Part shown: one piece after another, positions 1 to 64,000 of the stretch
How the letters are laid out: each line of letters opens with the position of its first letter
Position numbering within the stretch: position 1 is the stretch's first letter
NCBI GenBank assembly: GCA_013388855.1
Contig: JACAEM010000038.1
Span: 1-64,000 of the forward strand
DNA length: 64,000 nucleotides
Direction of reading: 5' to 3'
DNA from: Chloroflexota bacterium
GTDB lineage: Bacteria; Chloroflexota; Anaerolineae; Anaerolineales; Villigracilaceae
Notes under the pieces: model-generated
Databases searched by the model: none
Seen by the model: only the letters and a program-made list of their open reading frames with translations
Told to the model about the DNA's origin: nothing
Made by a program: the position numbers and the translations under genes

Positions 1-32
1 AACCAAAACGCCGCAAATTTCGCGCGCAGCGC

Positions 33-405
33 GTCGCTCCCCGCATGGGGAGCGTGGATTGAAACTGCCTGCAACGCCCTTACCAGATTGCCTTCGCCTG
101 GTCGCTCCCCGCATGGGGAGCGTGGATTGAAACGCGGAATAGGATTAATCGTGTTGTGTGATATTTAATGTCGCTCCCCGCATGGGGAGCGTGGATTGAA
201 ACGTTGAGATCGTCAATGACGATCTCTGGGAGCCTTAGTCGCTCCCCGCATGGGGAGCGTGGATTGAAACTATCCCATGAAAGATTTATAAGGTGCATAC
301 ACAAAGTCGCTCCCCGCATGGGGAGCGTGGATTGAAACTCTTTCTCGCCCGGAAAACTCGCGGCGGGTTTTTGTCGCTCCCCGCATGGGGAGCGTGGATT
401 GAAAC
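33..405 (+). CRISPR. CRISPR array (leader-distal end), 6 repeats GTCGCTCCCCGCATGGGGAGCGTGGATTGAAAC with 34-36 bp spacers; continues left of window
   Basis: Identical 33-bp repeats at 33-65, 101-133, 170-202, 238-270, 306-338, 373-405. The internal palindrome CTCCCCGCATGGGGAG and 3' ATTGAAAC resemble I-C class repeats. Bases 1-32 look like part of a further spacer. Confidence 0.97.
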
Positions 406-425
406 TCGGCATAGCAGAGCCGCCT

Positions 426-1250
426 TTACCCCAACACAATCCTATTTTTTGTGACCGCCACCCCCCTGCCGCAATGGGCACAGCGTAAAGCGTTTGGCCT
501 ATCCTCCCAGCCGATTTCGCCGCAGGCAGGACATTGCAACACGTCCTTCAACGAACGCGCTCCAACCGGTTCCGACGCCCCGTGCTTCACCGCCAGCGTC
601 CGGTCAAACAACTTCCACCACTTTGTGACTCGAATATTTTCAAACCCAGTGCGCTCCAACAGGGATGTGTACTCCGGCATACTCTTTATCTTTGCTTTGC
701 GCCCGGATTCCTCCGTGCCGCGCGAGGTAAGGAGCAGTCCGCCGGGGCGCAGGACGCGCGCAAACTCCGCCAGCGGCTCGTCCATGCCGGGGAAGAGTTC
801 CAGCACCTCCAGCGCGCACACCGCGTCGAAGGACGCCTCGGGGAACGGGAGTGGCAGGGAGACGTGTCGAAGCATTTCGAAGCGGGACAGATACGGGCGT
901 AGTTTCGAGGCGGCTTGTTCCAGCATCCCTTGAGAGAGATCGACGGCAATGATCCTTCCGTGGAATTCCGGTCGGTTCATCAGCGCGTACGAGAGACGCC
1001 CCGTGCCGGCGGCGAAATCCAGAATCAACGGCTCAGGGATATTGTTTAGCGCTTCCAGTAAGGGTTGTGCGAGCATCTCATCATCGCGCAGTTGACTTTC
1101 CTTCTTCCCCTCGTCATACTTGCGTGACCACCGGTCGTACAGCCATGACTGCACGCGCGGACCCAAATGCACACCTTCATAAAAATAAACTTCCCGGTCG
1201 AGCAAATAACCAATCGCCACAAGCAGAACAATGCCAATGACCCAGTTCAT
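426..1250 (-). CDS. class I SAM-dependent methyltransferase with C-terminal zinc-ribbon-like CxxC...CxxC
   Basis: ILDFAAGTGRLSYAL SAM motif; CPACGEIGW...CAHCGRG C-terminus. Start at MNWVIG, ATGA overlap with upstream MFS gene. Confidence 0.85.
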   Translation of the reverse strand: MNWVIGIVLLVAIGYLLDREVYFYEGVHLGPRVQSWLYDRWSRKYDEGKKESQLRDDEMLAQPLLEALNNIPEPLILDFAAGTGRLSYALMNRPEFHGRIIAVDLSQGMLEQAASKLRPYLSRFEMLRHVSLPLPFPEASFDAVCALEVLELFPGMDEPLAEFARVLRPGGLLLTSRGTEESGRKAKIKSMPEYTSLLERTGFENIRVTKWWKLFDRTLAVKHGASEPVGARSLKDVLQCPACGEIGWEDRPNALRCAHCGRGVAVTKNRIVLG

Positions 1251-2455
1251 CACAACTCCGATTCTTCCACATGCCGCAGGGATGAAAATGCGTACCCGGC
1301 GAGGAACAGGGATGCGCCAGCGATTCCCGCACCGACCATCACCAGCCGGATGGCGCTCGCTTCGGCAAGGCACCCTGAAACAAGAATACCGGACAAATAG
1401 GGAATCTGCACCAACAGGTGCCGCGCAGATAGGACACGTCCCTGCACATCGGCGGGTACCTTCGCCTGCCAGATGGCAAGATTGCCGCCTTCCACGAACG
1501 GCTCGAAGAAGGCAAAAAAGAAACTTCCGACCGCCCAGAGGATGACCGCGCCGCTCAATCCCAGCCATAGGATACCCAACAGACAAGCCCCCGCGCCGCC
1601 GATCAGAATGTTGTGGATGCGTTGCCTGGTCCCGCCCCACAGACTCAGGATCACGCCTCCGGCTACGCCGCCAACGGCTCCCGCTGATTGGACAGTCGCC
1701 AGCGCCGATTCGTTGTTCCCGGTTCCGCTCAGCACCAGCGGCGCCATGAGAGTCGCACCGATGGCAAGGAAAATTCCTGCGAACATGAACAGGACGGTCA
1801 GCGCGCGCAGACTGCGTTTTTCATGGATATAACGAAAGCCGAAGCGAAGTTCCTGCCAGAATGTTCCCCGGCTTTGCCTGCCGGTTTCTGTTTGCTCAGG
1901 TTGCGGCACGCGAATAAACAACAGCGTCCCAAAGGCAAACAGGAACGTCCCCAGGTCGATCAGCATGATGCCGCGCAGACCAAGCGGCGCGAGCAACGCC
2001 GCGGCGAAGATCGGCGCCAGGATTCCCGACAGCGCCCGCGCCGAGCCAAGCATCCCTTCGGCACGGGTATAGTCCTCCTTCGAGAGCATGGTCGTCACTG
2101 CCGCGGCATAAGCGGGATATTGAAAGGCGGTGAAGAACCCCGCCAGGAGGCTGACAAGATAGATGTGCCAAAGTTGCAAACTGCCGAACGTATAAATGAG
2201 GAAGATTGTCAGCGTGCCCAGGGCGGTTGCAAGGTCGCTGAGCGCCATGACCCATTTGCGGTTCCAGCGATCCACAAAAACGCCGGCGACCGGGGTCAAT
2301 AACACGGCGGGCAAAAAGGCGAAGAAGCTGATGGTTGCCAGCGCCGAGGCTTTGCCGGTCGCCTCCCATGCCCAGATTGTGAACGCGAACCAGGTCATCG
2401 CACTGCCGATGAGCGAGACGACCTGTCCGAACCAGAGGAGGGTGAATTTCCGCAT
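1250..2455 (-). CDS. MFS transporter
   Basis: 401 aa, multiple TM segments, MFS-type DRWNRKWVM loop. Confidence 0.85.
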   Translation of the reverse strand: MRKFTLLWFGQVVSLIGSAMTWFAFTIWAWEATGKASALATISFFAFLPAVLLTPVAGVFVDRWNRKWVMALSDLATALGTLTIFLIYTFGSLQLWHIYLVSLLAGFFTAFQYPAYAAAVTTMLSKEDYTRAEGMLGSARALSGILAPIFAAALLAPLGLRGIMLIDLGTFLFAFGTLLFIRVPQPEQTETGRQSRGTFWQELRFGFRYIHEKRSLRALTVLFMFAGIFLAIGATLMAPLVLSGTGNNESALATVQSAGAVGGVAGGVILSLWGGTRQRIHNILIGGAGACLLGILWLGLSGAVILWAVGSFFFAFFEPFVEGGNLAIWQAKVPADVQGRVLSARHLLVQIPYLSGILVSGCLAEASAIRLVMVGAGIAGASLFLAGYAFSSLRHVEESEL

Positions 2456-2484
2456 GGGTTTGAGGTGCAGAAGGCGCCAGCAGT

Positions 2485-3261
2485 TCAGCGGGACGATCTC
2501 TGTCTTACCGCCTCATAGACAATCAATGCCGTGGAGACGGAGACGTTCAACGAATTGACCTTGCCCGTCATCGGGATTTTCACTTTCAGGTCTGCGTTCG
2601 ACATCCAGAACTCAGTGAGTCCCTCGTCCTCCGTGCCGACAGCAATGGCGACCGGTCCGCACAAGTCGACAGTGGAGTATGTCACGGCTGCGGATGGTGT
2701 TGCGGCAAGGGTGCGTATCTTCCGCGTTTTCAGCCACTTCCAAGCGGACGCGTTATCGCTTTCGACGACAGGCACGCTGAAGACCGCCCCGCGGCTGGCT
2801 CTGACCACGTTGGGATTCCACAGGTCCACGCGCGGGTCGCACAGGAGCAACGCGTCCACGCCTGCCGCGTCGGCGGTGCGGAGGATCGCCCCGAGGTTGC
2901 CCGGCTTTTCGATGGATTCGGCAAGGATAATCAAAGGCGACTCGCTCAATTCCAAATCGTTCAGGGATGTGTGGGGGATCGGGAAAATGCCCATCCAGCC
3001 GTCGGGGTTGTCGCGGTAGGAGATTTTTTCGAAAACAGCGCGGTTGACGGTGATCGATTCAGGGAAATCCCCGTTGATTTGGCGGGAGGCAAGTTCCGGC
3101 GAGGAAAGAAGCGTCTGCGGCCGGTGTCCTGCAGCCAGCGCGAGCTGGATCTCGTCATAGCCTTCCACCAGCATCAAGCCGTCCTTCGCGCGGGTCCTTT
3201 TATCGTCTCGCAATTTGACGATGTGTTTGACGCGTGGGTTCTGCAGGCTGGTGATGTCCAT
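2485..3261 (-). CDS. SpoU/TrmH family RNA 2'-O-methyltransferase
   Basis: EKPGNLGAILRTADAAGVDALLL, VVRASRGAVFSVPV, IAVGTEDEGLT, IPMTGKVNSLNVSVSTALIVYEAVRQR motifs. Confidence 0.92.
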   Translation of the reverse strand: MDITSLQNPRVKHIVKLRDDKRTRAKDGLMLVEGYDEIQLALAAGHRPQTLLSSPELASRQINGDFPESITVNRAVFEKISYRDNPDGWMGIFPIPHTSLNDLELSESPLIILAESIEKPGNLGAILRTADAAGVDALLLCDPRVDLWNPNVVRASRGAVFSVPVVESDNASAWKWLKTRKIRTLAATPSAAVTYSTVDLCGPVAIAVGTEDEGLTEFWMSNADLKVKIPMTGKVNSLNVSVSTALIVYEAVRQRSSR

Positions 3262-4070
3262 TAACCGGTTTTGCCTGTGCCGAGTTTCCAAAATACAAAG
3301 AGCAGAGGGATGCCAACCCCAAGGTACGCGCCGAAATACAGCAAACCGCCGGGGCGCGCGGCGAAATCGAAGAGGCGGATGTAAACGAACGCAGCCGCGG
3401 TGATGAAGACGATCAAGCCATACGACGCGATGGAATGATGCAGGATGGCGTTGAGGTCCCGGTTCCACAGATAAGGCGTGACCGCCAGTGCCAATGTCAG
3501 GTAGAAGACGCCGAAACTCCGCAAGGTGAACAGCGACATGATCTCCGGGAAGATGCCGCCGTTCGTGCCCGGCGCGCCGATTTGTGTAGTGCAGCCGTAC
3601 AGCCCAAGGAAGCCGACGAAGATAATGAAGATGATAAGAAAGATAAACTGCGTGGAACTGAAACGCGGACCTTCTGGGTTCAGCGCCGGGCGTCTGGCAA
3701 TCACTTCCCAGATGCCGATAAAGGCGGCAACTGTATTCACGATCAGTGTACTGAAATACAACCATGCGATGGGATGTGCCAACGCCAGTTTGTCGCGGAA
3801 GAAAAACAACACCAGCAGTTCACCGACACCGAACATCCACAAATACAACAGCGCGCTGAACACAAGATTCCATTGCCAGCGGCGGGCTGTAATCCACGCC
3901 AGCCACGCATTGCCAAGACACCATCCGCCGATGGTCATGGTCATGAAAGCAGTCACCTTCCAGGCAAAGACAGGCGCGAGCTGTTCGGGGAGAAGGAAAA
4001 GCAATGCGCCCAAAATGGCGTAGAGGATTGCATTTAGGTATGTGAGCAGGCGGGATGTATTAGAAATCAT
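3261..4070 (-). CDS. polytopic membrane protein of unknown function
   Basis: Hydrophobic ORF; start chosen at MISNTSRLLTYLNA to avoid overlap with the opp gene. Confidence 0.7.
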   Translation of the reverse strand: MISNTSRLLTYLNAILYAILGALLFLLPEQLAPVFAWKVTAFMTMTIGGWCLGNAWLAWITARRWQWNLVFSALLYLWMFGVGELLVLFFFRDKLALAHPIAWLYFSTLIVNTVAAFIGIWEVIARRPALNPEGPRFSSTQFIFLIIFIIFVGFLGLYGCTTQIGAPGTNGGIFPEIMSLFTLRSFGVFYLTLALAVTPYLWNRDLNAILHHSIASYGLIVFITAAAFVYIRLFDFAARPGGLLYFGAYLGVGIPLLFVFWKLGTGKTG

Positions 4071-4099
4071 GGAGCCTCCATAATCGCTAAAGTGAATTG

Positions 4100-5086
4100 T
4101 TATTTCGCCAACAATAAGCACGCCGCTCGATGTGTCTCGCTGATCGGCAACAGGCGTGGATCGCTTTCCTTGCAAATGTTCATCGCCACCGGGCAGCGCG
4201 GATGGAACCGGCAACCAACGGGCAACTCGATCGGATTGGGTGTTTCACCCTGCAGAATCATACGCTTCCTTCTCAGCCGGGGGTTGGGCACGGGGATGAC
4301 CGAAAGCAATGCCTGCGCGTACGGATGTTTCGGATCGGTCAACACCTCGCGCATCGAACCGATCTCGACGATACGCCCCAGGTACATGACCGCCACCCGG
4401 TCAGCGAAGTAACCAACCGTTCCGAGGTCATGCGTAATGAAGATGACCGAGATGCCGCGCGACTCTCGCAAGTCGGCAAGCAGGTTGATGATCTCAGCGC
4501 GGATGGAGACATCCAGCATCGAGACTGGTTCATCGGCAAGCAGGAGGTGCGGCTCAAGCACCAGCGCGCTGGCGATGACCACACGCTGGCGCTGCCCGCC
4601 GGAAAGCTGGTGCGGGAAGCGGTGCATGTACTCCTCGGCAGGTTTCAGCCCGGCATCTTCCAGGGCGCGCACAACGTGCGCCTGCCTTTCCCCGTGATCC
4701 CCGGCCAGTCCATGCACGACCAGCGGCTCGGTGACGATTTCCTCGATGGTTTGGGTGGGATTGAGCGACTCATACGGGTCCTGAAAAACCATTTGAATGC
4801 GCTGCCGGGTGGATTTACGTTCCCTGTCCGTCAGGTGGGTGATGTCCCTGCCTTCGAAGAAAATGCTCCCTTCTGTGGCGTTTTCCAGCCCCATCAATGT
4901 CAGCGCAAGGGTGGATTTGCCGCATCCGCTCTCGCCGACCAGCGCGATGACCTCCCCTCGGCGCAATTGCAGATCGACATCATCCACGGCATGAACGTAT
5001 TGCTCCGTGCGCGAGAAAAGAGCCGGTCTGCCCGCCAGGAAATATTTTTTCAAGTTCTTAACTTCGAGGATGAATTCGTCAGACAT
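4100..5086 (-). CDS. oligopeptide/dipeptide ABC transporter ATP-binding protein (OppF-like)
   Basis: GESGCGKSTLA Walker A, LSGGQRQRV signature, LLADEPVSMLDVS Walker B, C-terminal oligopeptide-transporter cysteine region. Confidence 0.93.
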   Translation of the reverse strand: MSDEFILEVKNLKKYFLAGRPALFSRTEQYVHAVDDVDLQLRRGEVIALVGESGCGKSTLALTLMGLENATEGSIFFEGRDITHLTDRERKSTRQRIQMVFQDPYESLNPTQTIEEIVTEPLVVHGLAGDHGERQAHVVRALEDAGLKPAEEYMHRFPHQLSGGQRQRVVIASALVLEPHLLLADEPVSMLDVSIRAEIINLLADLRESRGISVIFITHDLGTVGYFADRVAVMYLGRIVEIGSMREVLTDPKHPYAQALLSVIPVPNPRLRRKRMILQGETPNPIELPVGCRFHPRCPVAMNICKESDPRLLPISETHRAACLLLAK

Positions 5087-5123
5087 ATGCAATATCTCAG
5101 CGGCAATCACTCACAGGTGATTG

Positions 5124-7052
5124 TCAGCTTTTCTCCTCCACTAAATGGCAGCCCACAATATGACCGCCATTCAATTCATGCAGGCGTGGCATTTCTGTTA
5201 CACAACGCTCGAACGCTAACGGGCACCGCGGCGCAAAGCGGCATCCGTCGGGGAGGGCATTCAACTTGGGCGGGTATCCGGGAATGGAAGTGAGCCGCTT
5301 TTCCGGCTTGGAAAGATCCGGAAAGGCTTTGAGCAACTCCTGGGTATAGGGATGGCGCGGCGCATTGTAGATCGAGTCCACGCTGGCGTATTCGGCGGTC
5401 ATCCCGCCATACATCACCAACACTGAATCGCACATCTCTGCCACAACACCCAGATCATGTGTTACAAAAATAATGGCAAGCCCCAGCTTCTTTCGCAGGT
5501 CATCCAGCAATTCAAGGATCTGTGCCTGGATCATCACGTCCAGCGCAGTGGTCGGCTCGTCCGCAATCACCACCTGTGGGTCGCACGAAAGCGCCATTGC
5601 AATCATGGCGCGTTGCCGCATCCCGCCGGAGTATTGGTGCGGGTAATGATCCTTATGTTCGGCGGCAATACCCACCAGGTCGAGCAATTCCAGCACACGA
5701 GCATTTACCACTCCATGCGGCAGCCCGGGCATGTGCTTGTTGATGGCCTCCGCAATCTGATCGCCGACCGTCCGCACCGGGTTAAGAGCATTCATCGCGC
5801 CCTGGAAGATGATCGATATCCCCTTCCAGCGAATCTCCGCCATCTCGTCCTCTTTCAGAGTCGCAAGATCCCACCCGCCAAAACGGATGGACCCGCTGGC
5901 GATCTGTCCCGCCGCGGGGAGCAGTCTCATCAAAGCCATCATGAGCGTGGTCTTGCCGCATCCGCTTTCACCCACCAGACCAAGCAACTCACCTTCATGG
6001 AGTTGGAAACTGACGTTATGCACCGCTTTCGCGACCTGCCCATCACCGACATAGTGAATCGAAAGATTGCGGACATCCAGCAGGACAGGGACATCGCTTC
6101 TTTTGCCGGTGACATCCACCGCTTCAGTCTGGACTGTGGGTCTGCCCGGCATCAAATGATGTGATTCCAATCTGGGATTCAGAATCTGCTCAAGCCCGTG
6201 CCCAAGGAGCGTCAATCCCAGCACCACCCACACGATCCCGAACCCCGGCACGACCAGCGCCCACCATGCGCCTGCGCTCATTGCGCCGCGCCCAAAAGCG
6301 AAATTCAACATCTGCCCCCATGAGGTCGCTGTCGGATCGCCCAACCCCAGAAAAGACAAGGTGGATTCGTTCAAGATGGCCAGTGAGATGACCAGAATTG
6401 CGTTGACAACCAGCAACGGCAGGACGAGCGGCAAAATGTGATGAAGAATGATATGCCTCGTCCCCGCCCCGATGGCGCGTGCGCGCAGAACGAACTTGCG
6501 CGATTTCACCGCCAGCGTCTGCGAGCGGACCACGCGCGCAGTGGTTGTCCACCCGAGCAGTCCGATAACGAAGATGATATTGAGCAGGCTTGGTTTAGTC
6601 AACGCGACGATGACCACAATCAGCGGCAGGTCGGGAATGACGAGCATGGTATCCGTGAAACGCATGAGAATGTTTTCGAGTCGCCCGCCGTAATACCCGG
6701 CTACAATGCCGATCACACCACCAATCACAATGGAGATAAATGCCGCGAAGAAACCCACGATCAGCGAGACACGAGAACCGTAAATAAAACTTGAAAGAAC
6801 ATCCTTCCCGGCATCATCCGTGCCAAACCAATGATCCGTGCTGGGAGGGTTGTAAATATCGCGGGAGGTGATCCCCTCGGAGGTTTCTGGGTCATAGGGC
6901 GCGAGCGCCGGCGCAAAAATCGCGACAATCACAATCAAGACCAGCATAACTAGTCCAACAACGCCCATGCGATTTTTACGGAATTCCCTCCAAAAACCCG
7001 TCAAGGGAGATGATGGTACAGAAGGTTTGAGTTCAGCAGTCTGGACAGCCAT
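5124..7052 (-). CDS. fused peptide ABC transporter permease (OppC-like) / ATPase (OppD-like)
   Basis: N-terminal OppC-type TM domain, C-terminal GESGCGKTTLM...YSGGMRQRAMIAMAL...IADEPTTALDV. Confidence 0.93.
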   Translation of the reverse strand: MAVQTAELKPSVPSSPLTGFWREFRKNRMGVVGLVMLVLIVIVAIFAPALAPYDPETSEGITSRDIYNPPSTDHWFGTDDAGKDVLSSFIYGSRVSLIVGFFAAFISIVIGGVIGIVAGYYGGRLENILMRFTDTMLVIPDLPLIVVIVALTKPSLLNIIFVIGLLGWTTTARVVRSQTLAVKSRKFVLRARAIGAGTRHIILHHILPLVLPLLVVNAILVISLAILNESTLSFLGLGDPTATSWGQMLNFAFGRGAMSAGAWWALVVPGFGIVWVVLGLTLLGHGLEQILNPRLESHHLMPGRPTVQTEAVDVTGKRSDVPVLLDVRNLSIHYVGDGQVAKAVHNVSFQLHEGELLGLVGESGCGKTTLMMALMRLLPAAGQIASGSIRFGGWDLATLKEDEMAEIRWKGISIIFQGAMNALNPVRTVGDQIAEAINKHMPGLPHGVVNARVLELLDLVGIAAEHKDHYPHQYSGGMRQRAMIAMALSCDPQVVIADEPTTALDVMIQAQILELLDDLRKKLGLAIIFVTHDLGVVAEMCDSVLVMYGGMTAEYASVDSIYNAPRHPYTQELLKAFPDLSKPEKRLTSIPGYPPKLNALPDGCRFAPRCPLAFERCVTEMPRLHELNGGHIVGCHLVEEKS

Positions 7053-7055
7053 AAG

Positions 7056-8084
7056 TTATTCCGTCTGTACGCGGGGGTCGAGGTAGGAATACATCAAATC
7101 GGCGATCAGGTTGGCAATCACCACGCTGACGGCAATCAACAAAAAGACACCTTGAAGAACCGGGTAATCCCGCCGTTCCAGCGCCTCATAGACCGCGCCT
7201 CCCAACCCGGGCCATGAAAAGACCGCCTCGATCTGGATCGCCCCGGCTACAGTAAACCCCAGGTTGATGGCAATGATCGTCACGATGGGAAGCATCGCAT
7301 TTTTCAGCGCATGATCCTTCAGGATCTGGAAAGTGCTCAACCCCTTTGCCTTTGCCGTCAAAATATAATCTTCCGAAAGCACATCCATCAAACTGGAGCG
7401 CATGACCAGCAGGTATTCACCCATGTAGACAATGGTATAAGTCAGCGTGGGAAGCACCATATGCTTTGCAATATCGGCAATCTGGTATGAAAGAGGATAC
7501 GAACTGGTACCCGGTGTGATCCTGCCGCCAATGGGAAAACCATGCCCGCTCCCCCAGAAGAGCAGGATGATGCCCAGCCAAAAAGTCGGTAGACTCCATG
7601 TGACCAACCCGGTGATGAGAGCAGAGTAATCGATGACGGTGCGCGCCTTCCATGCGGCGAACAGCCCAAACAAGATCCCGACAATAATCGAAAGGATTTG
7701 CCCCGCGCCAATCAGCAGGAGTGTATTCCACAAACGTTCCACCAGAATGTCGGCGACAGGTCCATTTGTGTGATAGCTGATCCCCAATTCACCCTGAACC
7801 AAGTTACGGATGTAAATAAAGAACTGAGTCTCGAATGGATTGATCCAGCAATCTCCGACCTTGATTGGATTCAGTGTTTCGAAACAGTTGATGACCGGCT
7901 TATCCAATCCGAACCGGACGCGCATCGCCTCCTGGTTCTCCTTCTTGAAACGCGGGTCGTGAGTTCCAGCTTTGACCGGATCGCCGGGAAGCACGCGAAA
8001 AAGGAAAAAGTTGAGGATGAGAACAAACAGAATGGTAAAAGCCGACCAACTGACCTTCTTCAACAAGTAACGATAGCGTTTCAA
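7056..8084 (-). CDS. peptide ABC transporter permease (OppB-like)
   Basis: BPD permease organisation, SLPTFWLGIILL, FSWPGLGGAVYEAL..RDYPVLQG motif. Confidence 0.93.
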   Translation of the reverse strand: MKRYRYLLKKVSWSAFTILFVLILNFFLFRVLPGDPVKAGTHDPRFKKENQEAMRVRFGLDKPVINCFETLNPIKVGDCWINPFETQFFIYIRNLVQGELGISYHTNGPVADILVERLWNTLLLIGAGQILSIIVGILFGLFAAWKARTVIDYSALITGLVTWSLPTFWLGIILLFWGSGHGFPIGGRITPGTSSYPLSYQIADIAKHMVLPTLTYTIVYMGEYLLVMRSSLMDVLSEDYILTAKAKGLSTFQILKDHALKNAMLPIVTIIAINLGFTVAGAIQIEAVFSWPGLGGAVYEALERRDYPVLQGVFLLIAVSVVIANLIADLMYSYLDPRVQTE

Positions 8085-8156
8085 GGGTCTCTCCCGGCAT
8101 GACGAAGAGAGGCGGGAAATGGAACCGTCTCTCTTCGTCGGATGATACTTTTTCCC

Positions 8157-9866
8157 TTATTTGACCGGCTCAATAACCACAAGCGAACTTACATCGGAGA
8201 GTTCCACCTTGGCCATGCCGGTGATCCAGCCGGTAAATCTATCCACCCGGTATGCCTGGGTGGCTTGCTCATAGTAGGGAATGATATACACAACATCATC
8301 GTGTACAATCTTCTGCATTTCCCAGACGATCTCCCGGCGTTTTTCCGGGTCGAGTTCCACACCCTGTTGAGCATGGAGCTCATCATAAGCAGGATTCGAG
8401 TAGCCTGTTTCGTTATACCCATTCGGGATCTCACCCGTGGAATAGACAGAAAGCAGCAGATTCGGGTCAGGATCGGAACCCCAGCCCCAGAGGATGATAT
8501 CGAAATCGAACGCAGGACAGCATTCGGCTGTGAGCGCATCCGGGTCGATCGCCTGCAACTCCAGGCTCACCCCCACTTCCCCCCACATCTCCGAAAGGAG
8601 TTCAGCCAATCGCGGCGCATCGATGCTGTCGCTGGGCCAATGCATTTTGAAATTCAATGGGCGCGAACCATCCGGGGTCTCGCGAATGCCATCGCTGTCC
8701 GTGTCTTTATAACCGGCATCATCAAGGATTTGTCTGGCTTTTTCGACATCATACTCATAATCCACAAGGGTATCGTTATACCAGGGTCCCAATCCATCGG
8801 GGATCAGGGTTAGCCCAGGCGTGCCGAAACCCAACAGCACGATATCAATAAGCTTTTGCTTGTCGGTCGCGTGAGCAAGCGCCAGACGCACGTTGCGGTC
8901 ACGCAGGGCAGGATGCCCTGTGCAAAGCCCTCCAACATCGGTGGGGCAATTTTCCGGGTCGGCCTGGTTGAAAATGACATCGGACACGCTCGGGGCGAAA
9001 GGCGCGCCGGTCACCACTTTGATGTTGGCATCTCCCTGAAGGGTCGCGACAGCCGTCGCGGGCATCTCAGTGATCATGTCCACTTGACCACTGGTGAGGG
9101 ACTGGACTAGAACGTCGGGGCTTTCGAAAGTCTGGAAAATCACCTCATCGATCTTTGGCGGATTGGCGAAATGCTCCTTGTTCGCACCGAGATGCACAAA
9201 TTCGTTCTGTCGGTATTCGATCATTTTGAACGGGCCAGTGCCAATCATCTCCAGGTTCTCGAATTCAGTGGAAGCGGGCGCTTCGGCGTAATCCTTCCAA
9301 ATATGCTCCGGCACGATGTAAAGATACGAAAGCAGATAGTCCATGTTCGGCACAGGGTTGAGCAGGGTGATGACAACCGTATTATCGTCAGTTGCCTCCA
9401 CAGTGTCGAAATTCGTGGTATAGGCGTTCAAGTAAATGAAATCGGTATTATTCTTATACAGATTGACCGAGAACGCCACATCCCTGGCTGTCATCGGCTG
9501 ACCGTCATGGAACTTGATCCCATCGCGGATTTTGAAGGTCCAGGTCAGTCCATCTTCCGACAGTTCCGCGCTTTCCGCCACATCCAGCGTATACGTACCA
9601 TCCAGACGATATTCATAGATGGTATCGTACACCAGCGCAAAGATGGTATATGCCTCCGTGAGGACACCTGTCCCGGGATTCAACGTATCTGGGCTACCAG
9701 CCCAACCGACTCGCAACACCACGGGCAACCCCGGCTCCTCAGGAGATTGCGTTGCGGCTGGCTCGCCAGGCTGTTCAGGCTCCGCGGTGGATTGTGCCCC
9801 TCCGCCACAGGCGGAAAGTACAAGCGCCAGCACAATCGCGATTACAAATAGTGTATATTTTTTCAT
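8157..9866 (-). CDS. peptide ABC transporter substrate-binding lipoprotein
   Basis: Lipobox LVLSACGGG; SBP family 5 features (SEDGLTWTFKIRDGIKFHDGQPMTARDVAFS). Confidence 0.94.
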   Translation of the reverse strand: MKKYTLFVIAIVLALVLSACGGGAQSTAEPEQPGEPAATQSPEEPGLPVVLRVGWAGSPDTLNPGTGVLTEAYTIFALVYDTIYEYRLDGTYTLDVAESAELSEDGLTWTFKIRDGIKFHDGQPMTARDVAFSVNLYKNNTDFIYLNAYTTNFDTVEATDDNTVVITLLNPVPNMDYLLSYLYIVPEHIWKDYAEAPASTEFENLEMIGTGPFKMIEYRQNEFVHLGANKEHFANPPKIDEVIFQTFESPDVLVQSLTSGQVDMITEMPATAVATLQGDANIKVVTGAPFAPSVSDVIFNQADPENCPTDVGGLCTGHPALRDRNVRLALAHATDKQKLIDIVLLGFGTPGLTLIPDGLGPWYNDTLVDYEYDVEKARQILDDAGYKDTDSDGIRETPDGSRPLNFKMHWPSDSIDAPRLAELLSEMWGEVGVSLELQAIDPDALTAECCPAFDFDIILWGWGSDPDPNLLLSVYSTGEIPNGYNETGYSNPAYDELHAQQGVELDPEKRREIVWEMQKIVHDDVVYIIPYYEQATQAYRVDRFTGWITGMAKVELSDVSSLVVIEPVK

Positions 9867-10107
9867 CTTACTCCTCCTCCAGAGTTAAGAATGTACGGAC
9901 CCCTACAGTCCGCTTAAACAAAAAAACTGCATGCCGCCATTACAGCCGCGATACAGTATTTGCCATCTCTCCCTGATGTGCCCAAGAGTACTCACTGAAC
10001 GATCAGTCGTGTACATTCCATATGATTTTACTTTAGTTTTATGAATGGGAAAAGGCAATTTGTTAAAAACAGGAAATTGGCTATACTTGGCCTGGAAAAG
10101 GAAGTAT

Positions 10108-11964
10108 ATGGACAATCGCGTCAAACTCACCGAAAAGTACGAACGTAATGGTTGGCCATCCATCAAACGGCCAGACCTCAAAGCACCGGAAGGCTGGAGC
10201 ATCTCGTTGATCACCTCCCTCGAGCGAATTCGCTCTCACGCGCTGAGTCCAAGCGGGGACATAGTCGCATACATCAAAGACGGCGAATCGCTTTCGGATG
10301 TGTACCTGCTCCCGTTAAATGGAAACTGGCCAGTCCGCATCAGCACCGACCGCCCGCTCGCGCCCTACTGGGATGACGAAATCCCGGTCTGGTCGCCGGA
10401 TGGCAACTGGATTGCCTTCGGCATCCACGGTCATGTGCATCTTGTCCCTCGCGAAGGCGGGTTGCCTAAAAAAGTCACAGATTTCACTACCTCTGCGAGC
10501 AGCCCGCGGTTCATGCCTGATTCGCAAGGACTCATCGTCACTGTCGAGCGCAATGAAACAGACCAATTGCTGCTCACCGATATCAAAGGCTCTTGGCCCC
10601 GCGCGTTAACTACTGACACCATCGGCGACCACTGGGATGCGCGTCCCTCGCCGGATGGGAAATTCATCGTTTACACTCTCCGCCGTTTCGACGACCTGCA
10701 CCGCTTGGATGTTATTTTGCTGGAGATCGAAACCGGCAAGTCAATCACGCTGTATGGCAAGCCATCTGTTCGTGCATTCCTGCCCAAATGGTCGCCCGAT
10801 GGCGAGTGGATTTCCTTCATCGCTCAAGAAACCGAACATGAAGAACTCTATCTCATTCGCCCGGATGGCGAAGGTTTGCATCAACTCACGAATGCGGGGG
10901 AAGATGTCGCCAGCTATGATTGGGCTCCGGATGGAACACAACTAGCTGTCACTGTGAACCGAGATGGTGCCCACGCGCTGATCGTCGTCGAAACGGAAAC
11001 AGGCATCAGCGTGGATCTGCGAAGCGGGCCAGGTATCCACTCAAATCCCAATTGGTCAAAAGATGGGTCGTTTATCACATTCGAATATGAAAGCTCTGTC
11101 CTTCCGCCTGATTTGTATCGAATCGATGTGGCGGGCAGGCAAGTCACACAATTGACGTTTTCCAATCTGCTGGCGATGCAAAAAAACAAATTGGTCGCGC
11201 CAGAGAGTGTCCGCTACAAAAGTTACGACGGGTTGGAAATTCCTGCCTTCCTGTTTCGCCCGGAAAAACCAAATGGCGCGGCTATCGTTTACCCGCACGG
11301 AGGTCCCAACGCACAGTATGGGTACGAGTGGGATGAAATGGCGCAATATTTTACCGCCAAAGGTTACTACTATCTTGCGCCAAATTATCGTGGCTCCACA
11401 GGCTATGGAAAAACCTTCGAGCGCGCCAACCACAACAATTGGGGGATCGGTGATACGCAGGATTGTCTCTACGCTGCAAAATTCCTACGCAGTTTCAAGG
11501 AAATTCGGCAGGATGCAATCGGCATTGGTGGCGGTAGTTATGGCGGTTATATGACCATCAATTGTCTGTCACGTGATCCTGAGTATCTGTATGCCTGCGG
11601 CGTCTCGAAATATGGAGATTCGAACATTGTCAGTTCATGGGCACAGTGCGAAAAACGACTGAGACTCTACACCGAGATCTATCTGGGGCATCCCTCCGCA
11701 AATACTGCCGTCTACCAAAAAGGCTCCCCCATTGCAGATGTGCAGAATGTGCAAAAGCCTATGCTCATTCTGCATGGTCTGCTTGATACCATTGTTCCGC
11801 CCGAAGCTTCGGAGGAATGGGTCGAAGCGTTGAAACGGCATGACAAGGTTTTTGAATACAAAACCTATGACGACGAGCCGCATGGATTTCTGCGCCGTGA
11901 AAATCTTGCGGATGTCTATGAACGTATTGAAACATTTTTTGATTGGTATTTGCTCCCTCGCTAG
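10108..11964 (+). CDS. S9 family peptidase (prolyl oligopeptidase-like)
   Basis: TolB/WD-like beta-propeller plus catalytic GGGSYGGYM, HGLLDTIVPP, DDEPHGF. Confidence 0.92.
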   Translation: MDNRVKLTEKYERNGWPSIKRPDLKAPEGWSISLITSLERIRSHALSPSGDIVAYIKDGESLSDVYLLPLNGNWPVRISTDRPLAPYWDDEIPVWSPDGNWIAFGIHGHVHLVPREGGLPKKVTDFTTSASSPRFMPDSQGLIVTVERNETDQLLLTDIKGSWPRALTTDTIGDHWDARPSPDGKFIVYTLRRFDDLHRLDVILLEIETGKSITLYGKPSVRAFLPKWSPDGEWISFIAQETEHEELYLIRPDGEGLHQLTNAGEDVASYDWAPDGTQLAVTVNRDGAHALIVVETETGISVDLRSGPGIHSNPNWSKDGSFITFEYESSVLPPDLYRIDVAGRQVTQLTFSNLLAMQKNKLVAPESVRYKSYDGLEIPAFLFRPEKPNGAAIVYPHGGPNAQYGYEWDEMAQYFTAKGYYYLAPNYRGSTGYGKTFERANHNNWGIGDTQDCLYAAKFLRSFKEIRQDAIGIGGGSYGGYMTINCLSRDPEYLYACGVSKYGDSNIVSSWAQCEKRLRLYTEIYLGHPSANTAVYQKGSPIADVQNVQKPMLILHGLLDTIVPPEASEEWVEALKRHDKVFEYKTYDDEPHGFLRRENLADVYERIETFFDWYLLPR

Positions 11965-12052
11965 GGTGTGTATATGAAGTCCCTTTTTTGTGTGCCATTT
12001 TTATTTGGGTAGTGTGAGATATTGCCTACACGCAATTTGCAATTAAATCATA

Positions 12053-13228
12053 ATGAGGTTTTCAATGACAACATTCTTCAAATATGATGATATGACTTGG
12101 GATACAGTGGCAGGGCTTCCACGTGATACACCGCTTGTTCTCCCACTCGGCTCAGGCTACGACCTTGATCTGCTGGCGGGACAATTAAGTCATCCCCCCC
12201 GAATCGGTCTCCTGCCGCCATTTCCGTTTGGCTGGCGCGGCAGTGGATTGGAACTCCCTGAGCCAATCTTTTTTCAATACATTTCCAATTTGCTGGACAG
12301 CTTACGCGATGATGGATTCTCACGTGTGTATTGCCTGATGCCGCAGGGACTCAACCCACAATCATCCTATGTATCACATTCAAACGCATACTTGACACTT
12401 CCGCACCGCTCACAAAATCGTGATGCGATACCGCTTCCACCCGACTCGGAACGCGGCAAAGTGATTCTGCTTCCCATTGGTCACACAGAGCAACATGGCT
12501 ATCACCTGCCCCTCTCGGTCGATACGATTATTATAGATGCCATAGCACAAGGTACAGCAAACAAATTGCCTACGCGCAGTTTTGCGATGCCGGTCATGCC
12601 TTATGGAGTCAGTACGCATCGCTCCTCTTTCGCGGCGACCATGAACGCTGGCGGGCGTGCCTTCGAAGACTTCTGGCTGGCAGTGGTGGATGTGTTAGTC
12701 CAGCGCGGCTTCGATCAGTTTTACTTGATGAGCGGGCATGGCGGCAACTCATCCTTCCTGGTCAACATCATCAAGTACGCCGGGGAACGTCACCGCCGAA
12801 TCTTCTGCGCCACGGCCTGGCTGCATACCTCCGGCAAGGTTGGTGCGGCGGCGTTGGAAAAATATCGCACATCACCCATCGGCGGGATGGGTCATGCTTG
12901 TGAATTGGAAACATCCTTCCTGTTGTATTTGCGCCCGGATCTTTGTCGTATGGAGCGCGTCGTGGACGAAATGGATTTTGTTGCCACCCCTGATTATTAC
13001 ATGGACTGGATCGAGGGAGGCGCCCTTGTGGCGAATCCGCCCTGGGACGACGATACAAAAACCGGCGCGTATGGAGCCGGGAGCCATGGAACAGCGGAAA
13101 AAGGTCGATTATGGCTGGAGGCTGCCATCGAAGAGAAGACCGCCCACGTGGAGGAAATCCATGAACAACATGAGCGCCGTGAGAAACGACGCAGGGAAGG
13201 GTATGGGCTGTGGGGCAGGATCAAATAG
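12053..13228 (+). CDS. creatininase family protein with degenerate N-terminal creatininase-like half
   Basis: LPIGHTEQHGYHLPLSVDT, GHGGNSSF, GGMGHACELETS motifs in the C-terminal two-thirds. Confidence 0.85.
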   Translation: MRFSMTTFFKYDDMTWDTVAGLPRDTPLVLPLGSGYDLDLLAGQLSHPPRIGLLPPFPFGWRGSGLELPEPIFFQYISNLLDSLRDDGFSRVYCLMPQGLNPQSSYVSHSNAYLTLPHRSQNRDAIPLPPDSERGKVILLPIGHTEQHGYHLPLSVDTIIIDAIAQGTANKLPTRSFAMPVMPYGVSTHRSSFAATMNAGGRAFEDFWLAVVDVLVQRGFDQFYLMSGHGGNSSFLVNIIKYAGERHRRIFCATAWLHTSGKVGAAALEKYRTSPIGGMGHACELETSFLLYLRPDLCRMERVVDEMDFVATPDYYMDWIEGGALVANPPWDDDTKTGAYGAGSHGTAEKGRLWLEAAIEEKTAHVEEIHEQHERREKRRREGYGLWGRIK

Positions 13229-13230
13229 GC

Positions 13231-13479
13231 TTATTTGGAACGCGAACGTGGTTTATCCCAGAACCCCTGCTCAAGGCGTTCGTTGATCCTCTCCTTAACC
13301 TTTTCCAAAGACTGTTCAAATTCATCTTTTGAAAAAGATTTGTTCCTCGACGCGGAAGATTCGAGCTCTTTCAAAAGATACAGGATGGGCGCTTCGCATT
13401 TTGTGGAATGTCCCTGCGTAACAAAGATGCGCACAACTTCGTCAAGGTAATCTTCTATTTTGGCAAGCGGATTAGACAT
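13231..13479 (-). CDS. small hypothetical protein
   Basis: ORF starting MSNPLAKIEDYLDEVVR with an AGGAGC-like RBS region; sits between convergent/divergent genes. Confidence 0.6.
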   Translation of the reverse strand: MSNPLAKIEDYLDEVVRIFVTQGHSTKCEAPILYLLKELESSASRNKSFSKDEFEQSLEKVKERINERLEQGFWDKPRSRSK

Positions 13480-13516
13480 TGAAAGCTCCTTGAACAAGAC
13501 AATTATAGCAAATAAA

Positions 13517-13542
13517 AACGTCCGGGCTTTCGCCCGGACGTT
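13517..13542 (-). terminator. intrinsic terminator of gpmA
   Basis: AACGTCCGGGC-gaaa-GCCCGGACGTT followed by TTTTATTT on minus strand. Confidence 0.85.
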
Positions 13543-13547
13543 CCCGT

Positions 13548-14294
13548 TCATTTTGCCCTGCCTTGATTAGCCACGGCAGCGGCCTTTCTGGCGGCTTCTT
13601 CCGGGTCGCCCAGGTAGTAACTTTTGATTGGCCTGATATTTTCGTCCAGTTCGTAGACGAGCGGCAAGCCGGTGGGAATGTTCAATTCGGTGATATCGGC
13701 ATCAGAAATATTGTCGAGATATTTCACCAAGGCGCGGATGCTGTTGCCGTGCGCGGCAATGATGACACGCTTGCCCGACTTGACGGTGGGAACCAGCGTT
13801 GAATGCCAGTACGGGAGAACACGCTCCAGTGTGATCTTAAGTGATTCGGTGGCTGGCAGTTGTTCAGGTGTCAAAGAAGCGTAACGCGGGTCGAAGCGCG
13901 GGTGGCGTTCGTCGTCCAATTCCAAAGCCGGAGGCGGAACATCATAGCTGCGTCGCCAAATCTTGACTTGCGCCTCTCCAAATTTCTCTGCCATTTCCGA
14001 TTTGTTCAGTCCCTGCAACGAGCCATAATGGCGTTCGTTGAGCTGCCAGGCATTGATAACAGGAATCCATTCAAGATTCATTTCCTGCAAAATGACCCAC
14101 AACGTTTGAATGGCGCGACGCAACACCGATGTGAACGCCACATCAAATTTGTAACCGCCTTCACGGAGCAGCTTGCCTGCTTCATGCGCTTCTGCCAATC
14201 CTTGCTCGGTGAGGCCAACATCGGTCCAGCCGGTGAAACGGTTTTCGAGATTCCATACGCTTTGTCCGTGGCGGACGAGAACCAATTTGTACAT
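13548..14294 (-). CDS. gpmA: 2,3-bisphosphoglycerate-dependent phosphoglycerate mutase
   Basis: [29 protein letters not shown] ... [18 protein letters not shown]. Confidence 0.96.
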
Positions 14295-14341
14295 GATGAA
14301 CTCCTGTGATGAAACAACTGCGCTGTCCGAAAACAGCAATT

Positions 14342-16159
14342 TTAGAGGTAACCCAAACCTTTCAAACGTTCTTCCAGGTCTTTTTGTCCCTGCCCGGGGG
14401 CTTGTGTCGGCGGTTTGAGATTGGATTGATCGAGATGCTTGCCAATGGCAAGGAACGGAATATCACGGAACGAGATTGTCCCAAAATCTTCGAGCTCGCG
14501 GTTGGCAAAGATCACACCAGGGACAACATCCGAGTCCATGCAGTGGTCTGCGCCCCAATGATCGGTATTGGGCTCCATTATCACATCGGGAATCTTGCCA
14601 AGCCCGGTATCGCCCGAGGCGCGGTATCCGGGAGCATATCCAACCACCAAGTCTGGCCCGAAGCGAGCGTAGGGACCGTTATATGTCTCGTGCTTGAGTC
14701 GGATTTTTTGAATGACAGGAGTCCCGTTCGCATCTTTCCAAGCCGAAAGTTGATCCCGCAACTCCGAGAGGGTCTGCTCGAGATGGTCTGCAAAAACAAT
14801 CCCCTGCCCTTCCCGCCCTGCCACATTGAGGTAGATACTGTTCAGGCCGACGGCATAGGCCTTGGTCTTGCTCCAATCTACACCGCTCAAGTCTGAACCG
14901 CCATTCTTCAAGGCGAGATAACCATTCTCCAACAGCCAGCGATTGACATGCACTTTCTTGCGCCAATCGCTGAAACCATGATCGGATAAGATGAGAAAAC
15001 GATACTTTCCGCTCCAGGCATCCACTTTCGCGCGCACATCACCGACGAATGCATCGAGACGCTTGTACCAGTCTTCCACCACATCCATGCGGTTATGAAA
15101 GAACATATGCTGAATGCGGTCAAGATCGTCGAAAATACCTGCCAGCACACCTTCCTTGAAATCCTTCATTAGGAAATACAGGATTTGAATACGCCGGTCA
15201 AAAATGGTCTGGCACAGCTCCAGAAATTGCTCATCGCTGATACAGCCATCTTCGAGACCGGTCGTATCCTGAGGCCAGCCGAGGGTGAGGTAGGCGCCCA
15301 CCTCATTCCATAGCTTCCTGGAGAAGGAAGGAGACGAAGCATAATGCCAGACTGCATGAAGTGGATGGATCTGCAACGGAAGAACATACACGCGCACAAC
15401 ACTGTTCAGGCTGGTGACAATAAAGCGTGTAATGGCATGGATGTTGGACAACAAGCCCATCTTGAATTTCAATTCAACGATACCACTCCATTGACCGAGC
15501 TTCAGCTCAAACTGGACCTTGTCAATCGTAAGACGCGCCGTCTTTTCGTCGAGCACATCCACGACAATCGGCAAACTGATTGTCTGCGGACCAGATTTGC
15601 CCTGCGTCTGTGGTCCGGGCAAGTTCGCGGAAAAACGACCTTTGCCTACGGAAGTCAGCTTCACAACAGTTGTCTTTTTTCTGGTCTCATCTTCCGTGGT
15701 AAACAGCGTCCCCACCCCAAGTTGACCGCGAATATCCGGTGTGCCAAGACCGGGCAGGGTATTCACCGGAACATTCGGTCGAGCCGGGAACATGGCAGGC
15801 CACCACAAAGCAGTGGCGGGATAACCCATATCCGCGGCTTCCTCAAAGAATGTCTTGGCAGTGTATGGCGGGACGAACTGCTCGCCCACCGCTGTCTTGC
15901 GCATTGGCAAAATGGATACGTAGGGAACATACGTTGCCGGGTCGCGATGGACAAAGTCAAAAATACCATGCCCGCCGGGGTCCGCGCCGGTGGCGATGCT
16001 GGTCCATGACACCTCGGTTTGTGGAGGAGAGCAAACTTCCAGCCGAGAATAGCCGCCTCCTTCCACGAACTTTTCCAGATTGGGCAACTGATTCCTCCCC
16101 GCCATACCTTCGAAAACATTAGGGTCGAACGAATCAAATCCTAGGATAAGAGTCTTCAT
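14342..16159 (-). CDS. alkaline phosphatase superfamily protein (type I phosphodiesterase/nucleotide pyrophosphatase-like)
   Basis: [63 protein letters not shown]. Confidence 0.85.
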
Positions 16160-16239
16160 TTATATTGAATTATCCTATCACCCCGCGCATATTTCTGCTA
16201 CAGAGACAGAAATTACGGGCAGAGATAGTGGAAGGTGCT

Positions 16240-16398
16240 TTATTGATTGTCTTCTTCATCCTTGCGACCGCGGCGGCGCATGCGGGCAAACCATTCACGG
16301 ATATTACGTGAAAAGACCAAAACAGCGCCTGAAATCGCAACAAACAAGCCTGCGAGAACCTGAAACAGAACGCCACCAGTACCGGGATCGATATACAT
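16240..16398 (-). CDS. small membrane protein (single TM, basic C-terminus)
   Basis: MYIDPGTGGVLFQVLAGLFVAISGAVLVFSRNIREWFARMRRRGRKDEEDNQ. Confidence 0.65.
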   Translation of the reverse strand: MYIDPGTGGVLFQVLAGLFVAISGAVLVFSRNIREWFARMRRRGRKDEEDNQ

Positions 16399-16508
16399 AC
16401 TTTTACTCCTTTTCGACTTGGCTTTATACCGTAACACCAGTGAAAAGTCAATTACAGCCAGCGGGAAGAATTATAGTCCAACCCATCCAGACATAGTAAA
16501 ATCAATCC

Positions 16509-19049
<2,541 letters not shown>

Positions 19050-19244
19050 GGCGTTTGGTACGCGAGGGTTTCGGTGTACTTGGCTAGCACGGCTGACTTT
19101 TAGAGTCTGTATGCAAATTAAGAATCGTGCCACTTTGAGCAATGAGTCTCGGTTTCAGGGCATTTTCGGGCAAAATCTGAGATTCTTCGTTGCTTTGCTC
19201 CTCAGAATGACACAATACACAACCACAAGTCATCGGTAATGATT

Positions 19245-20180
19245 TCAATTTTTCCAATGTGCCCTTGATGTCAGTAAAACTGAAATCAGAATATTGCACC
19301 AGACGACCAAGACATGGATGATGCGAAACGACACGCTGACTGCCAACACTTGCTCCACACCCATAAACGGGCCAAGAATCAAGGTGATAACCCCCTCGCT
19401 AACGCCTAATCCAGATGGGACAAAGACAGCGAGGTAGCCGGCTAAATATCCGGCTGCGTAGGCACCGGCGATCATCCATGGTGAAACCGCCTGGGAGCCA
19501 TTTCCTGCCAGAACAAATCCGGCAAACCCAAATGACATAAGCATCCAGACCAGGAAGGAAATCGACAAAGCCTTTAGTAAAGTGAATTTGGAAGGCAAAC
19601 TGGAGCTATCAAGGTAGTATTTTTTACGCAGAGCATCAAGCCTGTCTCGCATGAGCACAAGGAGGATGAAAGGCAATAGGGAGATCAGCGCATAGAGTGG
19701 ATGAAGAATAGAAATCAGGCTGGAGAACCCAACAATGGCACAGGCAGTAAGCATAATCAGTGTATTAAGAAAGATGACAACAACGCTGTCCACCTTCGAA
19801 ATGCCCTTTGTCCACAAATAACCGGCAAACCCAGCAAAGCCCCAGATACCACCGGGAATCATAGAGGCAAGTTGAGAAAGGTTAAGGGCATGGTAGGCAT
19901 CACTAAACCCAAAGGAGGTATACCCCTTTCCGCGTACCAGCACTACCAGTGCAGAAACTGTCAAATACAGAGAGATGATCATCACGACAACAAGTAGCCC
20001 TAGTGGGAAAACCCCCACGCGCCTGAAAGAACCAAGAATAGTCTCCCGGTAATGGATAATCCAGTAGAGGAACAGACCGAGCATCACCACACCCATTGCC
20101 GGCAACAATCTTTTCCTGCATTGCTTGATCGTATCCATGGTGAATATTCGTTTAAAAAGGGGCAAGAGCCCTCCTATCAA
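19245..20180 (-). CDS. lysylphosphatidylglycerol synthase/UPF0104-type integral membrane protein
   Basis: LPG-synthase TM-like organisation; YLAVFVPSGLGVSEGVITLIL. Confidence 0.7.
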   Translation of the reverse strand: MIGGLLPLFKRIFTMDTIKQCRKRLLPAMGVVMLGLFLYWIIHYRETILGSFRRVGVFPLGLLVVVMIISLYLTVSALVVLVRGKGYTSFGFSDAYHALNLSQLASMIPGGIWGFAGFAGYLWTKGISKVDSVVVIFLNTLIMLTACAIVGFSSLISILHPLYALISLLPFILLVLMRDRLDALRKKYYLDSSSLPSKFTLLKALSISFLVWMLMSFGFAGFVLAGNGSQAVSPWMIAGAYAAGYLAGYLAVFVPSGLGVSEGVITLILGPFMGVEQVLAVSVSFRIIHVLVVWCNILISVLLTSRAHWKN

Positions 20181-21376
20181 TTTCGCTTGACCACTGACCC
20201 ATGATTCAACAACATCTTAATGAAATCTGAGCGCCTGCTGTAATGTGCCTTTTTTTCCTCTTCGAGAATTTCAAAAGGGATGTGAAATTCTCGATAAAAC
20301 GTGGGGTGGAAATCATAGTCAAGCACATCTTTACGAGCCAGCCAGTCTAGTAGGTCACGGCAGATATTGACATGATCGTTCACCTTCTCCACATATGCCC
20401 GGCCTTGCATTGCGAGTCGCGTCCTTTCTCTCATGTCAATAATGATCTCTCTAAGTTTTTCCTTGAGCGTGAATTTATTGACATTGACTGCCGGACAACC
20501 ATCGGGGACTTTGCAATAGTCAGGCATGTAACGCACTAGAACGGTATTACCTGTCGCCATAGCTTCAGCAGAAAGTGCTCCCACCGTCGCAGAATATAAT
20601 TCATCCACAACAATGTCAGCCATGCTTAGAAGTTGCCGCAATTCTCCATTCGGCATGTTATCAATCTGTTGAAAATCGAAAGATATTCCCTCCTTTTTTA
20701 GTTCATTGACCACTTGAAGAATGATATCCGTCCCTTTAGCTTCGGGGACACTGGGAGCATGAAGGACAAGGGGTCTTTCCCTGCCTGGCACGTTGAAACT
20801 ATACTGAGAAAGATCAAGGGGCACACTGCATCGCATATAGGGCCGGGTCTGTAATTGTCCGCAATCCGGTTGGGAGATAATCAAGTCAGAATAAGTTTCT
20901 GCCACCCGAATCGTCCTTTGCTTATCCATCAAACTGCCGCCCGAACGCTCGCGGGCATATTTGAAGAAAGGATGGACTTCCGACTCCACCCCAAGAGATC
21001 TCATCTCTTCAGAAAAAGCATACCAATATCGAACATCACTTCCCCAAAACGCCGTGATGATCTTTTTACCCAGCCATTTCAAAATGGGGTAATATATATG
21101 AGACGGCAACACAGCGGGAGCATACAAAATGAAAACATCGCACCGCAACGCTTTGACAAGCTGCAACAATCGCAGTGCCATTTTCAAGTAGGAAAGCACC
21201 CTTCCCAGACCGGGTTTCCTAATACCATCATCAATAACCAGATCGTATCTCGAATCGGGATAAAATCGGCTCCGACTCCATACAACGCTAAATACCTCAT
21301 GCCCAAGCGCTTTGAATCCTTTGGCATAGTTTGCTGTGATATTGGCTATATCGGTGAGACCGATAAAAATCCGCAT
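20177..21376 (-). CDS. glycosyltransferase-like protein
   Basis: LVLHAPSVPEAKGTDIILQVV; GT-B-like C-terminal region with EAMATGNTVLVR; overlaps upstream/downstream glycan genes. Confidence 0.7.
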   Translation of the reverse strand: MRIFIGLTDIANITANYAKGFKALGHEVFSVVWSRSRFYPDSRYDLVIDDGIRKPGLGRVLSYLKMALRLLQLVKALRCDVFILYAPAVLPSHIYYPILKWLGKKIITAFWGSDVRYWYAFSEEMRSLGVESEVHPFFKYARERSGGSLMDKQRTIRVAETYSDLIISQPDCGQLQTRPYMRCSVPLDLSQYSFNVPGRERPLVLHAPSVPEAKGTDIILQVVNELKKEGISFDFQQIDNMPNGELRQLLSMADIVVDELYSATVGALSAEAMATGNTVLVRYMPDYCKVPDGCPAVNVNKFTLKEKLREIIIDMRERTRLAMQGRAYVEKVNDHVNICRDLLDWLARKDVLDYDFHPTFYREFHIPFEILEEEKKAHYSRRSDFIKMLLNHGSVVKRN

Positions 21377-21385
21377 CTGCTTCTC

Positions 21386-22555
21386 CTACCGGGATGTAGC
21401 GAAGACAGATGGGGGATCAGGAAAACAGAATTTGATATAGAAACTCTTCGGCACGCGATTTAGCTTATACATTAACCACCAAAATGCTCTCGTTTGCTCA
21501 AAGGTCGGTTTATAGGTCTTAAACTCGCGATAGGTATGGCGTGGCTGATCCATGATCCGAGCAAACTCTTCATCTGTAAATCCAAGCCTCTTCTTGACCA
21601 TTTCCAACAGTTCAGAATCATAATCCTGGGGCTTATTAAGCATTTCAACCCCTTGTTCTCTTGTCATCTGTCCTGAACGCACAAGGGCAGCATGTCCCAA
21701 TAGGCGCGTATCGATCCCGTATCGTTTTGGCATGAAATAAGTGTGCCAAAAGGCGGTAAAGCGGTTTTCCAAATGATGCCCGCCATACCACTCCCAACCT
21801 AATTCGCGTGTAAGTAATGCCATGGCATCCTTCTTGATATAATCCACATAATATAGAGGACGGATCTTTTGCAACTGCAAAACCGCGGTCCATTTGATGA
21901 AATTGGGCATGAGCATGTTTGGATAGGTCTTTAACGGCATGGTACCAAATCTTTTCTGAACGCTTTGGATGTATTTTCCATCCATATAAATCCAGCCCAA
22001 TGGAGCGATACCCTCAGTGCGAAAGGAATGTCCTTCAAAAATATATTTGACGCCGAATTTTTCGGCTGCCATATTAAGCACCGAGGCCAATCCAATATCC
22101 GTTGGCGCTTCTACATCTGGCACGCCTGCCTTCAGGAAAGAGCGGTAAATATCATCATATTCCTTGTTGTCAACTACATAGGTGTAGAGGTCTACATCCA
22201 GGCTTTTCAATACATCATGAATATTTTCCACCGCAACCGTGGAATCCCATGTATTGTCGAAATGGACGCCCAATGGACGCAATCCCAATTCCTTCGCCAG
22301 GTATACGAGATATGATGAGTCCGCCCCCCCACTGACTCCTACAATCACATCGTACGGTTTTCCACGACCATCCTTACGGATTTTTCTCGCCATCGCTTGA
22401 AGACGACGTTTCCCCTCCTCTCCGGTGGGGTACTCCTGGTCCATCTGGTCATGAATATGGCAATAATTGCACACGCCACTATCATCGAAGGCAATGTTGG
22501 GAATCGTTTCGTCATACAAACAACGCGAACAACTTTTCATCATTTCTCCTGGCAC
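21386..22555 (-). CDS. N-acetyl sugar amidotransferase (WbpG/PseA-like)
   Basis: CSRCLYDETIPNIAFDDSGVCNYC, PP-loop DVIVGVSGGADSSYLV, in operon with HisH-like and HisF-like genes. Confidence 0.9.
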   Translation of the reverse strand: MPGEMMKSCSRCLYDETIPNIAFDDSGVCNYCHIHDQMDQEYPTGEEGKRRLQAMARKIRKDGRGKPYDVIVGVSGGADSSYLVYLAKELGLRPLGVHFDNTWDSTVAVENIHDVLKSLDVDLYTYVVDNKEYDDIYRSFLKAGVPDVEAPTDIGLASVLNMAAEKFGVKYIFEGHSFRTEGIAPLGWIYMDGKYIQSVQKRFGTMPLKTYPNMLMPNFIKWTAVLQLQKIRPLYYVDYIKKDAMALLTRELGWEWYGGHHLENRFTAFWHTYFMPKRYGIDTRLLGHAALVRSGQMTREQGVEMLNKPQDYDSELLEMVKKRLGFTDEEFARIMDQPRHTYREFKTYKPTFEQTRAFWWLMYKLNRVPKSFYIKFCFPDPPSVFATSR

Positions 22556-23310
22556 AGGATAGCCTCAAGTTTATCTCTATCCGGGTAATTGATCAGTACG
22601 GCACGGTTCCGTCCAAAGTAGACTACCATGCTCCCGGCTGCGCAAGCAGACGCGCCTCCATCCTTTACAGCCAGACCAAAGTCATCGATTCTACCCGCGC
22701 CTCCACAGGCAATGACAGGTATACTGACTGAACTCGTCACGCTTTTAATAAGATCGATATCGTATCCCTCCTGTGTCCCATCGCGGTCAATAGCGGTTAA
22801 AAGGATTTCGCCGGCACCCATCTTTTCCATAACGGAGGCAAACTCCACCGGGTCCAGACCCATGCCTTTTCGCCCTCCATAAATGACCACTTCATAGCGT
22901 CCGAACATCTTTTTGCGAATGTCCATCGAAACCACAATGGTCGAACTCCCAAACCGCTCAGCCGCAGCCTTCACAAATTCCGGATTTTCGGCAGCATGAC
23001 TATTGATAGAGACTTTCTCGACACCCAGACTAAGAACGCGGCGAATGGTCTCCAGATCGCGCACACCGCCACCATAGGTGACCGGCATGAAGCATTCACT
23101 TGCAATCTCAGAGAGTACTTTGTATGGCGGCTCACGCTTATCAATCGTAGCAGTGATATCCAGGAAGATCAGCTCATCGACTTCTTTTTCATTGTAGATG
23201 CGAACGGCGTTAATCGGATCGCCAATATACTCGGGGTTTTTGAATTTGACCGTCTTCACCAGACTACCATTCTTCAGCAACAGACAGGGCATAACGCGTG
23301 GCATCAACAT
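22540..23310 (-). CDS. HisF-like imidazole glycerol phosphate synthase cyclase subunit paralogue of glycan cluster
   Basis: TIM-barrel HisF motifs: LIFLDITATIDKR, VTYGGGVRDLETI, SIPVIACGGAGRIDDF. Confidence 0.9.
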   Translation of the reverse strand: MLMPRVMPCLLLKNGSLVKTVKFKNPEYIGDPINAVRIYNEKEVDELIFLDITATIDKREPPYKVLSEIASECFMPVTYGGGVRDLETIRRVLSLGVEKVSINSHAAENPEFVKAAAERFGSSTIVVSMDIRKKMFGRYEVVIYGGRKGMGLDPVEFASVMEKMGAGEILLTAIDRDGTQEGYDIDLIKSVTSSVSIPVIACGGAGRIDDFGLAVKDGGASACAAGSMVVYFGRNRAVLINYPDRDKLEAILCQEK

Positions 23311-23930
23311 CGGTCATACTCCACGAAATTCTTGTACAGTTTCATGCCAAATTTGTGACTTTTTTCAGGATGAAACTGTACCGCCATAATGTGCTCCTGT
23401 TGAACAGCAGAGACAAACTCATAGCCATAATCCGTCGTGGTCAGTATGTCAGATGCATTGTGCGCCACGATATGAAACGAATGTACGAAATAAAAACGCG
23501 CATCAGGGTACATATCTTTGAACAATGTTCCCGCACGATGAACCTTGACCGTATTCCAGCCCATATGCGGGATCTTCAATCCGTTCTTCACTGGGTCGAA
23601 TCGAAAGCGGATCGTTTCCGCATCCAGCCACCCGAGACCTGGCAACTTACCCTCTTCGCTAACCTTAGTTATAAGCTGCATTCCCAAACAGACCCCCAGC
23701 GTAGGAGTTTTCGCCTGGAGGACTTTTTCATTCAAAAGAGGGATCAACCCGGTTTCTCGTAGGCGCTGCATTCCGGTATCAAAGGCGCCCACTCCAGGCA
23801 GGATGAGTTTCTCCGCCCGCTCAATTTCCTTTGCATCGCTCGATATCTTCACCACAGGGGCACCGACCTTCTTAAGCATATTAAGAATGGAGCCTAAATT
23901 ACCCATTCCATAGTCAACAATTATGATCAT
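23304..23930 (-). CDS. HisH-like glutamine amidotransferase of glycan cluster
   Basis: DYGMGNLGSILNML, LPGVGAFDTGM, GVCLGMQL, QFHPEKSHKFG. Confidence 0.92.
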   Translation of the reverse strand: MIIIVDYGMGNLGSILNMLKKVGAPVVKISSDAKEIERAEKLILPGVGAFDTGMQRLRETGLIPLLNEKVLQAKTPTLGVCLGMQLITKVSEEGKLPGLGWLDAETIRFRFDPVKNGLKIPHMGWNTVKVHRAGTLFKDMYPDARFYFVHSFHIVAHNASDILTTTDYGYEFVSAVQQEHIMAVQFHPEKSHKFGMKLYKNFVEYDRC

Positions 23931-24607
23931 AAATCCTCAACAGACATGCCTGGCTGAACCGAACGCAGGAAGCGCGCTGGATTACCCACCACCACAGAAT
24001 TACCCGGCACATCGTCCAACACAACGCTTCCCATCCCAATCAGGCTGGAATTCCCAATTAGCACTCCATCCTTAACAGCGGCATTTGTCCCCAAATAACA
24101 GCCTTCCCCTACCTGAACATTACCCGAAATGCAGACACCGCCAGCTATGCAGGAGAAATCGCCGATTACATCATCATGACTGATGATACTATTAGGCAGA
24201 ATACATACATGCCTGCCCACTATCGCGTTGGAAGTGATGGTCACATTTTGAAACACAACGGTACCTATACCAATCTTCGCAAAGCGTGAAACACTTGCCG
24301 TTGGGTGGATTATTGTTTCAAACCGTTCTTCCTCAACGCCTGTTTGAATTAGGATTTCCTTCCGCCTCCAAAAATTTGACACACTCCCAATACCAAATAC
24401 AAAAGAACAGTCTTCCAATTCCTTAATTTTCGAAAGTGAACCCAGAACACCCACACCGTGAAAGTTCTGATCCCATTTGGCAGGGTTGTCATCAAGGAAA
24501 CCTGTACACTGGTAAACCATTCGACCTTCAGCATCGTTAATGTCGAGGAGCGTATCTAGAATATCGATGCAATTGCCGCCTGTCCCCAGTATGACAATTT
24601 TTTTCAT
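23927..24607 (-). CDS. NeuD/PglD-family sugar O/N-acetyltransferase
   Basis: LGTGGNCIDILDTL N-terminus and left-handed beta-helix hexapeptide repeats. Confidence 0.85.
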   Translation of the reverse strand: MKKIVILGTGGNCIDILDTLLDINDAEGRMVYQCTGFLDDNPAKWDQNFHGVGVLGSLSKIKELEDCSFVFGIGSVSNFWRRKEILIQTGVEEERFETIIHPTASVSRFAKIGIGTVVFQNVTITSNAIVGRHVCILPNSIISHDDVIGDFSCIAGGVCISGNVQVGEGCYLGTNAAVKDGVLIGNSSLIGMGSVVLDDVPGNSVVVGNPARFLRSVQPGMSVEDL

Positions 24608-24616
24608 GTAGAAACC

Positions 24617-25711
24617 TCATAGTATTGCATTGAGAGTATCAGCCACCTGATCCAAGTCACTCTCATCCATTTGTGGGTACAGCGGCAGAGTGATTGTGCG
24701 CGTAAAGGCTGCGTGGGAATTGGGCAGTTGTCCACTTTTATACCCGAATGTGCGTTGGAAAAAAGGCTGATCATGAAGTGCATAGGTTCCCAGGGTTGTT
24801 TCAATCCCATGTACTCTCATCTTTTCAACGATCGTATCGCGATTGAGACCTTCATCCAAGAGAATGACGTACGATTGGTAAATATGTCCGCCCCACTTGG
24901 GCTCCACTGGCACACGAATTCCTGGGATTTGGGCCAACCGCTTGGAAAGAGAGGCCGCCAGTCGTTGCTTGTGCTCTATCAGTTTGGCTAATTTTTCCAT
25001 TTGTGCCACACCTATGGCACTTAATATGTCACTCAAGCGGTAGTTAAACCCCGCTTCTTCGAATCGGTACCAAGAACCAGTTCGCACGCCACCGTGACTC
25101 CTCAGCAACTTGATCCGTTCGGCCAACTTGTCATCGTTGGTGGTGATCATCCCGCCTTCGCCGGTTGTGATGACCTTACGTGGATGGAAACTGAAACATC
25201 CCAATGTAGTCAAGTTACCACAAAAGCGATCATAATATTTTGTACCGATGGCGGTTGCAGCATCTTCGATTACAGGAAGATTGTGCGCTGCGGCTATTTT
25301 TTGGATCGCATCAAAATCGGCGGCGCATCCAAATGCATCCACCGGAATGATAGCCTTCGTCTTTGGGGTAATCTTGTGACGCAAGTCATCCACATTAACC
25401 GTAAAGGTATCGAGATCAATATCCACCAGAACTGGAATGGCTCCCAGCTGAACGACAACGTTTGCCGTGGCAGGGAACGTAAAATCAGCCACGAGAACCT
25501 CGTCGCCGGGCTTCACATCTAACACCACAAGCGAAAGATGTAGTGCCGTCGTACATGAACTCATGGCGAAGGCATATTTGCAGCCAATATATTCTGCCAC
25601 TTTCCATTCAAATTCAACAGTCTTGGGGCCCTGGGTGAAATAGCCGGTAGAAAGGACCTTGGCAATCTCCTCGAGTTCACGTTCATCGGTATAAGGAACA
25701 TTAAGACGCAT
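24617..25711 (-). CDS. DegT/DnrJ/EryC1/StrS family PLP aminotransferase
   Basis: SSCTTALHLSLVVLDVKPGDEVLV, IEDAATAIGTKY, CFSFHPRKVITTGEGGMITT. Confidence 0.93.
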   Translation of the reverse strand: MRLNVPYTDERELEEIAKVLSTGYFTQGPKTVEFEWKVAEYIGCKYAFAMSSCTTALHLSLVVLDVKPGDEVLVADFTFPATANVVVQLGAIPVLVDIDLDTFTVNVDDLRHKITPKTKAIIPVDAFGCAADFDAIQKIAAAHNLPVIEDAATAIGTKYYDRFCGNLTTLGCFSFHPRKVITTGEGGMITTNDDKLAERIKLLRSHGGVRTGSWYRFEEAGFNYRLSDILSAIGVAQMEKLAKLIEHKQRLAASLSKRLAQIPGIRVPVEPKWGGHIYQSYVILLDEGLNRDTIVEKMRVHGIETTLGTYALHDQPFFQRTFGYKSGQLPNSHAAFTRTITLPLYPQMDESDLDQVADTLNAIL

Positions 25712-26676
25712 CACGACATCACACTCCTGTACCAATCCACAGTTTCTGCCAAAGTCTCTGGAGACACTGTCCGGACATGATACCCAGTCAATGTGTGTAA
25801 ACGATTGACATCACCACAGTGGCGACGAACATCACCGGGTCGGGCTGGCGAGTATATCACCGGATGTTCCCTGACGCCCATTACACTGGTCAAATAGACA
25901 ACCAACTCATTGACAGATGTCTCTCGTCCGGACGCAATGTTAATCACTTGACCGCGGGATTTTTCCTCCTCATAGATGCGCACCATTGCCTCCGCCGTAT
26001 CCTGAACAAAGACAAAGTCACGTGTCTGTTTTCCATCGCCGAAGATTTCAATCGGCGTCCCATTCAGAATATGTCGAACTACAATGGGAACAATCCCTGC
26101 ATACGAGCCTGGATTCTGGCGTGGGCCAAAATTATTGAACGGTCGAACAATGACAGCATCAATGTTATATGTCTCCCAGTACGAAAGAACAATATGATCA
26201 CATGCCGCTTTACTGGCAGCATACGGCGTACAGGGAATCAAGGGATGCTCTTCATCCATAGGAATATGTACCGCCGAACCATATGCCTCAGACGACGAAC
26301 AATGAATCAGGGTCTGGATATATCCTCGTCTGGCCAGCTCACAAAACGTGGAGGCAATGCCAATATTGGTCTCAATGGTCCAAGTGGGAAAATCTAGTGA
26401 GGTTGGCAAAGGTACAACAGCCAAGTCGAATACCACTTCAATCTTTTCTGCAAGAACAAGCTGCAACATGGAAGCCACATTGGATGCATCCATACGAAAC
26501 AATTTAAGCTCAGGGTACAACTTACGGGCCCGGGTAAGGTTCTCCTCACGTCCCAAAAAAAAGCTATCGACAACCACGAGGCTGGCGGGTTCCTCCATTG
26601 CCAGACGGTCAACAAGGTAACTACCAATGAAACCGGCGCCGCCAGTTACTAATACATGCTTACCCTTTAACTTCAT
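25711..26676 (-). CDS. NAD-dependent epimerase/dehydratase (SDR, nucleotide-sugar)
   Basis: VLVTGGAGFIGSYLVDRL; YAASKAACDHIVLSY; RPFNNFGPRQNPGSY. Confidence 0.93.
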   Translation of the reverse strand: MKLKGKHVLVTGGAGFIGSYLVDRLAMEEPASLVVVDSFFLGREENLTRARKLYPELKLFRMDASNVASMLQLVLAEKIEVVFDLAVVPLPTSLDFPTWTIETNIGIASTFCELARRGYIQTLIHCSSSEAYGSAVHIPMDEEHPLIPCTPYAASKAACDHIVLSYWETYNIDAVIVRPFNNFGPRQNPGSYAGIVPIVVRHILNGTPIEIFGDGKQTRDFVFVQDTAEAMVRIYEEEKSRGQVINIASGRETSVNELVVYLTSVMGVREHPVIYSPARPGDVRRHCGDVNRLHTLTGYHVRTVSPETLAETVDWYRSVMS

Positions 26677-26913
26677 ACGTTTTTCCTAACACCATAATAC
26701 CATCTAGAGAGTCTACAAGATGGATTCTATTTGAATAATCCCCCACCAACAACTATCGTTTTTAATAAAAATTATTTCAAAAACACCTAAGGATGAAAAA
26801 AACACCAAATTTACGAAGGGAAATTGATAGTTTTGGATACTCTGCCTGTTTTTAAGATAACTTCTATTCATAGACGAATTCGAATGCCTTCCAACATTAG
26901 ACATACAATCTCG

Positions 26914-27870
26914 CTATCGACGGTAATTTACCTTATTGTAATCAAGGTCAAACCACATAGCAAAGAATAGAGATTGCATTCCAGTAATAAAAAGGAATAC
27001 TGCCATTATGGTGCTGGTTGCCTCCACCGGTCCCACAAAAATCCGGTATCCGAGCAGGTACAAACCAAAGGTTAATCCACCCAGGAACATCAAAAAACCC
27101 GTTAAGTAAAAGAAGACTAGTGGATGAAAATCCCGAATGACATATTTTTGAACCAGCCGATACAGGAAGAACTTCCACATTTGCCAAGCCAATTTGGGAA
27201 TCATGCGAAGAGGTTTTATCCCGGATTTCTCACCAATCCCATAAATCGGTCGGACCTCCACATCACATACCCGAAAGTTATATACATTAAGTTTAACCAG
27301 CATATCATTGGGCATTCCATATCGTTTGTAAATACTATCCAAGTCCAATGTCTGAAGAACCTTCAAGTTGGCCACTGTAAAACCGGTCTGAGAGTCGGCA
27401 ATATTCCAATATCCGGATGCGATTTTGGTAAGCAACGAGAGCATGGCATTCCCCAAGTAACGAACACGGGGCATCGTTTCCCATGCTTCCCCTGAGATCA
27501 GGCGATTGCCCTTGGAGTAGTCCACCTCACCGCTAACGACCGGCTCAAGCAACGCCGGCAGATCGCCCGGATCCATCTGGGCATCACCAGCCATAACAAC
27601 TGTGGCATCCACCTTTTGATCCCTGCACCACTTGTAACCTGTAACAATCGCTCCTCCTACCCCTTGGTTCTCCTTATGACGGATCAGAATCACCCGATCA
27701 GGCTCCGCCTCCACATACGGTTGCACTATGGCCGGCGTTTTATCCGTACTACAATCATCTACTATTACAATCTTATCTACATAAGAAGGCATTGTTTCGA
27801 TCACCCTGCCAATCAGCAATTCCTCGTTATATGCTGGGACTACAACGCCAATTATTTTGTTCTTGTACAT
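26914..27870 (-). CDS. family 2 glycosyltransferase
   Basis: VVVPAYNEELLIGRVIETM, IVIVDDCSTDKT, MAGDAQMDPGDLPALL, C-terminal TM segments. Confidence 0.92.
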   Translation of the reverse strand: MYKNKIIGVVVPAYNEELLIGRVIETMPSYVDKIVIVDDCSTDKTPAIVQPYVEAEPDRVILIRHKENQGVGGAIVTGYKWCRDQKVDATVVMAGDAQMDPGDLPALLEPVVSGEVDYSKGNRLISGEAWETMPRVRYLGNAMLSLLTKIASGYWNIADSQTGFTVANLKVLQTLDLDSIYKRYGMPNDMLVKLNVYNFRVCDVEVRPIYGIGEKSGIKPLRMIPKLAWQMWKFFLYRLVQKYVIRDFHPLVFFYLTGFLMFLGGLTFGLYLLGYRIFVGPVEATSTIMAVFLFITGMQSLFFAMWFDLDYNKVNYRR

Positions 27871-27957
27871 GGCTGCATTCTCCATAAAAGCCTAATTCAG
27901 ACACAAAGGCTTGCGTTTTTTAAGCAAAGATTTTATCATCATGCACTAGCAGTCTTT

Positions 27958-30096
27958 TCAACTTGAAGAGATACTATACCGGATGTTCAATAAAATCAAA
28001 TCACGGGTAAAAAAAACATCCGTGATTTGAAACTCACAGGGTTGCAGCACCTGCTTATAGGTCTCCAACTCTTCTCGGGGAACGACTACATACTCGATCA
28101 CGTATTTCTCCATTAGTAAACAGCGCTCCTCCACAGAAGTGTTGAGGTCAATCATTCGGATCACATTGCTGGCACGTTTCCGCTCGAGGACTTCCTCGGG
28201 ACGAAGGAAATAATTATGTCCGTTTTCGAGCTTCTCTTCACGAAATGAAATCAAACGAGTGTGAGCCGATACCCCCGGAAGGAATTGTGTATCCATGTAA
28301 TCCAGTCCAATGGATATGACTGGGTCGCGTGAATTCGAGTCAATATAGGAGCCCACCTCTGCCAATTGAATATTGTGATCGAGAAAATCAAAATACCGGC
28401 TAACATGTGGAATGGTACGAAAAACCACCAAAGGGCTTACAAAAGCCGAACTGATCAGAAACCAGAAAAAATAATCCTTCAGTATTCTATAAGAAACTGT
28501 ATTCTGAAAAATAAAAAAACATGATCTGTTGTTCAACCATTTATCCAGCGACATTAAAATCAAGACGACACTCATACCTAGAGGCATGTACCATGTCACA
28601 CGATAAATCAGACGCGCATCTGTGAAATATCCCAATATCCAACCCGTGTATGGGATCATAGCGAATAGGATCAGGAAAACGCAGATCGATATGTACCAGT
28701 AGAATGGTCCTTGTTTAAGGCGGAGAATAGCCAGAGTTCCCGCAACAACGAGAATTACAAGCGGAAAAGACCGAACAATCTGATATTGCTGATAAAAACG
28801 GCTATTTGACGGGATGTCAAAAAACAACAAGACACCGGGGTTGAACCCATAAAAGACATCACTGATGATGTTGACATACCGGTCGGCTTGATAGGAATTA
28901 CTCAACGAGCTTGTTTCGAGTGTAAAGGCTGCCTGTGAAGAATAGTCTACAATACGGATAACAATATATGGCATCGTCAACATCACACAGATAAGTGAGA
29001 CCACTGCAAATGTTCGCGCTCGGAAAGGTCTCGTCGTCCACGAACACAGTACAAAGCCACCCGTAATCGCACATGCAAAAAATAAGGATACTGGGTGTGT
29101 GAGGGTTAATGCTATCCCACACACAAGGAACAAAATAAAGTTCTTGGTTATGGGCCGGTCTAGGTATCGAAGGAGAAAAACAAAAAACACAGGTGTCAGA
29201 TGAAAAACCGCAGAAACCTTGTCCTCCCCCATGGACTCAAAGAACCATTTTCCAACCGGCCACTCTTCGCCAATCATCCAACTAAACAGGGCAATTTGTA
29301 TCAGCGCCGAGAGAACGGAAGCCTTTCGTGAAAGACCCAATTCACGTCCAAACCAATATGAAGCTACCACGGCGACTGGCACCAGATAAAGCTCCAAATA
29401 ATTGGCAATCAATAAGATCGCAGGTATGCCGCTGAGGTCAGCCAATAATGCTTGACCCATCGGGTACAGGGCAAGCCAAAACCTCTCAAGTTCCAGGACA
29501 TCTGACTTGATGACGATATTATTAAAATTCAAACTGGAAGAATGTTGCCAATTGGTGATATAAGCCAGGTAGGTTCGGTCATCTATGAAGAATAGCTCAT
29601 CATGAAAGGTCAGTAAGGCCGAGAGGAAGATCACAAAGAGGAGGGGACCATACAATTTGATCCAAGCAAATGTGTGACGAAAATCCCATTTGATAGATTG
29701 TAATCTTGTTGTAAACACCGACAAAAGAATGAATTCCAGTCCGCCAGTAAATGCAAACAGAATCTTAACCGTTTGAAAAGAAAAACCGGCAATCCTTCCA
29801 ATTATTCCAATCACGCATATCAGCGTGGTAGAAAGAGCAAAACCAATCGGAAGGAGTCCGATATCATCAACAAGATTGTTTCGCTTAGGTTCGAACAACC
29901 AGTAAAGGAGAATACCTGGAACGAGGAAAATTAGCAAAGCCAGCCCCAAGCAAACTAAATCCAAGACAAAACCAAGATATAGATTCGATACATCCTGGAA
30001 GAGTTCACCCCATGGAATAAACCACAGGCAAAACCATATCAGAATAGTAATAATCAAGTTACGGTGCCACAATAAAGGCCTGAGATCTACTTTCAT
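27958..30096 (-). CDS. large polytopic membrane protein, probable glycosyltransferase/glycan-related (GT-C-like)
   Basis: 712 aa with many TM segments; location in glycan cluster. Confidence 0.55.
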   Translation of the reverse strand: MKVDLRPLLWHRNLIITILIWFCLWFIPWGELFQDVSNLYLGFVLDLVCLGLALLIFLVPGILLYWLFEPKRNNLVDDIGLLPIGFALSTTLICVIGIIGRIAGFSFQTVKILFAFTGGLEFILLSVFTTRLQSIKWDFRHTFAWIKLYGPLLFVIFLSALLTFHDELFFIDDRTYLAYITNWQHSSSLNFNNIVIKSDVLELERFWLALYPMGQALLADLSGIPAILLIANYLELYLVPVAVVASYWFGRELGLSRKASVLSALIQIALFSWMIGEEWPVGKWFFESMGEDKVSAVFHLTPVFFVFLLRYLDRPITKNFILFLVCGIALTLTHPVSLFFACAITGGFVLCSWTTRPFRARTFAVVSLICVMLTMPYIVIRIVDYSSQAAFTLETSSLSNSYQADRYVNIISDVFYGFNPGVLLFFDIPSNSRFYQQYQIVRSFPLVILVVAGTLAILRLKQGPFYWYISICVFLILFAMIPYTGWILGYFTDARLIYRVTWYMPLGMSVVLILMSLDKWLNNRSCFFIFQNTVSYRILKDYFFWFLISSAFVSPLVVFRTIPHVSRYFDFLDHNIQLAEVGSYIDSNSRDPVISIGLDYMDTQFLPGVSAHTRLISFREEKLENGHNYFLRPEEVLERKRASNVIRMIDLNTSVEERCLLMEKYVIEYVVVPREELETYKQVLQPCEFQITDVFFTRDLILLNIRYSISSS

Positions 30097-30149
30097 CCAT
30101 GTCCTTTATACAATACTTGGCAAGTTTAACTGAAAATATATAACATGGG

Positions 30150-30199
30150 ATAACAAAAAAGAAAGCCCATCCATGGACGGGCCTTCTTTTTTTGTTATC
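30150..30199 (-). terminator. extended palindromic terminator downstream of hppA
   Basis: gataacaaaaaagaaagcccatccatggacgggccttctttttttgttatc: near-perfect palindrome with A/T tracts. Confidence 0.8.
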
Positions 30200-30205
30200 A
30201 CCAAA

Positions 30206-32626
30206 TCATTTCTTCTTGGCTTTCGGCTTGCTCTTGGAAGCACTACTTGCCTTGCCAGTTGAAGCCACGGCGACCGGCGCCGGCAAGGAGCCGCCTCCCA
30301 TTTCAGGAGCGGGGGCCTTGGAGCGATTCACCGCCCAAGCGAGGACTCCGATCAAGGCAACCGCAACAACCCAGACACCAATGTTCGCCCCGCCTGAGTA
30401 CTGCACGACGATCGGAGCCACGATTACGGAGACCAGATTCACAACCTTAATCATTGGGTTGAGGGCAGGACCCGCCGTATCCTTGAATGGATCGCCGACC
30501 GTGTCACCGACCACACCCGCTTTATGGCGCTCGGAACCCTTTCCAAGGTTCTTTGCCGGGTCTTTCGGTTCGTCTTCGATCAATTTTTTGGCGTTATCCC
30601 ACGCGCCGCCGGAGTTATTGAGGAACACCGCCAGCAGTTGACCGGATACAATAATGCCCGCCAGGAAACCACCCAATGCTTCCACTTGAAGCGTGAGCCC
30701 AACTACGATGGGGGTCACAATGCCGAGCAACGCCAAAGAGACCAATTCCTTTTGAGCCGCTGTCGTGGAGATCGAAACCGCCTGTGCATAATCGGGCTTG
30801 ACCTTGCCTTCCAACACGCCCAATTTGAACTGGCGGCGGACTTCCAACACGATGAGGGAAGCCGCACGCGCAACAGCCTGAATGGCAAAGGAGGAGAACA
30901 GCCACGGCAGAGCGCCTCCAATCAACATACCCACAAACACCTGAGGGATATCAACACGAATACCGATGGACTGAATTTGTTCAGCCAGTGGAATACCCAA
31001 GGAAGTCTGGGCACGGGAAACATCCACAAGGAAGGAGCCGAATAAAGAAACAGCCGCGATCACCGCAGAACCGATTGCCACACCCTTGGTAATCGCTTTG
31101 GTAGTATTCCCCACCGCATCCAGGTCCGCCATGATCTGCTGCGCAACCTTGGTTTCCTTATCTGTCCTGCCAGACCAGGACATCTCGCCAATGCCATTCG
31201 CGTTATCTGCAATGGGGCCGAACGAGTCCATGGCTACATTGTTGCCGGTGAGGGTCAACATGCCGATGCCGGTCATTGCCACACCGTAGAGAATGAACGT
31301 TGCACGGTCGGCGCCTTCAACGCCCGGAATGGTGCCAAAAATGAAAATAGAAGCGACAATGGTTAGCGCAATCACAATTACGGACCAAACAGACGACTCA
31401 AATCCGACCGAAACGCCGTTCAAGATCAGAGTCGCAGGGCCAGTATCTGCCGCTTTCTTGATGTCGTTGACCGGCGCCGCGTGAGTACCGGTAAAATACT
31501 CCGTCAGGCGGTCAATCAAAATGGCAAGCAAAACGCCTACACCCACCGCCATCGGCATCCGCCACCAGCCGCCGTAAGCTTCCATCGAATCCTTCATATA
31601 CAGCCAGCCGGCGCCAAAGAACATCGCCGCAGAGATCACAGCTGAAGTTAGAAAACCGCGGAAGATCGCCTTCATGGCATCTTCGCTCTTGCCGGTCTCA
31701 CCGCCGCGCACAAAGTATGTGCCAATGATGGACGAAAGCACACCGATACCGCGCACGATCAGCGGGAAAACGATCCACTCGAGACGTCCGGTCACGTGCC
31801 ACAGAGCCAGCCCAAGGATGAGTCCTGAAACGATGGTCACTTCGTAGGATTCAAAGATATCAGCCGCCATTCCCGCGCAGTCGCCGACGTTATCGCCCAC
31901 GAGGTCTGCCACCACCGCAGGATTTCTCGGATCATCCTCCGGGATACCTGCTTCCACTTTACCAACGAGGTCCGCACCGACATCCGCCGCCTTGGTATAG
32001 ATACCGCCGCCCACACGCATGAACAACGCCAGAAGAGTGCCGCCGAAACCGAACCCGAGCAATGCATCCGGGGCGGCAATACCAAGGATAATGAAGATGA
32101 TCGTACCGCCAAGCAGACCGAGACCATCGGTCAACATACCGGTGATCGTGCCAGCGCGATAGGCAATACGAAGCGCATCACCAAAGGATTTGCGCGAAGC
32201 CGAAGCCACGCGTACATTGCCTTCGACCGCCATGCGCATACCGATCTGACCAACCGTCAGCGAGAAGCCCGCGCCCATTACAAAAGCCAGCGCACGCGCG
32301 ATACCGATAATCAACTTGACCTGATTATCGCCCATGCCGTGGAAGCGCTCCAGAGCCTCCGGTGAGGGCGGAACCACGTAAACCGACAGGAACAGGGCAA
32401 TTGTCAATATGGCTATTAACGGCAAAATGGAGCGTAACTGCTTGCCCAAGTAAGCATCCGCTCCACTTTTGATTGCGCCCCAGACTTCCTGCATTTTCTC
32501 CGTCCCCTTGTCTTCGCGCAAGATCTGCGAACGTAGGAAGACCGCGTACGCCAAACCAAGCCATGCTACACCAAACACAGCCCAGATTGCGATGGTCTCC
32601 AGCTGGGTAAGTCCCATTACAAACAT
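30206..32626 (-). CDS. hppA: membrane-bound proton-translocating pyrophosphatase, predicted K+-independent
   Basis: GGGIYTKAADVGADLVGKVEAGIPEDDPRNPAVVADLVGDNVGDCAGMAADIFESYEVT; K at the GNTTKA site, consistent with the K+-independent class. Confidence 0.95.
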   Translation of the reverse strand: MFVMGLTQLETIAIWAVFGVAWLGLAYAVFLRSQILREDKGTEKMQEVWGAIKSGADAYLGKQLRSILPLIAILTIALFLSVYVVPPSPEALERFHGMGDNQVKLIIGIARALAFVMGAGFSLTVGQIGMRMAVEGNVRVASASRKSFGDALRIAYRAGTITGMLTDGLGLLGGTIIFIILGIAAPDALLGFGFGGTLLALFMRVGGGIYTKAADVGADLVGKVEAGIPEDDPRNPAVVADLVGDNVGDCAGMAADIFESYEVTIVSGLILGLALWHVTGRLEWIVFPLIVRGIGVLSSIIGTYFVRGGETGKSEDAMKAIFRGFLTSAVISAAMFFGAGWLYMKDSMEAYGGWWRMPMAVGVGVLLAILIDRLTEYFTGTHAAPVNDIKKAADTGPATLILNGVSVGFESSVWSVIVIALTIVASIFIFGTIPGVEGADRATFILYGVAMTGIGMLTLTGNNVAMDSFGPIADNANGIGEMSWSGRTDKETKVAQQIMADLDAVGNTTKAITKGVAIGSAVIAAVSLFGSFLVDVSRAQTSLGIPLAEQIQSIGIRVDIPQVFVGMLIGGALPWLFSSFAIQAVARAASLIVLEVRRQFKLGVLEGKVKPDYAQAVSISTTAAQKELVSLALLGIVTPIVVGLTLQVEALGGFLAGIIVSGQLLAVFLNNSGGAWDNAKKLIEDEPKDPAKNLGKGSERHKAGVVGDTVGDPFKDTAGPALNPMIKVVNLVSVIVAPIVVQYSGGANIGVWVVAVALIGVLAWAVNRSKAPAPEMGGGSLPAPVAVASTGKASSASKSKPKAKKK

Positions 32627-32815
32627 GTGGGTTTCTCCTCCTGAGAGATAAAATATAGGCTTGCGCCCAAAAGCACAGGGATTTTACAGGTGCAAATGGG
32701 ATGTGTCAAGAAAATTAAGCGTACGTTAAAACCTGCCAATCCGCCTGTTTTTTATGTTGACAGTCGGTATTGAATTTGATAAGATTTATCCACTTCAGCT
32801 CCACAAGGAGAAAAA

Positions 32816-33220
32816 ATGCTACAAGAACTCGAAACAAAGCTACAAACACCGACCGAGACCGCAGTCATTACCCTGACAACCACGGCTTCCGATGCCGTGA
32901 AAAATATCCTCACCGAACGCAACCTGGAAGGATATGCCCTGCGGGTGTATGTGTCCGGCGGCGGGTGTTGTGGCGTGAACTTTGGGATGGCGCTCGATAA
33001 CAATTTCCGGGATGTGGATACCACTTTTGAAACGAATGGGGTGAAAGTCGTCGTCGATGAGGTTTCCATTGATTATTTGCGGGGCGCGACCATTGACTTC
33101 GTCAACGACCCGGTGCGCGGCGCTGGCTTCGCAGTTGACAGCCCCAGCGCTCAGGCGCACGGTCATGAGCATGGCGAGGGCGGATGCGGATGCGGCGGCT
33201 CCTGCTCCTGCCAAAACTAG
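32816..33220 (+). CDS. A-type iron-sulfur carrier/HesB-like protein with His/Cys-rich tail
   Basis: ALRVYVSGGGCCGVNFGMALD ... VDEVSIDYLRGATIDFV ... GGCGCGGSCSCQN. Confidence 0.85.
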   Translation: MLQELETKLQTPTETAVITLTTTASDAVKNILTERNLEGYALRVYVSGGGCCGVNFGMALDNNFRDVDTTFETNGVKVVVDEVSIDYLRGATIDFVNDPVRGAGFAVDSPSAQAHGHEHGEGGCGCGGSCSCQN

Positions 33221-33267
33221 GTTGATGCGATACCACCAAAAAAGACCGGATGCCCGGTCTTTTTTGG

Positions 33268-33906
33268 TTACCTGCCTCGCAGGTATGAGATGATCGCCCC
33301 AAAAAGCCCAAATAACCCGAGGCTGAGGATGATCAAGCCGGTTGGGACGCCGATCCTTTCAGCGGGAGTGACATCCGTAAACAGAGGCACGTCAAGGGGC
33401 GGAGGAGGCGTGAATGTCGGCAAACGGGTGGGAGTCTGTTGACCGATAAAAGCCGCTTCGAGAGTTGGATTGATGGTCGGCGTCGAGTTGGGAGTCGGCG
33501 TGGGAGGAATCTCCACGATGGGGATAATGGCGCCTGGAGATAAATCAACGATATATAGCGCGTACACCCAGGCTGTCGAACCGGGTACGCCAGGATAATA
33601 GATCTGGAGCCAGTCGTCCTTGCCCTGTGCACGCCCAAGCACGTAAATGGTCTCATTCTCCAGCAGCACCCCGACAGGAAGATAATCAAAGGTGCTGGGT
33701 CCGGCATACACCAGGACACCCTGCCGAAGACTTGGGTCAACCCTTGCCGTGGGTCCAGACGGGGTGCCTGTAACCGTTGGGATGGAACCGGTCGGTTGCT
33801 GGGCGCGGACAATCTCCGGCACATCGAACCCAAAGCTTCCGAAGAACGCTAAAACAAATATTGCGATCAGTCCGATCACACTCTTTGTTTTATGTACGCC
33901 GTTCAT
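33268..33906 (-). CDS. secreted/membrane-anchored SH3b-like domain protein (paralogue 1)
   Basis: Signal-like N-terminus, SH3-like domain, PTPTPNSTPT linker, C-terminal TM anchor. Confidence 0.7.
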   Translation of the reverse strand: MNGVHKTKSVIGLIAIFVLAFFGSFGFDVPEIVRAQQPTGSIPTVTGTPSGPTARVDPSLRQGVLVYAGPSTFDYLPVGVLLENETIYVLGRAQGKDDWLQIYYPGVPGSTAWVYALYIVDLSPGAIIPIVEIPPTPTPNSTPTINPTLEAAFIGQQTPTRLPTFTPPPPLDVPLFTDVTPAERIGVPTGLIILSLGLFGLFGAIISYLRGR

Positions 33907-33912
33907 CTCCGT

Positions 33913-34506
33913 TCACTGCTTTCGTAGGATAAAAGAGATAATCAATCCAATCGAACCAATGACGCCAAGGCTGATTACGAAGATACCCGATGGAATCTTC
34001 GGGGTGTTCGCCGGGCTACCCTCTGTAAATTGAGGGACGGTCAAAGGCGGAGGAGGAGTAAACGTCGGCAAACGGGTCGGGGTCGGCTGAATGGTAAAGG
34101 CCGCCGCGAGTGTCGGGTCGAACGTCGCTGTGACCAACGGCGTCGGGGTAGGCGGCGGTTCCACGATACGAAGTTCCCCGCCGGAAATGGAGACGAACGA
34201 CGCATATACCCACCCCACTCCGCCTGCCCCGCCAGGGAACGAAATCTGAATCCATTCGCGCCCCGGCGAAACGCCCAAGGCGGGAATCACGTCACCCGGA
34301 AACAATTGTCCAATGATTGGGTAGAGGATGGTACTGGGTCCGCTGCGCACGTTGATGGGATCGGTGTACGTGACCGTAATAAAAACACCCGTTTGAGTGG
34401 GTGGATCCTGATACGCCCGGGCGTGATTCGGCGCTTGGAGCATCCCCACACCTAGCGCGGATACCGTCAACGCCCCCAAAACTGTCTTAAACAAAAATCG
34501 TTTCAT
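33913..34506 (-). CDS. secreted/membrane-anchored SH3b-like domain protein (paralogue 2)
   Basis: INVRSGPSTILYPIIGQLFPGDVIPALG SH3 motif; same Pro/Thr linker (LPTFTPPPPL) and TM anchor as neighbour. Confidence 0.75.
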   Translation of the reverse strand: MKRFLFKTVLGALTVSALGVGMLQAPNHARAYQDPPTQTGVFITVTYTDPINVRSGPSTILYPIIGQLFPGDVIPALGVSPGREWIQISFPGGAGGVGWVYASFVSISGGELRIVEPPPTPTPLVTATFDPTLAAAFTIQPTPTRLPTFTPPPPLTVPQFTEGSPANTPKIPSGIFVISLGVIGSIGLIISFILRKQ

Positions 34507-34579
34507 TGCGTAGATAGTCATATAAAGATGGGATAACGACGACAAGGTGTCGTCGCTCAAAAGGATTATAATCGAAAAC

Positions 34580-35164
34580 ATGGACAGGCGAATTTTTCAC
34601 GGAAACATCACACCGAATGACCTCGCACAGGCTTTAATGGCTGAGTTCAACCGCGGGAACCTGCATGCACAAGTGTTGGGAAACAAGGAAAAAATGGCTG
34701 TGCAGATCGCCACCCACGCAGGCGCCATGTCCGGCGGGCAGACTGCGCTTACCGTCACCATTCAAAAGTTCGAAGATGGAGTCATGGTGGAACTGGGTCA
34801 GCAGGCGTGGCTCGGAGTCGCTGCCAGCCTGGGTCGAACAGCCATATCGGCGCTTCGAAATCCTTTCAGCCTGCTCGGCAGGCTGGATGACCTTGCCCAG
34901 GACATCGAGAACATCCAACTTGGGGAAAGGGTTTGGACCGTTATCAATCGTGCAGTTGCCGCTCTGGGCGCATCCCATGCCCTCTCCGAGCGACTGGCGC
35001 GCGTCGCTTGCGAGTTTTGCGGTACGGGCAATCCGGTCGGCGAGGGTTCCTGTATCGCCTGTGGCGCGCCGCTGGGAGAGTACCACCCCACCACCTGCTC
35101 CAACTGTGGGTTTGTAGTTTACACGAAAGAGACATCTTGTCCGAACTGTCACAAGGCGCTCTAA
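34580..35164 (+). CDS. zinc-ribbon domain protein
   Basis: Two C-terminal CxxC pairs: CEFCGTGNPVGEGSCIACG and CSNCGFVVYTKETSCPNC. Confidence 0.75.
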   Translation: MDRRIFHGNITPNDLAQALMAEFNRGNLHAQVLGNKEKMAVQIATHAGAMSGGQTALTVTIQKFEDGVMVELGQQAWLGVAASLGRTAISALRNPFSLLGRLDDLAQDIENIQLGERVWTVINRAVAALGASHALSERLARVACEFCGTGNPVGEGSCIACGAPLGEYHPTTCSNCGFVVYTKETSCPNCHKAL

Positions 35165-35285
35165 GTTCGACTGATTCGAAAATATCTTCACACCAAAACT
35201 GAAAGCAAATTCTGTCTTGCAGTTTTTACGCCTCCCTTCTATAATACCTGTTATCTTTGTTCGGGCGATCAAGGTTTCAATAATT

Positions 35286-36155
35286 ATGAAGTTTAGTCTG
35301 GAACAACTGGAAGGAAAACTACAGTCTCTGGTTGAAGATCAACTGGTGGGTATTCTCCCAGGTTTGAAGTTAGAAGACCGGATGATCCATCGGCTGGCAA
35401 CGGCCCTCCAGCAAAACATCATTCAACAAAAGGATGAGGGGGCGATTGCGCCCAACGTCTTTACTTTGATCGTACCTACCAATTCGTCTCCCATGTGGAG
35501 GGAACAAAGCACGCTGGATGCCCTGAAAACCATCATCACACAGGCGGGAAAGGATATCGGGTTGAAATTCACTTCACAGCCAACCATTACGATCACCACA
35601 GACGACAGTTACGCCCCCGGGGAAATCGGTGTTGTGGCATCGCATAAACTGGAACCTGTTGCAGATACACAGGGTATGCAGCTCAACACGAACGACAATA
35701 TAGAAGCTGGTGACAACATCCCTGAGAATGCCTTCCTGATCATCGAGGGTGTGAAAGTGCATCCGTTGAACGAATCCGTTGTAAATATCGGGCGCAGGCT
35801 GGAAAATAGCCTGGTAATCGATGATCCGCGTGTATCGCGCAACCATGCCCAGCTCCGCGCCATCAAGGGACGGTTCGTGCTGTTCGACCTGAACTCCACT
35901 GGTGGCACCTTTGTGAATGGACAACGCACCAGCCAGACTGTGCTGTACCCGGGCGATGTGATTTCACTAGCCGGGGTTGCATTGATCTTCGGGCAGGACA
36001 ATCCCCCACCCCGCCCCGATTTGGTGGAAACGTCTCCTCTCAACGGCAGCGGGGACGTTGGAACAAGTGAGAGACCGACTGCCACAGTCAATCAACAACA
36101 AACGGTGGACATAAAAACAGACAGGCTTGACAAGAACAAATTCAATAATCGATGA
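35286..36155 (+). CDS. FhaA-like protein (DUF3662-like N-terminus plus FHA domain)
   Basis: N-terminal ~120 aa FhaA-type region; FHA motif VNIGRRLENSLVIDDPRVSRNHAQLRA..FVLFDLNSTGGTFVNG. Confidence 0.88.
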   Translation: MKFSLEQLEGKLQSLVEDQLVGILPGLKLEDRMIHRLATALQQNIIQQKDEGAIAPNVFTLIVPTNSSPMWREQSTLDALKTIITQAGKDIGLKFTSQPTITITTDDSYAPGEIGVVASHKLEPVADTQGMQLNTNDNIEAGDNIPENAFLIIEGVKVHPLNESVVNIGRRLENSLVIDDPRVSRNHAQLRAIKGRFVLFDLNSTGGTFVNGQRTSQTVLYPGDVISLAGVALIFGQDNPPPRPDLVETSPLNGSGDVGTSERPTATVNQQQTVDIKTDRLDKNKFNNR

Positions 36156-36634
36156 CTGCCACCATCGTCCTCGCCCTGCGGATCGCCATGGCGATTGCGC
36201 TGTATGTTTTTCTGGGGTGGGCGCTCCTAACCCTGTGGCAGGAACTCAGACAACAGGCGAACAATCTCGCAAGGCAAAAACACCCCAGGCTTGGTATCAC
36301 CTTTAGAACAGGGCAGGACCAGTTGATTCAAAACTGGTACACTGAAACCGAAATTACCATCGGACGCGACAGAAACTGTCACCTGCCCGTCACTGACGAA
36401 GCGGTCTCTGCTCACCATGCCCGTATCACTTTTCACCATGGTCAATGGTGGCTTGAGGATCTTGAATCCACAAACGGTACATACCTGAATAATGAGAAGC
36501 TATATGTCCCGACTGTTTTGATGACAGGAGACGAGTTCAAGTGCGGCGACACGTTGTTCGGTGTGCGTATTGAGAGCGAAACCAGCGATAAAATTTCTCC
36601 AACAAAAAGACTTGACACAGGAGGTCCGCCATGA
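36152..36634 (+). CDS. FhaB-like membrane-anchored FHA protein
   Basis: N-terminal TM; ITIGRDRNCHLPVTDEAVSAHHARITF..WWLEDLESTNGTYLN. Confidence 0.9.
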   Translation: MTATIVLALRIAMAIALYVFLGWALLTLWQELRQQANNLARQKHPRLGITFRTGQDQLIQNWYTETEITIGRDRNCHLPVTDEAVSAHHARITFHHGQWWLEDLESTNGTYLNNEKLYVPTVLMTGDEFKCGDTLFGVRIESETSDKISPTKRLDTGGPP

Positions 36635-37494
36635 CCGAGCATGCAACCCTTGCCGTCATCGGCGGTTCCGGGCTGTATGAAATGCCGGGACTGCAAGATA
36701 CGCGCGAATACAAGATCGATACCCCATTTGGCAAACCCAGCGCGCCCATTATCGTTGGCAAACTGGAGGGGGAAACGGTTGCATTTCTGGCGCGGCATGG
36801 AATCGGGCATCATCTCATGCCATCCGAGGTTCCCTATCGTGCGAATATTTATGCGCTGAAGTCGCTTGGCGTGGAACGTATCGTCAGCATCAGCGCTTGC
36901 GGCTCCTTGCAGGAGAATATCGCCCCGGGGCACATCGTCATACCCGACCAGGTATACGACCACACCCATGGACGGGCCCGCTCGTTTTTTGGAGACGGTC
37001 TTGTCGCCCATATCAGCACAGCAGACCCCTTTTGTGCGGATCTCTCCGATCAATTGGAATCAGCCGTCGGCTTGGCGGGAGGCGTGGTCCATCGCGGCGG
37101 CTCCTTCATCACAATCGAGGGTCCGCGATTTTCAACAAAAGCGGAATCGAACGCCTACCGCGCCTGGGGCATGTCCATCATCGGCATGACCGCATCTCCC
37201 GAAGTATTTCTGGCGCGCGAAGCGGAAATCTGTTACGCAACCATGGCGCATGTGACGGATTACGATGTATGGCATGTGAGCGAAAAACCCGTGACCGTGG
37301 AAATGGTGCTCCAAACCCTGAACCGAAACACCGAGATCGCTCAAAAAGCCGTGCAACTCCTGGCAGGAAACCTGAATCACCAGCGAAAATGTGAGTGTGG
37401 ACATGCACTAGCCTCAGCGTTGATTACTCGCAAAGATGTCATCCCGCCCGAAACCCGCCAGAGGCTGGATCTGTTGTTAAATAAATATCTATAA
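36631..37494 (+). CDS. mtnP: S-methyl-5'-thioadenosine phosphorylase
   Basis: VIGGSGLYEMPGL, FLARHGIGHHLMPSEVPYRANIYALK, ISACGSLQENIAPGHIVIPDQ, GMTASPEVFLAREAEICYATMAHVTDYDVW. Confidence 0.95.
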   Translation: MTEHATLAVIGGSGLYEMPGLQDTREYKIDTPFGKPSAPIIVGKLEGETVAFLARHGIGHHLMPSEVPYRANIYALKSLGVERIVSISACGSLQENIAPGHIVIPDQVYDHTHGRARSFFGDGLVAHISTADPFCADLSDQLESAVGLAGGVVHRGGSFITIEGPRFSTKAESNAYRAWGMSIIGMTASPEVFLAREAEICYATMAHVTDYDVWHVSEKPVTVEMVLQTLNRNTEIAQKAVQLLAGNLNHQRKCECGHALASALITRKDVIPPETRQRLDLLLNKYL

Positions 37495-39915
37495 ATGAAT
37501 CGAATCGTTCAGGGAAATCTCCTGAAAATAGCGGCGGGGTTTCTATTTCTCCAGGCACTTATCACCACCTTGTCACCCGCCGTCTGGGTGCGGTCATTGG
37601 ACACAAGTTTGCGCTGGCCGCACTGGATTGCATTTGCGGTCTGGTGTCTGGCAGTCGTGATCGCACATCGGCTTATCTTCAGACACATTCCCGAAACAGA
37701 TCCCTATCTCTTCCCTGCCGCCGCCCTCTTGAGCGGATGGGGGCTTCTCACCATTTGGAGGCTCGACCCGGAAAACGGTGCGCGTCAGACGCTTTGGCTG
37801 ACCCTCGCCCTTATCACTTTTTTATTCGGGCTGCGCCTTCCAGCCAGCCTCGACTTCCTAAAAAAATATAAATACCTGCTTCTTACAGGCGGAATGCTGC
37901 TGACCGGGCTGACCCTCTTCTTTGGGACAAACCCCACCGGATACGGCCCGCGCCTTTGGCTTAGTTGCTGTGGGTTCTATTTCCAGCCATCCGAACCGCT
38001 AAAGCTCCTGCTCGTCACCTACCTTTCCGCGTACCTTGCAGACCGCATCCCGATTCGCCTGCGGACATTCCCATTGATCTACCCCACATTGGTCTTAATC
38101 GGTTTCGCGGTCATGCTCCTCGTCTTTCAACGCGACCTTGGAACTGCCTCCATTTTCATTGCCCTCTACACAATCATCATCTACCTGGGCACAGGCCGCA
38201 GGGAAGTAATCGTCACCAGCGCCTTTTTGCTCATTCTCGTTGCGGCGGGCGGCTATTATTTCGTCGACATCATCCAAACACGATTCGATTCATGGCTGAA
38301 TCCCTGGGCAGACCCGCAGGGAGGCTCATATCAAATTGTCCAATCCCTTCTCGCAGTCGCGAACGGAGGCGTGGAGGGACGCGGGCCCGGCTTGGGGAAT
38401 CCCGGTTTCGTGCCGGTCGCCATATCGGATTTCATCTACGCAGCCATTGCGGAAGAAACGGGTCTAATCGGGACCCTGGGGTTGCTCGCCGCCATTGGGT
38501 TGATCATTGCCCGAGGTTTGCGCGTCTCCCTGCGCGCCCCGGACCTCTTCCGACGGCTGCTCGCGGCCGGGATCACGGCATATTTCGGCATTCAGTCGAT
38601 ATTGATCATCGGAGGAAATCTACGCTTCCTGCCGCTGACCGGCGTAACTCTGCCGTTCATGTCGTATGGCGGCTCATCGCTGCTGACATCCTATATCGCC
38701 CTGCTGTTCCTCCTGCTTATCAGTAATAACATGGATGAAGAACCTGCGCAGTTGACAAATCCGTTTCCCTATACGTCCCTCAGCGCGCTGTTAGCTGTCG
38801 GCTTGTTCATGACCGCATTAACAAATGGGTGGTGGTCGGTTGTTCGCGGTCCCGACCTGCTCACCCGCTCCGATAATTCACGGCGCACCGTCGAAGACCG
38901 CTATGTGAAGCGCGGAAGCATCCTTGACCGGTCAAACACCGAAATCAACATCACCGAAGGGAATGCGGGGGGGTATATCAGGGTCTATCAATATCCCGCC
39001 CTTGCCCCCGTGGTCGGATACAACCATCCCAGGTATGGGCAGGCTGGTCTTGAGGCGACTTTTGACGATTACCTGCGCGGGCTCAAAGGAAATCCAGCTA
39101 CCGCGGTGTGGTGGGATCAGTTGGTGTATGGCACCAATCCTCCCGGTTTGGACGTACGATTGAGTCTCGATCTGCCCTTGCAGGCGCGTGCAGATGAGAG
39201 GCTGGCAGACAAGACGGGCGCTGTCATATTGCTTAACGCACAGACTGGCGAGATCCTTGTCATGGCGTCGCACCCTACTTTTGATCCCAACGCTCTCGAT
39301 GAGATTGGCCCTTCACTGAAGGATGATTCCGGTAAACCTCTTATCAACCGCGCCGCGATGGGATTGTACCCGGCAGGTTCATTGCTTGCTCCGTTCAAAC
39401 AAATGTTGAACATCAACGAAAATTCTGGTGCGGGGGAATTACAAAGGGTGTATGAAACCTTCAGACTCGACAGCGCTCCTGCCATCCAAATGCAGGTGGC
39501 GGAGGGGGGCTCCACCCCAGAATTGGAGCATTTCCATGTGTCTCCGTTGCAGGTGGCGCTGGCATCTTCCGCGTTGAGCAATCATGGCATGATTCCTGCG
39601 CCAATGATTGCGTCCGCGGTTAACACGCCGAATGATGGCTGGGTGGTTCTATCAGCCGCGGGGATGCCGGTTGAAGCGGTACAACCGTCGGCGGCGGATG
39701 AGGCGGCAACTGCTCTGACAAGAGAGGGGGATGGCTACTGGTCGCACATCGCAGAGACAACCGAAAAGGATGTGACAGTCACATGGTACATGGCGGGAAC
39801 TCCGCCCAACTGGCAGGCGTCGCCGCTGGTTGTGGTCGTATTGCTCGAGGAAAGGAATACGTATCTGGCAGAAAGAATCGGCGCGGAATTGCTACTGAGT
39901 GCGATGAATCCATAA
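37495..39915 (+). CDS. SEDS (RodA/FtsW-like) glycosyltransferase fused to a degenerate penicillin-binding-protein domain
   Basis: SEDS motifs GYGPRLWLSCCGFYFQPSEPLKL and ISDFIYAAIAEETGLIGTLGLL; C-terminal PBP-like RGSILDRSNTEI, LSLDLPLQARADERL, GAVILLNAQTGEILVMASHPTFDPN, HVSPLQVALASSALSNHG. Confidence 0.88.
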   Translation: MNRIVQGNLLKIAAGFLFLQALITTLSPAVWVRSLDTSLRWPHWIAFAVWCLAVVIAHRLIFRHIPETDPYLFPAAALLSGWGLLTIWRLDPENGARQTLWLTLALITFLFGLRLPASLDFLKKYKYLLLTGGMLLTGLTLFFGTNPTGYGPRLWLSCCGFYFQPSEPLKLLLVTYLSAYLADRIPIRLRTFPLIYPTLVLIGFAVMLLVFQRDLGTASIFIALYTIIIYLGTGRREVIVTSAFLLILVAAGGYYFVDIIQTRFDSWLNPWADPQGGSYQIVQSLLAVANGGVEGRGPGLGNPGFVPVAISDFIYAAIAEETGLIGTLGLLAAIGLIIARGLRVSLRAPDLFRRLLAAGITAYFGIQSILIIGGNLRFLPLTGVTLPFMSYGGSSLLTSYIALLFLLLISNNMDEEPAQLTNPFPYTSLSALLAVGLFMTALTNGWWSVVRGPDLLTRSDNSRRTVEDRYVKRGSILDRSNTEINITEGNAGGYIRVYQYPALAPVVGYNHPRYGQAGLEATFDDYLRGLKGNPATAVWWDQLVYGTNPPGLDVRLSLDLPLQARADERLADKTGAVILLNAQTGEILVMASHPTFDPNALDEIGPSLKDDSGKPLINRAAMGLYPAGSLLAPFKQMLNINENSGAGELQRVYETFRLDSAPAIQMQVAEGGSTPELEHFHVSPLQVALASSALSNHGMIPAPMIASAVNTPNDGWVVLSAAGMPVEAVQPSAADEAATALTREGDGYWSHIAETTEKDVTVTWYMAGTPPNWQASPLVVVVLLEERNTYLAERIGAELLLSAMNP

Positions 39916-39947
39916 AAAAGAGCCAGGCATTCCACCTGGCTCTTTTT
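39914..39947. terminator. bidirectional intrinsic terminator
   Basis: aaaaaagAGCCAGGcattccaCCTGGCTcttttt between convergent genes. Confidence 0.9.
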
Positions 39948-39958
39948 GGGGAACCAAA

Positions 39959-40372
39959 TTACATTCCGTTATCTGAATCTTTTGCGCTGTATCCGGGTCC
40001 GCTCTTGAAGAAATCATAGTTGGGTTTGATATCGGGCGTAAGGTCGATTACCTCGCCAGCCGCCAGTTGCCTGACAGTGTCAAGTACGACCTTGACGCCA
40101 TGATGATTAGTGCCTTCATAGTGACCGGTGAGTCCGACCGCGCTGATATATTCGCCGCCCTTGGCAGTGTATGCCGCAGGCACTTCATCTTCAGGGAAGA
40201 TCGCAGCGAACGGGCATTCAGGTACGCATGCGCCGCAATCGATGCAGGTGTCGGGATCGATATAGATCCAGGGCCATTCATTGACAGGCTGTCCCGGGAC
40301 CATGCACTCCACGGGGCAAACATCGATACAACCGCGGTCTCGAACACACAAACTGGTGATAATGTGGGTCAT
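39959..40372 (-). CDS. 4Fe-4S ferredoxin-type protein
   Basis: CVRDRGCIDVCPVECM and CIDCGACVPECPFAAIF cluster motifs. Confidence 0.92.
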   Translation of the reverse strand: MTHIITSLCVRDRGCIDVCPVECMVPGQPVNEWPWIYIDPDTCIDCGACVPECPFAAIFPEDEVPAAYTAKGGEYISAVGLTGHYEGTNHHGVKVVLDTVRQLAAGEVIDLTPDIKPNYDFFKSGPGYSAKDSDNGM

Positions 40373-40453
40373 GGAAATATCTCCTATTGGGAATGTGAGT
40401 ATGCCGATTAAGAATATTATAACTTGCTTCGCATCCTGTGCAAGGAAGCAGGA

Positions 40454-41053
40454 TTATTTGAATTTCTCAGCCACGGCATCCCAGTTGACTACATTCCACC
40501 AGGCGGCAACGTAATCGGGACGGCGGTTCTGGTAATTCAGGTAGTAGGCATGTTCCCAGACATCGATTCCCAGGATCGGGGTCAAGCCATCTGAAAGCGG
40601 GGAGTCCTGGTTTGCGGTGGAAACCACAGCCAGCCCATTCCCCTTCTTGACGAGCCACGCCCAGCCGGAGCCAAAGCGCCCCACCGCCGATTTGGTGAAC
40701 TCATCTTTGAACGCATCGAACGAACCAAAGGAGGTATCGATTGCCTTAGCCAACTCACCCTTCGGCGCGCCCCCTGCTTTCGGTCCCATGATCTCCCAGA
40801 ACAAATTGTGGTTGAATGTACCGCCGCCGTGATTGCGGACAACTGTCCGTACCGTTTCAGGCACCGCATTCAGGTCGCTCAACAGCGCTTCGAGCGATTT
40901 ACCAGCCAATTCGGGGGTCTTTTCGATAGCGCCGTTCAAGTTCGTAATATAGGTCTGATGATGCTTCGTGTGGTGAATCTCCATCGTACGCGCGTCGATA
41001 TGTGGTTCCAACGCGTCGTAGGCATACGCCAGTTTGGGAAGTTCGAAAGCCAT
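40454..41053 (-). CDS. superoxide dismutase (Fe/Mn family)
   Basis: [76 protein letters not shown]. Confidence 0.97.
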
Positions 41054-41222
41054 GTCTCTCTCCTTTGAATTTTTGAGGAATACCGACAAAAATTGTAGTC
41101 TTATGAAGAGTGTATGTCAAGAAAAATATTCAAACGGGATTCATACATGGAACGACTTGAATTCGTCCATACACCGTGCTATTGTAAAAGTGGAACGGAC
41201 CAGTTCTGGAAAGGAGCGAGCC

Positions 41223-41504
41223 ATGACAGATTGGGACCTGATCATCGAGTACATCCACAACGCCATGCAGGCGGTGGACGACGCACATGACGCGTCCCAC
41301 GGCTTGCGCGAGAACGCCACGCCCGAAACCTTCGATGCATTTCGCATGAAAATGGCGGAACTTACCGACCACCTCACCAAACTCCAGACCGTGCTCAATA
41401 ACGAGGAAGCTTTCGCCATTGACGAGTTGGTAGACTGGATCAGCAAGGCATATACGGGCAAGCCGTCCGACTATCGCCGCACCCCGCGCATGGAGAAGGA
41501 ATAA
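41223..41504 (+). CDS. small hypothetical protein
   Basis: 93-aa acidic, probably helical ORF with GGAAAGGAGC RBS. Confidence 0.65.
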   Translation: MTDWDLIIEYIHNAMQAVDDAHDASHGLRENATPETFDAFRMKMAELTDHLTKLQTVLNNEEAFAIDELVDWISKAYTGKPSDYRRTPRMEKE

Positions 41505-41525
41505 CCCACGCGGTAAAATAAGTGG

Positions 41526-42449
41526 ATGCAGGAAAGACAAAGCCGCCTCCTTCTCCCCCTTGCACTGCCCACCGCCATAGTAGCTGTTTCCAGCTCTTCG
41601 ATTTTTATCCGTTTCGCGCAAGCAGACGCACCGTCGCTTGTCATCGCTGCGCTGAGGCTCGTTATCGCCTCCCTTCTGCTGGCGCCTCTCGCGTTGACCC
41701 GTTACCGCGCTGAACTTTTGAGACTCACCCGTCGCGAACTCATCCTGGGGGCGGTTTCCGGTTTGTTCCTCGCCATCCATTTTGCCATGTGGATCACCTC
41801 CCTCGAATATACAACGGTCGCCAGTTCTGTTGTCTTTGTCTCGACTGGTCCATTGTGGGTGGCGTTGCTCTCTCCGGTATTCCTCAACGAGCAGTTGACG
41901 CGCCCGGCAGTCGTCGGTTTGGCGATTGCTTTGATAGGGGGAACAATCATCGGCTTGGCTGAAGCGTGCACCTGGGCTGGTGGTCCACAGTGCCCGGAAT
42001 TGGGTCAGATCCTGCAAGGGCAATCCATATGGGGCAACTTCCTGGCTTTGTGCGGTGCGTGGGCGGTTTCAGGCTATCTGCTCATCGGGCGAAAGGCCCG
42101 GGCAAGAATTTCATTGATCCCATATATTTTTCTGGTGTATGGTGCTTCGGCAGTCGTGTTGACAATATTTATGACCACGGCACAACAAAATCCATTCGGG
42201 TATGAGCCGCAGACGTATCTCTGGATCTTTCTGCTCGCCGCCGTTTCACAGTTGATTGGGCATTCCACGTTCAACTGGCTGCTCAAATACCTGCCCGCCA
42301 CCCTGGTGGCTGTGACCACATTATCGGAACCCGTTGGCTCGGCAGTATTGGCATATTTCTTTCTAAAAGAGACTCCGTCGATGGGAGTCTTGATCGGCGG
42401 CGCATTGATCCTTTTCGGCGTGTTCCTGACTTCAAGGCAAAGCCAATGA
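41526..42449 (+). CDS. DMT/EamA family transporter
   Basis: Two EamA-like repeats, ~10 TM segments, LSEPVGSAVLAYFFLKETPSMGVLIGGALILFGV. Confidence 0.9.
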   Translation: MQERQSRLLLPLALPTAIVAVSSSSIFIRFAQADAPSLVIAALRLVIASLLLAPLALTRYRAELLRLTRRELILGAVSGLFLAIHFAMWITSLEYTTVASSVVFVSTGPLWVALLSPVFLNEQLTRPAVVGLAIALIGGTIIGLAEACTWAGGPQCPELGQILQGQSIWGNFLALCGAWAVSGYLLIGRKARARISLIPYIFLVYGASAVVLTIFMTTAQQNPFGYEPQTYLWIFLLAAVSQLIGHSTFNWLLKYLPATLVAVTTLSEPVGSAVLAYFFLKETPSMGVLIGGALILFGVFLTSRQSQ

Positions 42450-43711
42450 CACTTGCATTGACCGACAAAGACCGAGCCATGTTGCGCGGCGATCACGGAC
42501 CTGCCACCAAGATGGCAATGTCCATTTTGGTACGCATGGCAGAAATTTCAGGAGCGCGGGAATTACTCGACATCACCGGCGCTCACATCGATAGTACCGT
42601 GTACATCGGCGACGCGGGGCTGGAATTTGCAGAGCGTCTCGCAAGCCTGGGAGCGAAAGTCGCTGTGCCCACTACGCTCAATGTGAGCGGGCTCGATGAA
42701 CATCACTGGCGGGAATGGGCAGTGCCGAATGAATGGGCGAGGCAGGCGCACAGGCAGATGGTCGCCTATCAAAGCATGGGCACGATTCCCACCTGGACAT
42801 GCGCGCCTTACCAGACAGAAATGCGACCATCCTTCGGGCAACAGATTGCCTGGGGAGAGTCGAATGCCATCGCTTTTGCCAATTCTGTACTGGGCGCGCG
42901 TACCGAGCGCTACCCGGATCTGTTCGATATCTGTTGTGCCATCACTGGTCGTGTGCCCGCCATCGGATTGCACCTCACCGAAAACCGCGCCGGTAAACTC
43001 CTGCTTCGGTTGAAGGATATTCCCCAAGCGCTGCAAGAGAGTGACAATTTCTACCCCGTGTTTGGTCATTTCATGGGCAAGGTTGCGTTTGACCGGATTC
43101 CCGTCATCGAGGGGATAAACGTGATACCCAATGAGGACCAACTCAAGGCGTTGGGAGCGGCGGGAGCGTCCTCCGGCGCAGTGGGAATGTTCCATATGGT
43201 GGGTGTCACCCCCGAGGCGCCAACACTCGAATCCGCTTTTCAGGGCAAAACACCGGAGGAAACGATCATGGTCGGCATGGATGAGTTGCGTCAATCCCGC
43301 CAGGAACTCACCCACTCTGACGACGATTCGTTGGATATGGTGGTATTGGGCAGTCCACATTTTTCGCTGGCAGAGTTCAAATTGCTCGCGCCGCTGGTGC
43401 AGGGAAAACGAAAACATCCGAGGGTTAAGTTTCTGGTCACATCCAGCCGCGCCATGGTTTCCCTTGCCCAACGAGCCGGTCTCCTCGACGCGTTGCAGTC
43501 CTTCGGCGCGCAACTGACAGTGGATACCTGCATCCTCACCTCCCCCATGCTGCCCGATGATGTGCGGCATTTGATGACGAACTCTGCAAAGTTTGCCTAT
43601 TACACACCCGGGCTTTTGGGCAGACAAGTCACTTTCGGCAGCTTGAAAGACTGTGTTGCCTCTGCTGTGGATGGGAAGATCGTCCGAGACGAATCGCTAT
43701 GGAACGGCTGA
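42446..43711 (+). CDS. aconitase X catalytic subunit (AcnX, DUF521)
   Basis: ATKMAMSILVRMAEISGARELLDITGAHIDS, ICCAITGRVPAIGLHLTENRAG, AcnX-type layout. Confidence 0.9.
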   Translation: MTLALTDKDRAMLRGDHGPATKMAMSILVRMAEISGARELLDITGAHIDSTVYIGDAGLEFAERLASLGAKVAVPTTLNVSGLDEHHWREWAVPNEWARQAHRQMVAYQSMGTIPTWTCAPYQTEMRPSFGQQIAWGESNAIAFANSVLGARTERYPDLFDICCAITGRVPAIGLHLTENRAGKLLLRLKDIPQALQESDNFYPVFGHFMGKVAFDRIPVIEGINVIPNEDQLKALGAAGASSGAVGMFHMVGVTPEAPTLESAFQGKTPEETIMVGMDELRQSRQELTHSDDDSLDMVVLGSPHFSLAEFKLLAPLVQGKRKHPRVKFLVTSSRAMVSLAQRAGLLDALQSFGAQLTVDTCILTSPMLPDDVRHLMTNSAKFAYYTPGLLGRQVTFGSLKDCVASAVDGKIVRDESLWNG

Positions 43712-44142
43712 CTCTTACGGGTAAACCTTTCATCGCAGGCATTGCCAGCGGGGAGGCGCTGGTCAGCCGCGAGTCGCTCTCCTTTTGGGGTGGCTACGAC
43801 TGGAAGACCGGCGAGATCATCGACCGCAGGCATCCGCTTTCGGGGATGATCGCCAAAGGAAAAATTCTCGCCATACCGTTCACGCGCGGTTCATCCACCA
43901 CAACTGCGGTGTTGCTCGAAGCCATCCGCACCGGGACCGCGCCTAGTGCCATACTTACCACCGCCACGGATTTCTTCTTTGCGCTTGCTTCGATAGTGGC
44001 AACAGAATTGTATAATTCACCCATTCCGCTTGTGGCGGTTTCAGAGTCCGATTTTCAGAAACTGCAAACAGGCGACCTGATTGAGATCGACAATTCCGGC
44101 AGGATCAGTGTTACCCGAAACAAGGACGCTCCAAGACCATGA
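43699..44142 (+). CDS. aconitase X swivel-domain subunit (DUF126)
   Basis: GYDWKTGEIIDRRHPLSGMIAKGKILAIPFTRGSSTTTAVLLEAIR. Confidence 0.92.
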   Translation: MERLTLTGKPFIAGIASGEALVSRESLSFWGGYDWKTGEIIDRRHPLSGMIAKGKILAIPFTRGSSTTTAVLLEAIRTGTAPSAILTTATDFFFALASIVATELYNSPIPLVAVSESDFQKLQTGDLIEIDNSGRISVTRNKDAPRP

Positions 44143-51952: not shown

Positions 51953-52796
51953 GGGCAAGTATCCTGTCCAATTCTTTTTGCACGAGGGCAGTCCTTTCAT
52001 CGCGGAGCAAGGGCAGGCGCGCCCGCGTGCGGCGAAGCTGGTTCAAATCCAATTCTGCAAAGGTGAGAGCTTCTTCAAAATAAGGACCCTGTGCGACCAA
52101 ATCCCCATTCGGGTCGTTGACCGTTGCCCCGCCCCAGAAGAGCAAGCCATCTTCAAAACCAACGCGGTTGCAATGCGCCACAAAGGATGTGAACATACTG
52201 GCATAGGCCTTGTTCACCCGTTCCACCCAGCGCGCAGAGTCGAGCTTTTCCTTGTCGTTCAAGCCGCGTCCGGGGGAGGCAGATGAAAAGATCATGAGGT
52301 CAGCGCCATCGAGCCAGAGCAGGTATGGCGGCGAGGCATGCCAAAAATCTTCACAGATGAGCAGCCCGACCCGCCCAAAGCGTGTATCAAACGAACGGAT
52401 CGAGTCGCCCCAGGCGAAGAAACGTCCTTCATCGAAGAGCCCATACGTAGGCAGATACACTTTGTGGTGCACGTGCACGACCTTTCCGCCGGATAAATAG
52501 GCGGAAGCGATGAAGAAACGGTGGCGTTCGTCCTCGTCAACGAAGCCAATCACAAGGTCCAAGTCATGACTCGCTTTGAGGAGATGTTTGAAAACAGGGT
52601 CATCCTCCGTTGGGCGGTGAGCAACGGAGGCGACAATATCCTGTAAGACGTATCCCGTCAGCGAAAGCTCAGGGAAGACCAATAAATCAGCCTTGTTTGA
52701 TTTCGCCCGCTTGATGTAGTCTATATGTTTTTCAAGGTTGGATTCGACATCCCCCAATTTGGTAGCGATTTGAGCGAGTGCAAGGTGGAGTTTCAT
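51933..52796 (-). CDS. carbon-nitrogen hydrolase (nitrilase superfamily), likely partner of NadE
   Basis: LLVFPELSLTGY, VYLPTYGLFDEGRFF, VGLLICEDFWHAS (E-K-C triad). Confidence 0.93.
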   Translation of the reverse strand: MKLHLALAQIATKLGDVESNLEKHIDYIKRAKSNKADLLVFPELSLTGYVLQDIVASVAHRPTEDDPVFKHLLKASHDLDLVIGFVDEDERHRFFIASAYLSGGKVVHVHHKVYLPTYGLFDEGRFFAWGDSIRSFDTRFGRVGLLICEDFWHASPPYLLWLDGADLMIFSSASPGRGLNDKEKLDSARWVERVNKAYASMFTSFVAHCNRVGFEDGLLFWGGATVNDPNGDLVAQGPYFEEALTFAELDLNQLRRTRARLPLLRDERTALVQKELDRILARGRSNH

Positions 52797-52822
52797 CGCC
52801 CAAATCTTACCACTAAAATTAA

Positions 52823-52853
52823 GACCGCAACGTTCTGAAAGAACGTTGCGGTC
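52823..52853. terminator. perfect 14-bp hairpin
   Basis: GACCGCAACGTTCT-gaa-AGAACGTTGCGGTC between 52.8-kb genes; no strong T run. Confidence 0.6.
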
Positions 52854-52872
52854 ATTGCAGTGGATTGGGTAG

Positions 52873-53262
52873 TTAACTCTCTTCGGCTCTGCCAAACAGT
52901 CCTTGTTTGTCAAACCAGGGTTTGAGAATCAGATAGGCGCCGAGGATGATGAGCAGGAGTGCTCCGCCGAGATCGAATTTGAAGCTGATTTGGGCGAGTC
53001 CACCGACCAGGGCAAGGATGCCGAGGAAGGTGGTGAAGCCGCTCATGCGCAGACCGTTGAGGTAGCGCGCCGCGTTCAGTCCGAGCAGGATCAGTCCGAT
53101 GCCAACATCCCAGGTTCCTTCAGGGAGGTTAAGGTCTTTCAGCAGGAATTGTCCGCCGAGCATGATGAGGAAGAGCCCCCAGAAGGCGGTTTCAAGGCGC
53201 TTGTTGAGAGCGGCTTTTTCAGGATCTTTGACGGGTGCGGGTTTGGAAGTTTGTTCGGACAT
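52873..53262 (-). CDS. small membrane protein
   Basis: Four hydrophobic segments after a charged N-terminus (MSEQTSKPAPVKDPEKAALNKRLE). Confidence 0.65.
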   Translation of the reverse strand: MSEQTSKPAPVKDPEKAALNKRLETAFWGLFLIMLGGQFLLKDLNLPEGTWDVGIGLILLGLNAARYLNGLRMSGFTTFLGILALVGGLAQISFKFDLGGALLLIILGAYLILKPWFDKQGLFGRAEES

Positions 53263-53384
53263 TTCAGTTTCTCCTATTGAAAAACATGGTTCTAGTTTTA
53301 TGTACGAACAGATCGGCATTCAAGTTGCTATTTCTACTTGCGCACGAAAACAAAAACGCACCCTTACGGATGCGATTTCGTCAG

Positions 53385-53472
53385 CGGGAAGGGAGGGATT
53401 CGAACCCTCGGTGGACACGAGGCCCACAACGGTTTTCGAGACCGTCCCATTCAACCACTCTGGCACCTTCCC
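53385..53472 (-). tRNA. tRNA-Ser (CGA)
   Basis: GGGAAGG/CCTTCCC acceptor stem, anticodon loop CTCGAAA, long variable arm, G73, GGTTCGAATCC T-arm. Confidence 0.95.
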
Positions 53473-53501
53473 AATATTCGGTTTGCGGGCGGGATTATAA
53501 C

Positions 53502-54908
53502 TTAAATTTCATAGGCGGAATGTAATTCAGGGTAGTAGACTTCGCGCAGGTTATTTTCCCTTAGTTTCTCGGTCAGCATCGCGGCTTGTTTTTCTTCGCC
53601 GTGCACAAGGAAAATTCTTTTCACTGTATTTTTCACATTGACGGCATATTTCGTCAGCAAATCCTGCCCGGCATGGCCGGAAAGCCCGCCGATGGTCGCC
53701 ACCTCCGCCTGAACAGTGTATGGCTCGCCGAAAATCTTGATACGTTTCTCGCGGTCTGCCAGGCGCCGTCCCAGCGTGTACGGCGCCTGCCAGGAAACAA
53801 TGCAAACCGTATTACGCGGATTCTCGATATTGTTTCGCAAATGATGCAGAATCCGCCCGGTCTCCGCCATCCCCGAAGCAGAAATGATGATCATCGGGTC
53901 TTTGCGCAGGTTCAACGCCTTCGACTCCTCGACAGACTGGACGTACTTCAGCATCTTGAAATCAAGAGCAGGATGGCGCGCCTCTTCCACAAACTGCCTC
54001 GTTTCGGCATCGAAACATTCAGGATGCTTTTTGAAGATCTGCGACGCATTCACCGCCAGCGGACTATCGACGAACACCGGCACACGAGGCACATCGCCAT
54101 CGTGCATCATTTCATTGAGGTTATATACCAGTTCCTGCGTGCGCCCCACTGCAAAAGCCGGAATAATGACCTTGCCATTCCGCTTGATCGTCCGTCTCAC
54201 AACATCACGAAACTCGCTGTACGCCAGGGACGGATCATTGTGAAGTTTATCGCCGTAGGTCGACTCCATCAGGAGATAATCGACATTTTCCGGTAAAACC
54301 GGATCCCGCAACAATGGAAGCTTATATCGTCCGATGTCACCGGAGAACCAAAACCGGATCTTCCTTCCCTTTTCTTCGATTTCCAGCGAGACTGCCGCAG
54401 AACCGAGAATATGACCGGCCTCCACCAGGCGGGCAACTACACCGGGCACCGGCTCAAAAGGCTGGTTGTAATCCACACTACGGAAAAGGTCGGCGGCGTG
54501 TTGAGCGTCCACTTCTGTGTACAACGGCTCGATGGGTTCCTCGCCGCGTGCCCGTCGTTTCTTGTTCACGAACTCCGCGTCCGATTCCTGAATGCGACCC
54601 GAATCCGCCATCATGATTGAAGCCAGATCGGCTGTCGCATGAGTGGCATACACAGGTCCCTCATACCCATCCTGGACCAGGTTGGGAAGATTGCCACAAT
54701 GATCAATGTGCGCATGGGAAAGGATCACCGCGTCGATTTTGCGAGGGTCGTAGGCAAAGTTCAAATTTCGGGAGTAGGTCTCCTCGCGTCGACCCTGATA
54801 CAGTCCGCAGTCTAGAAGGAGGCGGTGCCCGTTGATCTCCAGCAAATGCTGACTTCCCGTCACTGTGTGCGCGGCGCCGTGAAAATGGATTTTCAATTCA
54901 TCCTCCAA
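53502..54908 (-). CDS. MBL-fold/beta-CASP RNA-processing metallo-hydrolase
   Basis: LSHAHIDHCGNLP, FSGDIGRY, beta-CASP SASGMAETGRILHHL, LSGHAGQ. Confidence 0.93.
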   Translation of the reverse strand: MEDELKIHFHGAAHTVTGSQHLLEINGHRLLLDCGLYQGRREETYSRNLNFAYDPRKIDAVILSHAHIDHCGNLPNLVQDGYEGPVYATHATADLASIMMADSGRIQESDAEFVNKKRRARGEEPIEPLYTEVDAQHAADLFRSVDYNQPFEPVPGVVARLVEAGHILGSAAVSLEIEEKGRKIRFWFSGDIGRYKLPLLRDPVLPENVDYLLMESTYGDKLHNDPSLAYSEFRDVVRRTIKRNGKVIIPAFAVGRTQELVYNLNEMMHDGDVPRVPVFVDSPLAVNASQIFKKHPECFDAETRQFVEEARHPALDFKMLKYVQSVEESKALNLRKDPMIIISASGMAETGRILHHLRNNIENPRNTVCIVSWQAPYTLGRRLADREKRIKIFGEPYTVQAEVATIGGLSGHAGQDLLTKYAVNVKNTVKRIFLVHGEEKQAAMLTEKLRENNLREVYYPELHSAYEI

Positions 54909-56025
54909 TCAAGTTGTAAATCTGCGTTCCATATTTGGCGAACCGGGTCGGAGTTTTGCTCATCACCTTCTCCAACTCCTTCAAGTTCCTGGGCGGATTT
55001 TCAGCCAGCTTATTGAGATACACTTTTGGCAGGATGATATCGGACTCAACCGATAATTCCTTGGCGATCTTCTTTCTCCAGTTCTTGAGCTTTTCCAGAC
55101 GTTTGAGAGCCGCATCGTTCGGACGTTTGGGCTGCTCCGGTTTCACAAGCGGAGCACTCAGCCCACGCCGCATCGCGGATAAGATCTGGTCGCCCCACAG
55201 GTGAATCTGTCGGGTACTCATCCCGATTCCGGCAAGGTCGACATCCTTCTCCGGCAGGTTGCGGGCAATATCGAGCAGCATGTCATCTGAGATGACCTTG
55301 AACGCCGGGCGATCGAGTTTCTCGGCGATGAGATCGCGGCAGGCGCAGAGTTCGCTCAAGATCGTCAATTCGCGCGGAGAAACATCTTTGCGCATGCTGA
55401 ATCGCTTCCAGGATGCACCGTTGTTTCTCTCCTTCGGCTCGTTTACATCACAAGCGAGGGCAAAATCCTCACGCGCCAATCCCCAGCGATCTTTTTCCCG
55501 CAGCTCTCCTTCCAGCAGGTCACGCAATTGGAAAAGGTAATGGGTATCGAAACGCGCATAATCAATCTGTGCCGGAGTCAGTGGTCGCGCTCCCCAATCC
55601 GCTTTTTGATGGCGCTTGTCGATCTTTACTTCAAACTTTTCGGCAAGCAGATTGTCCAGCCCGACGAATTGGTAGCCAAGGATGCGCGCCGCCTGCATGG
55701 TATCGAAGAGATTGGCAAATTCGAATCCGAAATCGCGCCGGAGACAGACAAGGTCATACTCCGCAGCATGGAAGATTTTCTCAATTTTGGGATCGGCAAA
55801 CAACGGGGCAAGCGGACTCATGTCCTGGAGCACCAGCGGATCGACAACATAGTCTTTTTTGGGGGTCGAAAACTGGATAAGGCAGACTCGTTCGCGAAAG
55901 GCATGCAGGCTGTTCGATTCGGTGTCCACTGCAATGCGGGGTTGTGCGGAGAGGTCCACCACCATTTGATTGAATGTAGTTGGCTTGTCCACCCATATCG
56001 GTGGAGGCAATATCTGCTGGGTCAT
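54898..56025 (-). CDS. rnd: ribonuclease D (3'-5' exonuclease plus HRDC)
   Basis: AVDTESNSLHAFRERVCLIQFS; GWxLARxD-like; PLTPAQIDYARFDTHYLFQLRDLL; HRDC region. Confidence 0.92.
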   Translation of the reverse strand: MTQQILPPPIWVDKPTTFNQMVVDLSAQPRIAVDTESNSLHAFRERVCLIQFSTPKKDYVVDPLVLQDMSPLAPLFADPKIEKIFHAAEYDLVCLRRDFGFEFANLFDTMQAARILGYQFVGLDNLLAEKFEVKIDKRHQKADWGARPLTPAQIDYARFDTHYLFQLRDLLEGELREKDRWGLAREDFALACDVNEPKERNNGASWKRFSMRKDVSPRELTILSELCACRDLIAEKLDRPAFKVISDDMLLDIARNLPEKDVDLAGIGMSTRQIHLWGDQILSAMRRGLSAPLVKPEQPKRPNDAALKRLEKLKNWRKKIAKELSVESDIILPKVYLNKLAENPPRNLKELEKVMSKTPTRFAKYGTQIYNLIGG

Positions 56026-56074
56026 TGGGTGCGATTATAATCCCACATAATGCAGGGCAATTCGGCAAAATATC

Positions 56075-56506
56075 CTATAAGGTTTTTTCCATCACCAGTC
56101 CATCTTCCCCATCACTGTAATAGTTTCTCCAAACATCACAGGTACGATAGCCTTCCTGCTCATACAACGAGATGGCTCCGGTGTTGGAAACACGCACGGT
56201 CAACCGCACGCGCGGTAATTTGACACGTTCCTCACAGGCATGCAGGAGCGCGCGCCCGATGCCGCGTCGCTGATAAGGTGGGGAAACGCCGATAGTGGCG
56301 ATCCAAGCCACCCCTTGGGATGGACGCGGGTCGCCTGCCACGAATCCAACCATCTCGCCATCCTCCACCGCCTTCAAGCGGATCACTTCAGGCCATGTTA
56401 ATACCGCCATGAGGTCCAACAGAGACCAGGCATCCTTGTCGAAACAGGCATGTTCAAGACGGTGTAATGCTCCCAGATCAAGCAGGTTTGCGGGTTGAAT
56501 TTCCAT
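56075..56506 (-). CDS. GNAT N-acetyltransferase (RimI-like)
   Basis: ATIGVSPPYQRRGIGRALL, VRVSNTGAISLYEQEGY. Confidence 0.88.
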   Translation of the reverse strand: MEIQPANLLDLGALHRLEHACFDKDAWSLLDLMAVLTWPEVIRLKAVEDGEMVGFVAGDPRPSQGVAWIATIGVSPPYQRRGIGRALLHACEERVKLPRVRLTVRVSNTGAISLYEQEGYRTCDVWRNYYSDGEDGLVMEKTL

Positions 56507-56531
56507 TGTCAGCGGCATTGTATCAATAAAA

Positions 56532-56572
56532 AAGTAGAAAGTGGAAAATCTCTTCTCCACTTTCTACTCTCC
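56532..56572. repeat. inverted-repeat element, copy 1
   Basis: AGTAGAAAGTGGA...TCCACTTTCTACT; same core as 63524-63565. Confidence 0.75.
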
Positions 56573-56589
56573 TTTTATTTTTGCGAATA

Positions 56590-57498
56590 TTACTTTTTCA
56601 CATCTTTGCCGAGGAAATTATCCAACAAACTGGTAAATTCCATCGGGAAGATATATTTCGTGGACGGGCTCATACCCAATGACTTCAAGGTCTCGAAATA
56701 TTGCAGGGTCATGGTCTTCTGGTCGATGGTCTTGGCGGCAGCAAAGATAGTTTCAAGCGCCTGGGCAAAGCCTTGTGCGCGCAACAATTGTGCCTGCCGT
56801 TCACCTTCCGCTTGCAGGATCGCGGACTGCTTCTGACCTTCGGCACGCAGGATGTTGGACTGCTTTTCGCCTTCCGCCACGTTGACCGCGGCCTCGCGCG
56901 TACCGGTCGATTCGGTTACGACCGCGCGGCGGATACGTTCCGCAGACATCTGACGGTTCATGGCGTCCTGCACGTCGCGCGGCGGGATGATCTCGCGTAT
57001 TTCCACGTTGGTGACTTTCACACCCCAGCGCTCGGTTACTTCGTCGAGGCGGGTGCGGAGCATGTTGTTGATGTGTTCGCGTTCTGAAAGCACATCGTCG
57101 AGCGGAATACCACCGATGACTGCACGTAGGGTGGTCGCCGCGATACCAGCGGCGGCGGATTCAAAATTACCAACCTGTAACACGGATTCAGCCGGATCAA
57201 GCACCTTGTAGTACCACAGGAAGTCGATCGAGATCGGGGCTTTATCCTTGGTGATCGAAGTCTGATGAGGCACTTCGCGCACTTGTTCACGCAGGTCCAC
57301 CTTTACGGCACGGTCAATGACAGGGACAAGGAAGACGATTCCGGGTCCACGGGCGCCTACACAACGACCCAGCCGGAACACGACCAGACGCTGGTACTCG
57401 GGAACGATACGGATGGCATTGGCTACAAAAATAAAGCCAATGATCAGGATCGCGCCCACAAAACAGAAAAGTCCTCCACCTACACCGAGTATATCCAT
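56590..57498 (-). CDS. SPFH-domain slipin/stomatin-like protein
   Basis: VPEYQRLVVFRLGRCVGARGPGIVFLVPVIDRAVKVDLR; long EGEKQSNILRAEGQKQSAILQAEGERQAQLLRAQG coil. Confidence 0.95.
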   Translation of the reverse strand: MDILGVGGGLFCFVGAILIIGFIFVANAIRIVPEYQRLVVFRLGRCVGARGPGIVFLVPVIDRAVKVDLREQVREVPHQTSITKDKAPISIDFLWYYKVLDPAESVLQVGNFESAAAGIAATTLRAVIGGIPLDDVLSEREHINNMLRTRLDEVTERWGVKVTNVEIREIIPPRDVQDAMNRQMSAERIRRAVVTESTGTREAAVNVAEGEKQSNILRAEGQKQSAILQAEGERQAQLLRAQGFAQALETIFAAAKTIDQKTMTLQYFETLKSLGMSPSTKYIFPMEFTSLLDNFLGKDVKK

Positions 57499-57510
57499 AG
57501 TATTCTCCTT

Positions 57511-58116
57511 TTACGACTTGGTATTGGTTACTTTTTCGACAACGACCACAAATCCTTCTCTGCGGACGACACGGATCGTACTACCCGCAGGGATGGAACT
57601 CTCACTACGAGCCGACCATAATTCACCGCCCACTTGTACACTTCCTTCATCCAGGATCTTTGTCCGCGCCTCTCCGATCCTTCCGACCAGCCCGTCAAGG
57701 TCATGTATCGGTCTGGCACCCGCAGCTTCAATGGATTTGCGAACCGCAATCCAAAGAAAACCAGCCACGAGAACCGAGGAAACAATCGCTACGACCGGAT
57801 TGACTGCCATGATGCCGGTAGTGCGGGGAAAGAGAAAAACGGAACCCACCACCAGCAACAGAATGGACAAACCGAGGAACAATTCCCGTTTGGGTTTCCG
57901 AATCGCGTACACAAAGGGCACAAGGCTCAACACCAAAAGCGCCAGCGCCCACCAGTTGAAGGACAGGTTGTAAACCGCATATCCAGCGAGTACGAGACAG
58001 AAAAACGCCCCCACTTCAAACAGACCCGTCCCCGGCGAGACGATTGCCATGAAACCCAGCATCACGCCTGCCAGCAAAATGAGATACGCCACATTGGGTT
58101 CAAGCAGAAAATCCAT
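57511..58116 (-). CDS. NfeD family protein
   Basis: TM helices followed by an OB-like domain GLVGRIGEARTKILDEGSVQVGGELWSARSE; next to slipin. Confidence 0.88.
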   Translation of the reverse strand: MDFLLEPNVAYLILLAGVMLGFMAIVSPGTGLFEVGAFFCLVLAGYAVYNLSFNWWALALLVLSLVPFVYAIRKPKRELFLGLSILLLVVGSVFLFPRTTGIMAVNPVVAIVSSVLVAGFLWIAVRKSIEAAGARPIHDLDGLVGRIGEARTKILDEGSVQVGGELWSARSESSIPAGSTIRVVRREGFVVVVEKVTNTKS

Positions 58117-58271
58117 ATTGCCTCCAATTCATTATACAACAAGACCAGCTCATAATCCTAACTTATCTACGAGCCGTGGTACGAAAAGTTTTGAGAGGCG
58201 CGCTTCAAGACTATAATTAGCCCAACATTCAAACATCCTCGCCTGCGCGGCAGGCGGGGCAAGGAGATTTT

Positions 58272-59600
58272 GTGAAATTTAACAAGATTTGTATTCTCGG
58301 TCTCGGCTATATCGGACTGCCGACCGCGTCCACCTTCGCCGTAAACGGACTCAAGGTTCTCGGTGTGGACATCAACCCGAACATCGTCGAAACCCTCAAA
58401 AGAGGGGACATCCACATTCACGAGCCAGGGCTGCGCGATGTCGTCAAGCGGGCAATCGACTCGGGGAACCTTTCAGCCTCCACAAAGCCTGAAGAAGCCG
58501 ATGCCTTCATCATCGCTGTCCCAACACCATTCAAAGATCGCGAATCCGGTGACTTTGAGGGGCGCAAATACAAACTGGCAGATATGAGAGCCGTAATCTC
58601 TGCCACGGAAGCCATTGTGCCGTTCCTCCGTAAAGGGAATTTGGTCGTTCTGGAATCGACCTCCCCGCCTCGCACGACCGTCGATCTGGTCGCCCCCATT
58701 TTGGAACGTTCTGGGCTGAAAGCGGGCACCGATTTCTTCCTGTGCTATTCGCCGGAGCGGGTCCTGCCGGGGCAAATCCTGCGCGAATTGATTGAGAACG
58801 CCCGTGTCATTGGCGGCGTGACCCCCGAATCAGCAAAAGCCGGGCATGACCTCTACGCAACCTTTGTCAAAGGCAGGATCATCGAAACAGACTCGACCAC
58901 CGCCGAGATGGTCAAGATCATGGAGAATACCACCCGCGATGTGAACATTGCCATCGCCAACGAGTTTGCCCGCCTTGCCGAAAAATTTGGCGTGGATGTG
59001 TGGGAGGCCATCAGCCTCGCCAACCTGCACCCGCGCATCCACATCCTCAGCCCGGGGCCGGGTGTTGGCGGTCACTGCATCAGCGTGGACCCGTGGTTCT
59101 TCGTCGAAGCCGCACCGGAATTGACGCCGCTCATTTACCACGCGCGTCACGTCAATGATACGCAGCCCCACTTTGTAGTGGAAAAAGCCAGGCAGGCGCT
59201 CGGCGGTTTGAATGGTAAAAAGATCACTGCCCTCGGACTTGCCTACAAACCCGATGTGGACGACTTGCGCGAAAGCCCCGCCACTGAAGTCGTTCATTTG
59301 CTCCAAAAGGAAGGCGCGCAAGTCAAAGCATGGGAACCATTCAAACCTGATGCTAAAATGGATGGCATTCACATGGCGGAAAGTTTGCACGATGCGCTTC
59401 AGGACAGCGACCTCATCCTGCTGCTCGTCAAACACACGGAATTCGTCTCGCTCAAACCGGAAGGCATCATCTCCCAGACCAAAGCACGCGTCGCTCTTGA
59501 TACCGTCAATGCCTGGAAAATGGATGAATGGCAAAACGCAGGCTTCCAACTCCACCGCCTTGGCGATGGCAAATCGCCGGTCGCAAAGCATCAACCGTAA
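58272..59600 (+). CDS. wecC: UDP-N-acetyl-D-mannosamine dehydrogenase
   Basis: ICILGLGYIGLPTASTFA, YSPERVLPG, PGVGGHCISVDPWF, GLAYKPDVDDLRESPA. Confidence 0.93.
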   Translation: MKFNKICILGLGYIGLPTASTFAVNGLKVLGVDINPNIVETLKRGDIHIHEPGLRDVVKRAIDSGNLSASTKPEEADAFIIAVPTPFKDRESGDFEGRKYKLADMRAVISATEAIVPFLRKGNLVVLESTSPPRTTVDLVAPILERSGLKAGTDFFLCYSPERVLPGQILRELIENARVIGGVTPESAKAGHDLYATFVKGRIIETDSTTAEMVKIMENTTRDVNIAIANEFARLAEKFGVDVWEAISLANLHPRIHILSPGPGVGGHCISVDPWFFVEAAPELTPLIYHARHVNDTQPHFVVEKARQALGGLNGKKITALGLAYKPDVDDLRESPATEVVHLLQKEGAQVKAWEPFKPDAKMDGIHMAESLHDALQDSDLILLLVKHTEFVSLKPEGIISQTKARVALDTVNAWKMDEWQNAGFQLHRLGDGKSPVAKHQP

Positions 59601-59612
59601 ACCGCCAATCGC

Positions 59613-60734
59613 ATGAAGATTCTCTCCGTTCTTGGAACCCGCCCCGAAGCCGTAAAAATGGCTCCGATCATCCGTTTGCTGAGGGAGACGGCAGGCATCG
59701 AATCGCGTGTTTGCAACACTGCCCAACACCGTCAGATGATCGACCAGGTGTTGGATTTATTCGAGATTCAGCCGGAATACGATCTGGACCTGATGCGCGA
59801 GGGACAGACAATGGCGCAGGTCAGCGCAGGGGTGTTCACTCATCTTGACCCCATCCTTGGTGAATTCAACCCTGATTGGGTACTGGCAGTTGGTGATACA
59901 ACCACGGTCGTGACCACCTCCCTGCTAGCTTTTTACCGCAAGATCAAATTCGGACACATCGAAGCCGGTCTCCGCACCCACAACAAATGGCATCCCTTCC
60001 CGGAGGAAATCAATCGACGGCTGGCAACGGTCACCGCGGATTTGCATTTCGCGCCCACCGCCTGGTCACAGGGAAACCTTCTGCGTGAGGGCATCGAGCC
60101 GGAAAAAATTTTCGTCACCGGCAACCCGGTCATCGACGCGTTGAATTATGTCGCGCATCAGGAAGAGCCGAAAGAAATAACCGGCTTGCTCAATACCCTG
60201 GGTATTACCGACCACGCGGCTAAGAGACTGATTCTCGTCACTGCCCACCGCCGCGAGAACTTCGGTCAAGGCATGGAAAACATCTGCCACGCGCTTCGGC
60301 AACTGGCGCAACGCGAAGATGTCGAGATCGTTTACCCGGTCCACCTGAATCCAAACGTGCAGGAACCGGTCAATCGCATTTTAAGTGATGTGAAGCATGT
60401 CACACTCTTGCCGCCGCTGGATTATCTCCCGTTGGTGCACCTGATGAAACGCGCCTCGCTGATCCTTACCGATTCAGGCGGTATCCAGGAGGAGGCGCCA
60501 ACCTTTGGAATTCCCGTGCTGGTCATGCGCGAGACAACTGAACGTCCGGAGGGAATCGAAGCGGGAATCCTTAAACTGGTTGGAACGGAACCCAGTCGCA
60601 TCATCCGGGAAGCGAAGCGGCTGTTGGACGACCCAGCCGAATATACCAAAATGGCAAAAACAGCGAATCCCTACGGCGACGGTCACGCGGCAGAACGGAT
60701 CATCAACGCCTTATTAAGCACATCCCGAGGATGA
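59613..60734 (+). CDS. wecB: UDP-N-acetylglucosamine 2-epimerase (non-hydrolyzing)
   Basis: GTRPEAVKMAPIIRLL, VCNTAQHRQMIDQVL, GHIEAGLRT, TAHRRENFG, DSGGIQEEAPTFGIPVLVMRETTERPE. Confidence 0.97.
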   Translation: MKILSVLGTRPEAVKMAPIIRLLRETAGIESRVCNTAQHRQMIDQVLDLFEIQPEYDLDLMREGQTMAQVSAGVFTHLDPILGEFNPDWVLAVGDTTTVVTTSLLAFYRKIKFGHIEAGLRTHNKWHPFPEEINRRLATVTADLHFAPTAWSQGNLLREGIEPEKIFVTGNPVIDALNYVAHQEEPKEITGLLNTLGITDHAAKRLILVTAHRRENFGQGMENICHALRQLAQREDVEIVYPVHLNPNVQEPVNRILSDVKHVTLLPPLDYLPLVHLMKRASLILTDSGGIQEEAPTFGIPVLVMRETTERPEGIEAGILKLVGTEPSRIIREAKRLLDDPAEYTKMAKTANPYGDGHAAERIINALLSTSRG

Positions 60735-60782
60735 TGGGCTTATCCAAATTGACAAGCAGGACTCGTTCCCGGTATATCGAAT

Positions 60783-61742
60783 GTGTGTATAATGAATTCG
60801 ATGAAATTCGCAAGACGACTCGCCGTCGCATGGATAATTTTGTTTCTCCTGTTGCCATACAGCCCTGCTCAAGCGCAGTCAGAGGGTGTGAGTTTTTTTC
60901 CCGAAACCGGGCACTTTGTCAAAGGCAAATTTCTTGAATTTTATAACTCCGCCAAACAGCCGCTTCTTGTCTATGGATACCCGATCACGGAACAGATGAC
61001 ATCGAAGGACGGAAAGACGGTCCAATATTTTCAGCGGGCGCGTTTTGAACTGGGTAGAGACCTGTTTGGCAACCCGGCAATACACCTGACACCGCTTGGA
61101 GAGGTCACTTACCAACCGGACAGCCAACTCCGGCTCGAAAACCCTGTCGGATGCCAAGTATTCCTCAGTGGACATCGCGTCTGTTACGCCTTCCTCGATT
61201 TCTTCAAAACCAATGGAGGAGTGGCGCAATTTGGAAACCCCATTTCACCATTCGAATTTCATGATGGCGTTATTGTGCAATATTTCGAGAGGGCGCGCTT
61301 CGAATGGCGCGCGGATCGTCCCGAGGACCAACGCGTGGTCGTGAGCGATCTTGGGCGTGTCTATTTCGATCAGCTCGGTGAAGACACGGCACAACTCAAA
61401 CCGGTCACTCCGCAGGATGCCACGATCAACCCGGTCCTGTCCATCAAAGTGCGGGCTTTCGTGCAAAAGCCGGTAATGTCCGCAACGGGACAGCAAACCG
61501 TGTACGTTTTCGTCCACAACCAGACTCAGCAGGCCGTTTCAAATGCGAACGGCAAAGTCGTCATCCACTGGACAGACGGCAGCGTGGAGGAATATTTCTT
61601 CACCACAAATGCCTCAGGGGTGGGCACCGCGTCGTTCAGTTTTTCGGAACAGGAAAAAGGAATGCTGGTTCCAATAGACATCGTTGTCGCATATCAGGGG
61701 TTGACCAGCGTTACAACGACATCTTTCCGCATCTGGTATTAG
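60783..61742 (+). CDS. secreted protein of unknown function with internal repeats
   Basis: Signal peptide; repeated YFQRARFELG / YFERARFEWR units. Confidence 0.7.
   Translation: MCIMNSMKFARRLAVAWIILFLLLPYSPAQAQSEGVSFFPETGHFVKGKFLEFYNSAKQPLLVYGYPITEQMTSKDGKTVQYFQRARFELGRDLFGNPAIHLTPLGEVTYQPDSQLRLENPVGCQVFLSGHRVCYAFLDFFKTNGGVAQFGNPISPFEFHDGVIVQYFERARFEWRADRPEDQRVVVSDLGRVYFDQLGEDTAQLKPVTPQDATINPVLSIKVRAFVQKPVMSATGQQTVYVFVHNQTQQAVSNANGKVVIHWTDGSVEEYFFTTNASGVGTASFSFSEQEKGMLVPIDIVVAYQGLTSVTTTSFRIWY

Positions 61743-64000: not shown

Follow-up and report, generated by a model that had tools for sequence, protein, structure and literature searches.

A natural SEDS-PBP fusion of an Anaerolineae lineage with a PbpA-type partner predicted to have lost transpeptidase activity

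Results

The fusion gene and its neighbours

The DNA analysed (the window) was a stretch of 64,000 nucleotides, positions 1 to 64,000 of contig JACAEM010000038.1, from a Chloroflexota genome of the class Anaerolineae (assembly GCA_013388855.1; 4.03 Mb, 99% complete). The original prediction placed a SEDS protein and a class B penicillin-binding protein (PBP) of this genome in one chain. The open reading frame was found at exactly that position, and its two halves matched PF01098 and PF21922, respectively (Table 1).

Table 1. Features of the fusion gene and of the genes upstream of it
Feature	Position in window	Strand	Basis
Zinc-ribbon protein, start of co-directional block	34547..35164	+	DZR 4.8e-06, just under cut-off
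FhaA-like FHA protein, weak FhaA_N plus FHA domain	35217..36155	+	PF00498 4e-19; PF12401 0.0026, below cut-off
FhaB-like FHA protein	36152..36634	+	PF00498 1.6e-19; NF049868 2.6e-24, below cut-off
Methylthioadenosine phosphorylase gene (MTAP, mtnP), directly upstream of fusion	36631..37494	+	TIGR01694 above cut-off
SEDS/pseudo-PbpA fusion gene	37495..39915	+	806 aa, one uninterrupted ORF; begins right after mtnP stop codon
SEDS polymerase core, residues 69-412	37699..38730	+	PF01098 1e-69; Foldseek match to FtsW 8p1u_A, TMt 0.78
Asp312, catalytic SEDS Asp	38428..38430	+	Alignment to T. thermophilus RodA
Linker, residues 411-423, last SEDS helix to PBP membrane helix	38725..38763	+	Secondary structure of model; 13 residues
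Class B PBP membrane helix, residues 424-450	38764..38844	+	Model; still present after fusion
PbpA-type pedestal/dimerisation domain (PBP_dimer_2), residues 473-553	38911..39153	+	PF21922 4.1e-07
Transpeptidase remnant, residues 575-806	39217..39912	+	Alpha/beta core kept, shortened
S629-L-L-A632 at SxxK position	39379..39390	+	Lys to Ala (alignment with intact relatives)
H751-I-A753 at KTG position	39745..39753	+	Alignment with intact relatives

The FHA domains of both upstream proteins scored above the Pfam cut-off, and their matches to the FhaA- and FhaB-specific models fell below theirs. By synteny, many relatives with a dead or an intact PBP had the MTAP gene adjacent to the SEDS gene, and the order FHA-MTAP-SEDS-PBP, whole or partial, recurred in both kinds. 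A profile search found no PASTA domain, as in the PknB kinase, in the source genome.

Divergent from this block lay two adjacent genes (33268-33906 and 33913-34581, both on the - strand) whose products resemble each other, each having an SH3-type domain and a hydrophobic helix at the C terminus. The SH3-type domain was above the Pfam cut-off in one of them.

The SEDS half

The SEDS half scored 235.7 bits in the PF01098 profile search (cut-off, 26.4). The fusion protein fell below both NCBIfam equivalog cut-offs, with scores of 234.3 versus 337.5 for ftsW and 204.4 versus 336.7 for rodA. The SEDS half is of the RodA type.

Residues 2-64 formed two additional N-terminal helices in the AlphaFold model, giving 12 SEDS membrane helices in total. 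Asp312 aligned with the residue that is D in one and A in the other of the two T. thermophilus RodA structures 6bar and 6bas. Its counterpart in E. coli RodA is D262, the essential SEDS Asp. Asp312 was invariant in all 57 lineage rows having that column and in 20 of 20 further loci, as expected from the earlier claim that the conserved Asp is kept. We infer from the sequence that the SEDS half may polymerise lipid II into glycan.

The model of the whole fusion (mean pLDDT 94.2, pTM 0.89) ran from the SEDS helices through the linker and the membrane helix of the PBP to the pedestal, and ended in an alpha/beta transpeptidase core of reduced size. The junction of the two halves appeared as a clean succession of membrane helix, linker and membrane helix.

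Retained and lost parts of the PBP half

The pedestal scored 30.6 bits in the profile search with PF21922 (cut-off, 27). R473, G474, R496, G508, G515, E520, L527 and G529 were 100% conserved in the lineage rows. Y498, G518 and R528 of the pedestal were conserved at 96-98%, and W447 in the membrane helix at 98%. Pedestal residues such as R473 and G474 were thus kept, in agreement with the predicted retention of scaffold segments.

The best PDB matches of the fusion in Foldseek were PbpA-type enzymes (TMt 0.61-0.67). The intact outgroup protein L123, used as a control of the method, gave 0.86-0.91 with the same structures and 0.86-0.88 with M. tuberculosis PbpA. Comparison with both RodA-PBP2 and mycobacterial RodA/PbpA had been proposed. 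The mycobacterial part of the proposal was borne out by PF21922 and the fold matches, but PBP2 is not the closest kin of the PBP half; mycobacterial PbpA is.

The transpeptidase domain was incomplete, the best PF00905 stretch covering the first 45 of 299 profile positions. Each of the three motif losses read from the sequence earlier was recovered by alignment with intact relatives. The Lys of SxxK was replaced by Ala, the SxN segment was absent with the deletion of the helical lobe, and the KTG region was altered. A literal KTG at residue 573 lay off the KTG position, and its Lys was not conserved.

The segment from SxxK to SPLQ was shortened from a median of 119 residues in the intact rows to 49 in the fusion. 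Families f4 and f16/f41, which stood apart on the SEDS tree, had a short segment as well.

In the alignment of the intact outgroup (22 sequences), S213, K216, S269, N271 and KTG (L123 numbering) were all invariant. The catalytic motifs were lost in 89 of 89 relatives counted in the Anaerolineae lineage (69 tree rows and 20 further loci, a few possibly being one species under two names). Because all these relatives shared the loss and the outgroup motifs were invariant, the loss is not down to chance. By its motifs, the transpeptidase half of the fusion is predicted to be catalytically dead.

Selection on the three parts of the protein was estimated from pairs close enough to measure. The dN/dS values were 0.11-0.25 for the remnant, 0.07-0.20 for the pedestal and 0.07-0.15 for the SEDS half. 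The transpeptidase remnant is under purifying selection, and in each of these pairs it evolved faster than the SEDS half.

Distribution of the dead state

The fusion was full length in all same-family genomes searched, with 54-61% identity where the whole protein was compared. Independent full-length relatives were present in 14 other genomes of the family and at further contig loci. Across the order, a clear homologue was found in 79 of 121 genomes, about 65 of them (counted by hand) in open frames of at least 800 aa. All 20 order-wide loci that were read had a dead PBP and kept Asp312. These relatives in the family and the order ruled out a one-off event in the source genome.

Homologues read across the phylum outside the lineage were intact and nearly all unfused. 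Dead but unfused partners occurred in families f16, f20, f22, f35, f41, f46 and f48, and at L249-L251.

The natural fusion with a dead transpeptidase, which had been singled out as the notable part, was real in both fusion and motif loss, but it was not a single case: it is old and lineage-wide, and the loss most likely preceded the fusion. The original prediction was correct, and it understated the case.

In another family of the phylum, locus L196 (2156-5056, - strand, G326) encodes a 967-aa SEDS-PBP fusion in which SxxK, SxN and KTG are all present. Fusion thus does not require loss. A 380-aa PBP with KTGTAQ and without SxxK or SxN (L122, G006) adjoins the intact sister L123; its state is either a recent loss or an assembly gap.

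Order of loss and fusion

A tree of 102 rows was built on the SEDS half alone by a quick method, with a rooting of our choice. Of the 69 dead rows, 68 formed one group (SH-aLRT 94), beside the L123 family with its intact, unfused pair. L192 was the sole dead row outside the main group, with weak support, and for this reason the tree counted two losses.

A single clade of all 69 dead rows was not rejected (p-AU 0.42), and several independent losses are not required. The SEDS tree needed one or two losses versus about six changes between the fused and the separate state, an approximate count, since frameshifts in metagenome assemblies may account for some of the separate frames.

Among the 42 dead rows keeping the helical segment, 35 had the SxN Asn replaced by Pro (the C-P motif); L192 was one of them, and some were duplicate loci. 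As a derived trait, the shared C-P motif fits one ancestral loss.

With one or two losses against about six changes of fusion state, and with dead partners commonly unfused, the likeliest order is that a separate PBP first lost catalysis and that fusion followed, more than once. Fusion as the general cause of the loss was ruled out by the unfused dead partners.

The dead fusion at L192 (2470-5130, - strand, G208) is 887 aa long and belongs to a genome not included in the class sample. Its position may reflect transfer, an independent loss or weak placement.

Other wall enzymes of the source genome

Two further SEDS genes were found in the source genome, a dcw FtsW between MurD-like and MurG-like genes and a RodA beside MinD, all neighbours being named from their sequence. 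A survey for a separate active class B PBP had been suggested; the genome has one intact FtsI/SpoVD-type and two intact PBP2-type enzymes, as judged from motifs. Since the genome already has these SEDS and class B enzymes, the fusion makes a third, specialised pair.

The genome also has two intact class A PBPs and seven YkuD domains (L,D-transpeptidases). One of the seven L,D-transpeptidases lies in the window (48182-49240, - strand; YkuD 6.4e-22).

By family median, dead families had more L,D-transpeptidases than intact ones (Mann-Whitney p 0.033; medians read by hand, few families, no correction for kinship). The link between the dead state and this number is only suggestive.

At locus L008 (G000:C4, about 143112-146007, + strand), a class A PBP with a GT51 domain had SSLD, NDYP and KLG at the three transpeptidase motifs, i.e. 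a dead transpeptidase. L213, 62% identical to L008, was also dead; the other 18 aligned homologues from the class were intact. L008 is a second polymerase-linked pseudo-transpeptidase of this family. Together with the dead fusion, it may mark a shift of cross-linking to L,D-transpeptidases.

Discussion

We interpreted the locus, with a probability of roughly 0.6, as a third SEDS-class B PBP pair of the RodA/PbpA type, in which the PBP lost its chemistry early, was kept as a structural or regulatory partner, and was then fused to the polymerase in several sub-lineages. Transpeptidase chemistry would have been lost early in an Anaerolineae lineage, in a separate protein, and the two genes would have been joined later in several sub-lineages, that of the source genome included. 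The SEDS half would build glycan from lipid II. It would be held or switched active by the rest of the chain (PBP membrane helix, pedestal and shrunken pseudo-transpeptidase), as RodA is by the pedestal and opening of PBP2. Cross-links would come from other enzymes, namely the seven L,D-transpeptidases or the intact PBPs (FtsI-type, PBP2-type and class A). The FHA proteins encoded upstream may recruit or regulate the fusion. Of this scheme, the data show the architecture, the motif loss, the conservation, the phylogeny and the presence of the other enzymes; that the SEDS half polymerises, that it is activated in cis, that labour is divided between enzymes and that FHA proteins regulate the fusion is what we infer.

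The reading of the PBP half as a built-in, non-catalytic activator or scaffold draws, by analogy, on published work on FtsW, RodA-PBP2 and PBP1/PBP2B. FtsW is active only with its class B PBP (Taguchi 2019, as cited in PMC9426605), and RodA is activated by changes in PBP2 and by PBP2 opening (PMC6207328, PMC10257715). In S. aureus PBP1 and B. subtilis PBP2B, non-catalytic functions persist without activity (PMC9426605). These dead mutants resemble the fusion in that the role of the class B PBP outlasts catalysis; they differ in being laboratory mutants and not lineage-wide.

The proposed role of 'obligate allosteric activator' would be one form of this reading. Against an activator counts the deletion of the helical lobe, which removes part of the domain that moves in PBP2 activation. 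A dead partner could equally well restrain the polymerase. The below-cut-off FhaA and FhaB matches and the PASTA domain not found in the genome are further points against our best explanation. We tentatively propose, at somewhat less than even odds, that a dedicated SEDS polymerase has been retained throughout the lineage together with a class B PBP that, as an ancient pseudoenzyme, serves only as activator in cis. The activating role would then be separable from cross-linking and able to persist alone.

Among known systems, mycobacterial RodA-PbpA (M. tuberculosis) shares with the locus the PF21922 domain, the PbpA fold match, rodA beside pbpA, and FHA genes upstream. The M. tuberculosis order is fhaA-fhaB-pstP-rodA-pbpA-pknA-pknB (PMC6554272), and the FHA-MTAP-SEDS-PBP order is similar to this actinobacterial arrangement. 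In contrast, the source genome has a single chain with no catalytic motif, MTAP where pstP stands, and no PASTA domain found. RodA-PBP2 and FtsW-FtsI of E. coli, T. thermophilus and P. aeruginosa likewise combine a SEDS protein having the essential Asp with a class B PBP helix, pedestal and transpeptidase fold, but their transpeptidase is active and on a separate chain.

An engineered RodA-PBP2 fusion, an active polymerase, also links a SEDS polymerase and a class B PBP in one chain; on the other hand, it is man-made, has a GGGSx3 linker, and its transpeptidase half still binds Bocillin (PMC6207328). Bifunctional class A PBPs carry a polymerase and a PBP fold on one chain as well, but their GT51 polymerase is unrelated to SEDS and their transpeptidase is normally active.

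The SEDS half might instead make a glycan meant to stay uncross-linked, or polymerise another lipid-linked substrate, thereby freeing the PBP from catalysis. This would agree with the dedicated partner lacking cross-linking chemistry in every lineage member sampled, and with the two other SEDS genes and their intact partner PBPs covering ordinary wall synthesis. The SEDS core residues, however, are the same as in ordinary RodA and FtsW. PbpA still looks active in sister lineages that share the gene neighbourhood, and the ancestral product was thus probably ordinary peptidoglycan. We consider this alternative unlikely.

A little less probable is a dead PBP half that acts mainly as an inhibitor or sensor, keeping the polymerase shut until a signal arrives, e.g. 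through the FHA proteins or through substrate in the dead cleft. The still folded transpeptidase core under purifying selection and the FHA genes upstream in many relatives would be expected of such a device. The class B PBP of known pairs, however, is needed for activity, not restraint, and the faster evolution of the remnant in all measured pairs also argues against it.

Continued transpeptidase activity through a relocated Ser/Lys pair would require residues of which we saw little sign, although the fold core is kept and S629 is present. A string search of the PBP half found no SxxK in residues 431-806. S629 itself is variable: the SxxK columns are free in the lineage, with A, T, L, G, S, D, P, M or E at the S position and Q, E, T, R and others at the K position. 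No Lys of residues 555-806 reached 90% conservation in the 20 closest rows, and the helical lobe is deleted. These results make a relocated pair very improbable.

Pseudogenisation under way or an assembly error, for which nothing speaks beyond the missing motifs, can be dismissed in view of the independent full-length relatives (14 other same-family genomes and contig loci), the remnant dN/dS of 0.11-0.25, the pLDDT of 94 and the conserved neighbourhood.

Under the preferred reading of an early loss with a retained partner, the fusion would have the same parts as a SEDS-class B PBP synthase, one of them an ancient pseudoenzyme, fused repeatedly. It would be an unusual natural split of activation from cross-linking, and not a new kind of system. 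The need of SEDS proteins for a class B PBP beyond cross-linking has so far been argued from mutants; here evolution would have run the experiment. The chemistry appears gone, the pedestal and the fold are kept, and fusion has tied the two proteins together. With a SEDS synthase that consists of one chain and by nature does not cross-link, activation could be studied in isolation from transpeptidation. Such an enzyme would also be a wall polymerase that itself lacks a beta-lactam site.

SEDS-PBP fusions have received brief mention in other work. Our literature search on natural SEDS-PBP fusions, pseudo-transpeptidases and Chloroflexota wall synthesis, mostly in sources other than subscription journals, found no description of such a fusion. 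It found no biochemistry on any member of the dead family.

Elsewhere in the window (46037-48153, + strand), the gene of a DNA methylase (PF01555) precedes that of a 183-aa protein, which is similar to the C-terminal part of the methylase and matched no Pfam family. The two are possibly a restriction-modification pair.
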